Origin: Corynebacterium glucuronolyticum
GTDB lineage: Bacteria; Actinomycetota; Actinomycetes; Mycobacteriales; Mycobacteriaceae
Length of the DNA: 64,000 nt
NCBI GenBank assembly: GCA_022772305.1
Contig: JALFAQ010000058.1
Span: 1 to 64,000, forward strand
Reading direction: 5' to 3'
The position numbers and the translations under genes are program-made. Position 1 is the first letter of the stretch. The number at the start of each line of letters is the position of its first letter. Below the pieces are notes generated by a model, which was not told where the DNA came from, searched no databases, and was given only the letters and a program-made list of their open reading frames with translations. Positions 1 through 64,000 of this stretch are shown here, piece by piece.

Positions 1-1660
1 GTGTGGGTGATGAGGATCACCCTTGACACGTAGGCCTGGGGTTTTGGTTGATATTGGGTTAAAAAGGGTGCACTAAGAGGGTATTTTGTGGGGGTGGTCG
101 GTAGGATGATTTTGTGAGTCCGTATATCCGCACGGTAAAAACCGGGTCCGGGGCGCGTGCCGTGCAGGTGGTTCATTCTAAAAAGCACGGGTCTAAGAAG
201 ATTACCCATGTTGGTTCTGCCCACACTGACCGCGAATATGCCCTTTTGAAGGCGCAGGCGCAGCGGATTATCGATGGGGACCAAATGTCCCTAGACCTAG
301 GGGTAGTCGCATCTGAGGATGCGGGTGTGGGAAGCGAGAATAATCCTGTTCCTGTCACAGCGGAACGGGCAGCAATCCTGTTGGACTGCATTGATACCTG
401 TTTCGATCGGATCGGTCTTGATGTGGCCTGTGGTGGGGATACTGTCTTTCGGGATTTGGTGCGCGCCCGGATTATCCATCCAGGATCCAAACTGGAATCA
501 ATTGAAACACTGGCAGACGTCGGGGTGGCATCAGCAGGATATGCAACAATCAAAAGAAAACTTCCGGAGTATGCCACCGATGGTTTCCGGGAGATCATCA
601 CCCAAGCTCTTGCAACTCATGCGGGTATCGGGCCGGGATCGTTTCTCCTCTACGATGTCACCACCTTGTACTTCGAAACTGACACACCTGATGATCTCCG
701 CAAACCAGGATTTTCCAAAGAACGCCGTGTGGAGCCACAAATCCTTGTAGGTCTTTTAACCGACTCCACGGGTTTCCCACTGTCGGTGGGTGCGTTTGAG
801 GGAAACAAAGCTTAAAACGCATACGATGTTGCCGATGATCCGGCGGATGCAGGAGGCCTACCGACTTTCTGATGTCACTGTTGTTGCTGATGCGGGCATG
901 TTTTCTGCAGCGAATAAGAAAGCCATTGTGGATAGTGGGTTGCACTACATCTTGTCGGTGAAAACCCCGAACCTTCCCGAAGTGATCGCCGAATGGAAGA
1001 AGGATAATCCCGGTGAAGAGTATGAGCACGGGCAAGTGTGGCGCCAACCATCGTTTACCGATGGGCGCAAAAGTGGTGCCCCGGATTCAGTGACGTTCTA
1101 CCACTACTCACGTGATCGAGCCAGACGAACACTAAGGGGTATTAACGAGCAACTGGGCAAAGCTAAACGGGCAGTCGCCGGCGAAACAAGTATTAAGCGT
1201 AATAAGTATGTGGATCTGAAAGCCCCGAACAAGAAAGTCAACTACACCCTTGCTAAAAAACACCAGGATCTTGCCGGTATCAAAGGGTATGAAACAGACC
1301 TGGTGACGATGCCTGCCGAGGATGTGATTACGTATTATCGTAGGTTGATTAATGTAGAGCGGTCGTTTCGGATGAAGAAATCGGATCTGAAAGCCCGCCC
1401 CATATTTCATCGCACCGAGGACTCCATCAACGCCCACATCACCATCGTCACCGCAGCACTCGCTGTCGCCCACGAGATGGTCGAGCACTCCGGCATGTCA
1501 CTAAAGAAACTGGTAAGAACGCTACGCCGCTACCGAAGCTTCGAACTAGAAGTCAACGGACAAACAATCCACGCCACCGTCCCACTACCCGACAACATCA
1601 AAACCCTCGTCAACACCATCCTCCACCCACCAAGGGGGCACTAAAATGAGCCAACTCAGG
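1..1660 (+). mobile_element. IS1634-family insertion sequence (left end uncertain)
   Basis: The element carries a two-part transposase of the IS1634 type (IS4 superfamily DDE fold) and sits inside an ABC transporter operon: the ATPase gene reading from 1822 toward lower coordinates is cut off just after about 55 codons at roughly 1645-1660. The right boundary is inferred from where ATPase-like sequence stops. The left boundary may lie outside the window. I could not identify convincing terminal inverted repeats. A perfect hairpin (7-bp arms, 5-11 and 16-22) lies at the very left edge, and a 12/13 direct match (aagggTgcactaa at 64-76, aagggGgcactaa at 1632-1644) lies near both ends; its meaning is unclear. 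Confidence 0.7.
114..1644 (+). pseudogene. IS1634-family transposase, split by a frameshift
   Basis: Two overlapping frames (114-815 and 790-1644) together give one full transposase of about 510 residues. The first part carries the first catalytic Asp region (LLYDVTTLYFE) and ends in FEGNKA followed by TAA; the second, one frame over, resumes with THTMLPMI, holds the second Asp (VADAGMF) and the Glu region (NVERSFRMKKSDLKARP), and runs to the C terminus. In the family these stretches are continuous, so a single-base indel near 808-815 (around gcttaaaacg) is the simplest reading. A programmed +1 shift at GCT-TAA is possible but there is no known slippery motif. Active-site residues look preserved in both halves. 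Confidence 0.8.
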
Positions 1661-1822
1661 TTTGAAGGGATGTACACCTGCGAGAGAGGTGAGGAGCGTG
1701 GACTTCCCAGATCCATTGGGGCCAACCAATCCGATGATGGTTGGTGCCTCGGCGGTGAAAGACACATCCGTGAGTACGGTGTGGTGCCCGAAACCGGTTG
1801 TCACATTCTTTACGTCCAGCAT
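1661..1822 (-). pseudogene. ABC importer ATP-binding protein (FecE/BtuD-like), truncated by the IS
   Basis: Starts with ATG at 1822, overlapping the permease stop in a TAATG arrangement that indicates translational coupling. About 55 codons remain: the beta-strand lead-in, the Walker A loop GPNGSGKST and the beginning of the helical region (LAGVHPFKP). The Q-loop, signature, Walker B and H-loop are missing because the insertion sequence begins here. The remainder of the gene would lie left of the element, outside this window. The protein would have energised the FecCD-type permease encoded just upstream. It is not functional as seen. Confidence 0.85.
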
Positions 1823-2839
1823 TAGCGCTTCCTCTGCAGAATGATAAAGAAAGCAGGTACACCGATGAGCACCGTAATCACACCCACAGGTAACTCTTGT
1901 GGGGCAAACAGGGCACGGGCGATCACATCGGCAACCACCAGCGAAAATGGCACTGAGGAGAGCAGAGAGAGGAATGAGAGTGGCATGTCGAGGTCCATTG
2001 AGGATCCGGATCGCGTGCGGGACGATGAGACCGACGAAGCCGATGGCACCAACGGAGGCGACAGTAGTGGCGGTCATAAGGGACACGGCTATGAGAACCG
2101 TACATCGAAGCGCAACGACTGGAATACCCATGGTCTGCGCGGTGGCATCGCCAAGCGACAGGGCATCGAGGTAACGCGACAATGCCCGCAAAACAGTGAA
2201 TCCGAGTATTCCAATGATCGCAACGGCCCCTAAAGTGTGCCAGCGTGCGGCGCTGAGCACACCGAGGAGCCAGAACATAATCCCGCGGGTAGACTCCGCG
2301 TTCCCGCTTGCCGTAACAATAAGGGATGTCAGGGACTGAAAGAGGAAGCCGATGAGCACACCTGTAAGCACTACCCGAGTGGCATCTGCAGCGCTCTTTT
2401 GGAGCAAAAGGATGAGCATGAAGAAGGAAATCAGTGCGCCGACTGCGGCACCAATAATAATCCCATACTGCCAAGTAGAGAAAAGGATTGCTACGACGGC
2501 ACCTGTAGAGGCGCATGAAGAAATGCCGAGTAAGTAAGGTTCGGCGAGGTCGTTATGTGTAATTGCCTGCATGACAACACCGCACACGGCGAGAATCGCG
2601 CCGACGAAAGCAGCCATAAGAATTCGTGGAATGCGAAGCTCAGTGAGAATGGAAGCACGCAGGGGTGATGGGGTGGGTAGTGCTGGGTCGATAAAACCAC
2701 GCAACTCGCCAAAGCTCATCGAACTCGATCCGACGGTGAGCGATGCAACCATTGCAACAGCGAGGATAGCGATGCCCGCTACTGCCACGGCGATTGTCCT
2801 TCGGGGCGAGACGGTGCGATGGTCTATAGTTATAACCAC
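1822..2839 (-). pseudogene. FecCD-type ABC importer permease, frameshifted
   Basis: Iron-siderophore/cobalamin-type permease with multiple hydrophobic helices and family motifs (RIPRILMAAFVGA, GVVMQAITHNDLAEPYLLG, SVGAIGFVGLIVPHAIR). GTG start at 2839, five bases after the binding-protein stop. The main frame runs off into nonsense after SALLSAIF; the expected continuation (SLVVADVIARALFAPQELPVG...LQRKR) is present one frame over and stops at 1822. A missing T in the coding-strand T run (plus-strand aaaa, 1944-1947) accounts exactly for the shift. The gene is therefore broken near its C terminus, unless the run is a sequencing error. Confidence 0.85.
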
Positions 2840-2844
2840 TGGCG

Positions 2845-3900
2845 TTACCTAGCAAGTTTTACGCCAAGGTCGCCGTCGAGTGCAGCAGAGATGGCCTCAA
2901 CCACCTCGTGGGAGCGCGCGGATGCGGAGGTTGCGACACCAGGGACGATGACGTAGGAGCCGTTCTTTACTGCTTTCATCTCCTTTGTGCCAGGAGTATT
3001 TTCAAGACCTTGAGCTTTTTCTTCCCATTTGTCTCCGGGCTTACCGCGCTTGGGGAGGTCTGCCAAAATGATGACATCTGGGTCTGCTTCCGCGACGGCT
3101 TCCCGGGAAACTTGTGGCCACTCCTCAGTGAGACTGCCAAAGACATTTGTCATCCCGGAGCTCTCGCCCATTTCCGTTACGATAGACGGCCCACCGGCGA
3201 CGTAGGGGGAACCGCCAATGGAGGAGTACAGGAGCATGAAAGTTGTCCCTTGCGGAGCTTTCACTGCCTTTCCCAAGGCCTTGTTTTGCGTGTCAATGAG
3301 TTTTTGGGCCTCTTTCTCGCGCCCGAAGATCTCACCGAGTTCCGTGAGATCCTTTTAAATCAGTTGGAAACGAGTTTTGCCGATGTTGTCGCCGTAGTCC
3401 GGGCACTCTGTGTTGGAATTGTGGGTGCCTACGCCCAGGCGCTGCCACTCCTCTCGGGAGCCTGCGGCATTTGGGGTCCAGCTGTCTTTGAAGGGGCTCA
3501 CGATCATGTCTGTGTCAACGTCTCGGAGTTGTTCTGAATTTGACACAGTAGATGAAAGCTCAGTGAGCTCATCTAGGGTGAAACCCTCAGGTGGGGAGTC
3601 TTTCTGGTGGCTATAGCCGGCGATCGGGTCTTTGGCACCGAGGAGCAGAAGGGTTTCGGTGGAGCCTTGCTCCATTGTGGTAGCTCGCTGAACAGGTGCG
3701 GAAACCGTAGTTGTGAAGCCACAGTTGTCGATAGTCACGGTGTGTGTTGTGACTGTGTCATTCTGTGTTAAAGGTGTCTCTGACTGATAGGATGGGTCGC
3801 TACCACATGCGGCGAGTGAAAGGCTTACAGTAACGGCGACTAGAGCTGCTGGGAAATGGTGGTGCTCGGGGGGTTCCCGCGGTGCCGATATAAAATCAAT
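2845..3900 (-). pseudogene. ABC importer substrate-binding lipoprotein (iron/cobalamin type), interrupted by a stop codon
   Basis: A class III periplasmic-binding-fold lipoprotein: a hydrophobic segment ending in a lipobox (SLSLAAC, Cys codon at 3805-3807), then a binding domain with the family-like TETLLLLGAKDPIAG stretch and a C-terminal half with VAEADPDVIILAD. The two listed ORFs (3355-3738 and 2845-3276) are in the same frame and are separated only by a TAA at 3355-3357, so this is a nonsense mutation, not a frameshift. No ATG, GTG or TTG precedes the lipobox in frame before a TAG at 3904-3906; a TTG exists in the adjacent frame, so an additional indel in the signal peptide is possible. 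Ligand unknown; ferric siderophore or cobalamin is usual for this family. Confidence 0.8.
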
Positions 3901-4171
3901 GAACTATTTGATTAAAAGATAGTCAATCTTGCTAAATATATCAAATAAAGGTGGTAAGCAGCCTTTCTGACGCTATATGTCCGAACAGAAGGCCAAAAGG
4001 TTCCATTGCTATCGGTGTGTGTTTTGCAGCTAGTTTCGCCGAAGTTAGCATGTGTTGGGGGTGGCGAACGTGGCGGGAAGATCGCTAGTCAATGCGGGCA
4101 GCCACGGGCGGGGTAACATATGACGGTGTTATTTAAAGTCATTGGAAGCTATTGAAGAAGGGGTGCGGCCC
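3901..4171. other. AT-rich intergenic region, divergent promoters expected
   Basis: About 270 bases between the decayed binding-protein gene (minus) and tsaC (plus). It is clearly AT-rich near 3895-3960. I looked for a DtxR-type iron box (TTAGGTTAGCCTAACC-like) and see no good match. No RNA gene or repeat was recognised. Confidence 0.4.
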
Positions 4172-4810
4172 GTGTCGCGTACGTTTAACTGTTTGGATGA
4201 AAAGACTAGGGAAGTGGGCCTCAGCTCGGCAACAGACGCGGTGGAGGCCGGTCGCCTCGTTGTTATTCCGACTGACACGGTGTACGGGGTCGGCTGTAAC
4301 GCTTTCAACCCGGAGGCTGTAAACAGGCTTCTACAGGCTAAGCACCGCGGCCCGGACATGCCGGTGCCTGTGCTAGTGGGAAGCTGGGATACTGTCCGGG
4401 GCCTGTCGCGGGACTATACGCGCCAGATGAATGTCCTCATCGAAGCTTTCTGGCCGGGTGGTTTGTCCATCGTTGTCCCGCAAGCACCGAGCTTAACGTG
4501 GAATTTAGGCGACGCAAATGGTTCCGTTATGCTACGCATGCCACTGCAAAAGCTGGCGATCGAGCTGCTTCAGAAGACCGGCCCGATGGCCGTCTCCTCA
4601 GCAAATATCTCCGGCCAGCCACCGGCACTTAACGCGAAGGAAGCAGAAGAGCAGCTCGGCAATTCCGTCAGCGTCTACCTCGAGGGCGGGCAGGCAGAGA
4701 TCGGTACTCCCTCTACCATTATCGACCTTACTCAGGCGACACCGACGATCCTGCGCGAGGGTGCAATCCCCAGCGAGAAGATCTTCGAGGTGCTCAAAGC
4801 CCAGACCTAG
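4172..4810 (+). CDS. tsaC: L-threonylcarbamoyladenylate synthase (TsaC/Sua5 family)
   Basis: Makes threonylcarbamoyl-AMP from threonine, bicarbonate and ATP, the first step of t6A37 modification on tRNAs that read ANN codons. The YrdC fold is evident from VVIPTDTVYGVGCNA, the KHRGPDMPVPVLV nucleotide-binding stretch, WPGGLSIVV, the arginine-containing MLRMPLQK and AVSSANISGQPPA, then GTPSTIIDL near the end. At about 212 residues it is the short TsaC-like form without the extra Sua5 C-terminal domain. I prefer GTG at 4172 over the listed TTG at 4142, because a purine-rich gaagaagggg precedes it and family proteins begin near SRTFNC. It lies just upstream of wecA, a common actinobacterial neighbour. 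Confidence 0.93.
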   Translation: MSRTFNCLDEKTREVGLSSATDAVEAGRLVVIPTDTVYGVGCNAFNPEAVNRLLQAKHRGPDMPVPVLVGSWDTVRGLSRDYTRQMNVLIEAFWPGGLSIVVPQAPSLTWNLGDANGSVMLRMPLQKLAIELLQKTGPMAVSSANISGQPPALNAKEAEEQLGNSVSVYLEGGQAEIGTPSTIIDLTQATPTILREGAIPSEKIFEVLKAQT

Positions 4811-4959
4811 GAAGACAACTCGCTTATCCCCGGTGCGTAAATATGTACGGGGACGGTGAGAACGTGCGTCGAAAAGCACACACCCGTTCTGACATGCGCG
4901 GTGACCAGACCGAAGAGGGCTAGGATAATGCCCACAACAACAGCGACGACAGGAGACGC

Positions 4960-6090
4960 GTGGGAACAGCAGGCGTAGGCGTACCGCTTCGAGAACTCGG
5001 AGTGGTCCTCCTTACTGCGCTTGTTTTTACATACCTCACCACGGGCATCGTGCGATCCCTGGTCATCCGCTCCGGGCACCTGTCTGAGATTCGTGAGCGC
5101 GATGTCCACACGATACGCAAGCCACAACTTGGTGGCCTGGCGATGTTCACTAGCTTCCTCATAGCGGTCTACCTTGCCCAACAACTACCGGCGCTGACGC
5201 GTGGGTTTCGTCCCATCACACCGGAAATGGATGCGTTACTGTTAGCTTCCGCCATTATTGTGCTCGTCGGTGTGATCGATGACTTATATGAACTCGATGC
5301 GTTGAGCAAACTCGTTGGACAGGTTGCGGCGGCACTCGTTATGAGCCTAATGGGGCTGCGGTGGTCCATTTTGTACCTCCCCATCGGCGACGGAACAACA
5401 CTCGTTCTCGACAGCGCCCAGTCGACCATTCTCACCACCCTGTTCGCCGTCGCACTCATGAACGCGATCAACTTCATCGACGGCATTGACGGGCTGGCCT
5501 CCGGGGTCGGGATGATTTCCGGTCTGGCCACACTCGCCTTTGCGCTGTCCATCCTCCATGACCAAGGTGGCGCTGTTGCCGCCTATCCGCCGGCCATCAT
5601 TGCTGCGGGACTTGTGGGCATGTGCGCGGGGTTTCTCCCACACAACTTCGCCCCCTCCAGAATCTTCATGGGGGACACCGGGGCGATGTTCATCGGCCTG
5701 CTGTTGGCAGCGGCCTCGACCTCGGCATCGGGAAAGATTAACATGAGCCTCTACGGCACGGCGGATTTCATCGCCTCAATGAGTCCACTTTTTGTTGTCC
5801 TCGCCAGCGTTTTCATTCCGATGCTCGACCTCATCATGGCGGTCACCCGCCGGTTGGCGCGGGGGCAGTCACCTTTTACTGCTGACCGCAAACATCTCCA
5901 TCACCGGCTTCTGCGCATGGGGCACAGCCAGAAGCAGGTTGTCCTCGTGCTGTACACCTGGGTGGGGGTTGTGGCCTTTGGCGCTGTGGGATTTACCATC
6001 TTCCCACCTCTGTGGGCCCTCATCATGCTGGCAATCGCAGTTGCCTTCGCTATCTGGTACACCGTGCGTCCGGCTGGGTTACACTTTTGA
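4960..6090 (+). CDS. wecA: WecA-like UDP-GlcNAc:polyprenyl-phosphate GlcNAc-1-phosphate transferase
   Basis: Integral membrane enzyme of the MraY/WecA family that transfers GlcNAc-1-phosphate to decaprenyl phosphate, starting the linker unit that joins arabinogalactan to peptidoglycan. Visible family features are the paired Asp in VGVIDDLYELD, NFIDGIDGLASG, FMGDTGAMFIGLLL and the cytoplasmic His motif HLHHRLLRMGH, among about ten hydrophobic helices in 376 residues. GTG start at 4960 with AGGAGA four bases ahead. It is followed after three bases by the AtpI-like gene, so wecA probably leads the same transcript into the ATP synthase region, as in other corynebacteria and mycobacteria. Confidence 0.93.
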   Translation: MGTAGVGVPLRELGVVLLTALVFTYLTTGIVRSLVIRSGHLSEIRERDVHTIRKPQLGGLAMFTSFLIAVYLAQQLPALTRGFRPITPEMDALLLASAIIVLVGVIDDLYELDALSKLVGQVAAALVMSLMGLRWSILYLPIGDGTTLVLDSAQSTILTTLFAVALMNAINFIDGIDGLASGVGMISGLATLAFALSILHDQGGAVAAYPPAIIAAGLVGMCAGFLPHNFAPSRIFMGDTGAMFIGLLLAAASTSASGKINMSLYGTADFIASMSPLFVVLASVFIPMLDLIMAVTRRLARGQSPFTADRKHLHHRLLRMGHSQKQVVLVLYTWVGVVAFGAVGFTIFPPLWALIMLAIAVAFAIWYTVRPAGLHF

Positions 6091-6093
6091 CCT

Positions 6094-6597
6094 GTGACCG
6101 ATTACACGCATAAAACACCAGAAGATGTAACCAACAACACCTCCGCCGGGTGGAACGCGACGGATGCGGCCACGGATCCCAACAACAAGAAGAGTCCGTA
6201 CACAGACCAGGCGCGTCCGCTCCAGCGTGCACTTCGCTACGGGGCACTTGGTCTCTGCGTCGTAGCCGTGGCCTCTCTTGCTGGCTGGTGGTTCGCCGCT
6301 GGTGAACCCGGACTGTACGGGGCAGGAATCGGGGTGGCCATCGGTGGCGGATTCATCCTCATTACCGTGGCACTAGCCCTAGCCACAGCGAACTCCACAC
6401 CTACGATGACGGCCGCAGTTGTGCTCGGAGGGTGGCTTGTGAAACTTGTGGCTCTTATTGTGATTATGGCCCTTATTAAGGATCTCACGTTCTACAGTCA
6501 CAGTGCGCTATTTCTCACAGTTGTACTGGCGTTAATTGTGGTTTTGGCCGCTGAAACTTGGGGAATTATTAGTTCAAAGACCACTTATGTTTCGTGA
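6094..6597 (+). CDS. AtpI-like membrane protein upstream of the ATP synthase operon
   Basis: 167 residues: a hydrophilic, Asn/Thr/Asp-rich N terminus of about 45 residues followed by four hydrophobic helices (ALGLCVVAVASLAGWWFA, AGIGVAIGGGFILITVALAL, AAVVLGGWLVKLVALIVIMAL, ALFLTVVLALIVVLA). Position directly before atpB and the topology match the poorly conserved actinobacterial AtpI-like/uncI proteins, thought to help assemble the c ring or serve as an ion channel; that function is by analogy only. GTG start at 6094, three bases after wecA. A TACACT hexamer lies 8 bases upstream of the GTG, so a separate, nearly leaderless transcript is possible. Confidence 0.75.
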   Translation: MTDYTHKTPEDVTNNTSAGWNATDAATDPNNKKSPYTDQARPLQRALRYGALGLCVVAVASLAGWWFAAGEPGLYGAGIGVAIGGGFILITVALALATANSTPTMTAAVVLGGWLVKLVALIVIMALIKDLTFYSHSALFLTVVLALIVVLAAETWGIISSKTTYVS

Positions 6598-6813
6598 CCT
6601 AAAACCGAACGGGGTCAATATGGGGGTAGGCACGTTAAATCTAAATCTCCGCACTGATAAAGTACAGACAAGGTAGCAATACCTTTCAGTTGCTGTGCCG
6701 ATGTGCGTTGGAATCCGCAGTAGCTGAAGTAATAATTCAGACGTCCATCGCGCCGCTCGCCTCACAGCGGTATATGAACACGGGAGAGAACGCTGAGCGT
6801 TACATATTTGTCC
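6598..6813. promoter_or_regulatory. Likely promoter/leader region of the atp operon
   Basis: A 216-base non-coding stretch ahead of atpB, longer than other gaps in this gene run, so a dedicated promoter with a 5' leader is likely. AT-rich stretches occur (gttaaatctaaat, agtaataattcag), but I cannot pick a confident -35/-10 pair. No riboswitch was recognised. Confidence 0.4.
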
Positions 6814-7626
6814 ATGAAGGGCGAGTTTCACGCCCCGGACTTGTTTCATGAATTTTTCCCGGGTTTCGTAGATGGCAACGGTGAAGCTCACAACCTCTGG
6901 TTGTCCGATTTCGCCGGAGGCCTATTCGCACTAGACCGTCTGATGTTTGTCCGACTGCTTTGTGTGGTCGCGATCATCGTTTTCTTTGTCCTTGCTATGC
7001 GGAACCCCAAAAAGGTTCCGGGCAAGTTCCAGTCAATGGCAGAAATGCTTCTTGACTTCGTCAGAATTCACATCGCTGAAGATATCCTCGGCAAGAAGGA
7101 AGGTCGGCGGTTCCTGCCGCTCATCACGACCATCTTCATGCTGGCCCTCTTCATGAACCTTCCATCGGTGATCCCGTTCCTCAACATTTCACCTAACGCG
7201 CGCATTGGTATGCCGCTGGTGATGGCGTTGATGGGCTACATCGCCATGATCTATGCGGGTGCTAAGCGCTATGGCTTCTTCAAATTCCTGAAGAGCTCCG
7301 TCGTGGTGCCGAACATCCCATGGTTCCTCCACATCCTCGTGGTGCCGATCGAATTCTTCTCCACCTTCATCCTCCGCCCCGCGACGCTGGCCGTTCGTCT
7401 TATGGCCAACATGCTGTCCGGCCACTTGATCTTGGTTCTGCTGTTCAGCGCAACCAACTTCTTCTTCTGGCAGTTCAACGGGTGGATGGCTGTTTCTGGA
7501 CTGACGCTGATTGCCGCGGTCGCATTCACGCTGTTCGAGCTCCTGGTCATCTTCCTGCAGGCATACATTTTTGCTCTGCTGACGGCCGTGTACATCGAAC
7601 TGTCGCTGCATGCGGACGAACACTAA
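6814..7626 (+). CDS. atpB: ATP synthase Fo subunit a
   Basis: Membrane subunit that forms the two proton half-channels against the c ring. About 270 residues with the usual five or six helices; the essential Arg lies in FILRPATLAVRLMANMLSGH, and the C-terminal helices include ELLVIFLQAYIFALLTAVYI. The ORF track uses TTG at 6808; I favour ATG at 6814 because the protein then begins MKGEFHAPD like relatives. It is the first gene of a complete eight-gene atpBEFHAGDC operon and is followed by a 101-base gap before atpE, which may allow extra translation of the c subunit. Confidence 0.95.
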   Translation: MKGEFHAPDLFHEFFPGFVDGNGEAHNLWLSDFAGGLFALDRLMFVRLLCVVAIIVFFVLAMRNPKKVPGKFQSMAEMLLDFVRIHIAEDILGKKEGRRFLPLITTIFMLALFMNLPSVIPFLNISPNARIGMPLVMALMGYIAMIYAGAKRYGFFKFLKSSVVVPNIPWFLHILVVPIEFFSTFILRPATLAVRLMANMLSGHLILVLLFSATNFFFWQFNGWMAVSGLTLIAAVAFTLFELLVIFLQAYIFALLTAVYIELSLHADEH

Positions 7627-7709
7627 ACGGTTCTTAACTGAATACGACACCCTGTAAATTACACAATTTCCGCTGGGCGTAGGGAACGAAAATACGCCTG
7701 GCACATTAA

Positions 7710-7970
<261 letters not shown>

Positions 7971-7994
7971 TAGAACAGAAGGTTACGCAACACC

Positions 7995-8582
7995 ATGAAG
8001 AACGTTTTATATCTCGCAGCGGAGGCACCGTCCGCAGGGGATCCAGGTTCGCACCTGCCCCTGACGGATCAGATTAGTGTCCTCCTGCCGGCGCCGTATG
8101 ACATCTTCTGGTCTCTTATCGCGTTTCTGGTAATCCTCTTCGTATTCTGGAAGTTTGTACTCCCGAAGTTCCAGGAAGTCCTATCGGAGCGCGAGGATTT
8201 GATCAAGGGTGGCATCCAACGCGCAGAGGCTGCACAGGCCGAAGCTAAGCAGGCGCTGGAGAAGTACAACAGTCAACTGGCTGAGGCCCGTGCCGAGGCA
8301 CAGCAGATCCGCGAAGAGGCTCGCGAACGCGGCGAGCAGATCAAGGCGGAAATGCGTGCGCAGGCAGCCGAAGAGTCCAACCGCATCATCGAAGCAGGGG
8401 AGAAGCAGCTTGCCGCACAGCGCGAGCAGGTTGTCTCCGAGCTGCGCCGCGACATGGGGCGCAACTCCGTCGACCTCGCCGAGCGCCTACTCGGACACCA
8501 ACTGTCCGACGATCTGACTCGCTCCGGTACGATCGACAAGTTCCTTGCAGACCTCGATGACGTATCCACAGTAAGGAAGTGA
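7995..8582 (+). CDS. atpF: ATP synthase Fo subunit b
   Basis: Peripheral-stalk subunit of 195 residues: a single membrane helix ([18 protein letters not shown]) after a short N-terminal segment, then a long charged coiled coil ([27 protein letters not shown] and on) reaching to F1. The extended N terminus ahead of the helix is normal in actinobacteria. The stop overlaps the region of the atpH start, so translation of b and delta is coupled, in keeping with their 1:1 or 2:1 assembly. Confidence 0.96.
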
Positions 8583-8587
8583 GCGGT

Positions 8588-9406
8588 ATGCACGCAGCTA
8601 GCCGCGAGGCGCTGACTACGGTCACCGAGTCGCTCAGGGGCCACCTTGAGCAGGGCGGTCAGCTGGTCGCGCGCGCCGCACAAACCGGTACTGAACTCTT
8701 CAATGTCGTAGAGATTTTGGACGATAACCGCACGCTCCGCGTCGCGCTGGCCAACTCCGCCACCTCGGCGGAAGCTCGCCAGGGTCTCGCACGGAACCTG
8801 CTTGCGGACAAGATCTCTAAATCCACGCTCAATGTCCTGCTCGACGCAGTGGCACAGACGTGGTCGACAGCCGGAGAGTTCCGTAAAGGACTCATCCTTC
8901 TCGGCCGTCGCGCCCTGTTTATAGGGGCAGAGGCAGAAGGCAACCTGGTCCAGGTGGAAGACGAGCTGTCTAGGCTAAGTCGCATCCTCCGTGACAATCC
9001 TGAGCTGACCCGCCTGGTCGGCGATAAGAAGACCGAACCGGCACGTCGTCGCGAGCTCCTCGCGAATGTGCTTTACGGCAAGGTCACGCACACAACCGAA
9101 GCACTCGTGCTGCAGGTTGTTGGGCGGATCGAGAAGGATCCCATCACGGATTGCAGTGCACTTGCGGAGCAGGCAGCCGCTATGCGTGGGCAGCATATTG
9201 CTCGCGTTCAGACGGCCCGCGAACTTTCTCCGGAGCAGCGCAATGCTCTGGCAGAAAAGCTTGCCCGCATTTACGGTCACGAGATGTCCATTCACACCGA
9301 GGTTGACACCAGCCTCCTCGGTGGCATGGTCATTCGCGTTGGTGACGAAGTCATCGACGGCAGCACAGCAGGTAAACTGCGTCGTCTGCGCGTGAACCTC
9401 GGCTAA
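8588..9406 (+). CDS. atpH: ATP synthase F1 subunit delta
   Basis: 272 residues, longer than the about 180 of most bacterial delta subunits. The extra N-terminal region (roughly the first 90 residues) precedes a canonical delta domain that ends with [21 protein letters not shown]; long corynebacterial delta proteins are known. The subunit joins the peripheral stalk to the top of F1. I choose ATG at 8588 (MHAASREAL) over GTG at 8579, because GGAAGTGAG sits at ribosome-binding distance. The gene begins six bases after atpF. Confidence 0.94.
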
Positions 9407-9459
9407 TTAGAGAATTGATAAACAAATTTGCTGGAAGCTACTACGAGAGCAGGAAGAAC

Positions 9460-11109
9460 ATGGCGGAGCTGACGATCTCCTCCGATGAGATCCGTAGCGC
9501 GATTGAGAACTACACCTCGAGCTACTCGCCGGGTGCGACCCGCGAGGAGGTCGGGCAGGTTATTTCGGCTGCAGACGGCATTGCCCAGGTTTCTGGACTA
9601 CCTTCTGTTATGTCGAACGAGCTGCTTGAGTTCCCGAATGGCGTTATCGGCGTGGCCCAGAACCTCGACACCGATTCCATCGGCGTTGTGATCTTGGGCG
9701 ACTTCGAGATCTTGAAGGAAGGCGACGAAGTTAAAAGGACCGGAGAGGTTCTCTCCATCCCGGTCGGGGATAATTTCCTCGGTCGCGTTATTAACCCCCT
9801 GGGGCAGCCGATTGATGCCCTGGGCGATATCGAGGCGGAAGAAAACCGCGCACTCGAGCTGCAGGCACCGTCCGTGCTGCAGCGCCAGCCAGTGGAAGAA
9901 CCACTGCAGACTGGTATGAAAGCAATCGATGCAATGACCCCGATTGGCCGTGGCCAGCGCCAGCTGATCATTGGCGACCGCAAGACCGGTAAGACCGCGA
10001 TCTGCATCGACACTATCTTGAACCAGAAGGCCAACTGGGAATCCGGCGACGAGACCAAGCAGGTCCGCTGCATTTACGTTGCCATTGGCCAGAAGGGATC
10101 CACCATCGCCGGTGTGCGTCGCACGCTGGAAGAGCACGGTGCCCTGGAGTACACCACGATCGTGGCTGCTCCAGCATCGGATTCCGCAGGTTTCAAGTGG
10201 CTCGCCCCCTTCTCTGGTGCCGCCCTGGGTCAGCACTGGATGTACAAGGGTAACCACGTCCTCATCATTTACGATGATCTGACCAAGCAGGCTGAGGCCT
10301 ACCGCGCCATTTCCCTGCTGTTGCGTCGCCCGCCGGGCCGTGAGGCTTACCCCGGCGACGTGTTCTACCTCCATTCTCGTCTGCTGGAGCGCGCTGCAAA
10401 GCTCTCCGACGACATGGGTGCCGGCTCGATGACGGCTCTGCCGATCATTGAGACGAAGGCCAACGATGTCTCCGCCTTCATTCCGACCAACGTCATTTCC
10501 ATTACGGATGGCCAGGTCTTCCTTGAGTCTGACCTGTTCAACCAGGGCGTTCGCCCGGCCGTCAACGTCGGTGTGTCCGTCTCCCGTGTGGGTGGCGCTG
10601 CACAGACCAAGGGTATGAAGAAGGTTTCCGGTAACCTCCGTCTTGACCTCGCTGCCTACCGCGATCTGGAAGCATTCGCCGCATTCGCTTCCGACCTGGA
10701 CGCTGCTTCCAAGAAGCAGCTGGCCCGTGGTGAGCGTCTGGTTGAGCTGCTGAAGCAGAAGGAGAACAACCCGATGGCGGTTGAGGATCAGATGGTCTCC
10801 ATCTGGCTCGCCTCCAACGGTCACCTCGACGACGTTCCCGTTGAGGACATTCGTCGCTTCGAAGCTGAGATGCTCGAGTACATGCACCAGAACGCTGCAG
10901 ATGTCTACGAGCAGATCGACGGTGGCGTTCCGCTGTCCGACGATTCTCAGCAGGCACTCGTTGCTAAGACGACGGACTTCAAGCTCCAGTTCCAGACCAC
11001 CGACGGCACGCCGGTGATCAACGAGCCTCCGGTCGACCCTTTGAAGGAAGAGGACCTGAAGAAGAACACCATCACTGTTTCTCGCAAGACGGCGAAGCAG
11101 GACAAGTAA
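9460..11109 (+). CDS. atpA: ATP synthase F1 subunit alpha
   Basis: Regulatory nucleotide-binding subunit of the F1 hexamer. Walker [10 protein letters not shown], the [11 protein letters not shown] region and the alpha-type [19 protein letters not shown] arginine-finger segment are present. With ATG at 9460 the protein is 549 residues; the 15-codon extension in the ORF track from 9415 is rejected since AGGAAG lies four bases before 9460 and family proteins begin MAELTIS. A C-terminal tail of about 35 polar residues after TDGTPVINE is typical of mycobacterial and corynebacterial alpha, where it has been tied to low ATP hydrolysis. Confidence 0.97.
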
Positions 11110-11155
11110 TTCTTCACACAAGGTTCTTTAAGACAGAAAGGAGGCGACTGGACAC

Positions 11156-12136
11156 ATGGCTAATATGCGCGAACTAAAAAGCCGTATTAAGTCGGTGAAC
11201 TCTACCAAGAAGATCACCAAGGCCCAGGAACTGATCGCCACCTCGCGAATCACGAAGGCACAGCAGCGCACGGACGCAGCGAGCCCGTATGCAGAGGAAA
11301 TCACCCGCGTGATTTCCGAGCTTGCATCGGCTTCCTCGCTCGACCACCCGCTGCTGAGCAAGAAGGAACACCCCAAGCGGGCTGCCCTTCTCGTGATTTC
11401 CAGCGACCGTGGCATGGCTGGTGGCTACAACCACAACGTGTTTAAAAAAGCAACCGAGCTGCGCAACCTTCTGGAAGAACGCGGACTAGAGGTCGTCCTC
11501 TACGTCACGGGTAACAAGGGTGTGGGTTACTACTCCTTCCGTGGCGAGGAGATCGCAGGTAAGTGGTCGGGTTTCTCTCAGGAGCCCACCTACAAGATCA
11601 CACACGACGTACGTCGTCACCTAATTGACGGTTTCATGGCTGGATCGGAAGGCACCGCCAAGTGGCGCGATGGCCTCACTGGTCCGGAGGGTGAACCGGT
11701 TCAGGGCTTTGACGAAGTCCACGTGGTCTACACCGAATTCAAGTCCATGCTCAGCCAGACTGCTTCTGCACTGCAGTTGCTGCCGGTGGAGACTGAAGTC
11801 AGGGAAGAGGAAATGGAACTGGGAGATGACATTGTGTCTGATTCCCAATCCAGCTTCGTCGCTGACTACGAGTTTGAGCCAGATGCAGACACCCTGCTGG
11901 GTGCTCTTCTCCCGAAGTACGTGTCGAGGACACTGTTCTCCATGTATCTGGAGTCCGCTGCATCGGAGTCCGCGTCCCGTCGTACCGCTATGAAGGCGGC
12001 TTCTGACAACGCGACAGACCTGGTCAAGACGCTGTCCCGCGAAGCTAACCAGGCCCGCCAGGCGCAGATTACACAGGAAATTACAGAGATCGTCGGTGGC
12101 GCAGGCGCGCTCGCCGATAGCGGAGAAAGTGACTAG
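11156..12136 (+). CDS. atpG: ATP synthase F1 subunit gamma
   Basis: Central rotor shaft, 326 residues. The N-terminal helix (MANMRELKSRIKSVNSTKKITKAQELIATS) and the C-terminal helix (ASRRTAMKAASDNATDLV) form the coiled coil inside the alpha-beta hexamer. The central Rossmann-like part carries VISSDRGMAGGYN. There is an acidic insertion (VREEEMELGDDIVSDSQ) in the central domain; corynebacterial and mycobacterial gammas carry an actinobacterial loop here. GAAAGGAGG precedes the ATG by ten bases. The gene is three bases upstream of atpD. Confidence 0.96.
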   Translation: MANMRELKSRIKSVNSTKKITKAQELIATSRITKAQQRTDAASPYAEEITRVISELASASSLDHPLLSKKEHPKRAALLVISSDRGMAGGYNHNVFKKATELRNLLEERGLEVVLYVTGNKGVGYYSFRGEEIAGKWSGFSQEPTYKITHDVRRHLIDGFMAGSEGTAKWRDGLTGPEGEPVQGFDEVHVVYTEFKSMLSQTASALQLLPVETEVREEEMELGDDIVSDSQSSFVADYEFEPDADTLLGALLPKYVSRTLFSMYLESAASESASRRTAMKAASDNATDLVKTLSREANQARQAQITQEITEIVGGAGALADSGESD

Positions 12137-13952
<1,816 letters not shown>

Positions 13953-13964
13953 CCCTTCATCCCC

Positions 13965-13993
13965 AAAGGCTCCGCATTATGCGGAGCCTTTTT
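13965..13993 (+). terminator. Rho-independent terminator of the atp operon
   Basis: Perfect 9-bp stem ggctccgca/tgcggagcc (13968-13976 and 13980-13988) with a TTA loop, flanked by AAA upstream and TTTTT downstream that extend the stem and give the U tract. Confidence 0.95.
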
Positions 13994-14339
13994 GCGTATC
14001 TACTAAAGAATGGCCACGCGAAAACACACGGAACAACTATCCGTGCCGAGCCACTCAATGGCCCCAGAGGCGTTCAACGTGAGACTTAAGCGATTCGTTG
14101 CAGTCTCAGGAATAGAGCTCCTTCGGGGGAGTTTTGGGGGCGGGCGAAGCTCACAATGAACAAATGCTCAGCGAAAAAGTCATTCGTTTCCTAAAACTTT
14201 GGAGGTGCGCTACAGTGACTAGAAAGGGCAAAAGGTTTTAATCAAGACCAATTTATGTTTACTAGTGTCTAGCGCTAGCTAACGCTGGTAGATAGCTGTC
14301 CGTAGCTTATTCCGACGTCTAAGCGAAAGAGAGAGTCAG
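13994..14339. other. Intergenic region before the DUF2550 gene
   Basis: About 345 bases without a supported gene. It contains a weak ctcc-ttcggg-ggag hairpin followed by TTTT near 14118-14136 and a 10-bp palindrome CTAGCGCTAG at 14269-14278, which could be an operator. I see no RNA gene. A promoter for the following DUF2550-nucS unit is expected here. Confidence 0.4.
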
Positions 14340-14738
14340 ATGATAGCAGCAGTCATGTGTGCGATCGTAATCGTGGTTCTCTTTTTGTTGTGGCTTCGTC
14401 ACAATCGCATTGGACAGCAGATCGGATTCCGGCGGGTTGGAACAGACACGAACTTTCGCACAGGGCGGATACGTTACGTGGATGACACCGCCGGAATTTT
14501 TGTTTTCCCTTCTTTTACAGCAGAGCCGTACATCTCGCTGAACCGCGTCACCATCGACATCTTGGATAAGAAAGACGATGTCTACGTTATCCAGAGTGAA
14601 CGCATGGAGCTGGAAATTCAGCTGAACCGCAGCGAAGAAATGGCTTTTACCTCTTGGCTTGAGTCGGCACCTTCTCGTCGACAGCAGAGTGTAGATAAGG
14701 CCGGCTTCAGGCGATTCATTTCCCGCCGCGCCCAATAG
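14340..14738 (+). CDS. DUF2550 membrane-anchored protein
   Basis: 132 residues with one N-terminal membrane helix ([18 protein letters not shown]) and a compact polar domain ([20 protein letters not shown], then [15 protein letters not shown]). This matches the DUF2550 family found directly downstream of atpC in mycobacteria and corynebacteria. Function is unknown. AAGAGAGAG precedes the ATG. A gene of this family sits next to nucS here, 14 bases apart, so the two may be co-transcribed, although nucS also has its own -10-like element. Confidence 0.85.
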
Positions 14739-14739
14739 G

Positions 14740-14745
14740 TACTGT
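14740..14745 (+). promoter_or_regulatory. -10-like TACTGT, 7 nt before nucS
   Basis: TACTGT lies exactly seven bases before the nucS ATG, and there is no clear Shine-Dalgarno sequence, which would fit an internal, leaderless nucS transcript. No convincing -35 was found. Confidence 0.4.
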
Positions 14746-14752
14746 TGTAAGA

Positions 14753-15445
14753 ATGCGACTCATTCTTGCTCACTGCACTGTCGATTACGTCGGCCGGCTA
14801 GAAAGCCATCTGGAGCCTGCCGATCGCCTCATCATCGTGAAGAACGATGGCTCGGTGTCCGTGCACGCCGATGACAGGGCATACAAGCCACTCAACTGGA
14901 TGAGTCCTCCCTGCACCCTTAAAGCGATGGAGATCGAGGCTGCAGACGGTGAGGACACGGGGGAGACGCTGTGGGTCGTGGAATCGAAGAAAGGGGAGCA
15001 GCTCCGGATAACTCTGCATGAGGTCTACGAAGACATTTCCCGGGACCTCGGTGTCGATCCTGGTTTGGAGAAGGACGGTGTGGAAGCGCATCTTCAGCAG
15101 CTTCTCGCAGAGCATGTAGAGACGCTTGGAACGGGGTACAGCCTCGTTCGCCGTGAGTACCCCACGCCGATTGGCCCGGTTGATCTGCTGTGCAGAAATG
15201 CTGATGGAGAGACCGTAGCAGTGGAAGTGAAGCGCCGCGGTGGCATCGACGGTGTGGAGCAGCTGACCCGATATGTGGAGCTGCTGAATAGGGATGAGCT
15301 GTTGAGCCCCGTCCACGGTGTGTTCGCAGCACAGCAGATCAAGCCCCAAGCACGCACCCTGGCAGAGGATCGTGGTTTCCGCTGCGTTGTGCTCGACTAC
15401 CAAGCGATGCGTGGTATCCCGTCAGACAAGCTGACGCTTTTCTAG
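14753..15445 (+). CDS. nucS: Mismatch-specific endonuclease NucS (EndoMS)
   Basis: Cuts both strands around G-T, G-G and T-T mismatches in the non-canonical mismatch repair system of actinobacteria and archaea that lack MutS/MutL; it works with the beta clamp. 230 residues: an N-terminal beta domain ([24 protein letters not shown]) and a C-terminal RecB-like nuclease domain with [26 protein letters not shown], containing the catalytic Asp, Glu and Lys (D in GPVDLL, ExK in VEVKR), then [11 protein letters not shown]. The last residues IPSDKLTLF fit a C-terminal clamp-binding peptide. Length and motifs match functional NucS. Confidence 0.95.
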
Positions 15446-15456
15446 AGGGACGGACC

Positions 15457-15732
15457 GTGGGAAGAAAGAATAGGCGCGCGTCACACATAAAGAGACCACT
15501 ACCTCCGGACGGTTCGAGTTTCGTTCCAACTTCGACGGTAAACGTTGGTGGCATTCAGTACCGCATCAGGCCGTTTGGATCTTCCAGGGCGACCAAGTTC
15601 TACATCTGCCCCGGGTGCAATCAAAATATCCCCCCAGGAGTCGCCCACGTTGTGGCCTGGTACGCAGACAGAGACGGGGACGACCGTCGCCATTGGCATC
15701 GCCACTGCTGGGACGTGTTTGCCGGTAGGTAG
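15457..15732 (+). CDS. Small Cys/His-rich conserved protein downstream of nucS
   Basis: 91 residues: a basic N terminus (GRKNRRASHIKRP) and a likely zinc-binding C-terminal half with CPGCNQNIPPG, then HVVAWYAD and HWHRHCWDVF. The CxxC...H...HxxxC spacing resembles small treble-clef or HNH-like folds seen in actinobacterial proteins annotated as ATP/GTP-binding. GTG start with GAGGGA about seven bases ahead. It begins 11 bases after nucS, so it is likely in the same transcript. A role with nucS is possible but is only inferred from position. Confidence 0.7.
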   Translation: MGRKNRRASHIKRPLPPDGSSFVPTSTVNVGGIQYRIRPFGSSRATKFYICPGCNQNIPPGVAHVVAWYADRDGDDRRHWHRHCWDVFAGR

Positions 15733-15758
15733 GCGTCGCGGTGCTTAACCCAAAAAAG

Positions 15759-15786
15759 AAGCCTCGTTCAAAAATGAACGAGGCTT
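15759..15786. terminator. Bidirectional terminator between nucS unit and mce
   Basis: 12-bp perfect stem aagcctcgttca/tgaacgaggctt with an AAAA loop, flanked by an A run on the left (U tract for the minus strand) and TTGTCC on the right. It serves the convergent transcripts from both sides, best for the minus-strand mce. Confidence 0.9.
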
Positions 15787-15806
15787 GTCCGCTTTAGCGG
15801 GGGTAG

Positions 15807-16265
15807 TTACTTAGCGGGCTCGGTGAGCTCGAGGAGAACTCCGCCTGCATCCTTCGGGTGAACGAAGTTGATGCGTGCTCCGCCGGTGCCGGTCTTAGCC
15901 TCGGGGTAGAGAACGCGCATGCCCTGAGCCTTGATGTGCTCGGTAAGAGCATCGAGGTTGTTGACACGCAGGCACATCTGCTGGATGCCGGGGCCCTTCT
16001 TTTCCAGGAACTTGCCGATGGTGGAGTCGGGGGACAGGGGAGCGAGAAGCTGAATCATGCCCTCCTTCTCGGTGATGTTCTTCGGGCCGATCATAGCCTC
16101 AGCTACGCCCTGCTCTTCGTTCTTCTCGACGTGGTGGCAAACCCAGCCGTAGACGCTGCGGTAGTGCTCGATGGCCTTGTCCAGGTCCGGCACAGCGATG
16201 CCGACGTGGTCGAGACAGGTTACATACTCGTGGGGGATTTCAATCCCAGAAACATCGTTACTCAT
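15807..16265 (-). CDS. mce: Methylmalonyl-CoA epimerase-like glyoxalase-fold protein
   Basis: 152 residues of the vicinal-oxygen-chelate fold. It would interconvert the two methylmalonyl-CoA stereoisomers in propionate metabolism. Metal ligands are suggested by CLDHVGIAVPDL (His), MIQLLAPL (Gln) and VLLELTEP (Glu), with NFVHPKDAGG between. Where many epimerases have HH in the GIHH segment, this protein has GIQQMCLRV, a change that I recall in other actinobacterial members, so activity is likely but not proven. No methylmalonyl-CoA mutase gene is in the window. The start codon follows a TAGACT hexamer by seven bases, suggesting a leaderless mRNA. Confidence 0.85.
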   Translation of the reverse strand: MSNDVSGIEIPHEYVTCLDHVGIAVPDLDKAIEHYRSVYGWVCHHVEKNEEQGVAEAMIGPKNITEKEGMIQLLAPLSPDSTIGKFLEKKGPGIQQMCLRVNNLDALTEHIKAQGMRVLYPEAKTGTGGARINFVHPKDAGGVLLELTEPAK

Positions 16266-16289
16266 GCCTACTAGTCTACGCTGGAAAGC
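16266..16289. promoter_or_regulatory. 24-bp divergent region with overlapping -10 elements for mce and the UPF0045 gene
   Basis: Both genes start only 24 bases apart. On the minus strand TAGACT (16273-16278) is seven bases before the mce ATG; on the plus strand TACGCT (16277-16282) is seven bases before the other ATG. The two hexamers overlap by two bases, so any -35 elements must lie inside the opposite coding sequence and both mRNAs would be leaderless. Confidence 0.55.
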
Positions 16290-16583
16290 ATGATGATTGC
16301 TTTCTCAGTCGCGCCCGTTTCCGAGGAAATGTCCGAAGCGGTAGCGCGCGCCGTCAAAATTGTCCGAGAATCTGGTCTCCCCAACGAAACTAACGCCATG
16401 TTCACCCTCGTTGAGGGTGAGTGGGACGAACTTATGGACGTTGTGAAACGTGCCACAGATGCCGTTTTGGAGGTCAGCCCCCGCGCTTCGCTTGTCATCA
16501 AGGCCGATATCCGCCCCGGTTGGAATAATCGTTTGACCGGAAAGGTTGAGGATATGGAAACGGCTATGAAGGAGTTGAAGTAA
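16290..16583 (+). CDS. UPF0045/MTH1187-type thiamine-binding-like protein
   Basis: 97 residues matching the small ferredoxin-like MTH1187/YkoF family: IAFSVAPVSEE, AVARAVKIVRESGLPNETNAM, LVEGEWDELMDVVKRATDAV and a basic C-terminal strand region (VIKADIRPGWNNR). Members of this family bind thiamine-like ligands and form tetramers; the physiological role here is unknown. The ATG at 16290 is preferred; an ATG follows at 16293. It is directly followed, with no gap, by the thioredoxin/TPR gene, so the two are likely co-expressed. Confidence 0.8.
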   Translation: MMIAFSVAPVSEEMSEAVARAVKIVRESGLPNETNAMFTLVEGEWDELMDVVKRATDAVLEVSPRASLVIKADIRPGWNNRLTGKVEDMETAMKELK

Positions 16584-17366
16584 GTGGCAGGTGTCTTTGA
16601 TCTAAGTTCGCTGAAAAAGGACGCACAGTCAGCAACTGGAGGGGGTGCACACGAGGTTCTCGTTACCGCCCAGAATGTGCAGGAAATCCTGACCTCCTCG
16701 CAGCAGAAGCCGGTGATCCTTCATATCGGTTCGAGCAGGTCTCCCGAATCTGATGAGATGCGGAAGAATTTCAACGAACTTCACAATGAAGCTTTCACCT
16801 ACGCATACGTCGATGCCGACTCCACCCCCGAGGTCGCAGGTGCTCTCGGTGTCCAGGCGATTCCAACTGTGGTCGCCTTCATCGGCGGACGGCCTGCGGG
16901 ATCCTTCCAAGGTGGCCAACCCCGACAGGTGCTGGAACAACTGGTCTCCCAGGTGGCGCCAGGCGAGCAGCCCCCCGCTGATCCGCGCATCGACGATGCC
17001 CAGGCTCTTTTGCAGTCGGGAAACCTTAGAGAGGCCGAGGCAGCGTTTGATGCCATCCTCAAGGAGGAGCCCGGGAATAAGGCAGCCAAGAGTGGCCTGA
17101 GCCGTACGCACCTCTTGCAGCGCGTGGCGGCGGGGCCGAGTGCTGAGCAGATGAATCCGCTCGACTCGGAACTCATCGCCGCGGATGAGGAGGCAGCACA
17201 GGGAAACCTTCCCGCTGCTTTCTCCCGCCTTTTGGCTCAACTTGTTCGCCTTGCCGGCGATGACAAGGAGACGGTGAAGAATCGTCTCATTGAGCTGTTC
17301 TCAGCCTTTGAGGGGGCTCCTGAGGTGGACGAGGCTCGTCGAAAGATGGCAAGCGCTCTGTTCTAA
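16584..17366 (+). CDS. Thioredoxin-like/TPR protein (CnoX/YbbN-like) lacking the CXXC site
   Basis: 260 residues: an N-terminal thioredoxin fold (residues about 20-130, with PVILHIGSSRSPESDEM where the active-site loop should be, VDADSTPEVAGALGVQAIPTVVAF and the cis-Pro in AIPT) followed by TPR-like helices (DDAQALLQSGNLREAEAAFDAILKEEPGNKAAKSGL and a second set). The domain order matches CnoX/YbbN, holdase chaperones that protect and hand proteins to DnaK or GroEL. Both cysteines of CXXC are absent (SSRSP), so disulfide exchange is unlikely. GTG start at 16584 abuts the previous stop codon. Confidence 0.85.
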   Translation: MAGVFDLSSLKKDAQSATGGGAHEVLVTAQNVQEILTSSQQKPVILHIGSSRSPESDEMRKNFNELHNEAFTYAYVDADSTPEVAGALGVQAIPTVVAFIGGRPAGSFQGGQPRQVLEQLVSQVAPGEQPPADPRIDDAQALLQSGNLREAEAAFDAILKEEPGNKAAKSGLSRTHLLQRVAAGPSAEQMNPLDSELIAADEEAAQGNLPAAFSRLLAQLVRLAGDDKETVKNRLIELFSAFEGAPEVDEARRKMASALF

Positions 17367-17400
17367 CCGCACATAGCAATACAACGCTGAAAATAAAGTA

Positions 17401-17432
17401 CCGGGCGTGAGGTGATCCTCATGCCCGGTTTG
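17401..17432. terminator. Bidirectional terminator between the TPR gene and the surface protein gene
   Basis: 12-bp stem ccgggcgtgagg/cctcatgcccgg with TGAT loop (one G-T pair), followed by TTTGTT on the plus strand and preceded by aaaataaagta, a U-rich exit for minus-strand transcription. Confidence 0.85.
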
Positions 17433-17456
17433 TTATTCAGTTTTCAATCGAGCGCG

Positions 17457-19838
17457 CTAGATCAGACCCTGCGAGTGTGCCCAGTTGTAACCACCGGCAC
17501 CGAGTCCGAGAAGGGCAAGGATTCCGATGATGATACCGGCGATAGCTCCAGGATTAAGCTCGCGATTCTCAGCAGAAGAGCTACTCGAGTTAGTATCGTC
17601 GGTATCCGTGTCCGGGTTGGAAGGGCTCTTTGCTTGGGCTACAAGCTTCACCGTGAGCTTGTCGGTCGATTGATCCGGGTACTGAACCGTTACTGTCGCG
17701 GTTTCGCTCACGTTACTCTTCAGGTTCTTCCCCGGTGTCACAGTCAATTTCCCGGAAGTACTGTCGATGGTGTACGACAACTTCTCCGGGTCCTTAGGCG
17801 TAGAAACGAAGAACTGAGTACCTGCCGGAAGGTTGGCACCTTCACCCACCGTTACTGTGCCGATCTTTCCGCTGGGAACAGAAATATCTGCAGGAAGGCT
17901 CGGCGAGTAAACTTCTGCATCCTTCTGAGCTGGCTTGGGCTCGGTTGTTTTCTGCGTGCTCGTCGGTTCCTCGGAGGGCTTGGGCTCCGACGACTTCGGC
18001 GGGGTGGTCGGTTCCTCAGAGGGCTTCGGCTCGGTTGTTTTCTGCGTGCTCGTCGGTTCCTCGGAGGGCTTGGGCTCCGACGACTTCGGCGGGGTGGTCG
18101 GCTCTTCGGAGGGCTTGGGCTCCGACGACTTCGGCGGGGTGGTCGGCTTCCGCTTTGCGACGAACTTCACGTTGATGATGTCCGTTGATTTATCTGGGTA
18201 CGTGACGATGACAGATGACGTCGCCCACGACTCCTGGTTGAGGCTGGATGCGGGGGAAACCGTAACGAGGCCAGTCGTCGAGTTCACGCTGTAGTTCCAC
18301 TTCTCCGGGGTCTTGGGGGAGCCCATTGCGAAAGTGGTACCCTCCGGAAGCTTGGTGTCACCCCGGAGCGAGACGGTGTTGTTCTCACCGATGTACACCG
18401 GAATCTCAGCGGGGTACGCCGGAGCGTAGGAATCAGCCATTCTCTTTGCAGGCTTGGGATCTGGAGTGGGTTCAGAAGAATCAACCGGGGCAATGGGTTT
18501 ACTCAGATCCTTCTGGGCAACAATCTTGATCGGAATATAATCTACTGAATTGTCTTCGTAGCGGACAGTAACGCTTCGCTGAGTCCATGAACCTGCAGGA
18601 AGAGAAGCATCAGGAGAAACGGTGATGGCACCGGAATTCTTGTCAATACTGTAGTTAAACGGATTCTTCTTGTCAGACTGCGAAATCTCGAAGGTAGTCT
18701 GCTCAGGGATGGCGGTCTTGAGCTTAATCGTGGTCGTTTTCCCTACAAGAACATTTACTATATTGCCGTAGGATGGGTCGTACTTGGCTGCAATAGTTCC
18801 CGTCTCCGGCTGTTTGACATTGACTACAACGGTTGCATAATTAGTCGACCCATCGGTGTAGACTACCTGAGTCTTTAACGTATACTCGAAATTCGGTTTC
18901 TGCTCTTTAGGGACCGTGAGCGTGAATGCGCCGTCGTTGCTCTTTTCAGGGGTAACTGTCCAGCCCTCCGGGACAGTCGGCGCAATGAATTCCTTGACAT
19001 TCTTAGCTGGCTCATTCGGCTGGATGCGGACGCTTGTACCCGGCAGAACTACGTAATCAGAGTAGCTCGGTGGTTTTGCGTCAGACTGCGGGTTTTCCGG
19101 TGCAGCAACCTTGACGTTGATCTTTCCGTACTCGTAGGTCCCGTCGGTGTATAGGACTTGGTACAAAAGCGTTTTGGAAGTACCGACGATAGACCCGTCC
19201 GGAGCTTTAATGGTCGCTGTGCCGTCCTCAGTCATCTCGGAGATCCACCCCTGCAGATTTCCGGTTACGGGAGCAAACTTTGTCCCTTTGGGGAGACCAT
19301 CTGCCACAGAGAAGGAGAGCTCTTGACCGACGATAACCTCCTTGGTCAGTTCCTGAGGCTCGTAGTGATCAGACAATGCGTTGTCCGGTTTAGCCACATA
19401 GAGGGTCACCGGGATCGTCCCTACGATTTGATGGGCGGCATTGCGAACAGAGAACTCGACTGAGCGTCTAGTTCCAGCACGAATTCCTGCGGGGACGGTA
19501 ACGGAGACTACATTGTCCTTGGTAGTTGAAGTCCACCCCTGCTTATCCACACCCTCTGCGATATTCCAGGTGACATAGTGTCCTTCAGGTAGGGGTTTTT
19601 CAATTCGCGGTGGCAGCTTGGTTGTTTCGCCTGCCTTCACAACCGCAACGGGCTTATCTTTGTCGCCGTCTTTGACGTTCCCGTTGGTGTAAGAGATGCC
19701 TTCCCAAACCTCGGCTGCTTCCGCCGTAGTAGGAGAGGTGAAGGGGATAGGAGCAGAGACGACTCCGGTGAAAGCAAGTGATGTAGCTGTTAGCAGACCG
19801 ATGAAGCGGCGCTTTCTTAGCGTATTCTTAGGTTCCAT
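17457..19838 (-). CDS. Secreted, membrane-anchored repeat surface protein (Rib-like domains, Pro/Ser/Glu stalk)
   Basis: 793 residues. A basic N terminus and hydrophobic signal peptide (RKRRFIGLLTATSLAFTGVVSA) with likely cleavage near AEA at residue 42. Then about six beta-rich domains of 80-100 residues, each ending in a (V/Y)xYxDGSxxxxxVxVxA-type strand (VLYTDGTYEYGKINVKV, VVYTDGSTNYATVVVNV, VTYPDKSTDIINVKFV), resembling Rib/YPDG repeats of Gram-positive adhesins. Between the last two is a Pro/Ser/Lys/Glu stalk, residues about 563-634, made of 15-residue repeats (TTPPKSSEPKPSEEP and TSTQKTTEPKPSEEP). The C terminus is a Ser run, one membrane helix (AIAGIIIGILALLGLGAGGY) and a short tail; there is no LPXTG sortase signal. 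Likely a cell-envelope adhesin. Confidence 0.85.
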   Translation of the reverse strand: MEPKNTLRKRRFIGLLTATSLAFTGVVSAPIPFTSPTTAEAAEVWEGISYTNGNVKDGDKDKPVAVVKAGETTKLPPRIEKPLPEGHYVTWNIAEGVDKQGWTSTTKDNVVSVTVPAGIRAGTRRSVEFSVRNAAHQIVGTIPVTLYVAKPDNALSDHYEPQELTKEVIVGQELSFSVADGLPKGTKFAPVTGNLQGWISEMTEDGTATIKAPDGSIVGTSKTLLYQVLYTDGTYEYGKINVKVAAPENPQSDAKPPSYSDYVVLPGTSVRIQPNEPAKNVKEFIAPTVPEGWTVTPEKSNDGAFTLTVPKEQKPNFEYTLKTQVVYTDGSTNYATVVVNVKQPETGTIAAKYDPSYGNIVNVLVGKTTTIKLKTAIPEQTTFEISQSDKKNPFNYSIDKNSGAITVSPDASLPAGSWTQRSVTVRYEDNSVDYIPIKIVAQKDLSKPIAPVDSSEPTPDPKPAKRMADSYAPAYPAEIPVYIGENNTVSLRGDTKLPEGTTFAMGSPKTPEKWNYSVNSTTGLVTVSPASSLNQESWATSSVIVTYPDKSTDIINVKFVAKRKPTTPPKSSEPKPSEEPTTPPKSSEPKPSEEPTSTQKTTEPKPSEEPTTPPKSSEPKPSEEPTSTQKTTEPKPAQKDAEVYSPSLPADISVPSGKIGTVTVGEGANLPAGTQFFVSTPKDPEKLSYTIDSTSGKLTVTPGKNLKSNVSETATVTVQYPDQSTDKLTVKLVAQAKSPSNPDTDTDDTNSSSSSAENRELNPGAIAGIIIGILALLGLGAGGYNWAHSQGLI
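17937..18150. repeat. 45-bp tandem repeats in the surface-protein stalk
   Basis: About five in-frame 45-bp units in two alternating types, containing near-identical gagggcttgggctccgacga and tcggttgttttctgcgtgct blocks. They encode the 15-residue Pro/Glu stalk. Near-identity at the DNA level means the count can change by slippage or recombination, altering stalk length without breaking the frame. Confidence 0.9.
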
Positions 19839-19845
19839 AAAATTG

Positions 19846-19874
19846 AGTATAAACGAACAACGGTTTGCTGTGAA
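19846..19874 (-). promoter_or_regulatory. Sigma-A-type promoter of the surface protein gene
   Basis: On the minus strand TTCACA (19869-19874), a 17-base spacer, then TATACT (19846-19851), seven bases before the ATG. Both hexamers differ from consensus by one base. The predicted transcription start coincides with the start codon, so the mRNA should be leaderless. Confidence 0.75.
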
Positions 19875-20064
19875 CGGAATATAATTTTGCTGCCCCGGTT
19901 CGTCATACGTTTAGTGTTTAAATCTGCAAAATCGCAGCTTGCGTCGTTGGTTTTCGGACTAGGTCTGCGGTCACGGGGGTAGGAAAACCTCTGGTTCCTG
20001 TAGCTGCTGTGTGGGTTAGCTATAACGGGGAGTAGGTCGTGCCGAATCGTCATTTGGAGGAAAA

Positions 20065-20973
20065 ATGAGCCTATTTAAAAAAGCCATCTTTGGAGCTGTT
20101 TTTTCAGTGGTTTTGGTTTTTTCTGGAACATCGTCGTTTGCGGATGAATTATCTTTTGCGGGTGAAGACGTAGTGCTCGAAGCAGACTTTGAAAATCACC
20201 CTGATTTGTATTGGACTGCCGAGAGAATGGAGGGAGCGGAACTCAATTCCGATGAAGACTCTCTAGATAGCTTTGTCACCTATGCGGCCAGCGAGCCAGA
20301 GAAACAAGACTACGTTCCCAAAACCATCGGTCGCCTGTATTTTACAAATGCACACGGAGAAGATCGGGCTTGTTCTGCCTCCGTTGTGAATTCGAGTACG
20401 CAGAACATCATTATTACGGCAGCACATTGTGTTTACACGCGTAATACTGGGTGGAATAAGAACATCGTCTTTATTCCCGCCTACGAAAATGGTGCGGCCC
20501 CGTTCGGTCGGTGGCGCTCGGTAGGGAAGGTAGCTTCGAGTGCTTTTACCAAGAATAATGTGAACAAATATGATTACGCATTTGTAAAACTTGCCAATGA
20601 GAATGGCAAGACTGTGCAAGAAACTGTAGGCGGAAATGGGATAGAGGTAGATCAAGGATTCGAACATTCTGGGGTCGTTTTTTGGGGTTATCCTTCGATT
20701 ATGAATGGGAAAACCAATAGAAGCATATGGAAATGCATAGGTGACACCGCACGGCGCGCTCCTAAATCAGACGATGCGGTGATGGAATGTGGTTTAGCCG
20801 GTGGAGCAAGTGGTGGTCCGTGGTTTATAAGGATGGATTCTGCTGATTCAGGTCAGATTTTCGCTGTTTATTCTCGAACTTCCACAGGTAATGGCAACGT
20901 AGCCTATGCAGCCCCGCTTACTAACGAGACACTAAGCTTGCTTAAAACCACTGAGGAGAGCTTTATTCAGTAA
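20065..20973 (+). CDS. Secreted trypsin-like (chymotrypsin-fold) serine protease
   Basis: 302 residues with a clear signal peptide (FKKAIFGAVFSVVLVFSGTSSFA) and a propeptide-like acidic stretch before the catalytic domain at about residue 85. The triad is visible: His in IIITAAHCVY, Asp in KYDYAFVKLA, Ser in GLAGGASGGPW. Cys residues flank the His loop (RACSAS and AAHC) and the Ser loop (WKCIGD and MECGLAGG), giving two probable disulfides. The fold and spacing resemble extracellular glutamyl endopeptidase/V8-like proteases, but specificity cannot be read. GGAGGAAAA precedes the ATG. The gene is visibly AT-richer than its neighbours, and lies divergent to the surface protein gene, so both may be part of an acquired accessory segment. 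Confidence 0.88.
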   Translation: MSLFKKAIFGAVFSVVLVFSGTSSFADELSFAGEDVVLEADFENHPDLYWTAERMEGAELNSDEDSLDSFVTYAASEPEKQDYVPKTIGRLYFTNAHGEDRACSASVVNSSTQNIIITAAHCVYTRNTGWNKNIVFIPAYENGAAPFGRWRSVGKVASSAFTKNNVNKYDYAFVKLANENGKTVQETVGGNGIEVDQGFEHSGVVFWGYPSIMNGKTNRSIWKCIGDTARRAPKSDDAVMECGLAGGASGGPWFIRMDSADSGQIFAVYSRTSTGNGNVAYAAPLTNETLSLLKTTEESFIQ

Positions 20974-21044
20974 ATCCGCTAAGTCTTCTGCTAAAACAAG
21001 CATTTACCTTACACAGTTGCCTCTGGGTAGCTTCTAAAGGGATA

Positions 21045-21085
21045 TGGCCTCCAGCCATTCGAATGACTGGAGGCCACATTCTTGT
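21045..21085. terminator. Bidirectional terminator between protease and glgB
   Basis: 10-bp stem tggcctccag/ctggaggcca (21045-21054 and 21067-21076) whose loop contains a second small palindrome, followed by cattcttgttt on the plus strand. Confidence 0.8.
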
Positions 21086-21122
21086 TTACTCTAGTTCAGA
21101 GTGTAGCATTTCTCAGGATGCT

Positions 21123-23306
21123 CTAGAATTCCTGCCACGCGTAGAACTGTGCGCTCATCGCGGGGATATGGACGGAAATGGATTGATCGCAGCCATCCCA
21201 CGGACGATCCTCAGTGTGGGCTTCAAACTCGAGGAAGTTGCCGGCTCCTTCGTACACGTCCTCATCGGTGTTAAGGATTCGCTTCCACGTGCCCGCCTCC
21301 GGGACACCGACGGTGTAGTTCGGCTGGGAGTAGCCACCAAAGTTGTATACACACAGCACCTTCGAGCCGTCGTCGCCCGTGCGGACAAAGGCAAGGATGT
21401 TGTTGTCTGCATCGTCTGCCTTGATCCACCGGAAGCCCTCGGGCTTGAAGTCGAGGGAGTACAGGGCGGGGCTCTCCGTGTACACAGAGTTCAGGTCGTG
21501 GGTAAGCTTTTGAATACCGCGGTGATACTCGCCTTCCCATCCATCCATGTCCGCCCAGTACAGCGATTCGGCCTCGTTCCATTCGCCAACTTGACCGAAA
21601 TCTTGTCCCTGGAAGAGAAGCTGCTTACCTGGGTGGCCCCACATGAATGCGAGGAGAGTACGCAGACCAGCGGCCTTGTTCCATGCATCGCCAGGCATCT
21701 TCTGCCACAGCGTGCCCTTGCCATGTACCACCTCATCGTGGGAAATGGGAAGAACGAAGCGCTCACTGTAGTGGTACACCATGGCGAAGGTGACTTCGTT
21801 GTGGTGGTAGGAGCGGTGAATGGGATCGTGGCTGAAGTACTCGAGCGTGTCGTGCATCCAGCCCATATTCCACTTGAAGGTGAACCCGAGTCCACCATTA
21901 GAAGTGAAGTCGGTGACTCCCGGCCAGCTCGTGGATTCCTCAGCAATAGTGACAATACCCGGATGGTTCTTGTGAACGGTCGCGTTCATTTCCTGGAGGA
22001 ACTGAACGGCCTCGAGGTTTTCGCGACCACCGTACTGGTTCGGTGTCCACTCGCCGTCCTCGCGGGAGTAGTCCAGGTACAGCATGCTGGCCACGGCATC
22101 TACGCGCAGACCATCGATGTGGAATTCATCGACCCAGTACAGGGCGTTGGCGACGAGGAAATTGCGCACCTCATTGCGGCCGAAGTTAAAAACGTACGTG
22201 CCCCAATCCTTTTGCTCACCACGACGCCAGTCGGGGTGCTCGTATAGTGGGGAACCGTCGAACCGGGCGAGAGCCCACTCGTCCTTGGGGAAGTGCGCGG
22301 GAACCCAATCCAAGATGACGCCGATGCCACGGGCGTGGAAGGCATCAATAAGCGCACGGAGATCATCGGGAGAGCCGAACCTAGATGTGGGGGCGTAGTA
22401 GCCGGTGACCTGGTAACCCCAGGATCCGCCAAAGGGGTGCTCCGATACGGGAAGGAATTCAACGTGCGTGTACCCCATGCCGTCGACGTAATCGACGAGT
22501 TCATCGGCGAGTTGCTGGTAGCTCAAGCCCTGTTTCCAACTGCCTAGGTGCACTTCGTACACGCTCATCGGTTCCGTCGTGGGGAACGTTTCCGCACGGG
22601 CGCTGATCCACTCGTCGTCTTGCCACTCGTAGGAGGAGCTGGTGACAACGGAGCCGGTCGCCGGCGGGGTTTCCGCGAGGCGAGCCATCGGGTCGGCCTT
22701 CTCAAGGCGCTGGCCCGATTCAGTGTGGATGGCGTACTTGTATACGGTGCCCTCCGTGAGACCGGGGATGAAGATTTCCCACACGCCGGAGCTGCCCATG
22801 GCACGCATCGGGTACTGGGAGGGGTTCCAACTACAGAAGTCACCGACCACGGCGACACCCTTGGCGGCAGGTGCCCACACCGCAAAGGAGGTACCGGTGA
22901 CTTCTCCGAGCTCGGTCTCGTAGGTGTGGACGTGCGAACCCAGCACCTCCCAGAGGCGCTCGTGGCGGCCCTCGCCAATGAGGTAAATGTCTTGATCACC
23001 GAGGGTGGGCAGGAAGAAATAGGGGTCGGCTTTTTCCACGGCATCGACAAGCGGGTACTTGACGCTGAAACGGTAGTCGCGCGGGGTTCCGTCATCTAGG
23101 TGGATTGCCCAGATGTCATCGCCGAGTGATTCCATCGGCACGCTATCGCCGTCGATAAGCAAAAAGACACCCTCCGCGCCTACCTGTCGCGTACGAACGA
23201 TGGCCCCATAATCGGTGGCGTGAAAACCGTAGTGATCGTGGGGGCAATAGTGCTGGCACCGGCGCAGAAGATCGAGGTCGGTTTGGGGGATTGCAAGAGA
23301 CTGCAT
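21123..23306 (-). CDS. glgB: 1,4-alpha-glucan branching enzyme GlgB
   Basis: GH13 enzyme that introduces alpha-1,6 branches into linear alpha-1,4 glucan. 727 residues: an N-terminal N1/CBM48 pair (GTSFAVWAPAAKGVAVVGDFCSWN), a TIM-barrel with region I VEFLPVSEHPFGGSWGYQ, nucleophile region GLRVDAVASMLYLDYSR, acid/base IVTIAEESTSWPG and VLPISHDEVVHGKGTL, then the C-terminal beta domain. It begins 22 bases after glgE, with GAGAGGAA before the ATG, so both are one operon. Together they form the GlgE pathway that turns maltose-1-phosphate into branched glucan (glycogen or capsular alpha-glucan). Confidence 0.97.
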   Translation of the reverse strand: MQSLAIPQTDLDLLRRCQHYCPHDHYGFHATDYGAIVRTRQVGAEGVFLLIDGDSVPMESLGDDIWAIHLDDGTPRDYRFSVKYPLVDAVEKADPYFFLPTLGDQDIYLIGEGRHERLWEVLGSHVHTYETELGEVTGTSFAVWAPAAKGVAVVGDFCSWNPSQYPMRAMGSSGVWEIFIPGLTEGTVYKYAIHTESGQRLEKADPMARLAETPPATGSVVTSSSYEWQDDEWISARAETFPTTEPMSVYEVHLGSWKQGLSYQQLADELVDYVDGMGYTHVEFLPVSEHPFGGSWGYQVTGYYAPTSRFGSPDDLRALIDAFHARGIGVILDWVPAHFPKDEWALARFDGSPLYEHPDWRRGEQKDWGTYVFNFGRNEVRNFLVANALYWVDEFHIDGLRVDAVASMLYLDYSREDGEWTPNQYGGRENLEAVQFLQEMNATVHKNHPGIVTIAEESTSWPGVTDFTSNGGLGFTFKWNMGWMHDTLEYFSHDPIHRSYHHNEVTFAMVYHYSERFVLPISHDEVVHGKGTLWQKMPGDAWNKAAGLRTLLAFMWGHPGKQLLFQGQDFGQVGEWNEAESLYWADMDGWEGEYHRGIQKLTHDLNSVYTESPALYSLDFKPEGFRWIKADDADNNILAFVRTGDDGSKVLCVYNFGGYSQPNYTVGVPEAGTWKRILNTDEDVYEGAGNFLEFEAHTEDRPWDGCDQSISVHIPAMSAQFYAWQEF

Positions 23307-23327
23307 TGTAATTAAATTCCTCTCAAT

Positions 23328-25265
23328 CTATCTCCACGCAAGGTGTGCGCGGTGCTCGGGGGCGACAGGTGGTAATTCGAAAATGTGGGCCACGTTCTTG
23401 TACGGCTCAAGCCGGATGTAGTTGACCTTGGAGAAGTCGTATTCCTCGCCTGAGATCAGGTCATGGACGGCGAATGTATCGCTGTCGCTGAGGCCCAAAG
23501 CATCCATGTCGAGGGTGAGCATGCCGGACTGTGCGTAGTGGGAATCGAGGTTCACCACGATGAGAAGCGTGTTCCCACTTTCCGGATCCACCTTGGAGTA
23601 TACAAGCATCTGGTCGTTTGTGAGTTCGTGGAAGTGAATGTTGCGCAGTTGCTGTAGCGCGGGGTTCTTCCTCCGGATGAGGTTCAACAGTCCAAGGTAT
23701 CCGGACAAGTTCTCCTGCGTGTAATCGCGCGGGCGGAGCTCGTACTTCTCCGAGTGCTTGTATTCCTCGGAGCCCGGTTCCACCGCCTCATGCTCATACA
23801 GTTCAAATCCGGAGTAGATGCCCCACACCGGACTCATCGTGGCGGCGAGGGTAGCGCGGATGGCGAACATCGCACGGCCACCGTATTGCAGGCTGGCGTG
23901 GAGGATATCCGGGGTGTTGGTGAACAGGTTGGCGCGAGAGATATCTGCCATCTGGGAGATCTCTGTGGCGAACTGCGTGAGCTCCTTCTTGGTGGTCTTC
24001 CATGTGAAGTAGTTGTAGCTCTGGCTGAAACCGACCTTGGACAGGCCGTACAGGCGTGGGGGACGCGTGAAGGCTTCGGCGAGGAAGATGACTTCTGGGT
24101 GCTTCGAGTGAACCTCGGAAATGAGCCAGTGCCAGAAGTTCGCCGGCTTGGTGTGGGGGTTATCCACGCGGAAGGTCTTCACGCCTCGGTTAATCCACAG
24201 GAGCACGATCTCGAGGATCTTGGGGTAGATCGTCTTTCGGGCGTTGTCGAAGTTCAGGGGGTAAATGTCCTGGTATTTCTTCGGTGGGTTCTCGGCAAAG
24301 GCGATGGTGTTATCCGGGAGGATGGTGAAGAACTCCGGGTGTTCCTTGGCCCATGGGTGGTCGGGCGCGCACTGCAGTGCGAGGTCGATGGCGATTTCCA
24401 TGTCGAGTTCCTCGGCGCGTGCGACCAGGGCTTCGAAATCCTCAACAGTGCCAAGAGCGGGGTGGACAGCCTCATGTCCGCCTTCGTCGGAGCCGATAGC
24501 CCACGGGGAGCCCACATCGCCCAGCTCTGCAATGAGGGTGTTGTCCTTGCCCTTGCGGTTTACCTTGCCAATGGGGTGGATAGGGGGCAGGTAGACGGTG
24601 TCGAACCCCATCTCCTTGATGCGGGGCAATTCGTCAGCGGTGGTGGCGAATGTGCCATGGATCGGGTTGCCATTGTCATCGACGCCGCCCGTGGAGCGGG
24701 GGAAGATTTCGTACCAGGAAGCAACCAGCGCCTTGCGGCGCTCCACAAAAATGCGGTATTCGGTTGTGCGGGTGAGGAAGTGGCGCAGTGGTGCGGCTTC
24801 CTCCGTAGCCTGCATTGTACGGTGAATCTTGTCTGCGAGCGGTGCGTCGGAGTGCAGCAGATCGACGATCTCGGTGAGTCCTGCTTCTTTGCAGAGCTGA
24901 GCACCGATCTCAATGTCGTTGGCCATTTCGGCTTCTGACTGGCCGGCATCGAGCTTGGCCTCTACCGCGTGGCGCCACGTCTTGAACGGATGATCCCAGC
25001 CCTCAATGCGGAAGCTCCACATGCCCATCTCATTGGGTACAAAAAGGGCATTGAACTTATCGGGTTCTTCCTCACGGGGGATCATCGGGATGGCGGTTTC
25101 TCGCCCGTGCGGGTCGGTAATGACGCAGGTAGCTCCTACCGCGTCATGTCCCTCCCTCCAGACGACGGCGAAGATGGGAATGACCTCACCTACGGCGCCT
25201 TTTGCTGGATAGGAACCACAGTTAATTACGGGTCGGATGTCATCAATGGCAATGCGTCCAGTCAT
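23328..25265 (-). CDS. glgE: Alpha-1,4-glucan:maltose-1-phosphate maltosyltransferase GlgE
   Basis: Transfers maltose from alpha-maltose-1-phosphate to the non-reducing end of alpha-1,4-glucans; a GH13 subfamily 3 enzyme. 645 residues. Landmarks: N-terminal RIAIDDIRPVINCG and PIFAVVWREGHDAVGA, substrate region YLPPIHPIGKVNRKGKDN, nucleophile FRVDNPHTKPANFW, acid/base VIFLAEAFTRPPRLY, and QSYNYFTWK. No key substitutions seen. ATG at 25265 follows TAGGCT by seven bases with no Shine-Dalgarno sequence, so the operon mRNA may be leaderless. TreS or GlgM, which would supply maltose-1-phosphate, are not in this window. Confidence 0.97.
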   Translation of the reverse strand: MTGRIAIDDIRPVINCGSYPAKGAVGEVIPIFAVVWREGHDAVGATCVITDPHGRETAIPMIPREEEPDKFNALFVPNEMGMWSFRIEGWDHPFKTWRHAVEAKLDAGQSEAEMANDIEIGAQLCKEAGLTEIVDLLHSDAPLADKIHRTMQATEEAAPLRHFLTRTTEYRIFVERRKALVASWYEIFPRSTGGVDDNGNPIHGTFATTADELPRIKEMGFDTVYLPPIHPIGKVNRKGKDNTLIAELGDVGSPWAIGSDEGGHEAVHPALGTVEDFEALVARAEELDMEIAIDLALQCAPDHPWAKEHPEFFTILPDNTIAFAENPPKKYQDIYPLNFDNARKTIYPKILEIVLLWINRGVKTFRVDNPHTKPANFWHWLISEVHSKHPEVIFLAEAFTRPPRLYGLSKVGFSQSYNYFTWKTTKKELTQFATEISQMADISRANLFTNTPDILHASLQYGGRAMFAIRATLAATMSPVWGIYSGFELYEHEAVEPGSEEYKHSEKYELRPRDYTQENLSGYLGLLNLIRRKNPALQQLRNIHFHELTNDQMLVYSKVDPESGNTLLIVVNLDSHYAQSGMLTLDMDALGLSDSDTFAVHDLISGEEYDFSKVNYIRLEPYKNVAHIFELPPVAPEHRAHLAWR

Positions 25266-25272
25266 GCTTATT

Positions 25273-25278
25273 AGCCTA
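25273..25278 (-). promoter_or_regulatory. -10-like TAGGCT, 7 nt before glgE
   Basis: TAGGCT on the minus strand ends seven bases before the glgE ATG. There is no clear -35 at the usual distance. Confidence 0.4.
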
Positions 25279-25468
25279 GTTAAAATTGTGTTCCCGCACG
25301 GTGGTTATAGGAATATTTATGTATTCACCTGCCTGTTTGTGCTCAACTCGGGGGGAATGGTGAGGGGTAGCTGGTCATAACCACGAAGGAGTGAAGGGGT
25401 GGTAACAGAACGGGGAGGGCATCGTGGTGGGATGAAAGGGGTAGCTACGGGAAAGCCAAGGAGTAGCG

Positions 25469-25645
25469 ATGGGAATTCCAGGGGTGCCAGCTGTGTCAGG
25501 TGCGTCAAGTGCACCAGGTGTACGAGGGGTAAAGGAGCGTGAGATGCTGTCGATTCGACGTGTGGGCGGTGGGCTGAGTGGCAGAGTACGGGAGGTAGTG
25601 CTCGAGCATGCCGGGCGGTGCACCCACATTTTCCCGCCGGCTTAG
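25469..25645 (+). CDS. Possible small ORF (58 aa) upstream of the ABC ATPase gene
   Basis: Below the ORF-track length limit. AAGGAG (25458-25463) lies five bases before the ATG. The product starts MGIPGVPAVSGASSAPG and has a basic middle (VRGVKEREMLSIRRVGG) and ends RCTHIFPPA. It resembles nothing I recognise. The stop is 14 bases before the GTG of the ABC gene, so it might act as a leader ORF coupling translation. The rest of the 25279-25468 gap shows no other feature. Coding status is uncertain. Confidence 0.3.
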   Translation: MGIPGVPAVSGASSAPGVRGVKEREMLSIRRVGGGLSGRVREVVLEHAGRCTHIFPPA

Positions 25646-25659
25646 GTAAAGATAGAGGT

Positions 25660-26502
25660 GTGATAGATGGTGCAAACGAGTACAACCCGGACTTAGTCGT
25701 TGACTTTTCTGATGTGACCTTCGCCCGCGATGGTCGGACGCTGCTGGGCCCCATTGACTGGCAGGTCGAGCTCGACGAGCGCTGGGTGGTCATCGGTCCC
25801 AACGGTGCCGGAAAGACCACGCTCATGAAGCTTGCTGGGGCATCCGAGTATCCGTCCTCAGGCACGGCATACCTGATGGGGGAGCAAGTGGGGAAGACAG
25901 ATATGCGGGATCTGCGAGCCCAGATCGGCATTAGCTCCACCGCTGTTGCACAGCGTATCCCCCCGAAGGAAAAGGTGGCGGACCTCGTCATCTCCGCGGG
26001 CTATGCCATCCTCGGTCGCTGGCGCGAGGAGTACGAGGAGATGGACTACGACCAGGCCATCGCAATTCTCGAACAGGTGGGGGCACTTCACTTGCGCGAT
26101 CGCACGTGGGGCACTCTCAGTGAGGGTGAGAAAAAGCGTGTCATGATCGCTCGCGCTCTCATGATTAATCCGGAGCTTTTGCTTCTCGACGAGCCGGGGG
26201 CAGGCTTGGATCTCGGTGGTAGGGAGGATCTCGTTCAGTTCCTGGCGGATCTCGCCGCCGATCCTGACGCTCCCGCCGTTGTGATGGTCACCCACCACGT
26301 CGAGGAGATCCCCGCCGGCTTCACCAATGCTTTGCTTCTCGACGAAGGGGAGATCATTGCCAATGGCCCCATAGACGAGGTGATGACGGACAAGAACTTG
26401 ACGGCCTGCTTCCACCAGCCCATCACCATCGACAAGATTGATGGTCGCTACTTCGCTCGTCGCCTGCGTCGTGGCGGTGCGCACCGCTCTCCAGCACAGT
26501 AA
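25660..26502 (+). CDS. ABC transporter ATP-binding protein (molybdenum-transport/YfmF-like)
   Basis: A single nucleotide-binding domain of about 280 residues: Walker A GPNGAGKTT, Q-loop region AQIGISS, signature LSEGEKKRVMIARAL, Walker B LLLLDEPGAGLD and H-loop MVTHHVEEIP. C-terminal extension is short and basic (RRLRRGGAHR). No permease gene is adjacent, so the partner is elsewhere or the protein has a regulatory role. In C. glutamicum a similar gene sits at the same place after glgE. I prefer GTG at 25660 to the listed GTG at 25618, but the ribosome binding site is weak for both. Confidence 0.85.
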   Translation: MIDGANEYNPDLVVDFSDVTFARDGRTLLGPIDWQVELDERWVVIGPNGAGKTTLMKLAGASEYPSSGTAYLMGEQVGKTDMRDLRAQIGISSTAVAQRIPPKEKVADLVISAGYAILGRWREEYEEMDYDQAIAILEQVGALHLRDRTWGTLSEGEKKRVMIARALMINPELLLLDEPGAGLDLGGREDLVQFLADLAADPDAPAVVMVTHHVEEIPAGFTNALLLDEGEIIANGPIDEVMTDKNLTACFHQPITIDKIDGRYFARRLRRGGAHRSPAQ

Positions 26503-26585
26503 ATCCAGGAAGCTTAACTGTGTGAGAAGACGGCACGCGTGCCGTCTAACAGCGAAGCCCGAATAAGAGAAGTAGAAAGATAGCA

Positions 26586-27773
26586 ATGGCTTTTACCCGC
26601 GCCGAGGTCTCTTTTCTCGCACGTCACCAAGCGGAGATCGGCGAAGCCGAAAACCACGTTGGGCTCACGAGTGCGACGGTGATCGCCGATACCGACTATC
26701 TGGGTAAGCGCTTTGGTGACTTTGGTCGAAGCGTCAGCGAATTGCTTCGCGCGCGCCGGGTTGGCGCACGCAAGGGGCTGCCCACTCACTGGATCTACCC
26801 GCTGGAAGCAGCAGAACAAGCAACGCCGCCGGCCGTCGTGGGAGAGCGTCAGCGTCGTATTCGCACCTTTTTCCCTGGCGCTCTCGTCCATGACGTGACC
26901 TGCTCCATCGGTACAGAAATAGCTACTAGTGCAAGCGATGGAGAAGAGACGAACCGCAGCCCGTTTCTCCATACTCCGGTGGTGGGGAGCGATCTGGACA
27001 TTGCCCGCGTCGCCTGCGCGCAGTACAACTCCGGCCAGCCGGTCTTCGTGGCCGATGCGCTGGCAACCACGACTAACGCCCGCGTCATCATCGCCGATCC
27101 GGCGCGTAGGTCCGGAGGGCGCCGCATCCCGCGCCCGGAGGATCTCCTTCCACCGTTGCCGGATCTCGTCGCAGCACACAGTAATGCGGAACTGGCCATC
27201 AAGTGCGCGCCGGGGATCGATTACTCCGACTGGGATGGCCTGGTGAGTGTGACAAGCGTCGACAGCGGGGTGAAGGAAGCATGCCTGTACACGCCCGGAT
27301 TGGCGGGAGGGGAGCGTCGAGAAGCAATCATCATCCGCGACGGTGTCGTCGCGGACCGGGTGACTAGCGCGGAGGTTGCTCCTGCGAGCGACAACGACAT
27401 GGTGGGTGAACCGGGTGAGTTTATCCTGGATCCCGACGGTGCCATCGTCCGCGCGGGTCTTGTGCGCGACTTTGCGGCCCGTGAGGGCTTATGGATGCTC
27501 GACCCCCGCATTGCCCACCTCACAGGGAACGCCATCCCTGCTGGGTATTCAGGCTTCCGCATCCTTGACGACGTGCTGCTGAAGAAGCTGAAAAAAGCTC
27601 TCGTTCCATATCACGCCGGAAGCGCAGAAATTCTCGTGCGGGGCGTGGACATTAATCCGGACAGCATGCGCAAGAAGCTGAAACTTAAAGGTGATACTCC
27701 CGTCTCCATCGTCATCACCCGCATCGGTAAGACGGCTCATGCGTTCATTTGTGAACCACGGCAGTGGGGTTGA
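26586..27773 (+). CDS. Class I SAM-dependent methyltransferase with THUMP-like C-terminal domain
   Basis: 395 residues. The middle holds a Rossmann-like methyltransferase core: VHDVTCSIGTEIA (motif I), VVGSDLDIARVACAQYN (acidic end of strand 2), VFVADAL and ARVIIADPARRSGGRR (a DPAR motif in place of the usual DPPY). The C terminus (KKLKKALVPYHAGSAEILVRGVDINPDSMRKKLKLKGD) matches the THUMP-like domain of actinobacterial proteins. RNA or protein substrate is unknown. GAAAGATAGCA precedes the ATG. It follows the ABC ATPase by 83 bases, probably as part of the same unit. Confidence 0.8.
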   Translation: MAFTRAEVSFLARHQAEIGEAENHVGLTSATVIADTDYLGKRFGDFGRSVSELLRARRVGARKGLPTHWIYPLEAAEQATPPAVVGERQRRIRTFFPGALVHDVTCSIGTEIATSASDGEETNRSPFLHTPVVGSDLDIARVACAQYNSGQPVFVADALATTTNARVIIADPARRSGGRRIPRPEDLLPPLPDLVAAHSNAELAIKCAPGIDYSDWDGLVSVTSVDSGVKEACLYTPGLAGGERREAIIIRDGVVADRVTSAEVAPASDNDMVGEPGEFILDPDGAIVRAGLVRDFAAREGLWMLDPRIAHLTGNAIPAGYSGFRILDDVLLKKLKKALVPYHAGSAEILVRGVDINPDSMRKKLKLKGDTPVSIVITRIGKTAHAFICEPRQWG

Positions 27774-27897
27774 AAACGCACATCGGGTTGAGTGCTTTCT
27801 CAATTGTGAAAAAATCTGTGGCCAACATTCGGGTGAAGAGCTTCATACACGCAGCGTAAGTAGGCAGCGACGGTAGCTTCAGCTGCTGTGTGCTAAT

Positions 27898-27950
27898 ACC
27901 ATAGTAGACAACTCGGACTATAAAAAAGTAACAGATTAGTCTACTATGGT
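27898..27950. repeat. Perfect 12-bp inverted repeat upstream of etfB
   Basis: accatagtagac (27898-27909) and gtctactatggt (27939-27950) with a 29-base AT-rich spacer. It lies between the methyltransferase and etfB. It could be a paired operator or the ends of a small lost element. There is no T run that would make it a typical terminator. Confidence 0.75.
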
Positions 27951-28072
27951 TTGTGTTCCTACGCTTGTGGCTCTTTGGTGAGTGCATAATAGGAGTCGTA
28001 TGTGGACGCGTTACACTCACATAGGCAACAAGCTTTCATAATATTCGAGTACAACGGACGAAAGGTGTGAAG

Positions 28073-28858
28073 ATGCCCGCGATTGCAGTGCTTGTCAAGC
28101 ACGTGCCGGACACGTGGTCCGAAAAATCATTGGAATCTGACTTCACCCTCCAGCGTGAGGGTGTAGATGAGGTTCTTGATGAGGTTAACGAGTTTGCCGT
28201 CGAGCAAGCTTTACGTTTAAAGGATCAGCTTGAGGGTGCAGAGGTTGTAGCAGTATCGGTGGGGCCAGACCGCTCCACCGAGGCGCTGCGCAAGGCAATT
28301 GCCATGGGCTGCGACCGTGCCATCCTCGTTTCCGACGAAGCTATCGCTGGCGCAGATGCGCTGGGAACCACGTGGGTTTTGACCAACGCGCTGAACACCA
28401 TCGATGATCTCAAGCTCATCGTGTGCGGTTCGGGTTCGTCCGATGGTGCCATGGGTGTGATCCCCGGGCTGCTGTCGGAGTATCGCCAAATTCCCGCCCT
28501 GACATACTGTGTGGAATCCTCCATCGAGGGAGACAAGTTGACTGCTAAGCGCGTGACCAACGCCGGGGAAACGGTCCTTTCTTCCTCTCTGCCGGCCATC
28601 TTGTCCATCACGGATAAAGCGGCGTCGCCGAGGTTCCCCAACTTCAAGTCGCTGGCTGCAGCGAAGAAAGCAGAAATCCCCACACTCACACTCACAGACC
28701 TTGGTGTCGAGCCGACACAGGTGGGACTCAATTACTCCGCTACCGTCGTCCAGAGCGCAGAGGTGCACCCGCCACGGGAGCAAGGTGAGATGATTTACGA
28801 CCACGGCCAGGGCGCAGCGGCCATCGCCGATTACCTCGAAAAAGAAAACCTGATCTAG
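28073..28858 (+). CDS. etfB: Electron transfer flavoprotein subunit beta
   Basis: Forms the ETF heterodimer with EtfA, taking electrons from acyl-CoA dehydrogenases and passing them on to the respiratory chain. The beta-type fold is seen from IAVLVKHVPDTW, DEVLDEVNEFAVEQALRLKD, VVAVSVGPDRSTEALRKAIAMGCDRAILV, and LIVCGSGSSDGAMGVIPGLL. About 261 residues, normal. AAAGG is seven bases before ATG 28073, so I prefer this to the listed GTG at 28067. It precedes etfA by 15 bases. Confidence 0.95.
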   Translation: MPAIAVLVKHVPDTWSEKSLESDFTLQREGVDEVLDEVNEFAVEQALRLKDQLEGAEVVAVSVGPDRSTEALRKAIAMGCDRAILVSDEAIAGADALGTTWVLTNALNTIDDLKLIVCGSGSSDGAMGVIPGLLSEYRQIPALTYCVESSIEGDKLTAKRVTNAGETVLSSSLPAILSITDKAASPRFPNFKSLAAAKKAEIPTLTLTDLGVEPTQVGLNYSATVVQSAEVHPPREQGEMIYDHGQGAAAIADYLEKENLI

Positions 28859-28873
28859 GAAGGGAGTTCGAAA

Positions 28874-29818
28874 ATGGTATACGTTCTAGCAACAGACTCC
28901 TCGCGGATCAATGGGGAACTCATCACCGCAGCTCGTGCACTGGGAGAGGTCACCGCCGTCGTCGTCGGCTCCTTGCCGGCCGATGCTACGGACGCACTTG
29001 CATCACAAGGTGCTACGACGATTATCCGTGCGCCGTTTACGGGCCAACGCGTCATCATTCCTGCCGTAGATGCGCTCAGCATTCTCGCTTCGCAAACTCC
29101 GGGGCCGATTGTTATTTCCAAGTCGGAGGAGGGCAACGAAATTGCAGGGCGCCTTGCTGCTCGACTGAGCTCCGGTGTACTTACCGATGTCGTAGGGATT
29201 AATCCTGACGGTACGGCTCGGGGTTCCATTTTCGGTGACAGGATTGGCACCACCCTCGCTGTCGGTGGTACAAGCCCGATCTACACCCTGCGTGCGGGGG
29301 TGGTCGAACCTCAGAATCAGCCCGCAGCTGGCACACTCATGGATCTTGCTCTGCCCGAGGCAGGAGCTCTTGATCCGACGGTGGAAAGCTACACGCCCCA
29401 TACGCCGGGTGCACGTCCCGCACTTCCGCAAGCGGATGTCGTAGTCTCCGGCGGTCGAGGTGTGGGCTCGGCAGAAGGCTTCACGGAGCTTGTCGAGCCA
29501 CTCGCAGACCTCTTCGGTGGCGCTGTTGGTGCCACCCGTGATGCCGTGGACGACGATTTCTACCCGGCCGAGTACCAGGTGGGGCAAACAGGTGCCACTG
29601 TGTCGCCTGAGCTTTACATCGCTCTTGGCCTTTCTGGTGCAATCCAGCACTCATCTGGTATGCAAACATCCAAGCGCATTGTGGTCATTAACCAGGATGA
29701 AGATGCGCCGATCTTCCAGATCGCCGATGTGGGTGTGGTCGGTGACGTCAACGACATCGTTCCTGCTCTCATTAAGGAAATCTCTGATCGCCGTGAAGCT
29801 AAAGGACTGAATTCCTAA
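28874..29818 (+). CDS. etfA: Electron transfer flavoprotein subunit alpha
   Basis: FAD-binding subunit, 314 residues. The C-terminal FAD domain shows VVSGGRGVGSAEGF, VGATRDAVDDDFYPAEYQVGQTG, LYIALGLSGAIQHSSGMQ, and VVINQDEDAPIFQIADVGVVGD, all standard. The N-terminal domain mirrors EtfB. AGGAAGGGAG precedes the ATG. In C. glutamicum the next gene is the nifS2-like desulfurase; here about 17 kb, including the fatty acid synthase cluster and purL, lies between them. Confidence 0.96.
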   Translation: MVYVLATDSSRINGELITAARALGEVTAVVVGSLPADATDALASQGATTIIRAPFTGQRVIIPAVDALSILASQTPGPIVISKSEEGNEIAGRLAARLSSGVLTDVVGINPDGTARGSIFGDRIGTTLAVGGTSPIYTLRAGVVEPQNQPAAGTLMDLALPEAGALDPTVESYTPHTPGARPALPQADVVVSGGRGVGSAEGFTELVEPLADLFGGAVGATRDAVDDDFYPAEYQVGQTGATVSPELYIALGLSGAIQHSSGMQTSKRIVVINQDEDAPIFQIADVGVVGDVNDIVPALIKEISDRREAKGLNS

Positions 29819-29848
29819 GGGGTTCACGCAATCGTTGCACTAGAAATT

Positions 29849-29881
29849 CGCCAGCTCGTGGTCTACACGTGCTGGCGTTTT
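29849..29881 (+). terminator. Rho-independent terminator of etfBA
   Basis: Stem cgccagc-t-cgtg/cacg-t-gctggcg with one T-T mismatch and GTCTA loop, followed by TTTT. Confidence 0.85.
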
Positions 29882-30009
29882 CACGTCGCCTGAAAACTAA
29901 AAACGAGGAGGGAGCGAGGGGCGGGAGGCTCGCTACGGCGCGTGTGATATGAGATAAGTCCTATGGTTATGGGTATAGCGTGTCACATTCACGGTAGAAT
30001 GCAGTAATC

Positions 30010-30594
30010 ATGGGAAAGCGAGAGGAAAACAAGGCAAAGCGAGAGCAGGCTGTGCTGCAGGCTGCCCGTGATGTCTTTCTCGAGCATGATTACGAGTCAG
30101 TGACAACAGCGCAGCTCGCGCGAGCTGCAGGGCTTACCACGGGGACGTTCTTTCGGCATGCCGGTTCAAAGGCGGAACTACTCATTTCTGTGTACACAGA
30201 GGTGCTGGAGGCAGGGCTCGCCGCTGAGAGTTCCTTACCGGAATCCGCGGGTTTGTTGGAACGCGCACATGCCCTCATCGATCCGATTGTGGAGGCGACG
30301 GAAGAATCACGGGGAAATATTCTTGCCTTCCAGCGTGAGGTGCTTTTCGGCACATCTACAGGACCGCGGAGAGAAAATGCTATCCAGCTTATCCGGGATT
30401 TTGAACGGCGCATCTATCGGTACGTGAGAAACCGTAATCTTGGCCGGGATGCTGCACGTCAGGTGGCGGCTAGCGTCTACGCCATTATGTACATGGAACT
30501 TGTTCGCGTAACCATCGACAGCAGTGAGGTTACGAACATGCGTCAGCGTCTGCATGAGCAAATCAAGTTTATCGCTGACGGCATGCAGCTGTAG
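30010..30594 (+). CDS. TetR-family transcriptional regulator
   Basis: 194 residues. The N-terminal helix-turn-helix is typical: QAARDVFLEHDYESVTTAQLARAAGLTTGTFFRHAGSKAELL. The C-terminal ligand domain is not assignable. It lies just upstream of accD and fas in the same orientation; FasR, the acyl-CoA-responsive regulator of fatty acid synthesis in corynebacteria and mycobacteria, is also of the TetR family, so local control of accD-fas is a reasonable guess but no more. A TAGAAT hexamer sits nine bases before the ATG. Confidence 0.85.
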   Translation: MGKREENKAKREQAVLQAARDVFLEHDYESVTTAQLARAAGLTTGTFFRHAGSKAELLISVYTEVLEAGLAAESSLPESAGLLERAHALIDPIVEATEESRGNILAFQREVLFGTSTGPRRENAIQLIRDFERRIYRYVRNRNLGRDAARQVAASVYAIMYMELVRVTIDSSEVTNMRQRLHEQIKFIADGMQL

Positions 30595-31001
30595 CTTCTT
30601 TGACCCGCGGATCGTGCTGGTGTTTCCAGTGCGTCAGCATTGTGTTTCTGCGATGAGGGGGTCGGATGGAGCGCGTCACATGGGGGAGATATTGCCTTTA
30701 AGAGGTTGTGTGGCACCCAGGCGTGTCGTCTGGAGAAAACTCCCGGGAAACTTTTATAAAGCCTGGTAAAACAGGCTAATTTGGGCTGGCTTCGACAGAA
30801 AAGTGGACACGCCAAAAAGATTTGCGTACGAAAACACTTCGGCCGGTGCTACACTCACATCTAGCAAAAACGGAGTGCGCTCCATTTTGTGAACTTTTAG
30901 CAATAAAGATTGCGTGTCCGTATGTAGTTTCCCTAACGATACATCATTCGGGTTACTAAACGCACGCATTACACGCAAGAAAGATTGGCGAAAAGAGGAA
31001 C
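30595..31001. promoter_or_regulatory. accD upstream region with candidate operator half-sites
   Basis: About 400 non-coding bases. A small hairpin agcctg-gtaaaa-caggct lies near 30757-30774. Further on TTGCGTGT (30910-30917) and ACACGCAA (30971-30978) form an inverted pair, with cgcacgcatt between them close to the second arm. Similar TTGCGTG/ACGCAA words occur upstream of fas, so a common regulator site is plausible. GAAAAGAGGAAC gives the accD ribosome binding site. Confidence 0.4.
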
Positions 31002-32543
31002 ATGACAGCGACTATCGATAGCAGTACGACGAATGAACTCATTCGTCGTACTGAGGAGAAGGCGAAACGACTTCAACACGGGCGCGGAAAACTTACGGCC
31101 CGTGAGCGGATTAAGTCCCTTTTTGATGAAGGAACATTCCTAGAAATAGGAGCACCTCGTAAGCCATACGGGGCGGCACGGGATTCTGAAGACCTAACCG
31201 CAGTAGTCACAGGGATCGGCGAAATTGATGGGCGCCCAGTAGCGTGTTACTCGCAGGATTTTTCTATCCGTGGGGGAACCCTTGGCAGCGTCGAGGGCGA
31301 GAAGATTTGCGATCTAATGGATCGCGCCATCGCATTACGCATTCCCATTATTGCGATCGTTGACTCTGGCGGAGCCCGCATCCAAGAAGGGGTACGTGGT
31401 CTCAACCAATACGGACGAATCTTTAAGCGCACCGTTGCGGCGAGTGGAGTTGTGCCGCAGATTTCCATCATCATCGGGCCATGCGCCGGTGGTGCGGTTT
31501 ACTGCCCGGCGTTGACCGATGTTGTCATCATGGTTGCGGAAAAGTCGCATATGTTCGTCACTGGTCCAAGCGTTGTCAAGGCCGTCACGGGGGAGGATGT
31601 CACTGCAGAAGAGCTTGGTGGAAGCAGGCTTCACTCCACGGTTTCCGGTGTCGCACACTACGAGGCAAACGATGAAGAGGACGCTTTTGACTACGCACGC
31701 GTTGTGCTGAGCTACTTGCCCACGCGGTGTGAGGATAAGGCTCCGACCTTTATTCCGGCACAGCCAGCCCCAGAATACGTCGACCAAAAGGTCACAGACA
31801 TCGTGTTGGCCGATCCGCGAGCCCCCTACGACATCGTCGACCTCATCCATTTACTCGTTGACGATTCTGAGTTTGTACAGCTCAGTGAACACTACGCGGA
31901 GAACATCGTGACGGGTCTTGCCTGTATCGATGGCACCCCAGTAGGAATCGTTGCGAATCAACCGGGTGTGGATGCCGGCACCATCGACGTAAACGCCTCA
32001 GAAAAGGCCGCCAGATTCATCCGCTTATGCGACGCATTCGGACTGCCGATTGTGACGCTCGTCGACGTTCCAGGCTACCTGCCTGGTACGGAGCAAGAGG
32101 AGCAAGGGATTATCCGTCGTGGAGCAAAACTCATTGTTGCCTACGCGATGGCAACAGTCCCCCTCATCACCGTTATTGTGCGGAAAGCTTTTGGTGGGGC
32201 ATTCATCGTTATGAGCTCGAAGGCACTCGGTGCAGACATCGTGTGCTCCTGGCCAGACACAGAAATCGCTGTCATGGGTGACGATGCTGCAGTGGGAATC
32301 ATCCACCGTAAGACACTCGCTGCCATCGATGATGAAGCACAACGCCAATGCGTGCGCGAAGAACTTCGAAACGAATATCGGGCTACCGTCATGGGACCCG
32401 CAGATGCCGTTCAGATCGGTGCAGTCGATGCGATCATCCAGCCAGAAGAAACACGATCCACCATCAGCGCAGCTATTAGAACGCTGAAGGACAAACCGTA
32501 TCAGCCCACTGCCTACCGCAAGCACGATAACGGTCCGCAGTAA
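31002..32543 (+). CDS. accD: Acyl-CoA carboxylase carboxyltransferase (beta) subunit, DtsR/AccD type
   Basis: 513 residues of the propionyl/acetyl-CoA carboxylase beta family. Two crotonase-like halves: the N-terminal CoA-binding part with SQDFSIRGGTLGSVEGEKI, VDSGGARIQEGV and IIGPCAGGAVYCPALTD; the C-terminal carboxybiotin part with IVANQPGVDAGTIDVNASEKAARFIRLCDAF, LVDVPGYLPGTEQE and VIVRKAFGGAFIVMSSKALGAD. It would make malonyl-CoA with a biotinylated AccBC encoded elsewhere. Placement 290 bases before fas suggests that it feeds the synthase. Substrate preference (acetyl versus propionyl) cannot be settled by eye. Confidence 0.93.
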   Translation: MTATIDSSTTNELIRRTEEKAKRLQHGRGKLTARERIKSLFDEGTFLEIGAPRKPYGAARDSEDLTAVVTGIGEIDGRPVACYSQDFSIRGGTLGSVEGEKICDLMDRAIALRIPIIAIVDSGGARIQEGVRGLNQYGRIFKRTVAASGVVPQISIIIGPCAGGAVYCPALTDVVIMVAEKSHMFVTGPSVVKAVTGEDVTAEELGGSRLHSTVSGVAHYEANDEEDAFDYARVVLSYLPTRCEDKAPTFIPAQPAPEYVDQKVTDIVLADPRAPYDIVDLIHLLVDDSEFVQLSEHYAENIVTGLACIDGTPVGIVANQPGVDAGTIDVNASEKAARFIRLCDAFGLPIVTLVDVPGYLPGTEQEEQGIIRRGAKLIVAYAMATVPLITVIVRKAFGGAFIVMSSKALGADIVCSWPDTEIAVMGDDAAVGIIHRKTLAAIDDEAQRQCVREELRNEYRATVMGPADAVQIGAVDAIIQPEETRSTISAAIRTLKDKPYQPTAYRKHDNGPQ

Positions 32544-32834
32544 GCGCATTACCGCATCGCAATCATTTCACAGCCTCGAATTATGAGTGCTGAGCTTCAT
32601 CGGTTTCGCAACCTACATGAAGTGAGCATTCCACAATTTCGTGGATAAACCACGGTGGTAGTTCGCACCTCGATCTCACAGGCCTTACGCAACCTGCGTG
32701 ACTCGTATGGCTTGCGTGGCCACTTCCTACTCAATGACTTCACCGGTGGCTTCTTCCACTGACTAGCCACTATTTTTCCGCCGTCCGTGCCTGCATATGG
32801 CCAACAGATCGGCACCGCAATAAAGGAGACAATC
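32544..32834. promoter_or_regulatory. fas upstream region with candidate operator
   Basis: Contains the palindrome ACGCA-ACC-TGCGT (32687-32699) and another TTGCGTGG (32712-32719) that together resemble the TTGCGTG words in front of accD. TAAAGGAG lies at ribosome-binding distance from the fas ATG. No terminator is seen after accD, so readthrough into fas is possible. Confidence 0.45.
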
Positions 32835-35800
32835 ATGACCGCCACAATCCGTAATTACGCCCTGAGCTTTGACGGGCAGTCCACGCCCTGGCACAAAGCC
32901 TTGATGGAGGTACTTGGGGACCCCGTAGCAGCGGAGCAATTGCACCGACTGGTATCGCGCGCAGACAAGCTTCTCGATCCTCTGGGACCCGAACTCGCAG
33001 CTCTCGGATCTGGTCGCTACACGCTCGAAGAGGTGCCTAATGACCCCTCGCCGGTCCACTCTGTTCCCGGAATTACTGCAGCACAGTTTGGTCTATTCCA
33101 TGTGTTGCTAGGTTCGGGATTCGATATTGTTTCGCATCCGCCAATAGACTTCATCGGACACTCGCAGGGAATCCTGGGGGCATCCATCGTTGAGCGTTGG
33201 GTGGCAGGAGAAACTGAGCAAGCAGCACAGATTTTCGCGCTGGCTCGACTGATCGGTGCGGCGACAACGAAGCACCGTCCTGGGGTATCCACTACTTGCA
33301 TGCTGTCCGTGCGCGGTGTGGACAAGCCAGCTATCCGCAGAATTATTCGGGGTACGAACATCTCCATTGCGCTGGTTAATGGATTCCGGCGTTTTGTTCT
33401 ATCGGGATGCCCCGAAGAGCTGGAAGCAGCAAAGGCAGCCTTGGAGAAACTTGCTGCTGATAACAAAAAGAAGCAGGAAAAGTCGGGGGCCTGCGGTGAG
33501 ACCATTGCGCCAGTGATGGAGTACCTCGAGGTGTCTGCACCATTCCATGATTCGCTGCTGCAGCCGGCACTGGACCAGGTCGACAGGTGGAGGGGCGTTA
33601 TCGGCCTGCCTGAGAATATCGCTCATTACAACATTCACGACCTGGCAGCACACGTGTTGGTGGAGCCGTTGAATTGGCAAGAAACAGTGCTCAACTCCAT
33701 CTCTAAGGGAGCAACATCGATTGTCTGCTTGGGTCCCGGAGATGTCATCGCCACCGTGACCCGCGATGCCTGCCGAGGTAGGGGAGTATCCGTTGTTCCT
33801 GCAGGCAGCGTTGACAAGATCGATGAGCTGACTTCCCCCGGATATACACCGGCAGATCCTGCAGACTACTCGGAGTATGCGCCACGCCTTATCACTCTTC
33901 CCGGCGAAAACACACCGAAACTGGATACCAAGTTCAGCCGCTTGACTGGCCTGTCACCCATCATGCTGGCAGGCATGACACCGACCACCGTTAACCCGGA
34001 AATCGTGGCCGCCGCAGCCAACGCCGGCTATTGGGCGGAGCTCGCAGGCGGTGGCCAAGTCACCGCAGAGGTCCTCAACAGCAACGTCGATAAGCTCAAG
34101 AACCTCCTGAATCCGGGGCGAACCGCACAGTTCAATGCCATGTTCATGGACCGATACCTGTGGAATCTACACTTCGGGAATTCGCACCTGGTCACCTCAG
34201 CACGGCGCTCCGGTGCGCCGATAGATGGTGTGGTGATTACCGCCGGGATTCCAGAAATCGATGAAGCAGAGGCACTTTTCTCCGAGCTGCGCTCTGCTGG
34301 TTTCAGCTACATTGCAGTGAAGCCTGGCACCGTCGCCCAAATCCGCCAGTGCTTGGCCATCGCAAAGTACACCGATAACCTCATCATCCAGGTCGAGGAT
34401 GGGCGTGCAGGTGGCCACCACTCGTGGGAATCCCTCGACGAACTTCTCATCAATACGTACTTCCAGGTACGCAACACTCGTGGTGTTGTGTTGACAGTTG
34501 GTGGCGGACTCGGCGATCCTGCGCTTGCTGCCACGTATCTGACGGGTACCTGGTCGGAGAAGTATGGTCTGCCCGCAATGCCTGTCGACGCTGTATTCAT
34601 CGGTACCCCAGCCATGACGGCAAAGGAAGCAAAGACCACCGATGCCGTTAAGGAACTACTCGTCAACACTCCTGGCACAGACATCAACGACAACTGTGGG
34701 TGGGTTCCTCGTGGCGAGGTCATCGGGGGGATGACTTCCGGAATGAGCCACCTCCACGCGGATATGCACGAGGTGGACAACGCAGCGGCTGAATGCGCCC
34801 GGATCATTGCTTCTGTGCACGGGGATACGAAGAAGATTACCGCTCACAAAGATGAACTCATTGCGGCTATGAACAAAACGTCACGCCCGTACTTCGGTGA
34901 CCTGTCTTCGATGACCTATGCCGATGTCGTCCGCCGTTACGTAGAGCTGGATTACCCCTACGTTGATCCCTCGTGGCAACAGCGGATGCAGGATCTCCTC
35001 CAGCGCTTTGAAGCCCGTCTAGCAAAGGAAGAGCGGGGTGATGTGTACACCCTGTTCGCTGACCTTTCTTCCGTGGACGATGCCCCGGCTGCTGCTCAGA
35101 AATTCCTCGATGCCTACCCACAGGCCGAAGACACCACGATTACACCGGTCGATGAGGCGTGGTTTGTTAACCTCTCCCGCAAATACCCGAAGCCGACCGG
35201 CTATGTCCCGGCTCTCGATGAGGACCTTCTGCGCTGGTGGGGACAAGACTGCCTGTGGCAATCCCAGGACGATCGCTACGCGGCTGATAGCGTGCGTGTC
35301 ATCCCCGGTCCGGTCTCTGTCGGCTTTGTCACCACGATGAACGAGCCCATTGCTACCATTCTTGCCCGTTACGAGGACACCGCTGCACACGTTTTGGAAG
35401 ACGAGGGTTGTACGCCTACTGCGCGTGTCAGCAGGCGCGCCAACAGTGAGATTGAGCAGGGGACTGGCGGTCATTCTCATGGCGCTGCCTCGGCAACTTC
35501 ACTTCCTGCTGAACGTCTCCGGGCGCAGCCACTCAGCATGGATTCGGTTTCCGATGAGGGTGGGCGCCACCGAATGAACCAGGAAAACTCCGATGTCCTC
35601 TCGCATGCGGAAACAGAATCGGAGTTTTCTCAATCCGAGATAACTGTCAATCAACCGTGCGCGACTATCACAGAAGCGATCATCGCAAGCCCCGTTATCA
35701 GTTGGATGGGCGCGCTGATGACCAATCCTACCCGTGTCGTAGATGAAGCCGGCTGGGTGCTTACCCATGAAGGCGAAGAGTCGTGGACACTACGTATCAC

Positions 35801-38800
35801 CTTGGACACAGCGTGGGACAACACCAAGGTGGACACGCACGCCGTCCGCAAGCTCGACATTCCCTTGACCGTCGACGCATCCATTAACACTGGTGGTTGC
35901 CCTGTTGTCGATGCAACACGCCTTTCCACGACGATGTTTGACCTGCTAGAAGGAATTGCTGGTGTCGGTGGTGTCTCCGCACAGGGGGATACGATCGCTG
36001 AGCTGCCCGCCATTGTGAGTTCTACACGCTCCGAATTCGGCGAGGCGCACTACACCTTCACGTGCGCACGCCAGATCGGAGTCACGCACGGGTCTACGAC
36101 GGGTGCAGCTTTGGGGGATGACCAGCAAGCAATCGTCACCGATGCGATCCTCGGGCCCTGCTGGCCAGCAATTTATGCTGCACTCGGTTCTGGCCGTGTC
36201 GACGGTATGCCGGTAATTGAAGGACTACTCCAAGCAGTTCACCTCGACCATTCGGCACTCGTGCACGTACCCCTAGAAAGTCTGCTCGGTCAGACGATTT
36301 CTGTTATCTCCTGGGCAGATTCCATCGAAGAATCGCGCAGTGGCCGTGTAGTCACCGTCAAGCTGCAGCTATTCGCAGATGAACGAGATGCCGGTACCGA
36401 GAACGGGGTGGACTCGCCAGTCATCGAATTCGTTGAGCGCTTCGCCATTCGCGGACGTGCGTTCGGAACACAGGCACCGAAGGAACCCGCCGTGGCCGGT
36501 GGAACCACGGCAGAATTCACCGATACGCCACGCTCGCACCTGGGTAGCTACACGGTCACCGCACCGTCTGAGATGACACCGTTCGCCTGGGCATCCGGTG
36601 ATTTCAACCCGATCCACACCTCGCACCGCGCCGCACGCGTAGCAGGCCTCACCGCACCACTCGTCCACGGCATGTGGCTCTCTGCGACAGCCCAGCACGC
36701 TGCGGAAGCAGCTGTGGGCTCAACTCTGACAGGCTGGACCTACCGGATGTTCTCCATGGTCGCCTTGAACGACACCGTGGACATCAGCGTCGATCGCATT
36801 GGTGCCGTCACCGGCGGAGGACTCCTTATCGAGGTGACCTGCACAATTGACGGAACACTCGTGTCGCAGGCAACCGCTGTCACGGCTGCCCCGCGCACCG
36901 CGTACGTCTATCCGGGCCAGGGCATCCAGTCCAAGGGCATGGGCATGCAGGAGCGGACGTCGTCTCGCGCTGCGGCTGCTGTTTGGGAGCGCGCCGATGC
37001 CGTCACGCGCGAGCGCCTGGGCTTCTCCGTTATTTCCATCGTCCGCGATAACCCGACCGAGGTTGTCGCCGGTGGAGTGACCTATCGCCACCCGAAGGGC
37101 GTCCTCAACCTCACCCAGTTCACCCAGGTCTGCCTCGCCACGCTGGCCCTTGCCCAAACTGCGCAGCTGAAGGAAACTGGCGTCTATGTACCGGGAGCTT
37201 ACTTCGCCGGCCACTCTCTTGGCGAATACACCGCTCTCGCAGCATATGCCGGGGTCATCGATCCGGATATCGTCCTCGAGCTCGTGTTCCAACGCGGGCT
37301 GACGATGCACCATCTCGTGCCTCGTGATGCGGAGGGGAACTCCAACTACCTGCTCGGTGCTCTTCGTCCGAACCAGTTCGGTGTGGGCGATGCCGATGTT
37401 GCTGACTACGTCGCACGTGCTGCCGAAGAATCCGGTGAAATGTTGGAGATCGTAAACTACAACCTCCGCGATCAGCAGTATGCCGTGGCTGGCACCATTG
37501 CTGGTATCGAGGCGTTGAAGGAGGATTCTTCGTGCCGTGCTCGTGAAGCCGGTGGTAAGAGCCCGTTCATGCTCGTTCCCGGAATCGACGTGCCCTTCCA
37601 CTCCCGCGTGCTCCGCAACGGCGTTGATGATTTCCGCGAGAAGCTGGATGCGCTACTGCCTCACGATATCGACCCCGATATCCTCATCGGTCACTACATT
37701 CCGAACCTTGTGGCCAAGCCCTTTGCTTTGACGGAGGACTTCCGTCGCAGCGTGCTGGATGTGGCCCCCTCGACCATCGTGGAAAAACTCGATCTCGAAA
37801 ACGGTGACCGTGAAGAGGTGACCCGCAGCCTGCTCATCGAACTGCTGGCATGGCAATTCGCTTCTCCCGTGCGCTGGATCGAAACGCAGGAGTTCCTGCT
37901 GTCCCGCCAGGCAGGCCTTGACCAGTATGTTGAGGTCGGTCTCGGCGCTGCGCCGACGCTCACGAATTTGGCGACCAAGACGCTGCGTCTACCGGGCTTC
38001 CCCGCTTCGGACGTGGTGCTGCGCAACGTGCAGCGAGATGCAGCCTACGTCTTCTTCACGGATGTCACCGAGCGTGAACGTCCTGCTGAGCAGCACGCTG
38101 TATCGAACGACTCCGCCCAGCACGCTGGAGCTGGCGCATCGTCGGCACCGGCAAGCGGAAAGCTAGCTTCGGCAGAGGCCGCACCTGCTGCAGAGGCGAC
38201 ACAACCAGAAGCACCTGCCAAGTCCGCTAAGCCGGCTACACCTGCAGGAAATCCCGCAGCTACCGCGAACACCCAGCCACTTCCCTTTACCGCTGGCCAC
38301 GCCATCCGCGCTCTGCTTGCGCAGGCCAACAAGATGCGTCTTGACCAGGTCGGTGACGCAGACACCATCGGCACCTTGACTAGCGGCGTGTCCTCTCGCT
38401 TGAACCAGCAGCTCATGGACATGTCTGCGGAACTGTCGTTGCCTGCCGTTGAGGGTGCGTCGGAGGCTGACATTAAGACGCTGACCGGTACGGTCAACGC
38501 AGCAGCGAAGAACTACCAGCCGTTCGGCGAGGTCCTGGGCAAGTTTGTTAAGGATCAGGTGCGTAGTGTCTTTGGGCCGGCCGGTGCAAAGTTGGACGAC
38601 ATTGCCCAGCGTGTCACCACCGTGTGGGCTCTTCCCGCAGGCTGGGATGCGCATGTCACCATCGCTTTGGCTCTTGGTACTCGTTCCGGCACGTCCGCTC
38701 GTGGTGGCGATCTCGCTACTGTGGGTACCGTTGCTACCAGTACAGACGAGGTCAACGAGCTTATCGACGCTGCCATCGCTCAGGTTGCTTCTGACAATGG

Positions 38801-41800
38801 TGTCACCGTCGCTCCGCCTGCGAGCGGTGAAACAGGTGGCCAGGTAGTTGATTCCGGAGCGCTCAACGATCTTGCAGAGAAGATCCTTGGTGCTCAGGGA
38901 ATTCTGGCTGAGTCTGCCCACCACGTCCTCAAGGCTCTCGGTCACGAGGTAGCAACTGCTCCAGCAGATGCTGATGATTCCGCTGAACTCGTAGCTACCG
39001 TCGCCGCGGAGGCAGGCTCGGACTGGGCTCGTCGCGTCATTCCGGCCTTCGACGAAGACAAGGTTGTGCTTTTCGACGACCGGTGGGCCTCTGCCCGTGA
39101 GGACATCGCAAGGATCGCCGTCGGTGAACCAATTCCTGAAACCGCATCCTTCATCGGTACCGGCGAAGATGTGGCCGCCATTGCTGATTGGCATGGCTTG
39201 AGTGATGTGGCAAAGGCTGCGCGTACAGAAGACTCCGGTGAATTCGTCGGTTCTGTTGCCGTCGTGACGGGTGTATCTCCGCATTCCATCGCCTCCGGGG
39301 TTGCCGCTGAATTGCTATCGCGCGGCGCCACCGTGATCGCAACCTCTTCTCGCGTCACTCCGGAACGCACCGAATGGGCACGTAACCTCTACCGCGATTA
39401 CGCCTCCGGTGCGGCAGCGCTGTGGCTTGTCCCGGCAAACCTGGCTTCCTACCGTGACATCGATGCGCTGTCCGAATGGATCGGAAACGAGCGCTTCGTC
39501 ACCGTCGGGTCCACCAAGAAGAAAGTGAAGGATGCGTGGATCCCGGATCTGCTCTTCCCGTTTGCTGCACCTCCTGTACGTGGATACCTCACGGATGCCG
39601 GCACCGGCAGCGAGTTTGAATCCCGTGTTTTGCTGTGGGGTGTCGAGCGACTCATCGGCGGGCTCAGCGCGCTGGGGGAGACGATAGATGTCAACCACCG
39701 CTTGCACGTGGTTCTTCCAGGTTCTCCCAACCGCGGTACCTTTGGCGGCGACGGCTCGTACGGTGAAGTAAAGGCTGCCTTCGATGCCATCGCTAACAAG
39801 TGGGCAGTCGAGCCCTTCGGCAAGCGCACCACTCTCGCCCATCCACGCATCGGTTGGGTGAAATCAACCAACCTGATGGGGCATAATGACCGCCTCGTTG
39901 ACGTTGCCGAACGTCACGGCGTGCACGTCTGGACTCCAGAGACAATCGCCAAGGAACTCGTGGGGTTGTGCAGCGAAAAGTCCCGCGAGGAAGCACACAA
40001 TCATCCGCTCGAGGCTGATCTGACCGGTGGCCTCGCAGGTGTGTCCCTTCCGGAGATTGCTGCGGAGGCAGAAGCAGAAGTCGCGCGCCGGGACGCGGAA
40101 AAGAGCGAAAGTGAAGTCCACAGCCCATCCGCTGCCACCGGCAACGTCCACGATGATGAGCAGCGCGTTGCGGCGATCCCTGCGCTTCCCACTCCGCATA
40201 CACGTCACCAGCCAACCAACCGCGATGTGCCCTGGACCGGAGAAGTCACGACACCGCTGGAGGACATGGTGGTCATCGTGGGGCTCGGAGAGGTGTCTCC
40301 GTGGGGCTCGGGGCGCACGCGCTTCGAAGCGGAATACGGCATCAACCATCTCGGCGATGTCGACCTCACCCCGGCTGGTGTCACGGAACTTGCCTGGATG
40401 ATGGGTCTCATTACGTGGGGCGACAACCCCACTCCTGGGTGGTACGACGAGGAAGGTGCCGCCGTCGCGGAAGCAGATATCTATGATCGCTTCCACGATG
40501 AAGTGGTTGCCCGCTGTGGTGTTCGCCCGTTTGCCGATGACGGCCCCATCGCCGATGGTGCCTCGGGCAAGGAAGTTCAGTTCTTCCTGGAAAAGGACAT
40601 CACCTTCACCGTGGATGACTTGGAAACGGCTCAAACCTACCTCGCTGCGGACCCGACCTTTACCAGCATCAGCGTGGATGCAGACGGATCCATCCGCGTT
40701 ACCCGACGCGCCGGTGCTACCTCACGCGTTCCCAAGAAGGCCACCCTTGCGCGCGCAGTCGGTGGACAGATTCCGGATGGCTTCGACCCGCAGAAGTGGG
40801 GCATCCCCACGAGTCTCACGGAGTCAATCGACCGAATCGCCGTATGGAATCTCGTCGCTACCGTTGACGCGTTCCTTTCTGCCGGCTTTGAGCCTGCAGA
40901 GCTCCTCCAGGCCGTACACCCGGCCGATGTAGCAACTACGCAGGGCACAGGCTTTGGCGGGATGAGCTCCATGCGGAAGCTCTTCCTTGACCGCTTCTTG
41001 GACGCAGACATCCCCTCGGATATCCTCCAAGAGACGCTGCCCAACGTGGTCGCTGCCCACACCATGCAGACCTACGTCGGCGGCTACGGATCAATGATTC
41101 ACCCCATCGGCGCATGTGCAACAGCCGCCGTATCGGTAGAAGAGGGGTTGGACAAGATTGCTCTGGGTAAAGCGGATGTGGTTATTGCAGGTGGTATTGA
41201 CGATATTTCCGTCGAATCCATTCAGGGCTTTGCCATGATGAATGCCACTGCGGATTCCGAGGTCATGGCTGCGAAGGGAATCGATCCCCGTTTCTACTCT
41301 CGTGCCAACGATCGGCGTCGCGGAGGGTTCGTGGAGAGCGCTGGTGGCGGAACGGTCATCCTCGCTCGTGGCACCATCGCTCGTGACCTGGGCCTACCGG
41401 TTCAGGCTGTGGTGGCTTTCGCGCAGTCCAACGGCGATGGCGCGCACACGTCCATCCCGGCTCCCGGTTTGGGTGCATTGGCTACGGCTCGTGGTGGCAA
41501 GCGTTCCCGCCTGGCGCGCGCACTAGCCGGCCTCGGCGTTGGGGCAGATGACGTGTCGGTGATCTCCAAGCACGACACGTCTACCAACGCCAACGATCCG
41601 AATGAGACGTGCCTGCACACCTACATTGCAGAGGCGTTGGGCCGAAGCGAGGGCAACCCGCAATACGTGATCAGCCAAAAGACTTTGACTGGCCACGCTA
41701 AGGGTGGTGCAGCAGTCTTCCAGATTGGTGGCATCGTCGACGTATTCGCAACCGGACGTATTCCCGGCAACGCCGCACTGACGTGTGTGGATCCGGAGAT

Positions 41801-42146
41801 GAAGGATGGTACGTGGCTCACGTGGCTGACCAAGCCATTACAGCTCGCTGAGGCTCCGAAGGCGGCTCTGCTCACCTCCCTTGGATTCGGTCACGTGTCT
41901 GGCCTTGTCGCTCTCGTACACCCGGCAGCTTTCGCTGCAGCTGTCGATGACCCGGCGTGGGAGAAGCGTGCGAATGCCCGTCTTGCTGCAGGTGAACGCA
42001 GATTGGTGAAGGGAATGCTGGGCAAACAGCAGCTCTTCCAGGGCGTGGAGAACCGCAGGTTCCAGGAGGGTGATGTCATCTCCGAAAAGGAGAAGACCAT
42101 GCTTCTCGATCCGGACGCTCGCCTGGGCGCCGAGGGGTGGTTCTAG
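32835..42146 (+). CDS. fas: Type I fatty acid synthase (single-chain, multifunctional)
   Basis: 3,103 residues making acyl-CoA from acetyl- and malonyl-CoA. Domains in order: acetyltransferase (GHSQG near residue 108); FMN enoyl reductase (LAGMTPTTVNPEIV near 378, VEDGRAGGHHSWE); MaoC-like dehydratase (WASGDFNPIHTSHRAARVAG near 1255); malonyl/palmitoyl transferase (GHSLGEYTALAAYAG near 1459); Ala/Pro linker; ACP whose pantetheine Ser is probably in SGVSSR near 1852, by alignment to fungal ACP; ketoreductase (VVTGVSPHSIASGVAAELL near 2140); ketosynthase with Cys in GACATAAV near 2758 and His in SKHDTSTN and LTGHAKGG. There is no C-terminal PPTase domain; acpS follows. Start is ATG 32835 behind AAAGGAG, not the listed 32787. 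An 80-residue hydrophilic insert lies at about 854-938. Confidence 0.97.
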   Translation: MTATIRNYALSFDGQSTPWHKALMEVLGDPVAAEQLHRLVSRADKLLDPLGPELAALGSGRYTLEEVPNDPSPVHSVPGITAAQFGLFHVLLGSGFDIVSHPPIDFIGHSQGILGASIVERWVAGETEQAAQIFALARLIGAATTKHRPGVSTTCMLSVRGVDKPAIRRIIRGTNISIALVNGFRRFVLSGCPEELEAAKAALEKLAADNKKKQEKSGACGETIAPVMEYLEVSAPFHDSLLQPALDQVDRWRGVIGLPENIAHYNIHDLAAHVLVEPLNWQETVLNSISKGATSIVCLGPGDVIATVTRDACRGRGVSVVPAGSVDKIDELTSPGYTPADPADYSEYAPRLITLPGENTPKLDTKFSRLTGLSPIMLAGMTPTTVNPEIVAAAANAGYWAELAGGGQVTAEVLNSNVDKLKNLLNPGRTAQFNAMFMDRYLWNLHFGNSHLVTSARRSGAPIDGVVITAGIPEIDEAEALFSELRSAGFSYIAVKPGTVAQIRQCLAIAKYTDNLIIQVEDGRAGGHHSWESLDELLINTYFQVRNTRGVVLTVGGGLGDPALAATYLTGTWSEKYGLPAMPVDAVFIGTPAMTAKEAKTTDAVKELLVNTPGTDINDNCGWVPRGEVIGGMTSGMSHLHADMHEVDNAAAECARIIASVHGDTKKITAHKDELIAAMNKTSRPYFGDLSSMTYADVVRRYVELDYPYVDPSWQQRMQDLLQRFEARLAKEERGDVYTLFADLSSVDDAPAAAQKFLDAYPQAEDTTITPVDEAWFVNLSRKYPKPTGYVPALDEDLLRWWGQDCLWQSQDDRYAADSVRVIPGPVSVGFVTTMNEPIATILARYEDTAAHVLEDEGCTPTARVSRRANSEIEQGTGGHSHGAASATSLPAERLRAQPLSMDSVSDEGGRHRMNQENSDVLSHAETESEFSQSEITVNQPCATITEAIIASPVISWMGALMTNPTRVVDEAGWVLTHEGEESWTLRITLDTAWDNTKVDTHAVRKLDIPLTVDASINTGGCPVVDATRLSTTMFDLLEGIAGVGGVSAQGDTIAELPAIVSSTRSEFGEAHYTFTCARQIGVTHGSTTGAALGDDQQAIVTDAILGPCWPAIYAALGSGRVDGMPVIEGLLQAVHLDHSALVHVPLESLLGQTISVISWADSIEESRSGRVVTVKLQLFADERDAGTENGVDSPVIEFVERFAIRGRAFGTQAPKEPAVAGGTTAEFTDTPRSHLGSYTVTAPSEMTPFAWASGDFNPIHTSHRAARVAGLTAPLVHGMWLSATAQHAAEAAVGSTLTGWTYRMFSMVALNDTVDISVDRIGAVTGGGLLIEVTCTIDGTLVSQATAVTAAPRTAYVYPGQGIQSKGMGMQERTSSRAAAAVWERADAVTRERLGFSVISIVRDNPTEVVAGGVTYRHPKGVLNLTQFTQVCLATLALAQTAQLKETGVYVPGAYFAGHSLGEYTALAAYAGVIDPDIVLELVFQRGLTMHHLVPRDAEGNSNYLLGALRPNQFGVGDADVADYVARAAEESGEMLEIVNYNLRDQQYAVAGTIAGIEALKEDSSCRAREAGGKSPFMLVPGIDVPFHSRVLRNGVDDFREKLDALLPHDIDPDILIGHYIPNLVAKPFALTEDFRRSVLDVAPSTIVEKLDLENGDREEVTRSLLIELLAWQFASPVRWIETQEFLLSRQAGLDQYVEVGLGAAPTLTNLATKTLRLPGFPASDVVLRNVQRDAAYVFFTDVTERERPAEQHAVSNDSAQHAGAGASSAPASGKLASAEAAPAAEATQPEAPAKSAKPATPAGNPAATANTQPLPFTAGHAIRALLAQANKMRLDQVGDADTIGTLTSGVSSRLNQQLMDMSAELSLPAVEGASEADIKTLTGTVNAAAKNYQPFGEVLGKFVKDQVRSVFGPAGAKLDDIAQRVTTVWALPAGWDAHVTIALALGTRSGTSARGGDLATVGTVATSTDEVNELIDAAIAQVASDNGVTVAPPASGETGGQVVDSGALNDLAEKILGAQGILAESAHHVLKALGHEVATAPADADDSAELVATVAAEAGSDWARRVIPAFDEDKVVLFDDRWASAREDIARIAVGEPIPETASFIGTGEDVAAIADWHGLSDVAKAARTEDSGEFVGSVAVVTGVSPHSIASGVAAELLSRGATVIATSSRVTPERTEWARNLYRDYASGAAALWLVPANLASYRDIDALSEWIGNERFVTVGSTKKKVKDAWIPDLLFPFAAPPVRGYLTDAGTGSEFESRVLLWGVERLIGGLSALGETIDVNHRLHVVLPGSPNRGTFGGDGSYGEVKAAFDAIANKWAVEPFGKRTTLAHPRIGWVKSTNLMGHNDRLVDVAERHGVHVWTPETIAKELVGLCSEKSREEAHNHPLEADLTGGLAGVSLPEIAAEAEAEVARRDAEKSESEVHSPSAATGNVHDDEQRVAAIPALPTPHTRHQPTNRDVPWTGEVTTPLEDMVVIVGLGEVSPWGSGRTRFEAEYGINHLGDVDLTPAGVTELAWMMGLITWGDNPTPGWYDEEGAAVAEADIYDRFHDEVVARCGVRPFADDGPIADGASGKEVQFFLEKDITFTVDDLETAQTYLAADPTFTSISVDADGSIRVTRRAGATSRVPKKATLARAVGGQIPDGFDPQKWGIPTSLTESIDRIAVWNLVATVDAFLSAGFEPAELLQAVHPADVATTQGTGFGGMSSMRKLFLDRFLDADIPSDILQETLPNVVAAHTMQTYVGGYGSMIHPIGACATAAVSVEEGLDKIALGKADVVIAGGIDDISVESIQGFAMMNATADSEVMAAKGIDPRFYSRANDRRRGGFVESAGGGTVILARGTIARDLGLPVQAVVAFAQSNGDGAHTSIPAPGLGALATARGGKRSRLARALAGLGVGADDVSVISKHDTSTNANDPNETCLHTYIAEALGRSEGNPQYVISQKTLTGHAKGGAAVFQIGGIVDVFATGRIPGNAALTCVDPEMKDGTWLTWLTKPLQLAEAPKAALLTSLGFGHVSGLVALVHPAAFAAAVDDPAWEKRANARLAAGERRLVKGMLGKQQLFQGVENRRFQEGDVISEKEKTMLLDPDARLGAEGWF
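35583..35629. repeat. 12-bp perfect inverted repeat inside the fas linker
   Basis: gaaaactccgat (35583-35594) and atcggagttttc (35618-35629), 23 bases apart, within the hydrophilic interdomain insert between the reductase and dehydratase parts of Fas. A second, weaker pair attcggt/accgaat lies just before it. Confidence 0.85.
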
Positions 42147-42334
42147 GAAGTAGGAATTCCAGCAAGCTAGAGCCTAGCGGTGGTGTACTGCTCTTTACCG
42201 GGGTGGTTCTTGCTAGCTCTAGGCTTGCAGAGCCTGAAGGTTAGCAACGGCAACTGCAACCAATCGTCAGCGTCGTGGCAAACAAAATGTGGCCGGCACA
42301 AGAACGAGAAAAATGTGAACGGAGGATTTCGTAG

Positions 42335-42808
42335 ATGAGCGAGCGTGTGCCCACTCAGGTTCCTGAGTCTGCTGCGGGAGATATACCTGCGGTAGGGGTG
42401 GACCTCGTTTATCTTCCCAGTTTCCGTGAGCAATGGAACACTCCGGGGACGACGATGGCGACGTTCTTTACTACCTACGAAAAGCGGCAAGCTCGCAAGC
42501 GGGCAGCGATTAGTGGCGATGTGATCCAGCATCTGGCTGCGCGCTGGGCAGCCAAAGAGGCGTTCATCAAGGCGTGGGGTGCAATCATCTCACCTGCGCC
42601 GCCACTGATTGCGCCGGAGCTCGTGGTTTGGTCGGACATCGAAGTTCGCTGCGATAACTTTGGTCGCCCGACGCTGCATCTACATGGAGACATTGAGCGC
42701 CTTGCAGGTACAGGCATGACATCGTCCGTGTCACTGTCCCATGATGGGGACTATGCCATCGCTATGGTGTCCCTTGCCCAACCCGACCCACCGCACCATG
42801 GGGTATGA
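42335..42808 (+). CDS. acpS: Holo-ACP synthase (4'-phosphopantetheinyl transferase, AcpS type)
   Basis: 157 residues. The AcpS signatures are AVGVDLVYLPSF (metal-binding Asp) and AARWAAKEAFIKAWG (the WxxKExxxK motif), followed by a SLSHDGDYAIAMV strand. It would attach phosphopantetheine from CoA to the ACP domain of Fas encoded just before it; fungi carry this activity in the synthase itself, while actinobacteria encode it separately, often next to fas. ATG at 42335, with GGAGGA 17 bases upstream; an internal start cannot be excluded, though the extra N-terminal 20 residues are not part of the core fold. Confidence 0.93.
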   Translation: MSERVPTQVPESAAGDIPAVGVDLVYLPSFREQWNTPGTTMATFFTTYEKRQARKRAAISGDVIQHLAARWAAKEAFIKAWGAIISPAPPLIAPELVVWSDIEVRCDNFGRPTLHLHGDIERLAGTGMTSSVSLSHDGDYAIAMVSLAQPDPPHHGV

Positions 42809-42855
42809 GAAAAAAGACCGGTAAAACGGGACCGATAGTGGAAGCCGAACCGATA

Positions 42856-42910
42856 GTGCAAATGTAGTGGGTAGCCAGGCTGTACGGCAGCCTGGCTACA
42901 TTTCTGCACT
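42856..42910 (+). terminator. Hairpin terminator after acpS
   Basis: 12-bp perfect stem gtagccaggctg/cagcctggctac (42871-42882 and 42888-42899), loop TACGG, extended by imperfect outer arms agtgcaaat/atttctgcact. The T tract is weak (atttct). Confidence 0.7.
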
Positions 42911-42943
42911 GTCGCCTTGACCCCAGGTTAGAAGGGGTGCAAA

Positions 42944-42976
42944 CAAAAACCGCGTCAGGTGAAAATCTGACGCGGT
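42944..42976 (-). terminator. Terminator of the small minus-strand peptide gene
   Basis: Stem accgcgtcag/ctgacgcggt (42949-42958 and 42967-42976). The T tract (tttttg) is on the minus strand, so it ends transcription coming from the 28-residue ORF at 43070-43156. Confidence 0.85.
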
Positions 42977-43069
42977 GTGTTCTTCACTTCGGCTGGGGTA
43001 GAGCTTGTTGCTCAATCTCAGCTTTGTCGTCAGCCTTACTAGCCGAGGCTGACATATTGAGTGTATGTG

Positions 43070-43156
43070 TTAAGCGGGAACAGCCATGATGAGTACGGAC
43101 TGGAACAGTACGCCAGCTGCCATCAGGCCACCGAGAATGTACGACAGACGAGACAT
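43070..43156 (-). CDS. 28-residue single-span membrane peptide gene
   Basis: Too short for the ORF track. Minus strand CTGGAGGAAAA stands immediately before ATG at 43156, an excellent ribosome binding site. The product is MSRLSYILGGLMAAGVLF... ending SVLIMAVPA, that is, one basic residue then an almost wholly hydrophobic stretch, a likely single membrane helix. An intrinsic terminator with a U tract lies about 95 bases after the stop. It stands alone, divergent from purL. I do not recognise the family; small transporter subunits, membrane regulators and porin-like peptides are all possible. The three independent signals (ribosome site, peptide composition, terminator) support a real gene. Confidence 0.65.
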   Translation of the reverse strand: MSRLSYILGGLMAAGVLFQSVLIMAVPA

Positions 43157-43199
43157 TTTTCCTCCAGTAAAAGTTTCAAACCAACATAGTCGGGTAAGG

Positions 43200-43216
43200 G
43201 TTCAAAATGGTTGAAC
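43200..43216. promoter_or_regulatory. Palindrome GTTCAA-N5-TTGAAC in the purL/small-peptide divergent region
   Basis: gttcaaaatggttgaac has perfect 6-bp arms with five-base spacer and lies 44 bases upstream of the small peptide gene start (minus). It is suited to a dimeric repressor or activator. The rest of the region to 43582 is AT-rich, with no other recognised feature. Confidence 0.45.
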
Positions 43217-43582
43217 AATTTCCCGAGCCGAGAGGTAACCATACACGTTTTTTCGTGCTTGTCTAGTCCTACTTTCTTGAGTCTTACCCGTAAGACGAAA
43301 TAAAAATAAGCAAAGTACAACCATGAATTAAAATGCTTAAGTTCGCTCGTAAATTAGCATTGTTTCGTGTTGAATAGTTGTCAGTTGCCAAAAATGTCAA
43401 TTTAAACCTGTGAGTAAGGAACTAGTGATTTCCGGGCAAATCAGGATGAACGATTGTCTTGTCTAAGATCACTGGTTGGGCAACTCTGTTATCTGGCACG
43501 GAACTACCGAGTGAGGTGCAGCTGGACTAGACTTACTGCGGAAGAATAGCCAAATTTAATGCAAGGAAGGCCCCTCCATCTC

Positions 43583-46500
43583 ATGGATGCACGTCTCGCA
43601 GTTCGCCGCAAGCCTCAGTTCCGCGACGAGGAGCGCGCGCTGCTTGCAACACTCAATAATCTTTCAGGTGTTCAGCTCGATGCCGTTCAAATCATCAACC
43701 TTTATGATGTCTTCTCCGCAACGGAAACAGATATTGCTGCGCTGAGCACGTCCATCGTGTGTGACGACCGCGTTGATACGCAGCTTTCCGCGGAGGATCT
43801 CACCCAGGTCCTTAACGATGCATCCGGGTTCCTCGCAGTAGAGCCGCTACCGGGCCAATACGATCAGCGTGCAGATGCAGCCAACCAGGCCCTTCGCTTG
43901 GTACAGCCCGAAACTGATGCGTCGATTTACTCGGCGGTGCTCTACGTTTTCGAGCCTGCCCAGTCCGATGAGGCACGAAACGCCATTCGGTCCTTCCTCA
44001 TCAACCCGGTTGAAGCGGGGGAGAAGGACATAAAGGTCCTTCAGGCACCGGCTACGGGGGCGGTTGAGCCGCTGCGCCAGTACCCGGGATTCAATGAGCT
44101 GGATGAGGCTGGCCTCGAAGCACTCATCGCTGAACGTGGCATGGCTATGAACCTTGCAGATCTTGCCACCATTCAGGAGTACTTCCGTGAGGAGGGGCGG
44201 ACTCCAACGGATGTTGAGCTTTCGGTTCTCGATACGTACTGGTCGGATCACTGCCGTCACACCACCTTCAACACGGAGCTCACGGAGATCGTCAACGAGG
44301 GCAGCAAGTTTAAGGATCAGCTCGCCCGCGCATTGAAGCGTTACGACGAACTGCGCGAGGCCAACGGCCGGACCCACAAGCCCCGCACTCTCATGGATAT
44401 GGGCACGATCATGGGGCGCGAACTTCGTCGCACCGGTGTGATGGATGATCAGGAAGTCTCCGAGGAGATTAACGCCTGCTCCGTGTACGTTGACGTTGCA
44501 CCAGGCGACTCCGCATCTCACGCTGCTGAGCGTAGCGAAGCAGCGCGTAGCGAAGCAGCGCGTAGCGAAGCATCACCATGGCTTCTCATGTTCAAGAACG
44601 AGACGCATAATCACCCGACGGAGATTGAGCCGTTCGGTGGCGCTTCCACGTGTTTGGGTGGCGCGATCCGCGATCCTCTTTCCGGTCGCTCGTGGGTGTA
44701 CCAGGCGCTGCGCCTGTCGGGTGCAGGAGACATCAACACGCCACGTGAGGACACCCTCGAGGGTAAGCTGCCGCAGTCCGATATTTCTGCGCGCGCTACG
44801 TCGGGTTACTCCAGCTACGGTAACCAGATTGGGCTGGCAACCACGAACGTGCGGGAGTTCGTCCACCCGGGGTACGTGGCCAAGCGCATGGAGCTCGGCG
44901 CCGTCGTCGCCGCCGCGCCTGTGGAGAATGTGAAGCGCCTGGATCCGGCAGCGGGTGACGTGGTTATCATTCTCGGCGGTCGGACCGGGCGCGACGGGAT
45001 CGGCGGTGCCACTGGCTCGTCCAAGGCGCACACCGACACGTCCCTTGCCACCTCCGGTGCCGAGGTGCAAAAAGGCAACCCGGTCAATGAGCGCAAGATT
45101 CAGCGGCTGTTCCGCAATCCTGAGGTTGCCCAGATGATCGTTCGGTGCAACGACTTCGGTGCCGGTGGCGTGGCCGTCGCCGTTGGTGAGCTTGCCGATA
45201 GCCTCGATATCCACCTTGACCGCGTGCCACTAAAGTACGCAGGTCTCAACGCCCGCGAGATCGCGATTTCTGAGTCGCAGGAGCGCATGGCTGTTGTCGT
45301 GCGCGCGAACAATGCACCTCGCTTCATTGAACTGGCGGAGACGGAAAACCTCGAGGCGACGCAGCTCGCAGAGGTGACAGACTCAGGTCGCCTGCGGATG
45401 TTCAACGGCGAGGATCTGGTCCTCGATCTGTCGCGCGCTTTCATCGATACGAACGGCGCTGCACGGTCCCAGTCTGTGTCGCTTGTCGACGCCCCCATGG
45501 CAGCCCCGCACGCAGCTCCGGCGAGCGTTGCTGAGGCTCTCGCCACGCCTGCCGGCGGGTCGCAGGAGGGCATGGTCGAGCAGTTCGACTCTACCGTCGG
45601 CCGCTCCACCGTTCTTATGCCCTTCGGCGGAAAGAACCAGAAGACCTACGAGATGGCTTCCATTCAGGCACTGCCTGTCGAGGGTGGCACCCCGACCTCC
45701 TCCGTCATGACGTACGGCTTCAGCCCGGAGCTGGCGAGCGAGTCGCCGTTCCTCATGGGTGCCTACTCCGTGGTAGAGGCTCTTGCGCGCCTCACCGCAG
45801 CCGGTGCCGATGCCACCACCGCATGGCTGACCGTGCAGGAGTACTTCCAGCGCCTCGACCAGGAGCCGGAGCGCTGGGGTGAGGTTACCCAGGCGATCCT
45901 TGGCCTGTTGGAAGCCCAGGATGCGTTCCAGGTCGCGGCCATCGGCGGTAAGGACTCAATGAGTGGCACGTACGGCGAAGAACTACACGTCCCGCCGACG
46001 CTCGTCACCTTCGCCGTCGCCGTGATGGACAAGGTCGACGCAATCAGCGCTGCCGTCCCCGAGGCAGATCTTGATCTGTACCTCCTGCCGCATACTCCAC
46101 TGGAAACCGGTGAACCGGATTACGCAGCACTGCGAAAGAATTACGCTGCTTTCACCGAGCTTGCCGCCACCGGAAAGGTGCCCGCCGCATCCGCGGTCAC
46201 CCAGGCCGGTATCGGTGCCACTATTGTCAACATGGTTGCAGGCAACGCCCTCGGCTTCACCGGCACCGCCGATGTGTCGTGGGTGGATAACACCCTCGGC
46301 TCCCTCGTCTTCGCCGTAGCAGAAGGAGCCAGTGTTCCCGAGGGGGCAGTGCTCCTTGGACAGACCACCGGCGACGGTGAGCTGAGCTTCGGCGAGGAAC
46401 ACCTGAACGTCGACAAGGCTGTGGAAACGGCGGAGGAGCGGTACCGTACCGTCTTCCCGCTCAACGATGCGTCGTGTGACGCGTTGCCCTCCTTCGCAAC

Positions 46501-47362
46501 CGATCTGCCTGATCCGACACCTAGTTCTGCAGACGCGTCAGCTACGTCGGACGGCCCGGCACCGCACGTCCTCCTGCCGGTATTCCCCGGTACCAACTCG
46601 GAGTACGACATGGCGGAGGCCTTCCGCGCTGCCGGAGCCACTACGGAGTTCCTTGTGATCCGCAACCTCTCCCCGCAGATGCTGGAAGAGGACACGCAGA
46701 TTTTCGTCGACAAGCTCTCCCAGGCTGAGATCCTGGCCTTCTCCGGTGGCTTCTCGCTCGGTGACGAGCCGGATGGTTCCGCCAAGTTCATCGCGGCCTT
46801 CCTCCGCACCCCGAAGGTTGCCGATGCGGTGAGCGACTTCGTTGCCGGCGACGGCCTCGTTCTGGGTATCTGCAACGGCTTCCAGGCGCTGGTCAAGAGT
46901 GGCTTCCTGCCCTACGGCGACCCCGCACAGCTGACGGAGACCTCGCCTACGCTGACGCACAACCGCCAGCTTCGCCACGTCTCCCGCATCGCCACCACTC
47001 GTGTCGCCTCCGTGGATTCCCCGTGGCTTGCCACCTTCACCCCGGGGCAGAAGCACCTCATTCCTGTGTCACACGGCGAGGGGCGGTTCGTTGTCAGCGA
47101 AGAGGATGCGAAGCAGCTCTTTGCCAACCACCAGGTTGCCTTCCAATACGTGGATGAAGAGGGGACCCCGACCATGCAGGCACCGGCGAACCCCAACGGC
47201 TCCAGCTACGCCATCGAAGGCATCGTCTCCCCAGACGGCCGGATCCTAGGCAAGATGGGCCACCCGGAGCGCTTCCGCGACGGCTTGATGAAGAACATCC
47301 CCGGCATCTACTCGCAGGACATTTTCCTCAACGCGGTGAACTACTGCAAGAACAAGAAATAA
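43583..47362 (+). CDS. purL: Phosphoribosylformylglycinamidine synthase, large single-chain type
   Basis: Converts FGAR, glutamine and ATP to FGAM in purine synthesis. About 1,259 residues hold the PurS-like N terminus, two AIRS-type halves (DTYWSDHCRHTTFNTEL, FKNETHNHPTEIEPFGGA, IILGGRTGRDGIGGATGSS, IGGKDSMSGTY) and a C-terminal glutaminase (VFPGTNSEYDMAEAF, FSGGFSLGDEPDG, catalytic Cys in LGICNGFQALVKSG, HGEGRFV). Most actinobacteria use separate PurL, PurQ and PurS; this fused form is known in bifidobacteria, clostridia and proteobacteria. A (RSEAA)x3 stretch interrupts the sequence right before the catalytic FKNETHNHPT. ATG 43583 (MDARLAVRRKP) fits family N termini better than the listed 43559. 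Confidence 0.93.
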   Translation: MDARLAVRRKPQFRDEERALLATLNNLSGVQLDAVQIINLYDVFSATETDIAALSTSIVCDDRVDTQLSAEDLTQVLNDASGFLAVEPLPGQYDQRADAANQALRLVQPETDASIYSAVLYVFEPAQSDEARNAIRSFLINPVEAGEKDIKVLQAPATGAVEPLRQYPGFNELDEAGLEALIAERGMAMNLADLATIQEYFREEGRTPTDVELSVLDTYWSDHCRHTTFNTELTEIVNEGSKFKDQLARALKRYDELREANGRTHKPRTLMDMGTIMGRELRRTGVMDDQEVSEEINACSVYVDVAPGDSASHAAERSEAARSEAARSEASPWLLMFKNETHNHPTEIEPFGGASTCLGGAIRDPLSGRSWVYQALRLSGAGDINTPREDTLEGKLPQSDISARATSGYSSYGNQIGLATTNVREFVHPGYVAKRMELGAVVAAAPVENVKRLDPAAGDVVIILGGRTGRDGIGGATGSSKAHTDTSLATSGAEVQKGNPVNERKIQRLFRNPEVAQMIVRCNDFGAGGVAVAVGELADSLDIHLDRVPLKYAGLNAREIAISESQERMAVVVRANNAPRFIELAETENLEATQLAEVTDSGRLRMFNGEDLVLDLSRAFIDTNGAARSQSVSLVDAPMAAPHAAPASVAEALATPAGGSQEGMVEQFDSTVGRSTVLMPFGGKNQKTYEMASIQALPVEGGTPTSSVMTYGFSPELASESPFLMGAYSVVEALARLTAAGADATTAWLTVQEYFQRLDQEPERWGEVTQAILGLLEAQDAFQVAAIGGKDSMSGTYGEELHVPPTLVTFAVAVMDKVDAISAAVPEADLDLYLLPHTPLETGEPDYAALRKNYAAFTELAATGKVPAASAVTQAGIGATIVNMVAGNALGFTGTADVSWVDNTLGSLVFAVAEGASVPEGAVLLGQTTGDGELSFGEEHLNVDKAVETAEERYRTVFPLNDASCDALPSFATDLPDPTPSSADASATSDGPAPHVLLPVFPGTNSEYDMAEAFRAAGATTEFLVIRNLSPQMLEEDTQIFVDKLSQAEILAFSGGFSLGDEPDGSAKFIAAFLRTPKVADAVSDFVAGDGLVLGICNGFQALVKSGFLPYGDPAQLTETSPTLTHNRQLRHVSRIATTRVASVDSPWLATFTPGQKHLIPVSHGEGRFVVSEEDAKQLFANHQVAFQYVDEEGTPTMQAPANPNGSSYAIEGIVSPDGRILGKMGHPERFRDGLMKNIPGIYSQDIFLNAVNYCKNKK
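44531..44575. repeat. 15-bp tandem triplicate within purL
   Basis: cgtagcgaagcagcg occurs at 44531-44545 and 44546-44560, and the third unit ends in tca (44561-44575). The repeat keeps the frame and encodes RSEAA, RSEAA, RSEAS. Confidence 0.95.
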
Positions 47363-47472
47363 AAAGGCAAAAAATCGGTACGGACGTACAGAAGTACTGA
47401 TGTGCGGAGGTAGGTTCTAGCCGATCGCGGGCTGGTAAAGCAGCATGATTGGTGCAGTGCAAACCTGCACAG

Positions 47473-47503
47473 CGGCCTGGGAGGAAATCCCCCAGGCCGT
47501 TTC
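47473..47503 (+). terminator. Hairpin terminator after purL
   Basis: 9-bp stem cggcctggg/cccaggccg with inner gga/tcc pairing and a short TTT tail, 110 bases after the purL stop. Confidence 0.7.
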
Positions 47504-47540
47504 GCATTCTGGCGGGTTTTCGCCGTCTTGCGCTCGCCAG

Positions 47541-47546
47541 TATTCT
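47541..47546 (+). promoter_or_regulatory. -10-like TATTCT, 7 nt before the cysteine desulfurase gene
   Basis: TATTCT ends seven bases before the ATG at 47554; no Shine-Dalgarno sequence, so a leaderless mRNA is likely. The listed upstream extension to 47449 would run through the purL terminator. Confidence 0.5.
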
Positions 47547-47553
47547 TTTCAGC

Positions 47554-48711
47554 ATGAGCACTCGGACCAATCGGCACTATTTCGATCACGCAGCAACAAC
47601 TCCCATCCGGCAGTCGGCGGTGGATGCCTGGGTGGAACACGCTGATGTGCTCAACCCTGGTGGCACCTACACCTCCGGCAGGCGTGCACAGTCAGTGCTG
47701 GCTGAGGCGCGGGAAATGATTGCCGATGCCCTCGGCTGTGAACCGATCGAGGTCGTGTTCACAGGCTCGGGAACCGAAGCCGACAACATCGCGGTACGTG
47801 GCTTTGCCCAGGCTGCAGCACACAGGGGAGAAACCCCGCGCATTGTTACCACCCCGATTGAGCACCCCGCGGTGAAGGAGACCGTCTCAGCGTTAAGCGC
47901 GGGAGCTACCCACGCTGACGTGGACTATCTCCCCGTCACCTCAACGGGTCATATCGAGGATCTTTCGTTTTTGCAGTCACCGGCATCCGTTGCGGCCGTT
48001 ATGTGGGCAAATAACGAAACCGGTGCTATCCAACCTGTTGCCGAGGCGGCAAGAGCATGTCAGGAAACCGGAACCCCACTTCACGTCGATGCCGTTCAAG
48101 TAGTTGGGCATTTGCCAGTGGATTTTTCCTCCCTCGGCGCCACGACGTTGGCCGCAAGTGCACACAAGTTCGGTGGTCCGCGTGGCGTGGGCATCCTTCT
48201 TGCCAAGCGCTCGCCGGTGCCGAGTCCCATCATCACTGGTGGTGGACAGCAGCGCGGGATTCGTCCCGGCACACCCGACGCGGCGGGAGCGATCGCTACA
48301 GCAGTGGCTCTCAAAGAGGCCGTCGACGAGATGGACGCCGAGCGCACACGGCTGACACAACTGACCGCACGGTTGCGCAGTGGCCTGGAGGAAAGCGTCG
48401 ACAAGCTTGTTGTACATACCTGCGAGCCGAACCTTTCCGGTCACCTCTTTGTCAGCTTCCCTGGTGCGGAAGCCGATTCCCTCATCATGTTGTTCGATTC
48501 CCTCGGCATCGAGGTCGCAGCCGGCTCTGCCTGCTCGTCAGGAGTGAACCGCGCGTCTCATGTGCTGTTGGCCATGGGCGTGGATGAGAAGGTCTCCCGC
48601 GGCGCTATCCGCTTCACCCTGGGTCGCACGACCACCGACGACGATGTCGACGCAGTGCTTGGCCATGCCACAGATGTCGTGAGCAGGGCTCGGCTAGCGG
48701 GCATGGCCTAA
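47554..48711 (+). CDS. Cysteine desulfurase (NifS/IscS-like, class V aminotransferase)
   Basis: PLP enzyme that takes sulfur from cysteine as a persulfide. 385 residues: YFDHAATTPIRQSAVDAW at the N terminus, VFTGSGTEADNIAVRGF, MWANNETGAIQPV, HVDAVQVVGHLPVDF, PLP Lys in AASAHKFGGPRGVGIL, and catalytic Cys in AAGSACSSGVNRASHVLLAMG. Placement just before mnmA, as in C. glutamicum (nifS2), suggests that it supplies sulfur for 2-thiouridine in tRNA; a role in Fe-S assembly is not excluded since the suf cluster is not here. Start taken as ATG 47554 (MSTRTNRHYFDH). Confidence 0.93.
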   Translation: MSTRTNRHYFDHAATTPIRQSAVDAWVEHADVLNPGGTYTSGRRAQSVLAEAREMIADALGCEPIEVVFTGSGTEADNIAVRGFAQAAAHRGETPRIVTTPIEHPAVKETVSALSAGATHADVDYLPVTSTGHIEDLSFLQSPASVAAVMWANNETGAIQPVAEAARACQETGTPLHVDAVQVVGHLPVDFSSLGATTLAASAHKFGGPRGVGILLAKRSPVPSPIITGGGQQRGIRPGTPDAAGAIATAVALKEAVDEMDAERTRLTQLTARLRSGLEESVDKLVVHTCEPNLSGHLFVSFPGAEADSLIMLFDSLGIEVAAGSACSSGVNRASHVLLAMGVDEKVSRGAIRFTLGRTTTDDDVDAVLGHATDVVSRARLAGMA

Positions 48712-48956
48712 GGAAGACAACAAAGAGAAAGCAAACAAAGGAAAGAAAAGGAAAGAAATAGCGCTGGGGAAGCATTTCTGTGGGGAAGGACATCCTGCCG
48801 GATCTGCATAGCTACGCGCCTGGTACCCGGTGCTCGTCATTTTTACCCCCTGCACTCACGCCCTATACTGACAAGCCGATCGTTTCATAGCCGCCGATCG
48901 GTTCATCCCGATTTCGGCGGGGAATAAGACGTACATGGGAAGTGTTGAGGATAGCC
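48712..48956. promoter_or_regulatory. mnmA upstream region with 14-bp direct repeat
   Basis: After an A/G-rich tract (48720-48770), a TATACT (48864-48869) lies about 90 bases ahead of mnmA. Just downstream, GCCGATCGtTTCAT (48875-48888) and GCCGATCGgTTCAT (48893-48906) form an 18-bp-spaced direct repeat that could bind a regulator over the transcription start. Confidence 0.45.
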
Positions 48957-50033
48957 GTGAGAGTTTTAGCAGCAATGAGTGGAGGAGTAGACAGTGCCGT
49001 CGCTGCTGCACGGGCGGTAGAGGCAGGTCACGATGTCGTCGGCGTACACCTCGCGCTGTCCCGCGATCCCCAGTCCGTCCGTGAATCCTCGCGTGGCTGC
49101 TGCTCGCTTGAAGATTCCGCCGATGCTCGCCGTGTGTGCGACAAGCTCGGGATTCCCTTCTACGTGTGGGATTTTTCCGATAGGTTCAAGGAAGACGTCA
49201 TCGACGATTTCGTCGAATCGTACGCCATGGGGGAGACCCCCAATCCTTGTCTGCGCTGCAACGAGAAAATTAAGTTCCGTGCGCTGCTGGAGCGGGGCAT
49301 CGCACTCGGCTTTGACGCTGTCGCCACAGGTCACTACGCGACCATCGATGACAACGGTTACCTGCGCCGCTCAGTGGATCCCAAAAAGGATCAGTCTTAC
49401 GTGCTCGGCGTGCTGACCGCAGATGAGCTCGCCCATTGCTACTTCCCCCTAGGTAATACTGAGAAGCCTCAGATCCGTGAAGAAGCAGCCCGGCACGGTT
49501 TTTCCGTGGCTAAGAAGCCGGATAGTTACGATATTTGCTTCATTCCTGATGGCAACACGAAGGCCTTCCTTGGAAAGCACATCGGCATGCGACCTGGAGC
49601 CATCGTGGACGAGGAGGGGCATAAGCTGCAGGAGCATGACGGTGTCTACGGCTACACCATTGGCCAACGCAAGGGCTTGAACATCCGCGTTCCTGCAGCC
49701 GATGGTCGCCCGCGCTATGTGACCGATATCGATGCCTCCACAGGCACGGTGACCGTTGGTCCGCGTGAGCACCTCGCCGTCCACACAATCATCGCCGACC
49801 GTCTCAAGCAGCTCCATCCCGCCTTTACTGGCGATATTGAGTGCCAGGTGCAGGTACGTGCGCACGGTGAAGTGGTGCCTTGTTCTGCGCATATCGAGGG
49901 TGACACGATGACGTTGACGCTCACGCAGCCACTGTCTGGCGTTGCACGTGGCCAGGCTGCGGTTATCTATCTTCCGGATGCGGATGGCGATATCGTGCTT
50001 GGCTCTGGCACCATCTGCGGGACGGTGCACTAA
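48957..50033 (+). CDS. mnmA: tRNA-specific 2-thiouridylase MnmA
   Basis: Adenylates U34 of Lys, Glu and Gln tRNAs and inserts sulfur. 358 residues. The P-loop of the PP-ATPase is [13 protein letters not shown]; the first catalytic Cys lies in [15 protein letters not shown], the second in [11 protein letters not shown]; also ATGHYATI and [15 protein letters not shown] at 48957 with GAGG seven bases before fits family N termini ([10 protein letters not shown]); the listed TTG at 48942 is not needed. It abuts the MetE-like gene without a gap. Confidence 0.96.
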
Positions 50034-50951
50034 ATGGTTGCCTTCGGTGTCGGTGAAGTCACGGCTGCGAGGTTTGCCGAAGCCTGCGACATCGTCATCA
50101 GTGAAACCGGCGATCTGCCACACATCCCTCAGTTGTCCGGTCGTGGCCCCTGGTACGACTCGGTCGGTAGGACGACGGCGCTTGTCGACGGGCTCCACAC
50201 CGACATCCGTTCACGTGGCTGGGTTGTCACTCCGCGAGGAAGCAGGGCTGCTACTCGCGCCAAGGATGCCCTCGACCGCGACCTTGATCAGTTGGAAGAA
50301 CTATGGCCGTCGCATGTGGATGCCATCAAAGTGCATGCACTTGGACCCTGGTCGCTGGCCGTGAAGCTGGAACTGGCTAATGGGCATCGAGTATTAAGCG
50401 ATCGCTCGGCAGTCACCGATATTTCCGAAGCGCTCACTTCCGGTCTCATCGCGCATGCTGGCGATGTTGCGAGGCGTTTTTCCCCCGAGAACATCATCGT
50501 GCAACTAGACGAGCCTTTCCTCGGTGCCGTTCGTGGGGGAGACATACCGGGTACGTCCGAGTTCGACACACTTCGCCCCGTCTCCGTGGACGAGTTGCAA
50601 CGCATTCTCTTTCCTGCCTACGAGGCCATTCGCGGCACAGGTGACGAGGAAGTGCACTATATTCCATTCATCAACCAGATCGGCTATACGCCCCAGTGGG
50701 ATGTCATGCCTGAAGATGGCGCGCTGATAGATCTGGCCCGCATCCGCACCTCCGCTGAGCTCGATGCGGCCGGAACAGCTCTTGAACAATTGGCCGATGA
50801 GGGACACCACTGTGCCGTCTCCACCGACTGCAAAGAGATGGACCGCGTCTGCAGCGAGCTCGGACAGGATCGTGGCATCTTCCACGTCTGGGCTCGTGGT
50901 GGGGCGGAGGAGTACCGCACAGCATACGAGCTCGACCGCTTTATTCATTAA
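50034..50951 (+). CDS. MetE C-terminal-like (UROD/MetE superfamily) protein of unknown role
   Basis: 305 residues, ATG immediately after the mnmA stop. It resembles the C-terminal barrel of cobalamin-independent methionine synthase (GDLPHIPQLSGRGPWYDSVGR, VKVHALGPWSLAVKLELANG in weaker form, VQLDEPFLGAVRGGDIPG). The zinc site of MetE (His-x-Cys, Glu, Cys) is not evident, and the N-terminal MetE half is missing, so methionine synthesis is unlikely. A similar gene lies between mnmA and ligA in mycobacteria and other corynebacteria; its function is not known. Confidence 0.75.
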   Translation: MVAFGVGEVTAARFAEACDIVISETGDLPHIPQLSGRGPWYDSVGRTTALVDGLHTDIRSRGWVVTPRGSRAATRAKDALDRDLDQLEELWPSHVDAIKVHALGPWSLAVKLELANGHRVLSDRSAVTDISEALTSGLIAHAGDVARRFSPENIIVQLDEPFLGAVRGGDIPGTSEFDTLRPVSVDELQRILFPAYEAIRGTGDEEVHYIPFINQIGYTPQWDVMPEDGALIDLARIRTSAELDAAGTALEQLADEGHHCAVSTDCKEMDRVCSELGQDRGIFHVWARGGAEEYRTAYELDRFIH

Positions 50952-51641
50952 CACGGGGGCACAGTACCGCGAAGAGTATGCGGAGATGCCTTCGAAGAGG
51001 AGTGCCAGCTGCAAAACCCGCTCTCAGCGCATTCCTACCTTCTGACTTAGATCTGATCTAGACAGTTAATCCAGGGCATTGTCAGTACCCTTCACCGCCA
51101 CAGGGCTAAATGTGTTTGGGGCAATAATAAGAATGTGCTTAGTTAAACCTTAACGCTTTAATTTTGATCAAAAATGATTTTAACGGCGTTGAATACGTAA
51201 CATGCAAAACTGCTCTTGGGTCAAGTCTGAGTGTCATTCTGACTGGAGGCTGAGTAAAGCTTAGTATGCTGTTAGTGTGGCCGATGTGACAAAACTGCAA
51301 AATGGGGGGTAGTAGGAGGTAGCGGTTCTTCTGGGGGGAGTATTTTGAAACAAAACTAGAAAGCATGTTTTTGGGGCAATACTTACCAAAGAGTAAGAAA
51401 AGTAAGGCGAGCAGGTGCTCACGCTATTCAGCCTCTCCATAGCCCGTTAATTGGGGGTCGCCATTCGTATAGCGGTTTGACCAGTACAACATGCAGTTTG
51501 AATTCTTCGTGAACATCGAGTTGCGCGCCTTGCGCAATGCTTGAGTATGTGATTTTATTAAGTATGAAATTTAAGAAACCTTAATACTGGCTTAATTACA
51601 GGCTTGAAACTAGTTATTGCCGGTGTCTCATGGGAGGTATA
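50952..51641. other. Long AT-rich region before the calcium-repeat protein gene
   Basis: 690 bases, distinctly AT-rich. No ORF, RNA gene or terminator was supported. It has tttgatcaaaaatgattt near 51160 and repeated taaacctta/aaaccttaa words (51140, 51573), which could be binding sites. A long untranslated leader or several promoters for the following surface protein are likely here. GGGAGG (51632-51637) is the ribosome binding site of that gene. Confidence 0.4.
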
Positions 51642-54600
51642 ATGAGTTCTTCATCCCGCGGAACCCAGAGAGCGCTACGGCGCACTGGGTTCCGTCTCGT
51701 TGTGGCTACGGCCACGTCTTTATCTGTCGTTGCGGGGGTGACGGTTGCACCACATGCTCCCATCGTTCCTGTGGCCAATGCTGCGCAGCCAGCATTGGCT
51801 GACAACAGGCCAGACTCTTTCAAGGACGCAGATACGTGGAGATTCTATGCAACTGCGCTTGGTAGAAGCGGAACAGTAGTTGCCATTCCTCGCGGCCGCT
51901 ATGCGGTGCAAATGGACCACAACTTTGAGGGACCTGAGGTCTACAACGGCTTCAACGGTATGTCGCTTTTCACCAAGAATTGGGAAAAGTGGGATAAGGC
52001 TTCAGAACCTCTGACGGAGACCTTTGGCCCGCGTACCGAGTATGGGGAATCCGGAGCGCCGCAGTGGGGGACCATTGAGCCGGCGCGAAAGAATGCGGCA
52101 AGAAATCTGCTTAAGCTGTACCTCGACGATTACGTCAACAAGAAATTCCCGGCAGCTAACCGCAAGCTCGTCGCGCTTCAGATCCTCCTTGGTTCAGGAG
52201 ACGGTGGAAAGAAGAAGCTTGCTGATTGGGCTTTCGGGACTGAGGACGAGAGGAAGGAATTCCTCAAGTGGACAGGGTACACGCTGTATACCGAGGATAG
52301 CCTCGGTCGCGACGCGGTCGGTTTCACATTTGACCACAATGTAGACGTTCCTGCCAATGCGCCGGAACTTCGCGTTGTCGTGCCGGAAGGATTCAAGAAG
52401 GACGGGAAGGGACACGCTCAGGACACGCCTGCACGTGTCCTCGTTGTTGACCTTGAGGGAGCCCTCAAGCACAAGGACGATCAGCCTACGCCTAACCCCG
52501 GCAGCCAGGATGATGACAACGATGGCCTGACAAACGATCAGGAAAAGGAAATCGGTACCGATCCGAATAACCCCGACACCGACGGCGATGGCATCAATGA
52601 TGGTGACGAAGTCAACGGAACGAAGAACCGCTTCCCGAACAGCAAGTACGATCCGAATGGCAAGCCCGGCAACACGAATCCGCTAGACAAAGACTCTGAC
52701 GGTGATGGTATCACTGATGGTGACGAGCTTGACCCGAATAAGGCCGGCCATGTTGTCACTGATCCGAATAACAAGGACACCGACGGCGATGGTCTGACTG
52801 ATGGTGACGAAGTCAACGGCACGAAGAACTCCCAACCTGGGAAGTCTGATCCGACTGGCCCTGAAGGCAACACGAGCCCTGTAGACCAAGACTCTGACGA
52901 TGACGGTATCTCCGACGGTGATGAGCTGAACCCGAACGAAGGCAGCCGCATTGTCACCAACCCGAACGACAATGACACCGACAACGACGGCCTCACCGAT
53001 GGTGAGGAAGTCAACGGCACACGCAACCCGTTCAGGAACGACAAGGCTGACCCGCAGGGGAAGCCGGGCAACACCGATCCGACGAACAGGGATTCCGATG
53101 GTGACGGGCTCACTGATCTCGATGAGGTCGACCCGACCACCGGCACCACAGTCGTTACCAACCCGAACAAGGCTGATACCGACGGCGGCGGTGTCGACGA
53201 CAAGACGGAAACCGACAACAAGACGAATCCGAACGATCCGTCTGATGATCATGGCAAAGATAACCCGAAGCCGGGCGATGACGGCTCTGCTGATCCTGAT
53301 AAGGATGGCCTGACCAACGACGAAGAGAAGGAACACGGCACCGACCCGTATAACCCGGACACCGACGGCGATGGCATCAATGACGGCGACGAGGTCAACG
53401 GTTCGAAGAACCCGTTCAAGGACAACAAGTCCGATCCGAATGGAAAGCCCGGCAACACGGATCCGAGGAACCCGGATACCGATGGTGACGGCATCATCGA
53501 TGGCGACGAGGTAGATCCCGATAAGGCGGGTCATGTCGTCACAGATCCTAACGATAAGGACTCCGACGATGATGGCTTGACCGACGGTGACGAGGTATAC
53601 GGTAACCGCAACCCGTTCCCCAGCAAGGCTGATCAGCAAGGTCCTGCGGGAAACACGAACCCCATGAATGATGACACCGATGGTGATGGCATCAACGATG
53701 GTGATGAGCTCAACCCGAATAAGGCCGGACACGTTATTACCGATCCAAACAACAAGGACACCGATGGCGACGGTCTGACTGACGGAGACGAGGTCAACGG
53801 CACGAAGAATGATCAGCCAGGGAAGGCTGATTCGAATGGTCCTGAGGGCAACACGAACCCCAAGAACCGCGACACCGACGGTGACGGTATCGAGGATGGC
53901 GAAGAGCTCGACCCGAACAAGGCTGGGCATGTTGTTACCAACCCGAACAAGAAGGACACCGACGATGACGGTCTCACTGATGGTGAGGAAGTCAACGGCT
54001 ACCGAAACCCGTTCAAGAACGATAAGTCTGATCCGCAGGGGGAACCGGGCAACACCGATCCCACCAAGAAGGATTCCGACGGCGATACGCTCACTGATGG
54101 TGACGAGCTCGACCCGCACACCGGCAGCCCGATTATTACCAACCCGAACAAGCGCGACACCGACAATGGTGGAGTCGACGACAATAAGGAAATCGACGAC
54201 GGCACCAGCCCGAACGATCCTTCTGATGACGGCAAGAAGCCGGGCGACAAGCCTGGCGATGAGCCGGGCAAGGATGATGGCTCTGCTGATCCTGATAAGG
54301 ATGGCCTGACCAACGACGAGGAGAAGGAACACAGTACTGATCCGTATAACCCGGATACCGACGGCGATGGCATCAATGATGGTGACGAGGTTAACGGTTC
54401 GAAGAACCCGTTCAAGGACAACAAGTTTGATCCGAACGGCAAGCCCGGTAACACCAACCCGCTGTCCAAGGACACCGACCGTGATGGCCTGCACGATGGT
54501 GACGAGCTTGATCCGACGATCGGTTCTGACAAGGTCACTGACCCGAACGATCCGGACACGGATGATGGTGGTGTCAACGACGGCACCGAGGTAAACAACA

Positions 54601-55877
54601 ACGGAACTGATCCGACTGATCCTTCTGACGACGGCAAGAACCCTGGTGATAAGCCTGGTAAGGATGATGGTTCTGCTGATCCTGATAAGGATGGCCTGAC
54701 CAACGACGAGGAGAAGGAACACGGCACCGACCCGCAGAATCCGGACACCGATGGTGACGGCCTGAAGGACGGTGACGAAGTCCACAAGCACGGCACGGAT
54801 CCGAAGAACCCGGACACCGATGGTGACGGCCTGAAGGACGGCGACGAAGTTTCGGGTGACAAGAACCCGTGGGGTGATCCCACCAACCCGAAGAAGTCCG
54901 ACTCCGACGGAGACGGCATCGAAGATGGCGACGAGCTCGATCCGGGTAAGGGCGGCAACCGAATCACCAACCCGGCGGACCCGGATACGGATGATGGTGG
55001 TGTCAACGACGGCGACGAGGTCAACAATGGCACCGATCCGACCAACGGCTCTGATGACCACAAGAACCCCGCTGATCTGCCGAAGTACGACGGCAACGCT
55101 GATCCGGATAACGATGGCCTGACCAACGACGAAGAGAAGGCAATCGGTACCGATCCGTCCAACCCGGATACTGATGGCGATGGCATCAGCGACGGTGACG
55201 AGGTCAACGGCACCCGCAACCCGTTCAAGGACAACAAGTTCAACCAGAACGGCAAGCCGGGTAACACCAACCCGCTGAACAAGGACACCGACGGTGACGG
55301 CTTCACCGATGGCCGTGAGATCAGCCCTGCAAACGGTGAAAAGCAGACGGACCCGAATGCTTTCAACACCAACCCGGGCACGATCGGCAAGGACGATGCC
55401 CCTGCGACCGACGCAGGCAGCGCAGAAGGCTCCAGTGCCGGCAAGTGCTTCCAGCTCGCCACGAACTCCTGGACCAACCCGCTGCTATGGGGCTTCCCGC
55501 TCGCTGCGCTGGGTCTGCTGTCCCAGGTAGAGATTCCTGCACTCCCGGCATCTGTCCAGGATGAGCTCCGTCGTCTGAACCCGTTCGGCGACAATGGTTT
55601 CCAGCAGCCGCAGTGGATGCGGGACGGCAACGCCTGGCTTGCTTCCATCGGTGCACAGATCAACATTCCTGGCATCCTGACCCTGCTTGGTGCAGCCGCT
55701 TTCATCGCGGTAACCGGTGCTTACTACGCATCTAAGTGCACCTCCGGCGTGGGCTGGGACTTCTCGGAAGTCTCCGATGGTGAAAACGCCAACCTTTCGT
55801 CCAACGACAAGATGATTCCGGTCGAGGGCTCCTCTGTTGAGCCGTCCAAGGAAGAAAACGCTGACACCAACAAGTAG
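51642..55877 (+). CDS. Giant secreted protein with about 30 Asp-rich calcium-binding (thrombospondin type 3-like) repeats
   Basis: 1,411 residues. Signal peptide ([24 protein letters not shown], cleavage likely after VANA). Residues about 45-285 form a domain I do not recognise. Residues about 288-1229 are about 30 units of DxDxDGxxDGDEx, the calcium-binding loop of thrombospondin type 3/TSP3 repeats, spaced by [17 protein letters not shown]-like linkers and arranged in about five blocks, several opening with [16 protein letters not shown]. Then a hydrophobic C-terminal region ([31 protein letters not shown]) and an acidic tail; no LPXTG. It is probably a calcium-stiffened cell-surface stalk. 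ATG 51642 behind GGGAGG is preferred to 51630. Confidence 0.88.
52507..55330. repeat. Imperfect repeat array encoding the Asp-rich stalk
   Basis: Repeated gacaccgatggtgacgg-like words with alternating unit lengths. The longest near-identical segments (tctgctgatcctgataagga followed by tggcctgaccaacgacga) recur at about 53285, 54282 and 54673. The array could change length by recombination while staying in frame. Confidence 0.9.
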
Positions 55878-55954
55878 GGGAAAACACCGTGAGGTGGGAG
55901 CCCACGTGCTCCCACTGAACGTCTCCTAGCTGGAAGAGTTCAGCAAAAGGAGAT

Positions 55955-55990
55955 AAGCGCCTCATGCAACCTGTGTTGCATGAGGCGCTT
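55955..55990 (+). terminator. Terminator of the calcium-repeat protein gene
   Basis: 15-bp perfect stem aagcgcctcatgcaa/ttgcatgaggcgctt with CCTGTG loop. Only a short T tract follows, but the stem is the strongest in the window. Confidence 0.85.
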
Positions 55991-56143
55991 TGCCGTTTCG
56001 TTGTTTGGGGAAGAATGCGCTAGGTGCGATTCTTTGGGCACGGAACGTGCGTGAGCGAAATGAGTGTTTTGCTCATCTGTGGCAACGCGCTTATCTCTGT
56101 GGTTGAAGGAGGCAGCTAGTTCCTTGAGCCGGAGTGCTTTTCA

Positions 56144-56815
56144 CTAGGGGAGCTGGAGAGGCCAAGAAAGATTGACATCTACATCCTTGCCCTTACCTGC
56201 GAAGTACTTGGCCAAGTCAGTTTGCATCTCGTAGTACCACACCGTCTGGTTTTCCATCAGCTCATCACCATCCATCATCGTGATCTCCGGCCATCGGCGA
56301 GCCTGTTTCCACGCGATGCGGGCCGCCGCGAGTGAATCGGCGCTGGAGTTGTGGGCGTTGTCTAGCTTGACCTCGTAGTACTCCGACATGGCGGTCAGGT
56401 TACGTTTCCCGGCTCGGTAATGATCCATCTTCTTGTCAATGACGTACGGGTCGACAACGAGCCCATCGATGGTGAAATCCGGAGAACACTGGTGCAAAAT
56501 CGTCAGGTCAAAGCAGCCATTGAAAACAATGAGGGTGAAGCCTTCCTGCCACCCCTGACGGATAAGCTCCACCGTCTTGGCAACGACCTCGTCGTGGGGC
56601 TCACCGTTTGCCTTCGCGTGCTCGTTGGAAATGCCGTGTACTTTCTCTGCCTCTGGGGTGATGGGGACACCAGGATCAGCAAGGAGGTACGTTTCATCGA
56701 CGTTGGATCCGTTGATGCGAATAATCGACGAGGTAACCACGCGAGCCTTCAAAGGATCATTAGTGGTGGTTTCCAAATCAAAGGCCACCATCTTGGATGG
56801 GTCAAAGGAGTACAC
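56144..56815 (-). CDS. DnaQ-like 3'-5' exonuclease (DEDDh)
   Basis: 223 residues of the polymerase III epsilon-type exonuclease fold: motif I FDLETTTNDP (D and E), VHGISNEHA, motif II FNGCFDLTIL (D), and motif III HNSSADSLAAARI (H and D), so all four acidic residues and the His are present. It has no extra polymerase-binding domain and is likely a stand-alone DNA or RNA exonuclease. GTG at 56815 is preceded by GGAGG on the minus strand. It is divergent from ligA. In corynebacteria a similar gene lies near ligA. Confidence 0.88.
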   Translation of the reverse strand: MYSFDPSKMVAFDLETTTNDPLKARVVTSSIIRINGSNVDETYLLADPGVPITPEAEKVHGISNEHAKANGEPHDEVVAKTVELIRQGWQEGFTLIVFNGCFDLTILHQCSPDFTIDGLVVDPYVIDKKMDHYRAGKRNLTAMSEYYEVKLDNAHNSSADSLAAARIAWKQARRWPEITMMDGDELMENQTVWYYEMQTDLAKYFAGKGKDVDVNLSWPLQLP

Positions 56816-56944
56816 GGTTAAATCCTCCGAAGCTCACTGTGTGCGGTTTTTTAACTATGCACGTTAGGCTACCACCGCCTACACACACCACGGTTAGACA
56901 AGCGATGAGCAGTGTGAATACGGGTTTTCCTCCTTGCTGCTTGA

Positions 56945-59050
<2,106 letters not shown>

Positions 59051-59063
59051 CTCTCTACCCTTG

Positions 59064-59095
59064 CTTGCCTCCCTGCCTAAGGGTAGGGAGGCAAG
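59064..59095 (+). terminator. Hairpin after ligA
   Basis: 11-bp stem cttgcctccct/agggaggcaag with a 10-base loop, 14 bases after the ligA stop. No strong T tract on either strand, so termination may be partial or involve only one direction. Confidence 0.65.
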
Positions 59096-59149
59096 AACTT
59101 CAGAGCGAGAAGACTGAGCGATTGAGAAGTTTGAGGGTCGGGGCTACGC

Positions 59150-59839
59150 CTAGGCCTGGTGCTTCCCGAGCATCGTCCCGATTATGACACCGAGATCGCC
59201 GAGGTGGGCGATTTCGGAGCCGAGGAAGTCCGGTCCACCCGGGCGACCGATAACCACGATGAGATCGGTGCCGGTGAGGGGAGCAGCGGCCAGGGAAGCG
59301 TCGAGAAGCGTCCAAGACTCGGGGATCCAGTCTTCTGTCTCCGGATCGAGCATCCGGCACGATTCCATGACCACCCCGGATGGGCTCGCACCGTTATCCG
59401 ACGGTGCAGCGGTGGATGCTGCCACACGCGTCAGTTTGGGGGTATTACTCAAAATGATGCACCACCCGGCCGTCATCGTCTTCGGCATGACATTGGCCAG
59501 TTCATCGAGAGCGTTGCGGGTGCTGGTGACGTGCTCTGCGAAGCGGGCCAGCATTTGCACCTGCCCGCGACGATCCACCCTGCCAGAAAACGGGCGGATC
59601 GAATCAATAACCGCATTCTCATCTTTCTGTGCAGCCGTGACCAACGTATCGGGCAGCGCACCCTGGGGGAGAGTGATGACAATGTCGTCCATGACCGTGC
59701 CATCCGGGAATTGCTCGACCACATCCACGGATTGAATATTGCCCTCTGTTAGCCCCACGGAGCTGGCAAGACGGCCCAGCGCGCCGGGCTCGTCGGGGAG
59801 CAGCACACGGATGAGATAAGAGGTCACCATCACGATCAC
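59150..59839 (-). CDS. ACT-domain protein
   Basis: 229 residues. The N-terminal part is an ACT ligand domain (SYLIRVLLPDEPGALGRLASSVGLTEGNIQSVDVVEQF); the second half is a further regulatory-looking domain of no clear family. It is likely an amino-acid sensor, with no catalytic motif visible. A gene of this type sits between ligA and gatC in corynebacteria. GTG at 59839 or ATG at 59830 could start it. A TATAAA lies shortly upstream on the minus strand, so its leader would be very short. Confidence 0.8.
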   Translation of the reverse strand: MIVMVTSYLIRVLLPDEPGALGRLASSVGLTEGNIQSVDVVEQFPDGTVMDDIVITLPQGALPDTLVTAAQKDENAVIDSIRPFSGRVDRRGQVQMLARFAEHVTSTRNALDELANVMPKTMTAGWCIILSNTPKLTRVAASTAAPSDNGASPSGVVMESCRMLDPETEDWIPESWTLLDASLAAAPLTGTDLIVVIGRPGGPDFLGSEIAHLGDLGVIIGTMLGKHQA

Positions 59840-60072
59840 AGCCTTTATATCGTTTTTGTATAGCGTTCTTGATTACGGTTTAACGTAGGCATTGTAACCA
59901 AGAATCGGTACGGAATGGAAGATCTAGACAGCTTTGTACATATTTGGGGGTTGTCCCACGCTGCCTGACGCCGCACCCGGGTACGGTAGAGTCAAAGGAA
60001 TAAGACTGTAGCGCATTACTACACTGAAGTCTCGTAACAGAACACTTAGAGAAAAGAAAAGGGGAAGCTCGC

Positions 60073-60366
60073 GTGCCTCACATTTCCCGCGATGAGGTGG
60101 CCCATCTAGCCACGCTCGCCAGGTTGGCGCTGAGCGAAGAGGAAATCACCACCTTCGCCAGCCAGATCGACGGCATTATCGGCCACGTATCAGCAGTCCA
60201 GAACGTGGACACCGAGGGAGTGGAGCCCATGAGCCACCCCCACGCCACGCATACCGCGATGCGGAAGGACACCGTGGCCCCGTCCCTGCTGCAGGAAGCT
60301 GCGCTGGACCAGGCTCCGGAAAAGGAAGATGATAAGTTCGTCGTACCGCAGATTCTGGGGGAATAA
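60073..60366 (+). CDS. gatC: Asp-tRNA(Asn)/Glu-tRNA(Gln) amidotransferase subunit C
   Basis: 97-residue structural subunit that links GatA and GatB in the transamidosome. [21 protein letters not shown] is the family hallmark, followed by [16 protein letters not shown] start with AAAAGGGGAAG nine bases upstream. Four bases separate it from gatA. GatB is not in the window, which is common in corynebacteria. Confidence 0.95.
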
Positions 60367-60370
60367 CGTC

Positions 60371-61867
60371 ATGAGCACAGATAACACTTTTCTTGCAGAA
60401 TCCACCACGGGCCTGACCGCTCTCAGCGCGTCTGAGCTCGCCGAGAAGATTCACTCTCGCGAGGTCAGCTCCGTTGAGGCCACACAGGCTCACCTCGACC
60501 GCATCTCCGAGGTCGACTCGGAGCTTGGTGCCTTCCTCCACGTTGGTGCCGAGGAGGCTCTTTCTGCTGCACGTGCAGTGGATGAATCCCTGGATAAGGG
60601 CGACGGGCCCGCGTCCCCGCTCGCGGGTGTCCCGCTGGCACTCAAGGATGTCTTCGTCACCACGGATGCTCCGACGACGTGTGCATCCAAGATTCTTGAA
60701 GGTTACATGAGCCCCTACGATGCCACCGTAGTGAAGAAGATCCGTGGCGCTGGTATCCCGATCTTGGGCAAGACTAACATGGATGAGTTCGCCATGGGTT
60801 CGTCCACGGAGAACTCTGCCTACCACGTGACCAAGAACCCGTGGGATCGCACGCGTACCCCCGGTGGTTCCGGTGGCGGCACCGCAGCCGCGTTGGCCTC
60901 TGGTGAGGCTCCTATCGGTATCGGCACCGATACCGGTGGCTCCATCCGCCAGCCTGCGGCTCTGACCGGCACCGTGGGTGTCAAGCCCACCTACGGTGGC
61001 GTGTCCCGGTACGGCCTCGTCGCCTGCGCCTCCTCCCTCGACCAGGGCGGTCCCTGCGCCCGCACGGTGCTGGATACGGCACTGCTTCACGAGGTCATTG
61101 CCGGTGTCGACCCGCACGATGCAACGAGCGTTGATGTCGCTGTTCCCGATGTCGTCGCAGCTGCCCGTGAAGGGGCCAAGGGCGACCTCAGTGGTGTGAA
61201 GGTCGGCATCGTTAAGCAGTTCGTCCGCGATGGCTACCAGCCCGGTGTGCTGGAGAGTTTCCAGAAGTCCATCGAAACACTGCGTGGCCTCGGTGCCGAG
61301 ATTGTTGAGGTTGATTGCCCGCACTTCGATGATGCGATCGGCACCTACTACCTCATTCAGTTCTCGGAGATTTCCTCCAACCTCGCCCGCTTCGACGGCA
61401 TGCGCTACGGACTGCGCGAGGGCGACGACGGAAAGCACTCGGCAGCTGAGGTCATGAGTATGTCCCGTGCCGCAGGGTTCGGCCCGGAGGTCAAGCGGCG
61501 TATCCTCGCTGGCACATACACGCTGTCGGTCGGCTACTACGATGCCTACTATCTGAAGGCACAGCGCGTCCGCGCGCTCATCGCGCAGGACTTCGCAAAC
61601 GCCTACGAGAAGGCCGATGTCCTTGTTGCGCCGGTGACCCCCACCACGGCGTTCGCACTGGGCGAGAAGGTCAATGACCCGCTGGCCATGTACAACTTTG
61701 ACCTGTTTACGCTGCCGCTAAACCTTGCTGGCCTTGGTGGCATGAGCGTTCCTGCAGGCCTGGCAAGCGACACCAACCTGCCCGTTGGTCTCCAGATCAT
61801 GGCTCCTGCGTTCAAGGATGACCGCCTGTACAAGGTCGGCGCTGCCTTCGAGGCTGCGCGTAGCTAA
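60371..61867 (+). CDS. gatA: Asp-tRNA(Asn)/Glu-tRNA(Gln) amidotransferase subunit A
   Basis: Amidase-signature glutaminase that supplies ammonia for making Gln-tRNA(Gln) and Asn-tRNA(Asn). 498 residues. Catalytic Lys in [10 protein letters not shown], the Gly/Ser-rich amidase signature [17 protein letters not shown] and the Ser nucleophile region [15 protein letters not shown] are intact. Start ATG 60371 ([10 protein letters not shown]); the listed start 60329 overlaps gatC. Confidence 0.97.
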
Positions 61868-61898
61868 GCCTTGTAGCGTCGAAAGTACAGGTTTTACG

Positions 61899-61938
61899 AG
61901 CGGATCCCACCGTGAAGGTGGGGGCCGCTTTTGTTTTT
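61899..61938 (+). terminator. Rho-independent terminator of gatCA
   Basis: agcgg-at-cccacc/ggtggg-gg-ccgct stem with a short internal mismatch, then TTTTGTTTTT. Confidence 0.9.
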
Positions 61939-62029
61939 CCTCCTGCTGGGAGGGATGCTGCATCCGTGCTTGTTCCCGCGTGATAGGAATTCCGGAAAGC
62001 TTAACGAGCACTACAGGGTTATGGCCTAC

Positions 62030-62035
62030 TAAACT
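62030..62035 (+). promoter_or_regulatory. -10-like TAAACT, 7 nt before the MFS gene
   Basis: TAAACT ends seven bases before ATG 62043, with no Shine-Dalgarno sequence, again a leaderless arrangement. Confidence 0.5.
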
Positions 62036-62042
62036 TAAGCCA

Positions 62043-63269
62043 ATGACACGAGGAAACCCCGCGGGCACGACCGTCCCGGCAGCAACCCCCTATATCTACC
62101 TTGCTTCGGCTGCGACATCCATCCTGGGCAACGCGGTAGCGACCATCGTGTGGCCGTGGATGGTGCTGGACAAGACGGGTGATCCGGCGGCTGCAGGCCT
62201 TGTCGCGACGGCGATTACTATTCCCTCGTTGTTTTTTGCCTTCATCGGCGGTCACCTGGTGGACACGATGGGAAGAAAGCCCATGTCCATCATTTCCGAC
62301 GTGGTTTCGGCACTCTCCATCGTCCTGCTCATCGTGGTGGACCACCTTTTTGGCCTCACATTAGGATGGTTCATCGCGTTGGGAATCCTCGGCGCGGTCG
62401 GTGACGTTCCGGGCATGAGTGCACGGTCAGCGCTCGTCGGAGACGTGGTGACGAAGAATATGACGCTCGACCGGTTGTCGGGAATCAACCAGACGATCGC
62501 CAGCTTCGGATTCCTCGTCGGCCCGGCGCTCGCCGGAGTGCTGCTCAGCGCCCTCAACATGTCCGATGTGCTGTGGATTACCGCCATCTGCTCTCTTACT
62601 GCCGCAGGGCTGACGACGCTCCTGCCGGTGGGCTCCTCAGCCGCCGCGGAGGAAGGAGAGACGCTGCGGGGCTCCCTCGATTCGTGGAAACGCGTGTTGA
62701 AACTTCCTGCGATACGACTTATCGCCATCGTCAGCCTTGTCTCCACTATCTGCGTGGCACCGCTACTCGCAGTGTTGCTTCCCGCCCACTTCCAGTCGAT
62801 TGACCGGCCGGGGCTCCTGGGTATCACCATGAGTGCCTACGCTGTGGGGGAAATTGTTGGTGGTGCCTACGTCGCCTGGAGGGGGACGACACACAGGCGA
62901 CTGATATGGGCGATCGCCTCCGGTTTGGAGATCATCGGCATGCTCTTCTTCATAGTCATCCAGCTGAACTGGACTGCCGTGGCGGGAATGATCATCGCCG
63001 GCATTGGTGGCGGGCTGTTCGCACCGATGATTATGGTCATCGTCACCGAGGGGGTGGCCGACGAGATCCGCGGGCGTGCCTTCTCATTATTCAACGCCAT
63101 CGGAATGTTTGCTGCACCCATCGGTCTTGTGATTGTCACTGTCCTACTCCAGTGGCTGACCATCTACCAGGTGTGCATTGTGCTCAGTATCGCCTTCCTC
63201 GGCGTGGGGTCGTGGGCCATTGCCCGGGGCTGGGTGGTGCTCCCGCGTATCGCAAACAAAAGCAAATAG
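62043..63269 (+). CDS. MFS transporter (drug:H+ antiporter-like)
   Basis: 408 residues with about twelve hydrophobic helices. The MFS signature between helices 2 and 3 is FIGGHLVDTMGRKPMSI; ALGILGAVGDVPGMSARSAL and a long middle loop (TLLPVGSSAAAEEGETLRG) follow. Substrate is unknown; efflux is typical of this shape. The listed ORF (start 61785) runs back into gatA and its terminator; ATG 62043 is the likely start. Confidence 0.88.
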   Translation: MTRGNPAGTTVPAATPYIYLASAATSILGNAVATIVWPWMVLDKTGDPAAAGLVATAITIPSLFFAFIGGHLVDTMGRKPMSIISDVVSALSIVLLIVVDHLFGLTLGWFIALGILGAVGDVPGMSARSALVGDVVTKNMTLDRLSGINQTIASFGFLVGPALAGVLLSALNMSDVLWITAICSLTAAGLTTLLPVGSSAAAEEGETLRGSLDSWKRVLKLPAIRLIAIVSLVSTICVAPLLAVLLPAHFQSIDRPGLLGITMSAYAVGEIVGGAYVAWRGTTHRRLIWAIASGLEIIGMLFFIVIQLNWTAVAGMIIAGIGGGLFAPMIMVIVTEGVADEIRGRAFSLFNAIGMFAAPIGLVIVTVLLQWLTIYQVCIVLSIAFLGVGSWAIARGWVVLPRIANKSK

Positions 63270-63358
63270 CGACTCCCCGTTTTTGGTTATGCACGGCCGG
63301 GCGCAATTTGCTGACCTGCGGTGGGCGATCTCAACTCTCCAAATCGCGTGCGGTTCGC

Positions 63359-63364
63359 TAATAT
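63359..63364 (+). promoter_or_regulatory. -10 element TAATAT, 7 nt before pfkA
   Basis: TAATAT ends seven bases before the pfkA ATG, no Shine-Dalgarno sequence is present, and the -35 at 17 bases (tctcca) is weak. Confidence 0.55.
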
Positions 63365-63371
63365 CGGGTCT

Positions 63372-64000
63372 ATGCGTATTGCGACTTTGACTTCCGGTGG
63401 TGACTGTCCCGGCCTGAACGCCGTGATCCGAGGTATTGTACGGACGGCGAGCTCTGAATTTGGTTCGACCGTTGTCGGCTACCAGGACGGCTGGGTCGGG
63501 CTGATGGAAGATCACCGTGTTCAGCTTTACGACGATGACAGCATCGACAAGATCCTCCTCCGTGGTGGCACCATCCTCGGTACGGGCCGTCTCCACCCTG
63601 ACAAGTTCAAGGCGGGGATTGATCGGGTCAAGGAGAACCTCCGTGAGGCAGAGGTGGATGCCCTCATCCCGATTGGCGGTGAAGGCACCCTCAAGGGCGC
63701 ACAGTTCCTCGCCGATAATGGCATCCCCGTCATCGGCGTGCCGAAGACCATCGATAACGACGTGAACGGCACGGACTACACCTTCGGTTTCGACACGGCT
63801 GTGTCCGTGGCTACGGAGGCTATTGACCGCCTGCACACGACGGCTGAGTCTCACAACCGTGTGATGATCATGGAAGTGATGGGTCGCCACGTGGGCTGGA
63901 TTGCCCTGCACGCTGGCATGGCCGGTGGCGCGCACTACACCGTTATCCCCGAGTTCCCCTTCGACATCAACGACATCTGCAAGGCGATGGAGCGTCGCTT
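63372..64000 (+). CDS. pfkA: 6-phosphofructokinase (partial, cut by window end)
   Basis: First 209 codons of a phosphofructokinase, absent from the ORF track because it runs off the window. It phosphorylates fructose-6-phosphate in glycolysis. [19 protein letters not shown] at the N terminus (phosphate-donor loop), [37 protein letters not shown] (catalytic Asp region), [20 protein letters not shown]. The GGEGT and PKTIDND combination is the actinobacterial group III form; the Gly in GGEGT points to ATP and not PPi as donor, though Lys in PKTIDND is often seen in PPi enzymes. Confidence 0.95.

Follow-up and report, generated by a model that had tools for sequence, protein, structure and literature searches.

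Organization of the locus

The window, by which we mean the whole 64,000-nucleotide stretch of Corynebacterium glucuronolyticum DNA that was analysed, contains a 28-codon ORF on its minus strand at 43156-43070, which reads GGAGG-AAAA-ATG, 28 codons and TAA. Its neighbours lie on the plus strand: on one side are what we take to be the genes for a giant fatty-acid synthase and AcpS, and on the other is presumably a long single-chain purL, all named by sequence recognition and not by family search. The features of the minus strand are listed below together with their state in G116, the genome of a second Corynebacterium species that carries the peptide gene.

43070-43156, minus strand: 28-codon ORF, MSRLSYILGGLMAAGVLFQSVLIMAVPA; ATG start, TAA stop; one predicted transmembrane helix at about residues 4-26; 28/28 residues the same in G116
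43161-43165, minus strand: Shine-Dalgarno sequence GGAGG, 4 nt 5' of the ATG; G116 copy identical
43260-43265, minus strand: putative -35 element TAGACA; hexamer also present at the homologous position in G116
43238-43243, minus strand: putative -10 element TATGGT (fits TAnnnT); 16-bp spacer
43205-43243, minus strand: conserved block running from the -10 element into the 5' UTR, TATGGTTACCTSTCGGCTCGGGAAATTGTTCAACCATTT; a single mismatch to G116
42977-43069, minus strand: 3' UTR, 93 nt; not conserved with G116
42949-42976, minus strand: intrinsic terminator hairpin, U tract at 42948-42942; homologous hairpin in G116

The putative promoter, TAGACA-16-TATGGT, is sigma-70-like, spans 43265-43238 on the minus strand and is the single such site upstream of the ORF. 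From it, a transcript start is expected near 43231, a position inferred from the hexamers, and the predicted transcript would be about 290 nt long, of which about 75 nt would be 5' UTR. The terminator hairpin, ACCGCGTCAG-ATTTTCAC-CTGACGCGGT followed by TTTTTG (42976-42949, minus strand), has 10 pairs, starts 93 nt 3' of the stop codon and has its U tract facing the minus strand. A preliminary description of this DNA had pointed to the ribosome site and ATG, the hydrophobic ORF and the hairpin with its U tract on this strand, and we found all of them in place. Scans for promoter-like and terminator-like sites return counts close to those in shuffled sequence, so base composition alone proves none of these elements. 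No same-strand gene lies between the ORF and the terminator, and acpS, which comes next, is encoded on the opposite strand. We rejected a leader peptide or attenuator, since the terminator at 42949 closes the unit ahead of acpS and no same-strand gene follows downstream.

The ORF in a second species

Among the 242 Corynebacterium genomes searched, which include the window genome and G116, a match to the peptide is absent from the other 240. In G116 the gene occupies the same place between acpS and purL. The two species are well diverged, with AcpS only 64-65% identical and purL at a dN of 0.048 and a dS of 1.14, whereas the peptide is identical at 28/28 residues and its ORF has a dN of 0 and a dS of 0.19. 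The four nucleotide differences in the ORF are all synonymous and at third positions, falling in V21, A25, V26 and A28 (GTA/GTC, GCT/GCA, GTT/GTC and GCT/GCC, respectively), and the stop codon is kept. Of the single changes possible in the ORF, 29% are synonymous, which gives four out of four a chance of about 0.007. This one species pair supplies all of the conservation evidence; within that pairwise comparison, the substitutions show purifying selection on the amino-acid sequence.

For comparison, we collected 333 start-to-stop ORFs, nested starts included, from the 9.4 kb of intergenic sequence in the window. Only two fully identical frames of at least 28 amino acids occur in this set, the peptide ORF and AtpE, a known gene that sat among the intergenic ORFs because the gene list used a 90-amino-acid size. 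A plus-strand ORF that overlaps the peptide gene (43086-43214) was considered and rejected: 28 of its residues are conserved at 96%, whereas conservation does not extend to the remaining third or to the end of the frame.

The first 20 codons of the peptide ORF show zero codon differences between the species, whereas in purL 43% of the identical residues use a different codon. Such constancy occurs elsewhere among the 26 window genes measured: over the first 20 codons, AtpB and the gene at 16290 likewise have none, AtpE has one, and several more have only one. The resemblance to AtpB and AtpE fits a well-expressed gene. The constant early codons are accounted for by strong expression or by selection acting on translation initiation, with no need for a second function at the RNA level.

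Conservation of the flanking signals

G116 has the same promoter hexamers at the same spacing, and no other promoter-like site was found at matching positions in the two species. The two sequences differ once between the -10 element and a point about 30 nt inside the predicted transcript. A 25-nt piece of this block (43205-43243) occurs once per genome in both genomes when up to 3 mismatches are allowed, which rules out a regulon-wide site of this length. The block also holds, at the expected transcript start, an inverted repeat (ATGGTT-24-AACCAT) that could serve as an operator. Conserved RNA structure in the 5' UTR is unsupported, as the 5' part of the transcript folds no better than shuffled sequences (z -0.19).

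The terminator hairpin is retained in G116: a single compensatory pair change (A-U to G-C) separates the two copies, the U tract is on the same side, and the plus-strand side of the G116 hairpin has no T tract. This bears out the earlier proposal that the terminator serves the peptide gene. Conservation is absent from the 3' UTR and from the sequence above the promoter. Judged by sequence comparison, this pattern of conservation is that of a monocistronic protein-coding gene, and very probably the locus is a real monocistronic small-protein gene. The preliminary description had suggested as much and had listed a lack of conserved start and stop or of synonymous bias in relatives among the findings that would speak against it; instead G116 retains the start, stop, ribosome site, promoter and terminator, and the changes in the ORF are purely synonymous.

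Distribution of the peptide

With tblastn, the search that had been recommended for corynebacterial genomes, the peptide gives its 28/28 match in G116 and weak matches only elsewhere. The latter (about 48% identity, E 0.09-1) were rejected because they lie inside longer frames or are antisense or low-complexity readings; no short hydrophobic ORF preceded by a ribosome site is among them. Two further genomes, G124 and G192, match at the DNA level at the ribosome site; the matching sequence there is the start of an aldehyde-dehydrogenase-like gene and shares only GGAGGAAAAATGTCTC. At equivalent positions in other species, a similar short ORF is present neither at the 21 loci ahead of long-form purL nor at the 28 loci that follow acpS.

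More distant searches were likewise negative. In a sample of 299 genomes from the order, nothing elsewhere matched at E 0.1 or better, and plasmids and phages gave no match at E 10. The peptide has no match in Pfam, NCBIfam, PHROGs, PADLOC or the PDB. A degenerate DNA pattern found no match in viral contigs and only two matches, both judged to be chance, in a species-level genome collection, which may omit near relatives of the window; the two lie in a Clostridiales and a Cysteiniphilum genome. By these searches, the peptide is without detectable relatives beyond one sister species, at a sensitivity that for 28 residues is limited to about 50% identity, so that diverged relatives may exist.

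Predicted properties and proposed role of the peptide

The peptide has one hydrophobic segment of transmembrane length, with a mean Kyte-Doolittle value of 2.06 over the best run of 19 residues, and R3 is its only charged residue. A per-residue insertion scale, applied without position weighting, sums to +1.2, which is slightly unfavourable owing to the G, S and Q residues. Membrane insertion without a partner could thus be weak, and a near-zero to slightly unfavourable sum would be in line with a helix whose stability depends on having one. Small-residue motifs of the GxxxA type let helices pack closely.

We propose that this is a stand-alone gene whose own housekeeping-type promoter and terminator would yield a transcript of about 290 nt encoding a single 28-residue membrane peptide. 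The peptide would cross the cytoplasmic membrane once, with its N-terminus (MSR) probably inside according to the positive-inside rule. A face of small residues (S5, G9, A13, G10 and A14; motif GGLMAAG) probably packs against a helix in some larger membrane protein or complex, of which the peptide, made constitutively and in high amounts, would be an accessory or regulatory subunit. We are highly confident that the gene specifies a translated membrane peptide, although we infer its transcription, translation, insertion and topology from sequence. The role that we favour by a modest degree is that of an accessory or regulatory subunit, contributing a single helix to a larger membrane protein. 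Full identity of 28 residues despite saturated synonymous sites implies that most positions contact something. It is doubtful that the peptide belongs, as a lineage-specific subunit, to an energy or transport complex that is itself universally conserved (e.g. the respiratory supercomplex, ATP synthase or Sec); it would then have arisen, or become unrecognisable, in one small Corynebacterium clade and been frozen there by selection.

Several known small membrane proteins offer parallels. KdpF, at around 29 residues, is a single hydrophobic helix and resembles the peptide in both size and build; KdpF differs in being a subunit of KdpABC. It was ruled out, as KdpA is absent from both the window genome (G000) and G116, and the KdpF model gave no match to the peptide. 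CydX and CydZ form a sequence-poor family that is often missed by annotation (PMC4325964). The peptide gene shares with them a short single-helix product and a strong ribosome site, whereas cydX and cydZ sit in cydAB operons and the gene described here stands alone. This assignment was ruled out too, since G116 is without CydA, the CydA of the window genome is broken, and the locus stands alone. On the evidence of the broken cydA and the failure to find CydA in G116, cytochrome bd oxidase appears to be lost in the clade. The cydA fragment, which contains an internal stop, lies on contig C74 of the window genome (4571-5001, locus L096) and adjoins apparent ABC-transporter (cydDC-like) remnants.

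AcrZ binds the transmembrane part of its transporter AcrB (PMC7267776). Regulators of this type likewise have a free-standing gene and a single helix but no sequence match to the peptide, and an AcrZ-like function is possible. The role first suggested for the peptide, a regulator of a membrane complex or a transporter subunit, is retained in its general form as a proposal, while its specific KdpF and CydX versions are excluded.

Alternative explanations

The peptide might instead be secreted or act at the surface, as a signal, a bacteriocin-like peptide or a cell-wall channel, and not as a subunit in the cytoplasmic membrane. We consider this unlikely. A stand-alone gene restricted to two species would suit it, and corynebacteria are known to have tiny cell-wall channel peptides that carry no signal sequence; however, 28/28 identity across diverged species is unlike signal peptides or bacteriocins, which diversify, and the flanking genes are acpS and purL, with no adjoining transport, immunity or processing genes.

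A type I toxin, that is, a small hydrophobic pore-forming peptide checked by an antisense RNA, is improbable. The peptide resembles TxpA, Fst and TisB in size and hydrophobicity, and the single transmembrane helix, dedicated terminator, roughly 75-nt 5' UTR and highly conserved DNA of the ORF start and 5' UTR would all be in keeping with such a system. Charged C-terminal residues are a usual feature of type I toxins (PMC6563280), whereas the C-terminus here is uncharged, ending in LIMAVPA. Moreover, no plus-strand promoter-like site that could drive an antisense RNA is conserved in both species, the gene is single copy and lies outside any prophage or plasmid, and the toxin families in Pfam, PHROGs and PADLOC give no match.

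We assign just as little probability to an RNA product, either small regulatory or dual-function, in which the ORF would be incidental or secondary. The unusually constant synonymous sites of the first 20 codons and the constant block at the transcript start speak for it, but changes in the ORF are exclusively synonymous with the stop retained, the transcript is not conserved between stop and terminator, AtpB and the gene at 16290 are equally constant in their early codons, and the 5' part shows no folding beyond that of shuffles. Finally, a chance ORF in a non-coding region is highly improbable: the ORF is short and its signals are of kinds about as frequent in shuffled sequence, but the whole set of elements is conserved in a species whose synonymous divergence is saturated, and apart from AtpE no other intergenic ORF of this length is fully identical.

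The finding adds a small-protein gene that is well supported and invisible to sequence-family searches, and the analysis shows that a two-species comparison can tell such small genes from chance ORFs. Once the partner is identified, it would become clear how a helix specific to one clade came to be fixed in a membrane complex.

Other observations in the window

The single-chain long PurL is encoded at 43559-47362 on the plus strand, and its first 314 residues match in only 23 of the 242 genus genomes, the window genome included. These matches fall into two groups, with 67-91% and 42-44% identity, which suggests more than one origin for the long PurL. The stretch ahead of it (43480-43580, plus strand) is about 90% identical to G116 across the leader and gene start, is separate from the conserved block of the peptide gene, and is a possible regulatory leader of purL. 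An Rfam atpB RNA (RF02916) is located at 6684-6806 on the plus strand, upstream of the ATP synthase genes. At 51630-55877, also on the plus strand, a 1415-residue ORF is only about 66% identical to its G116 counterpart and far more variable than most genes in the window.
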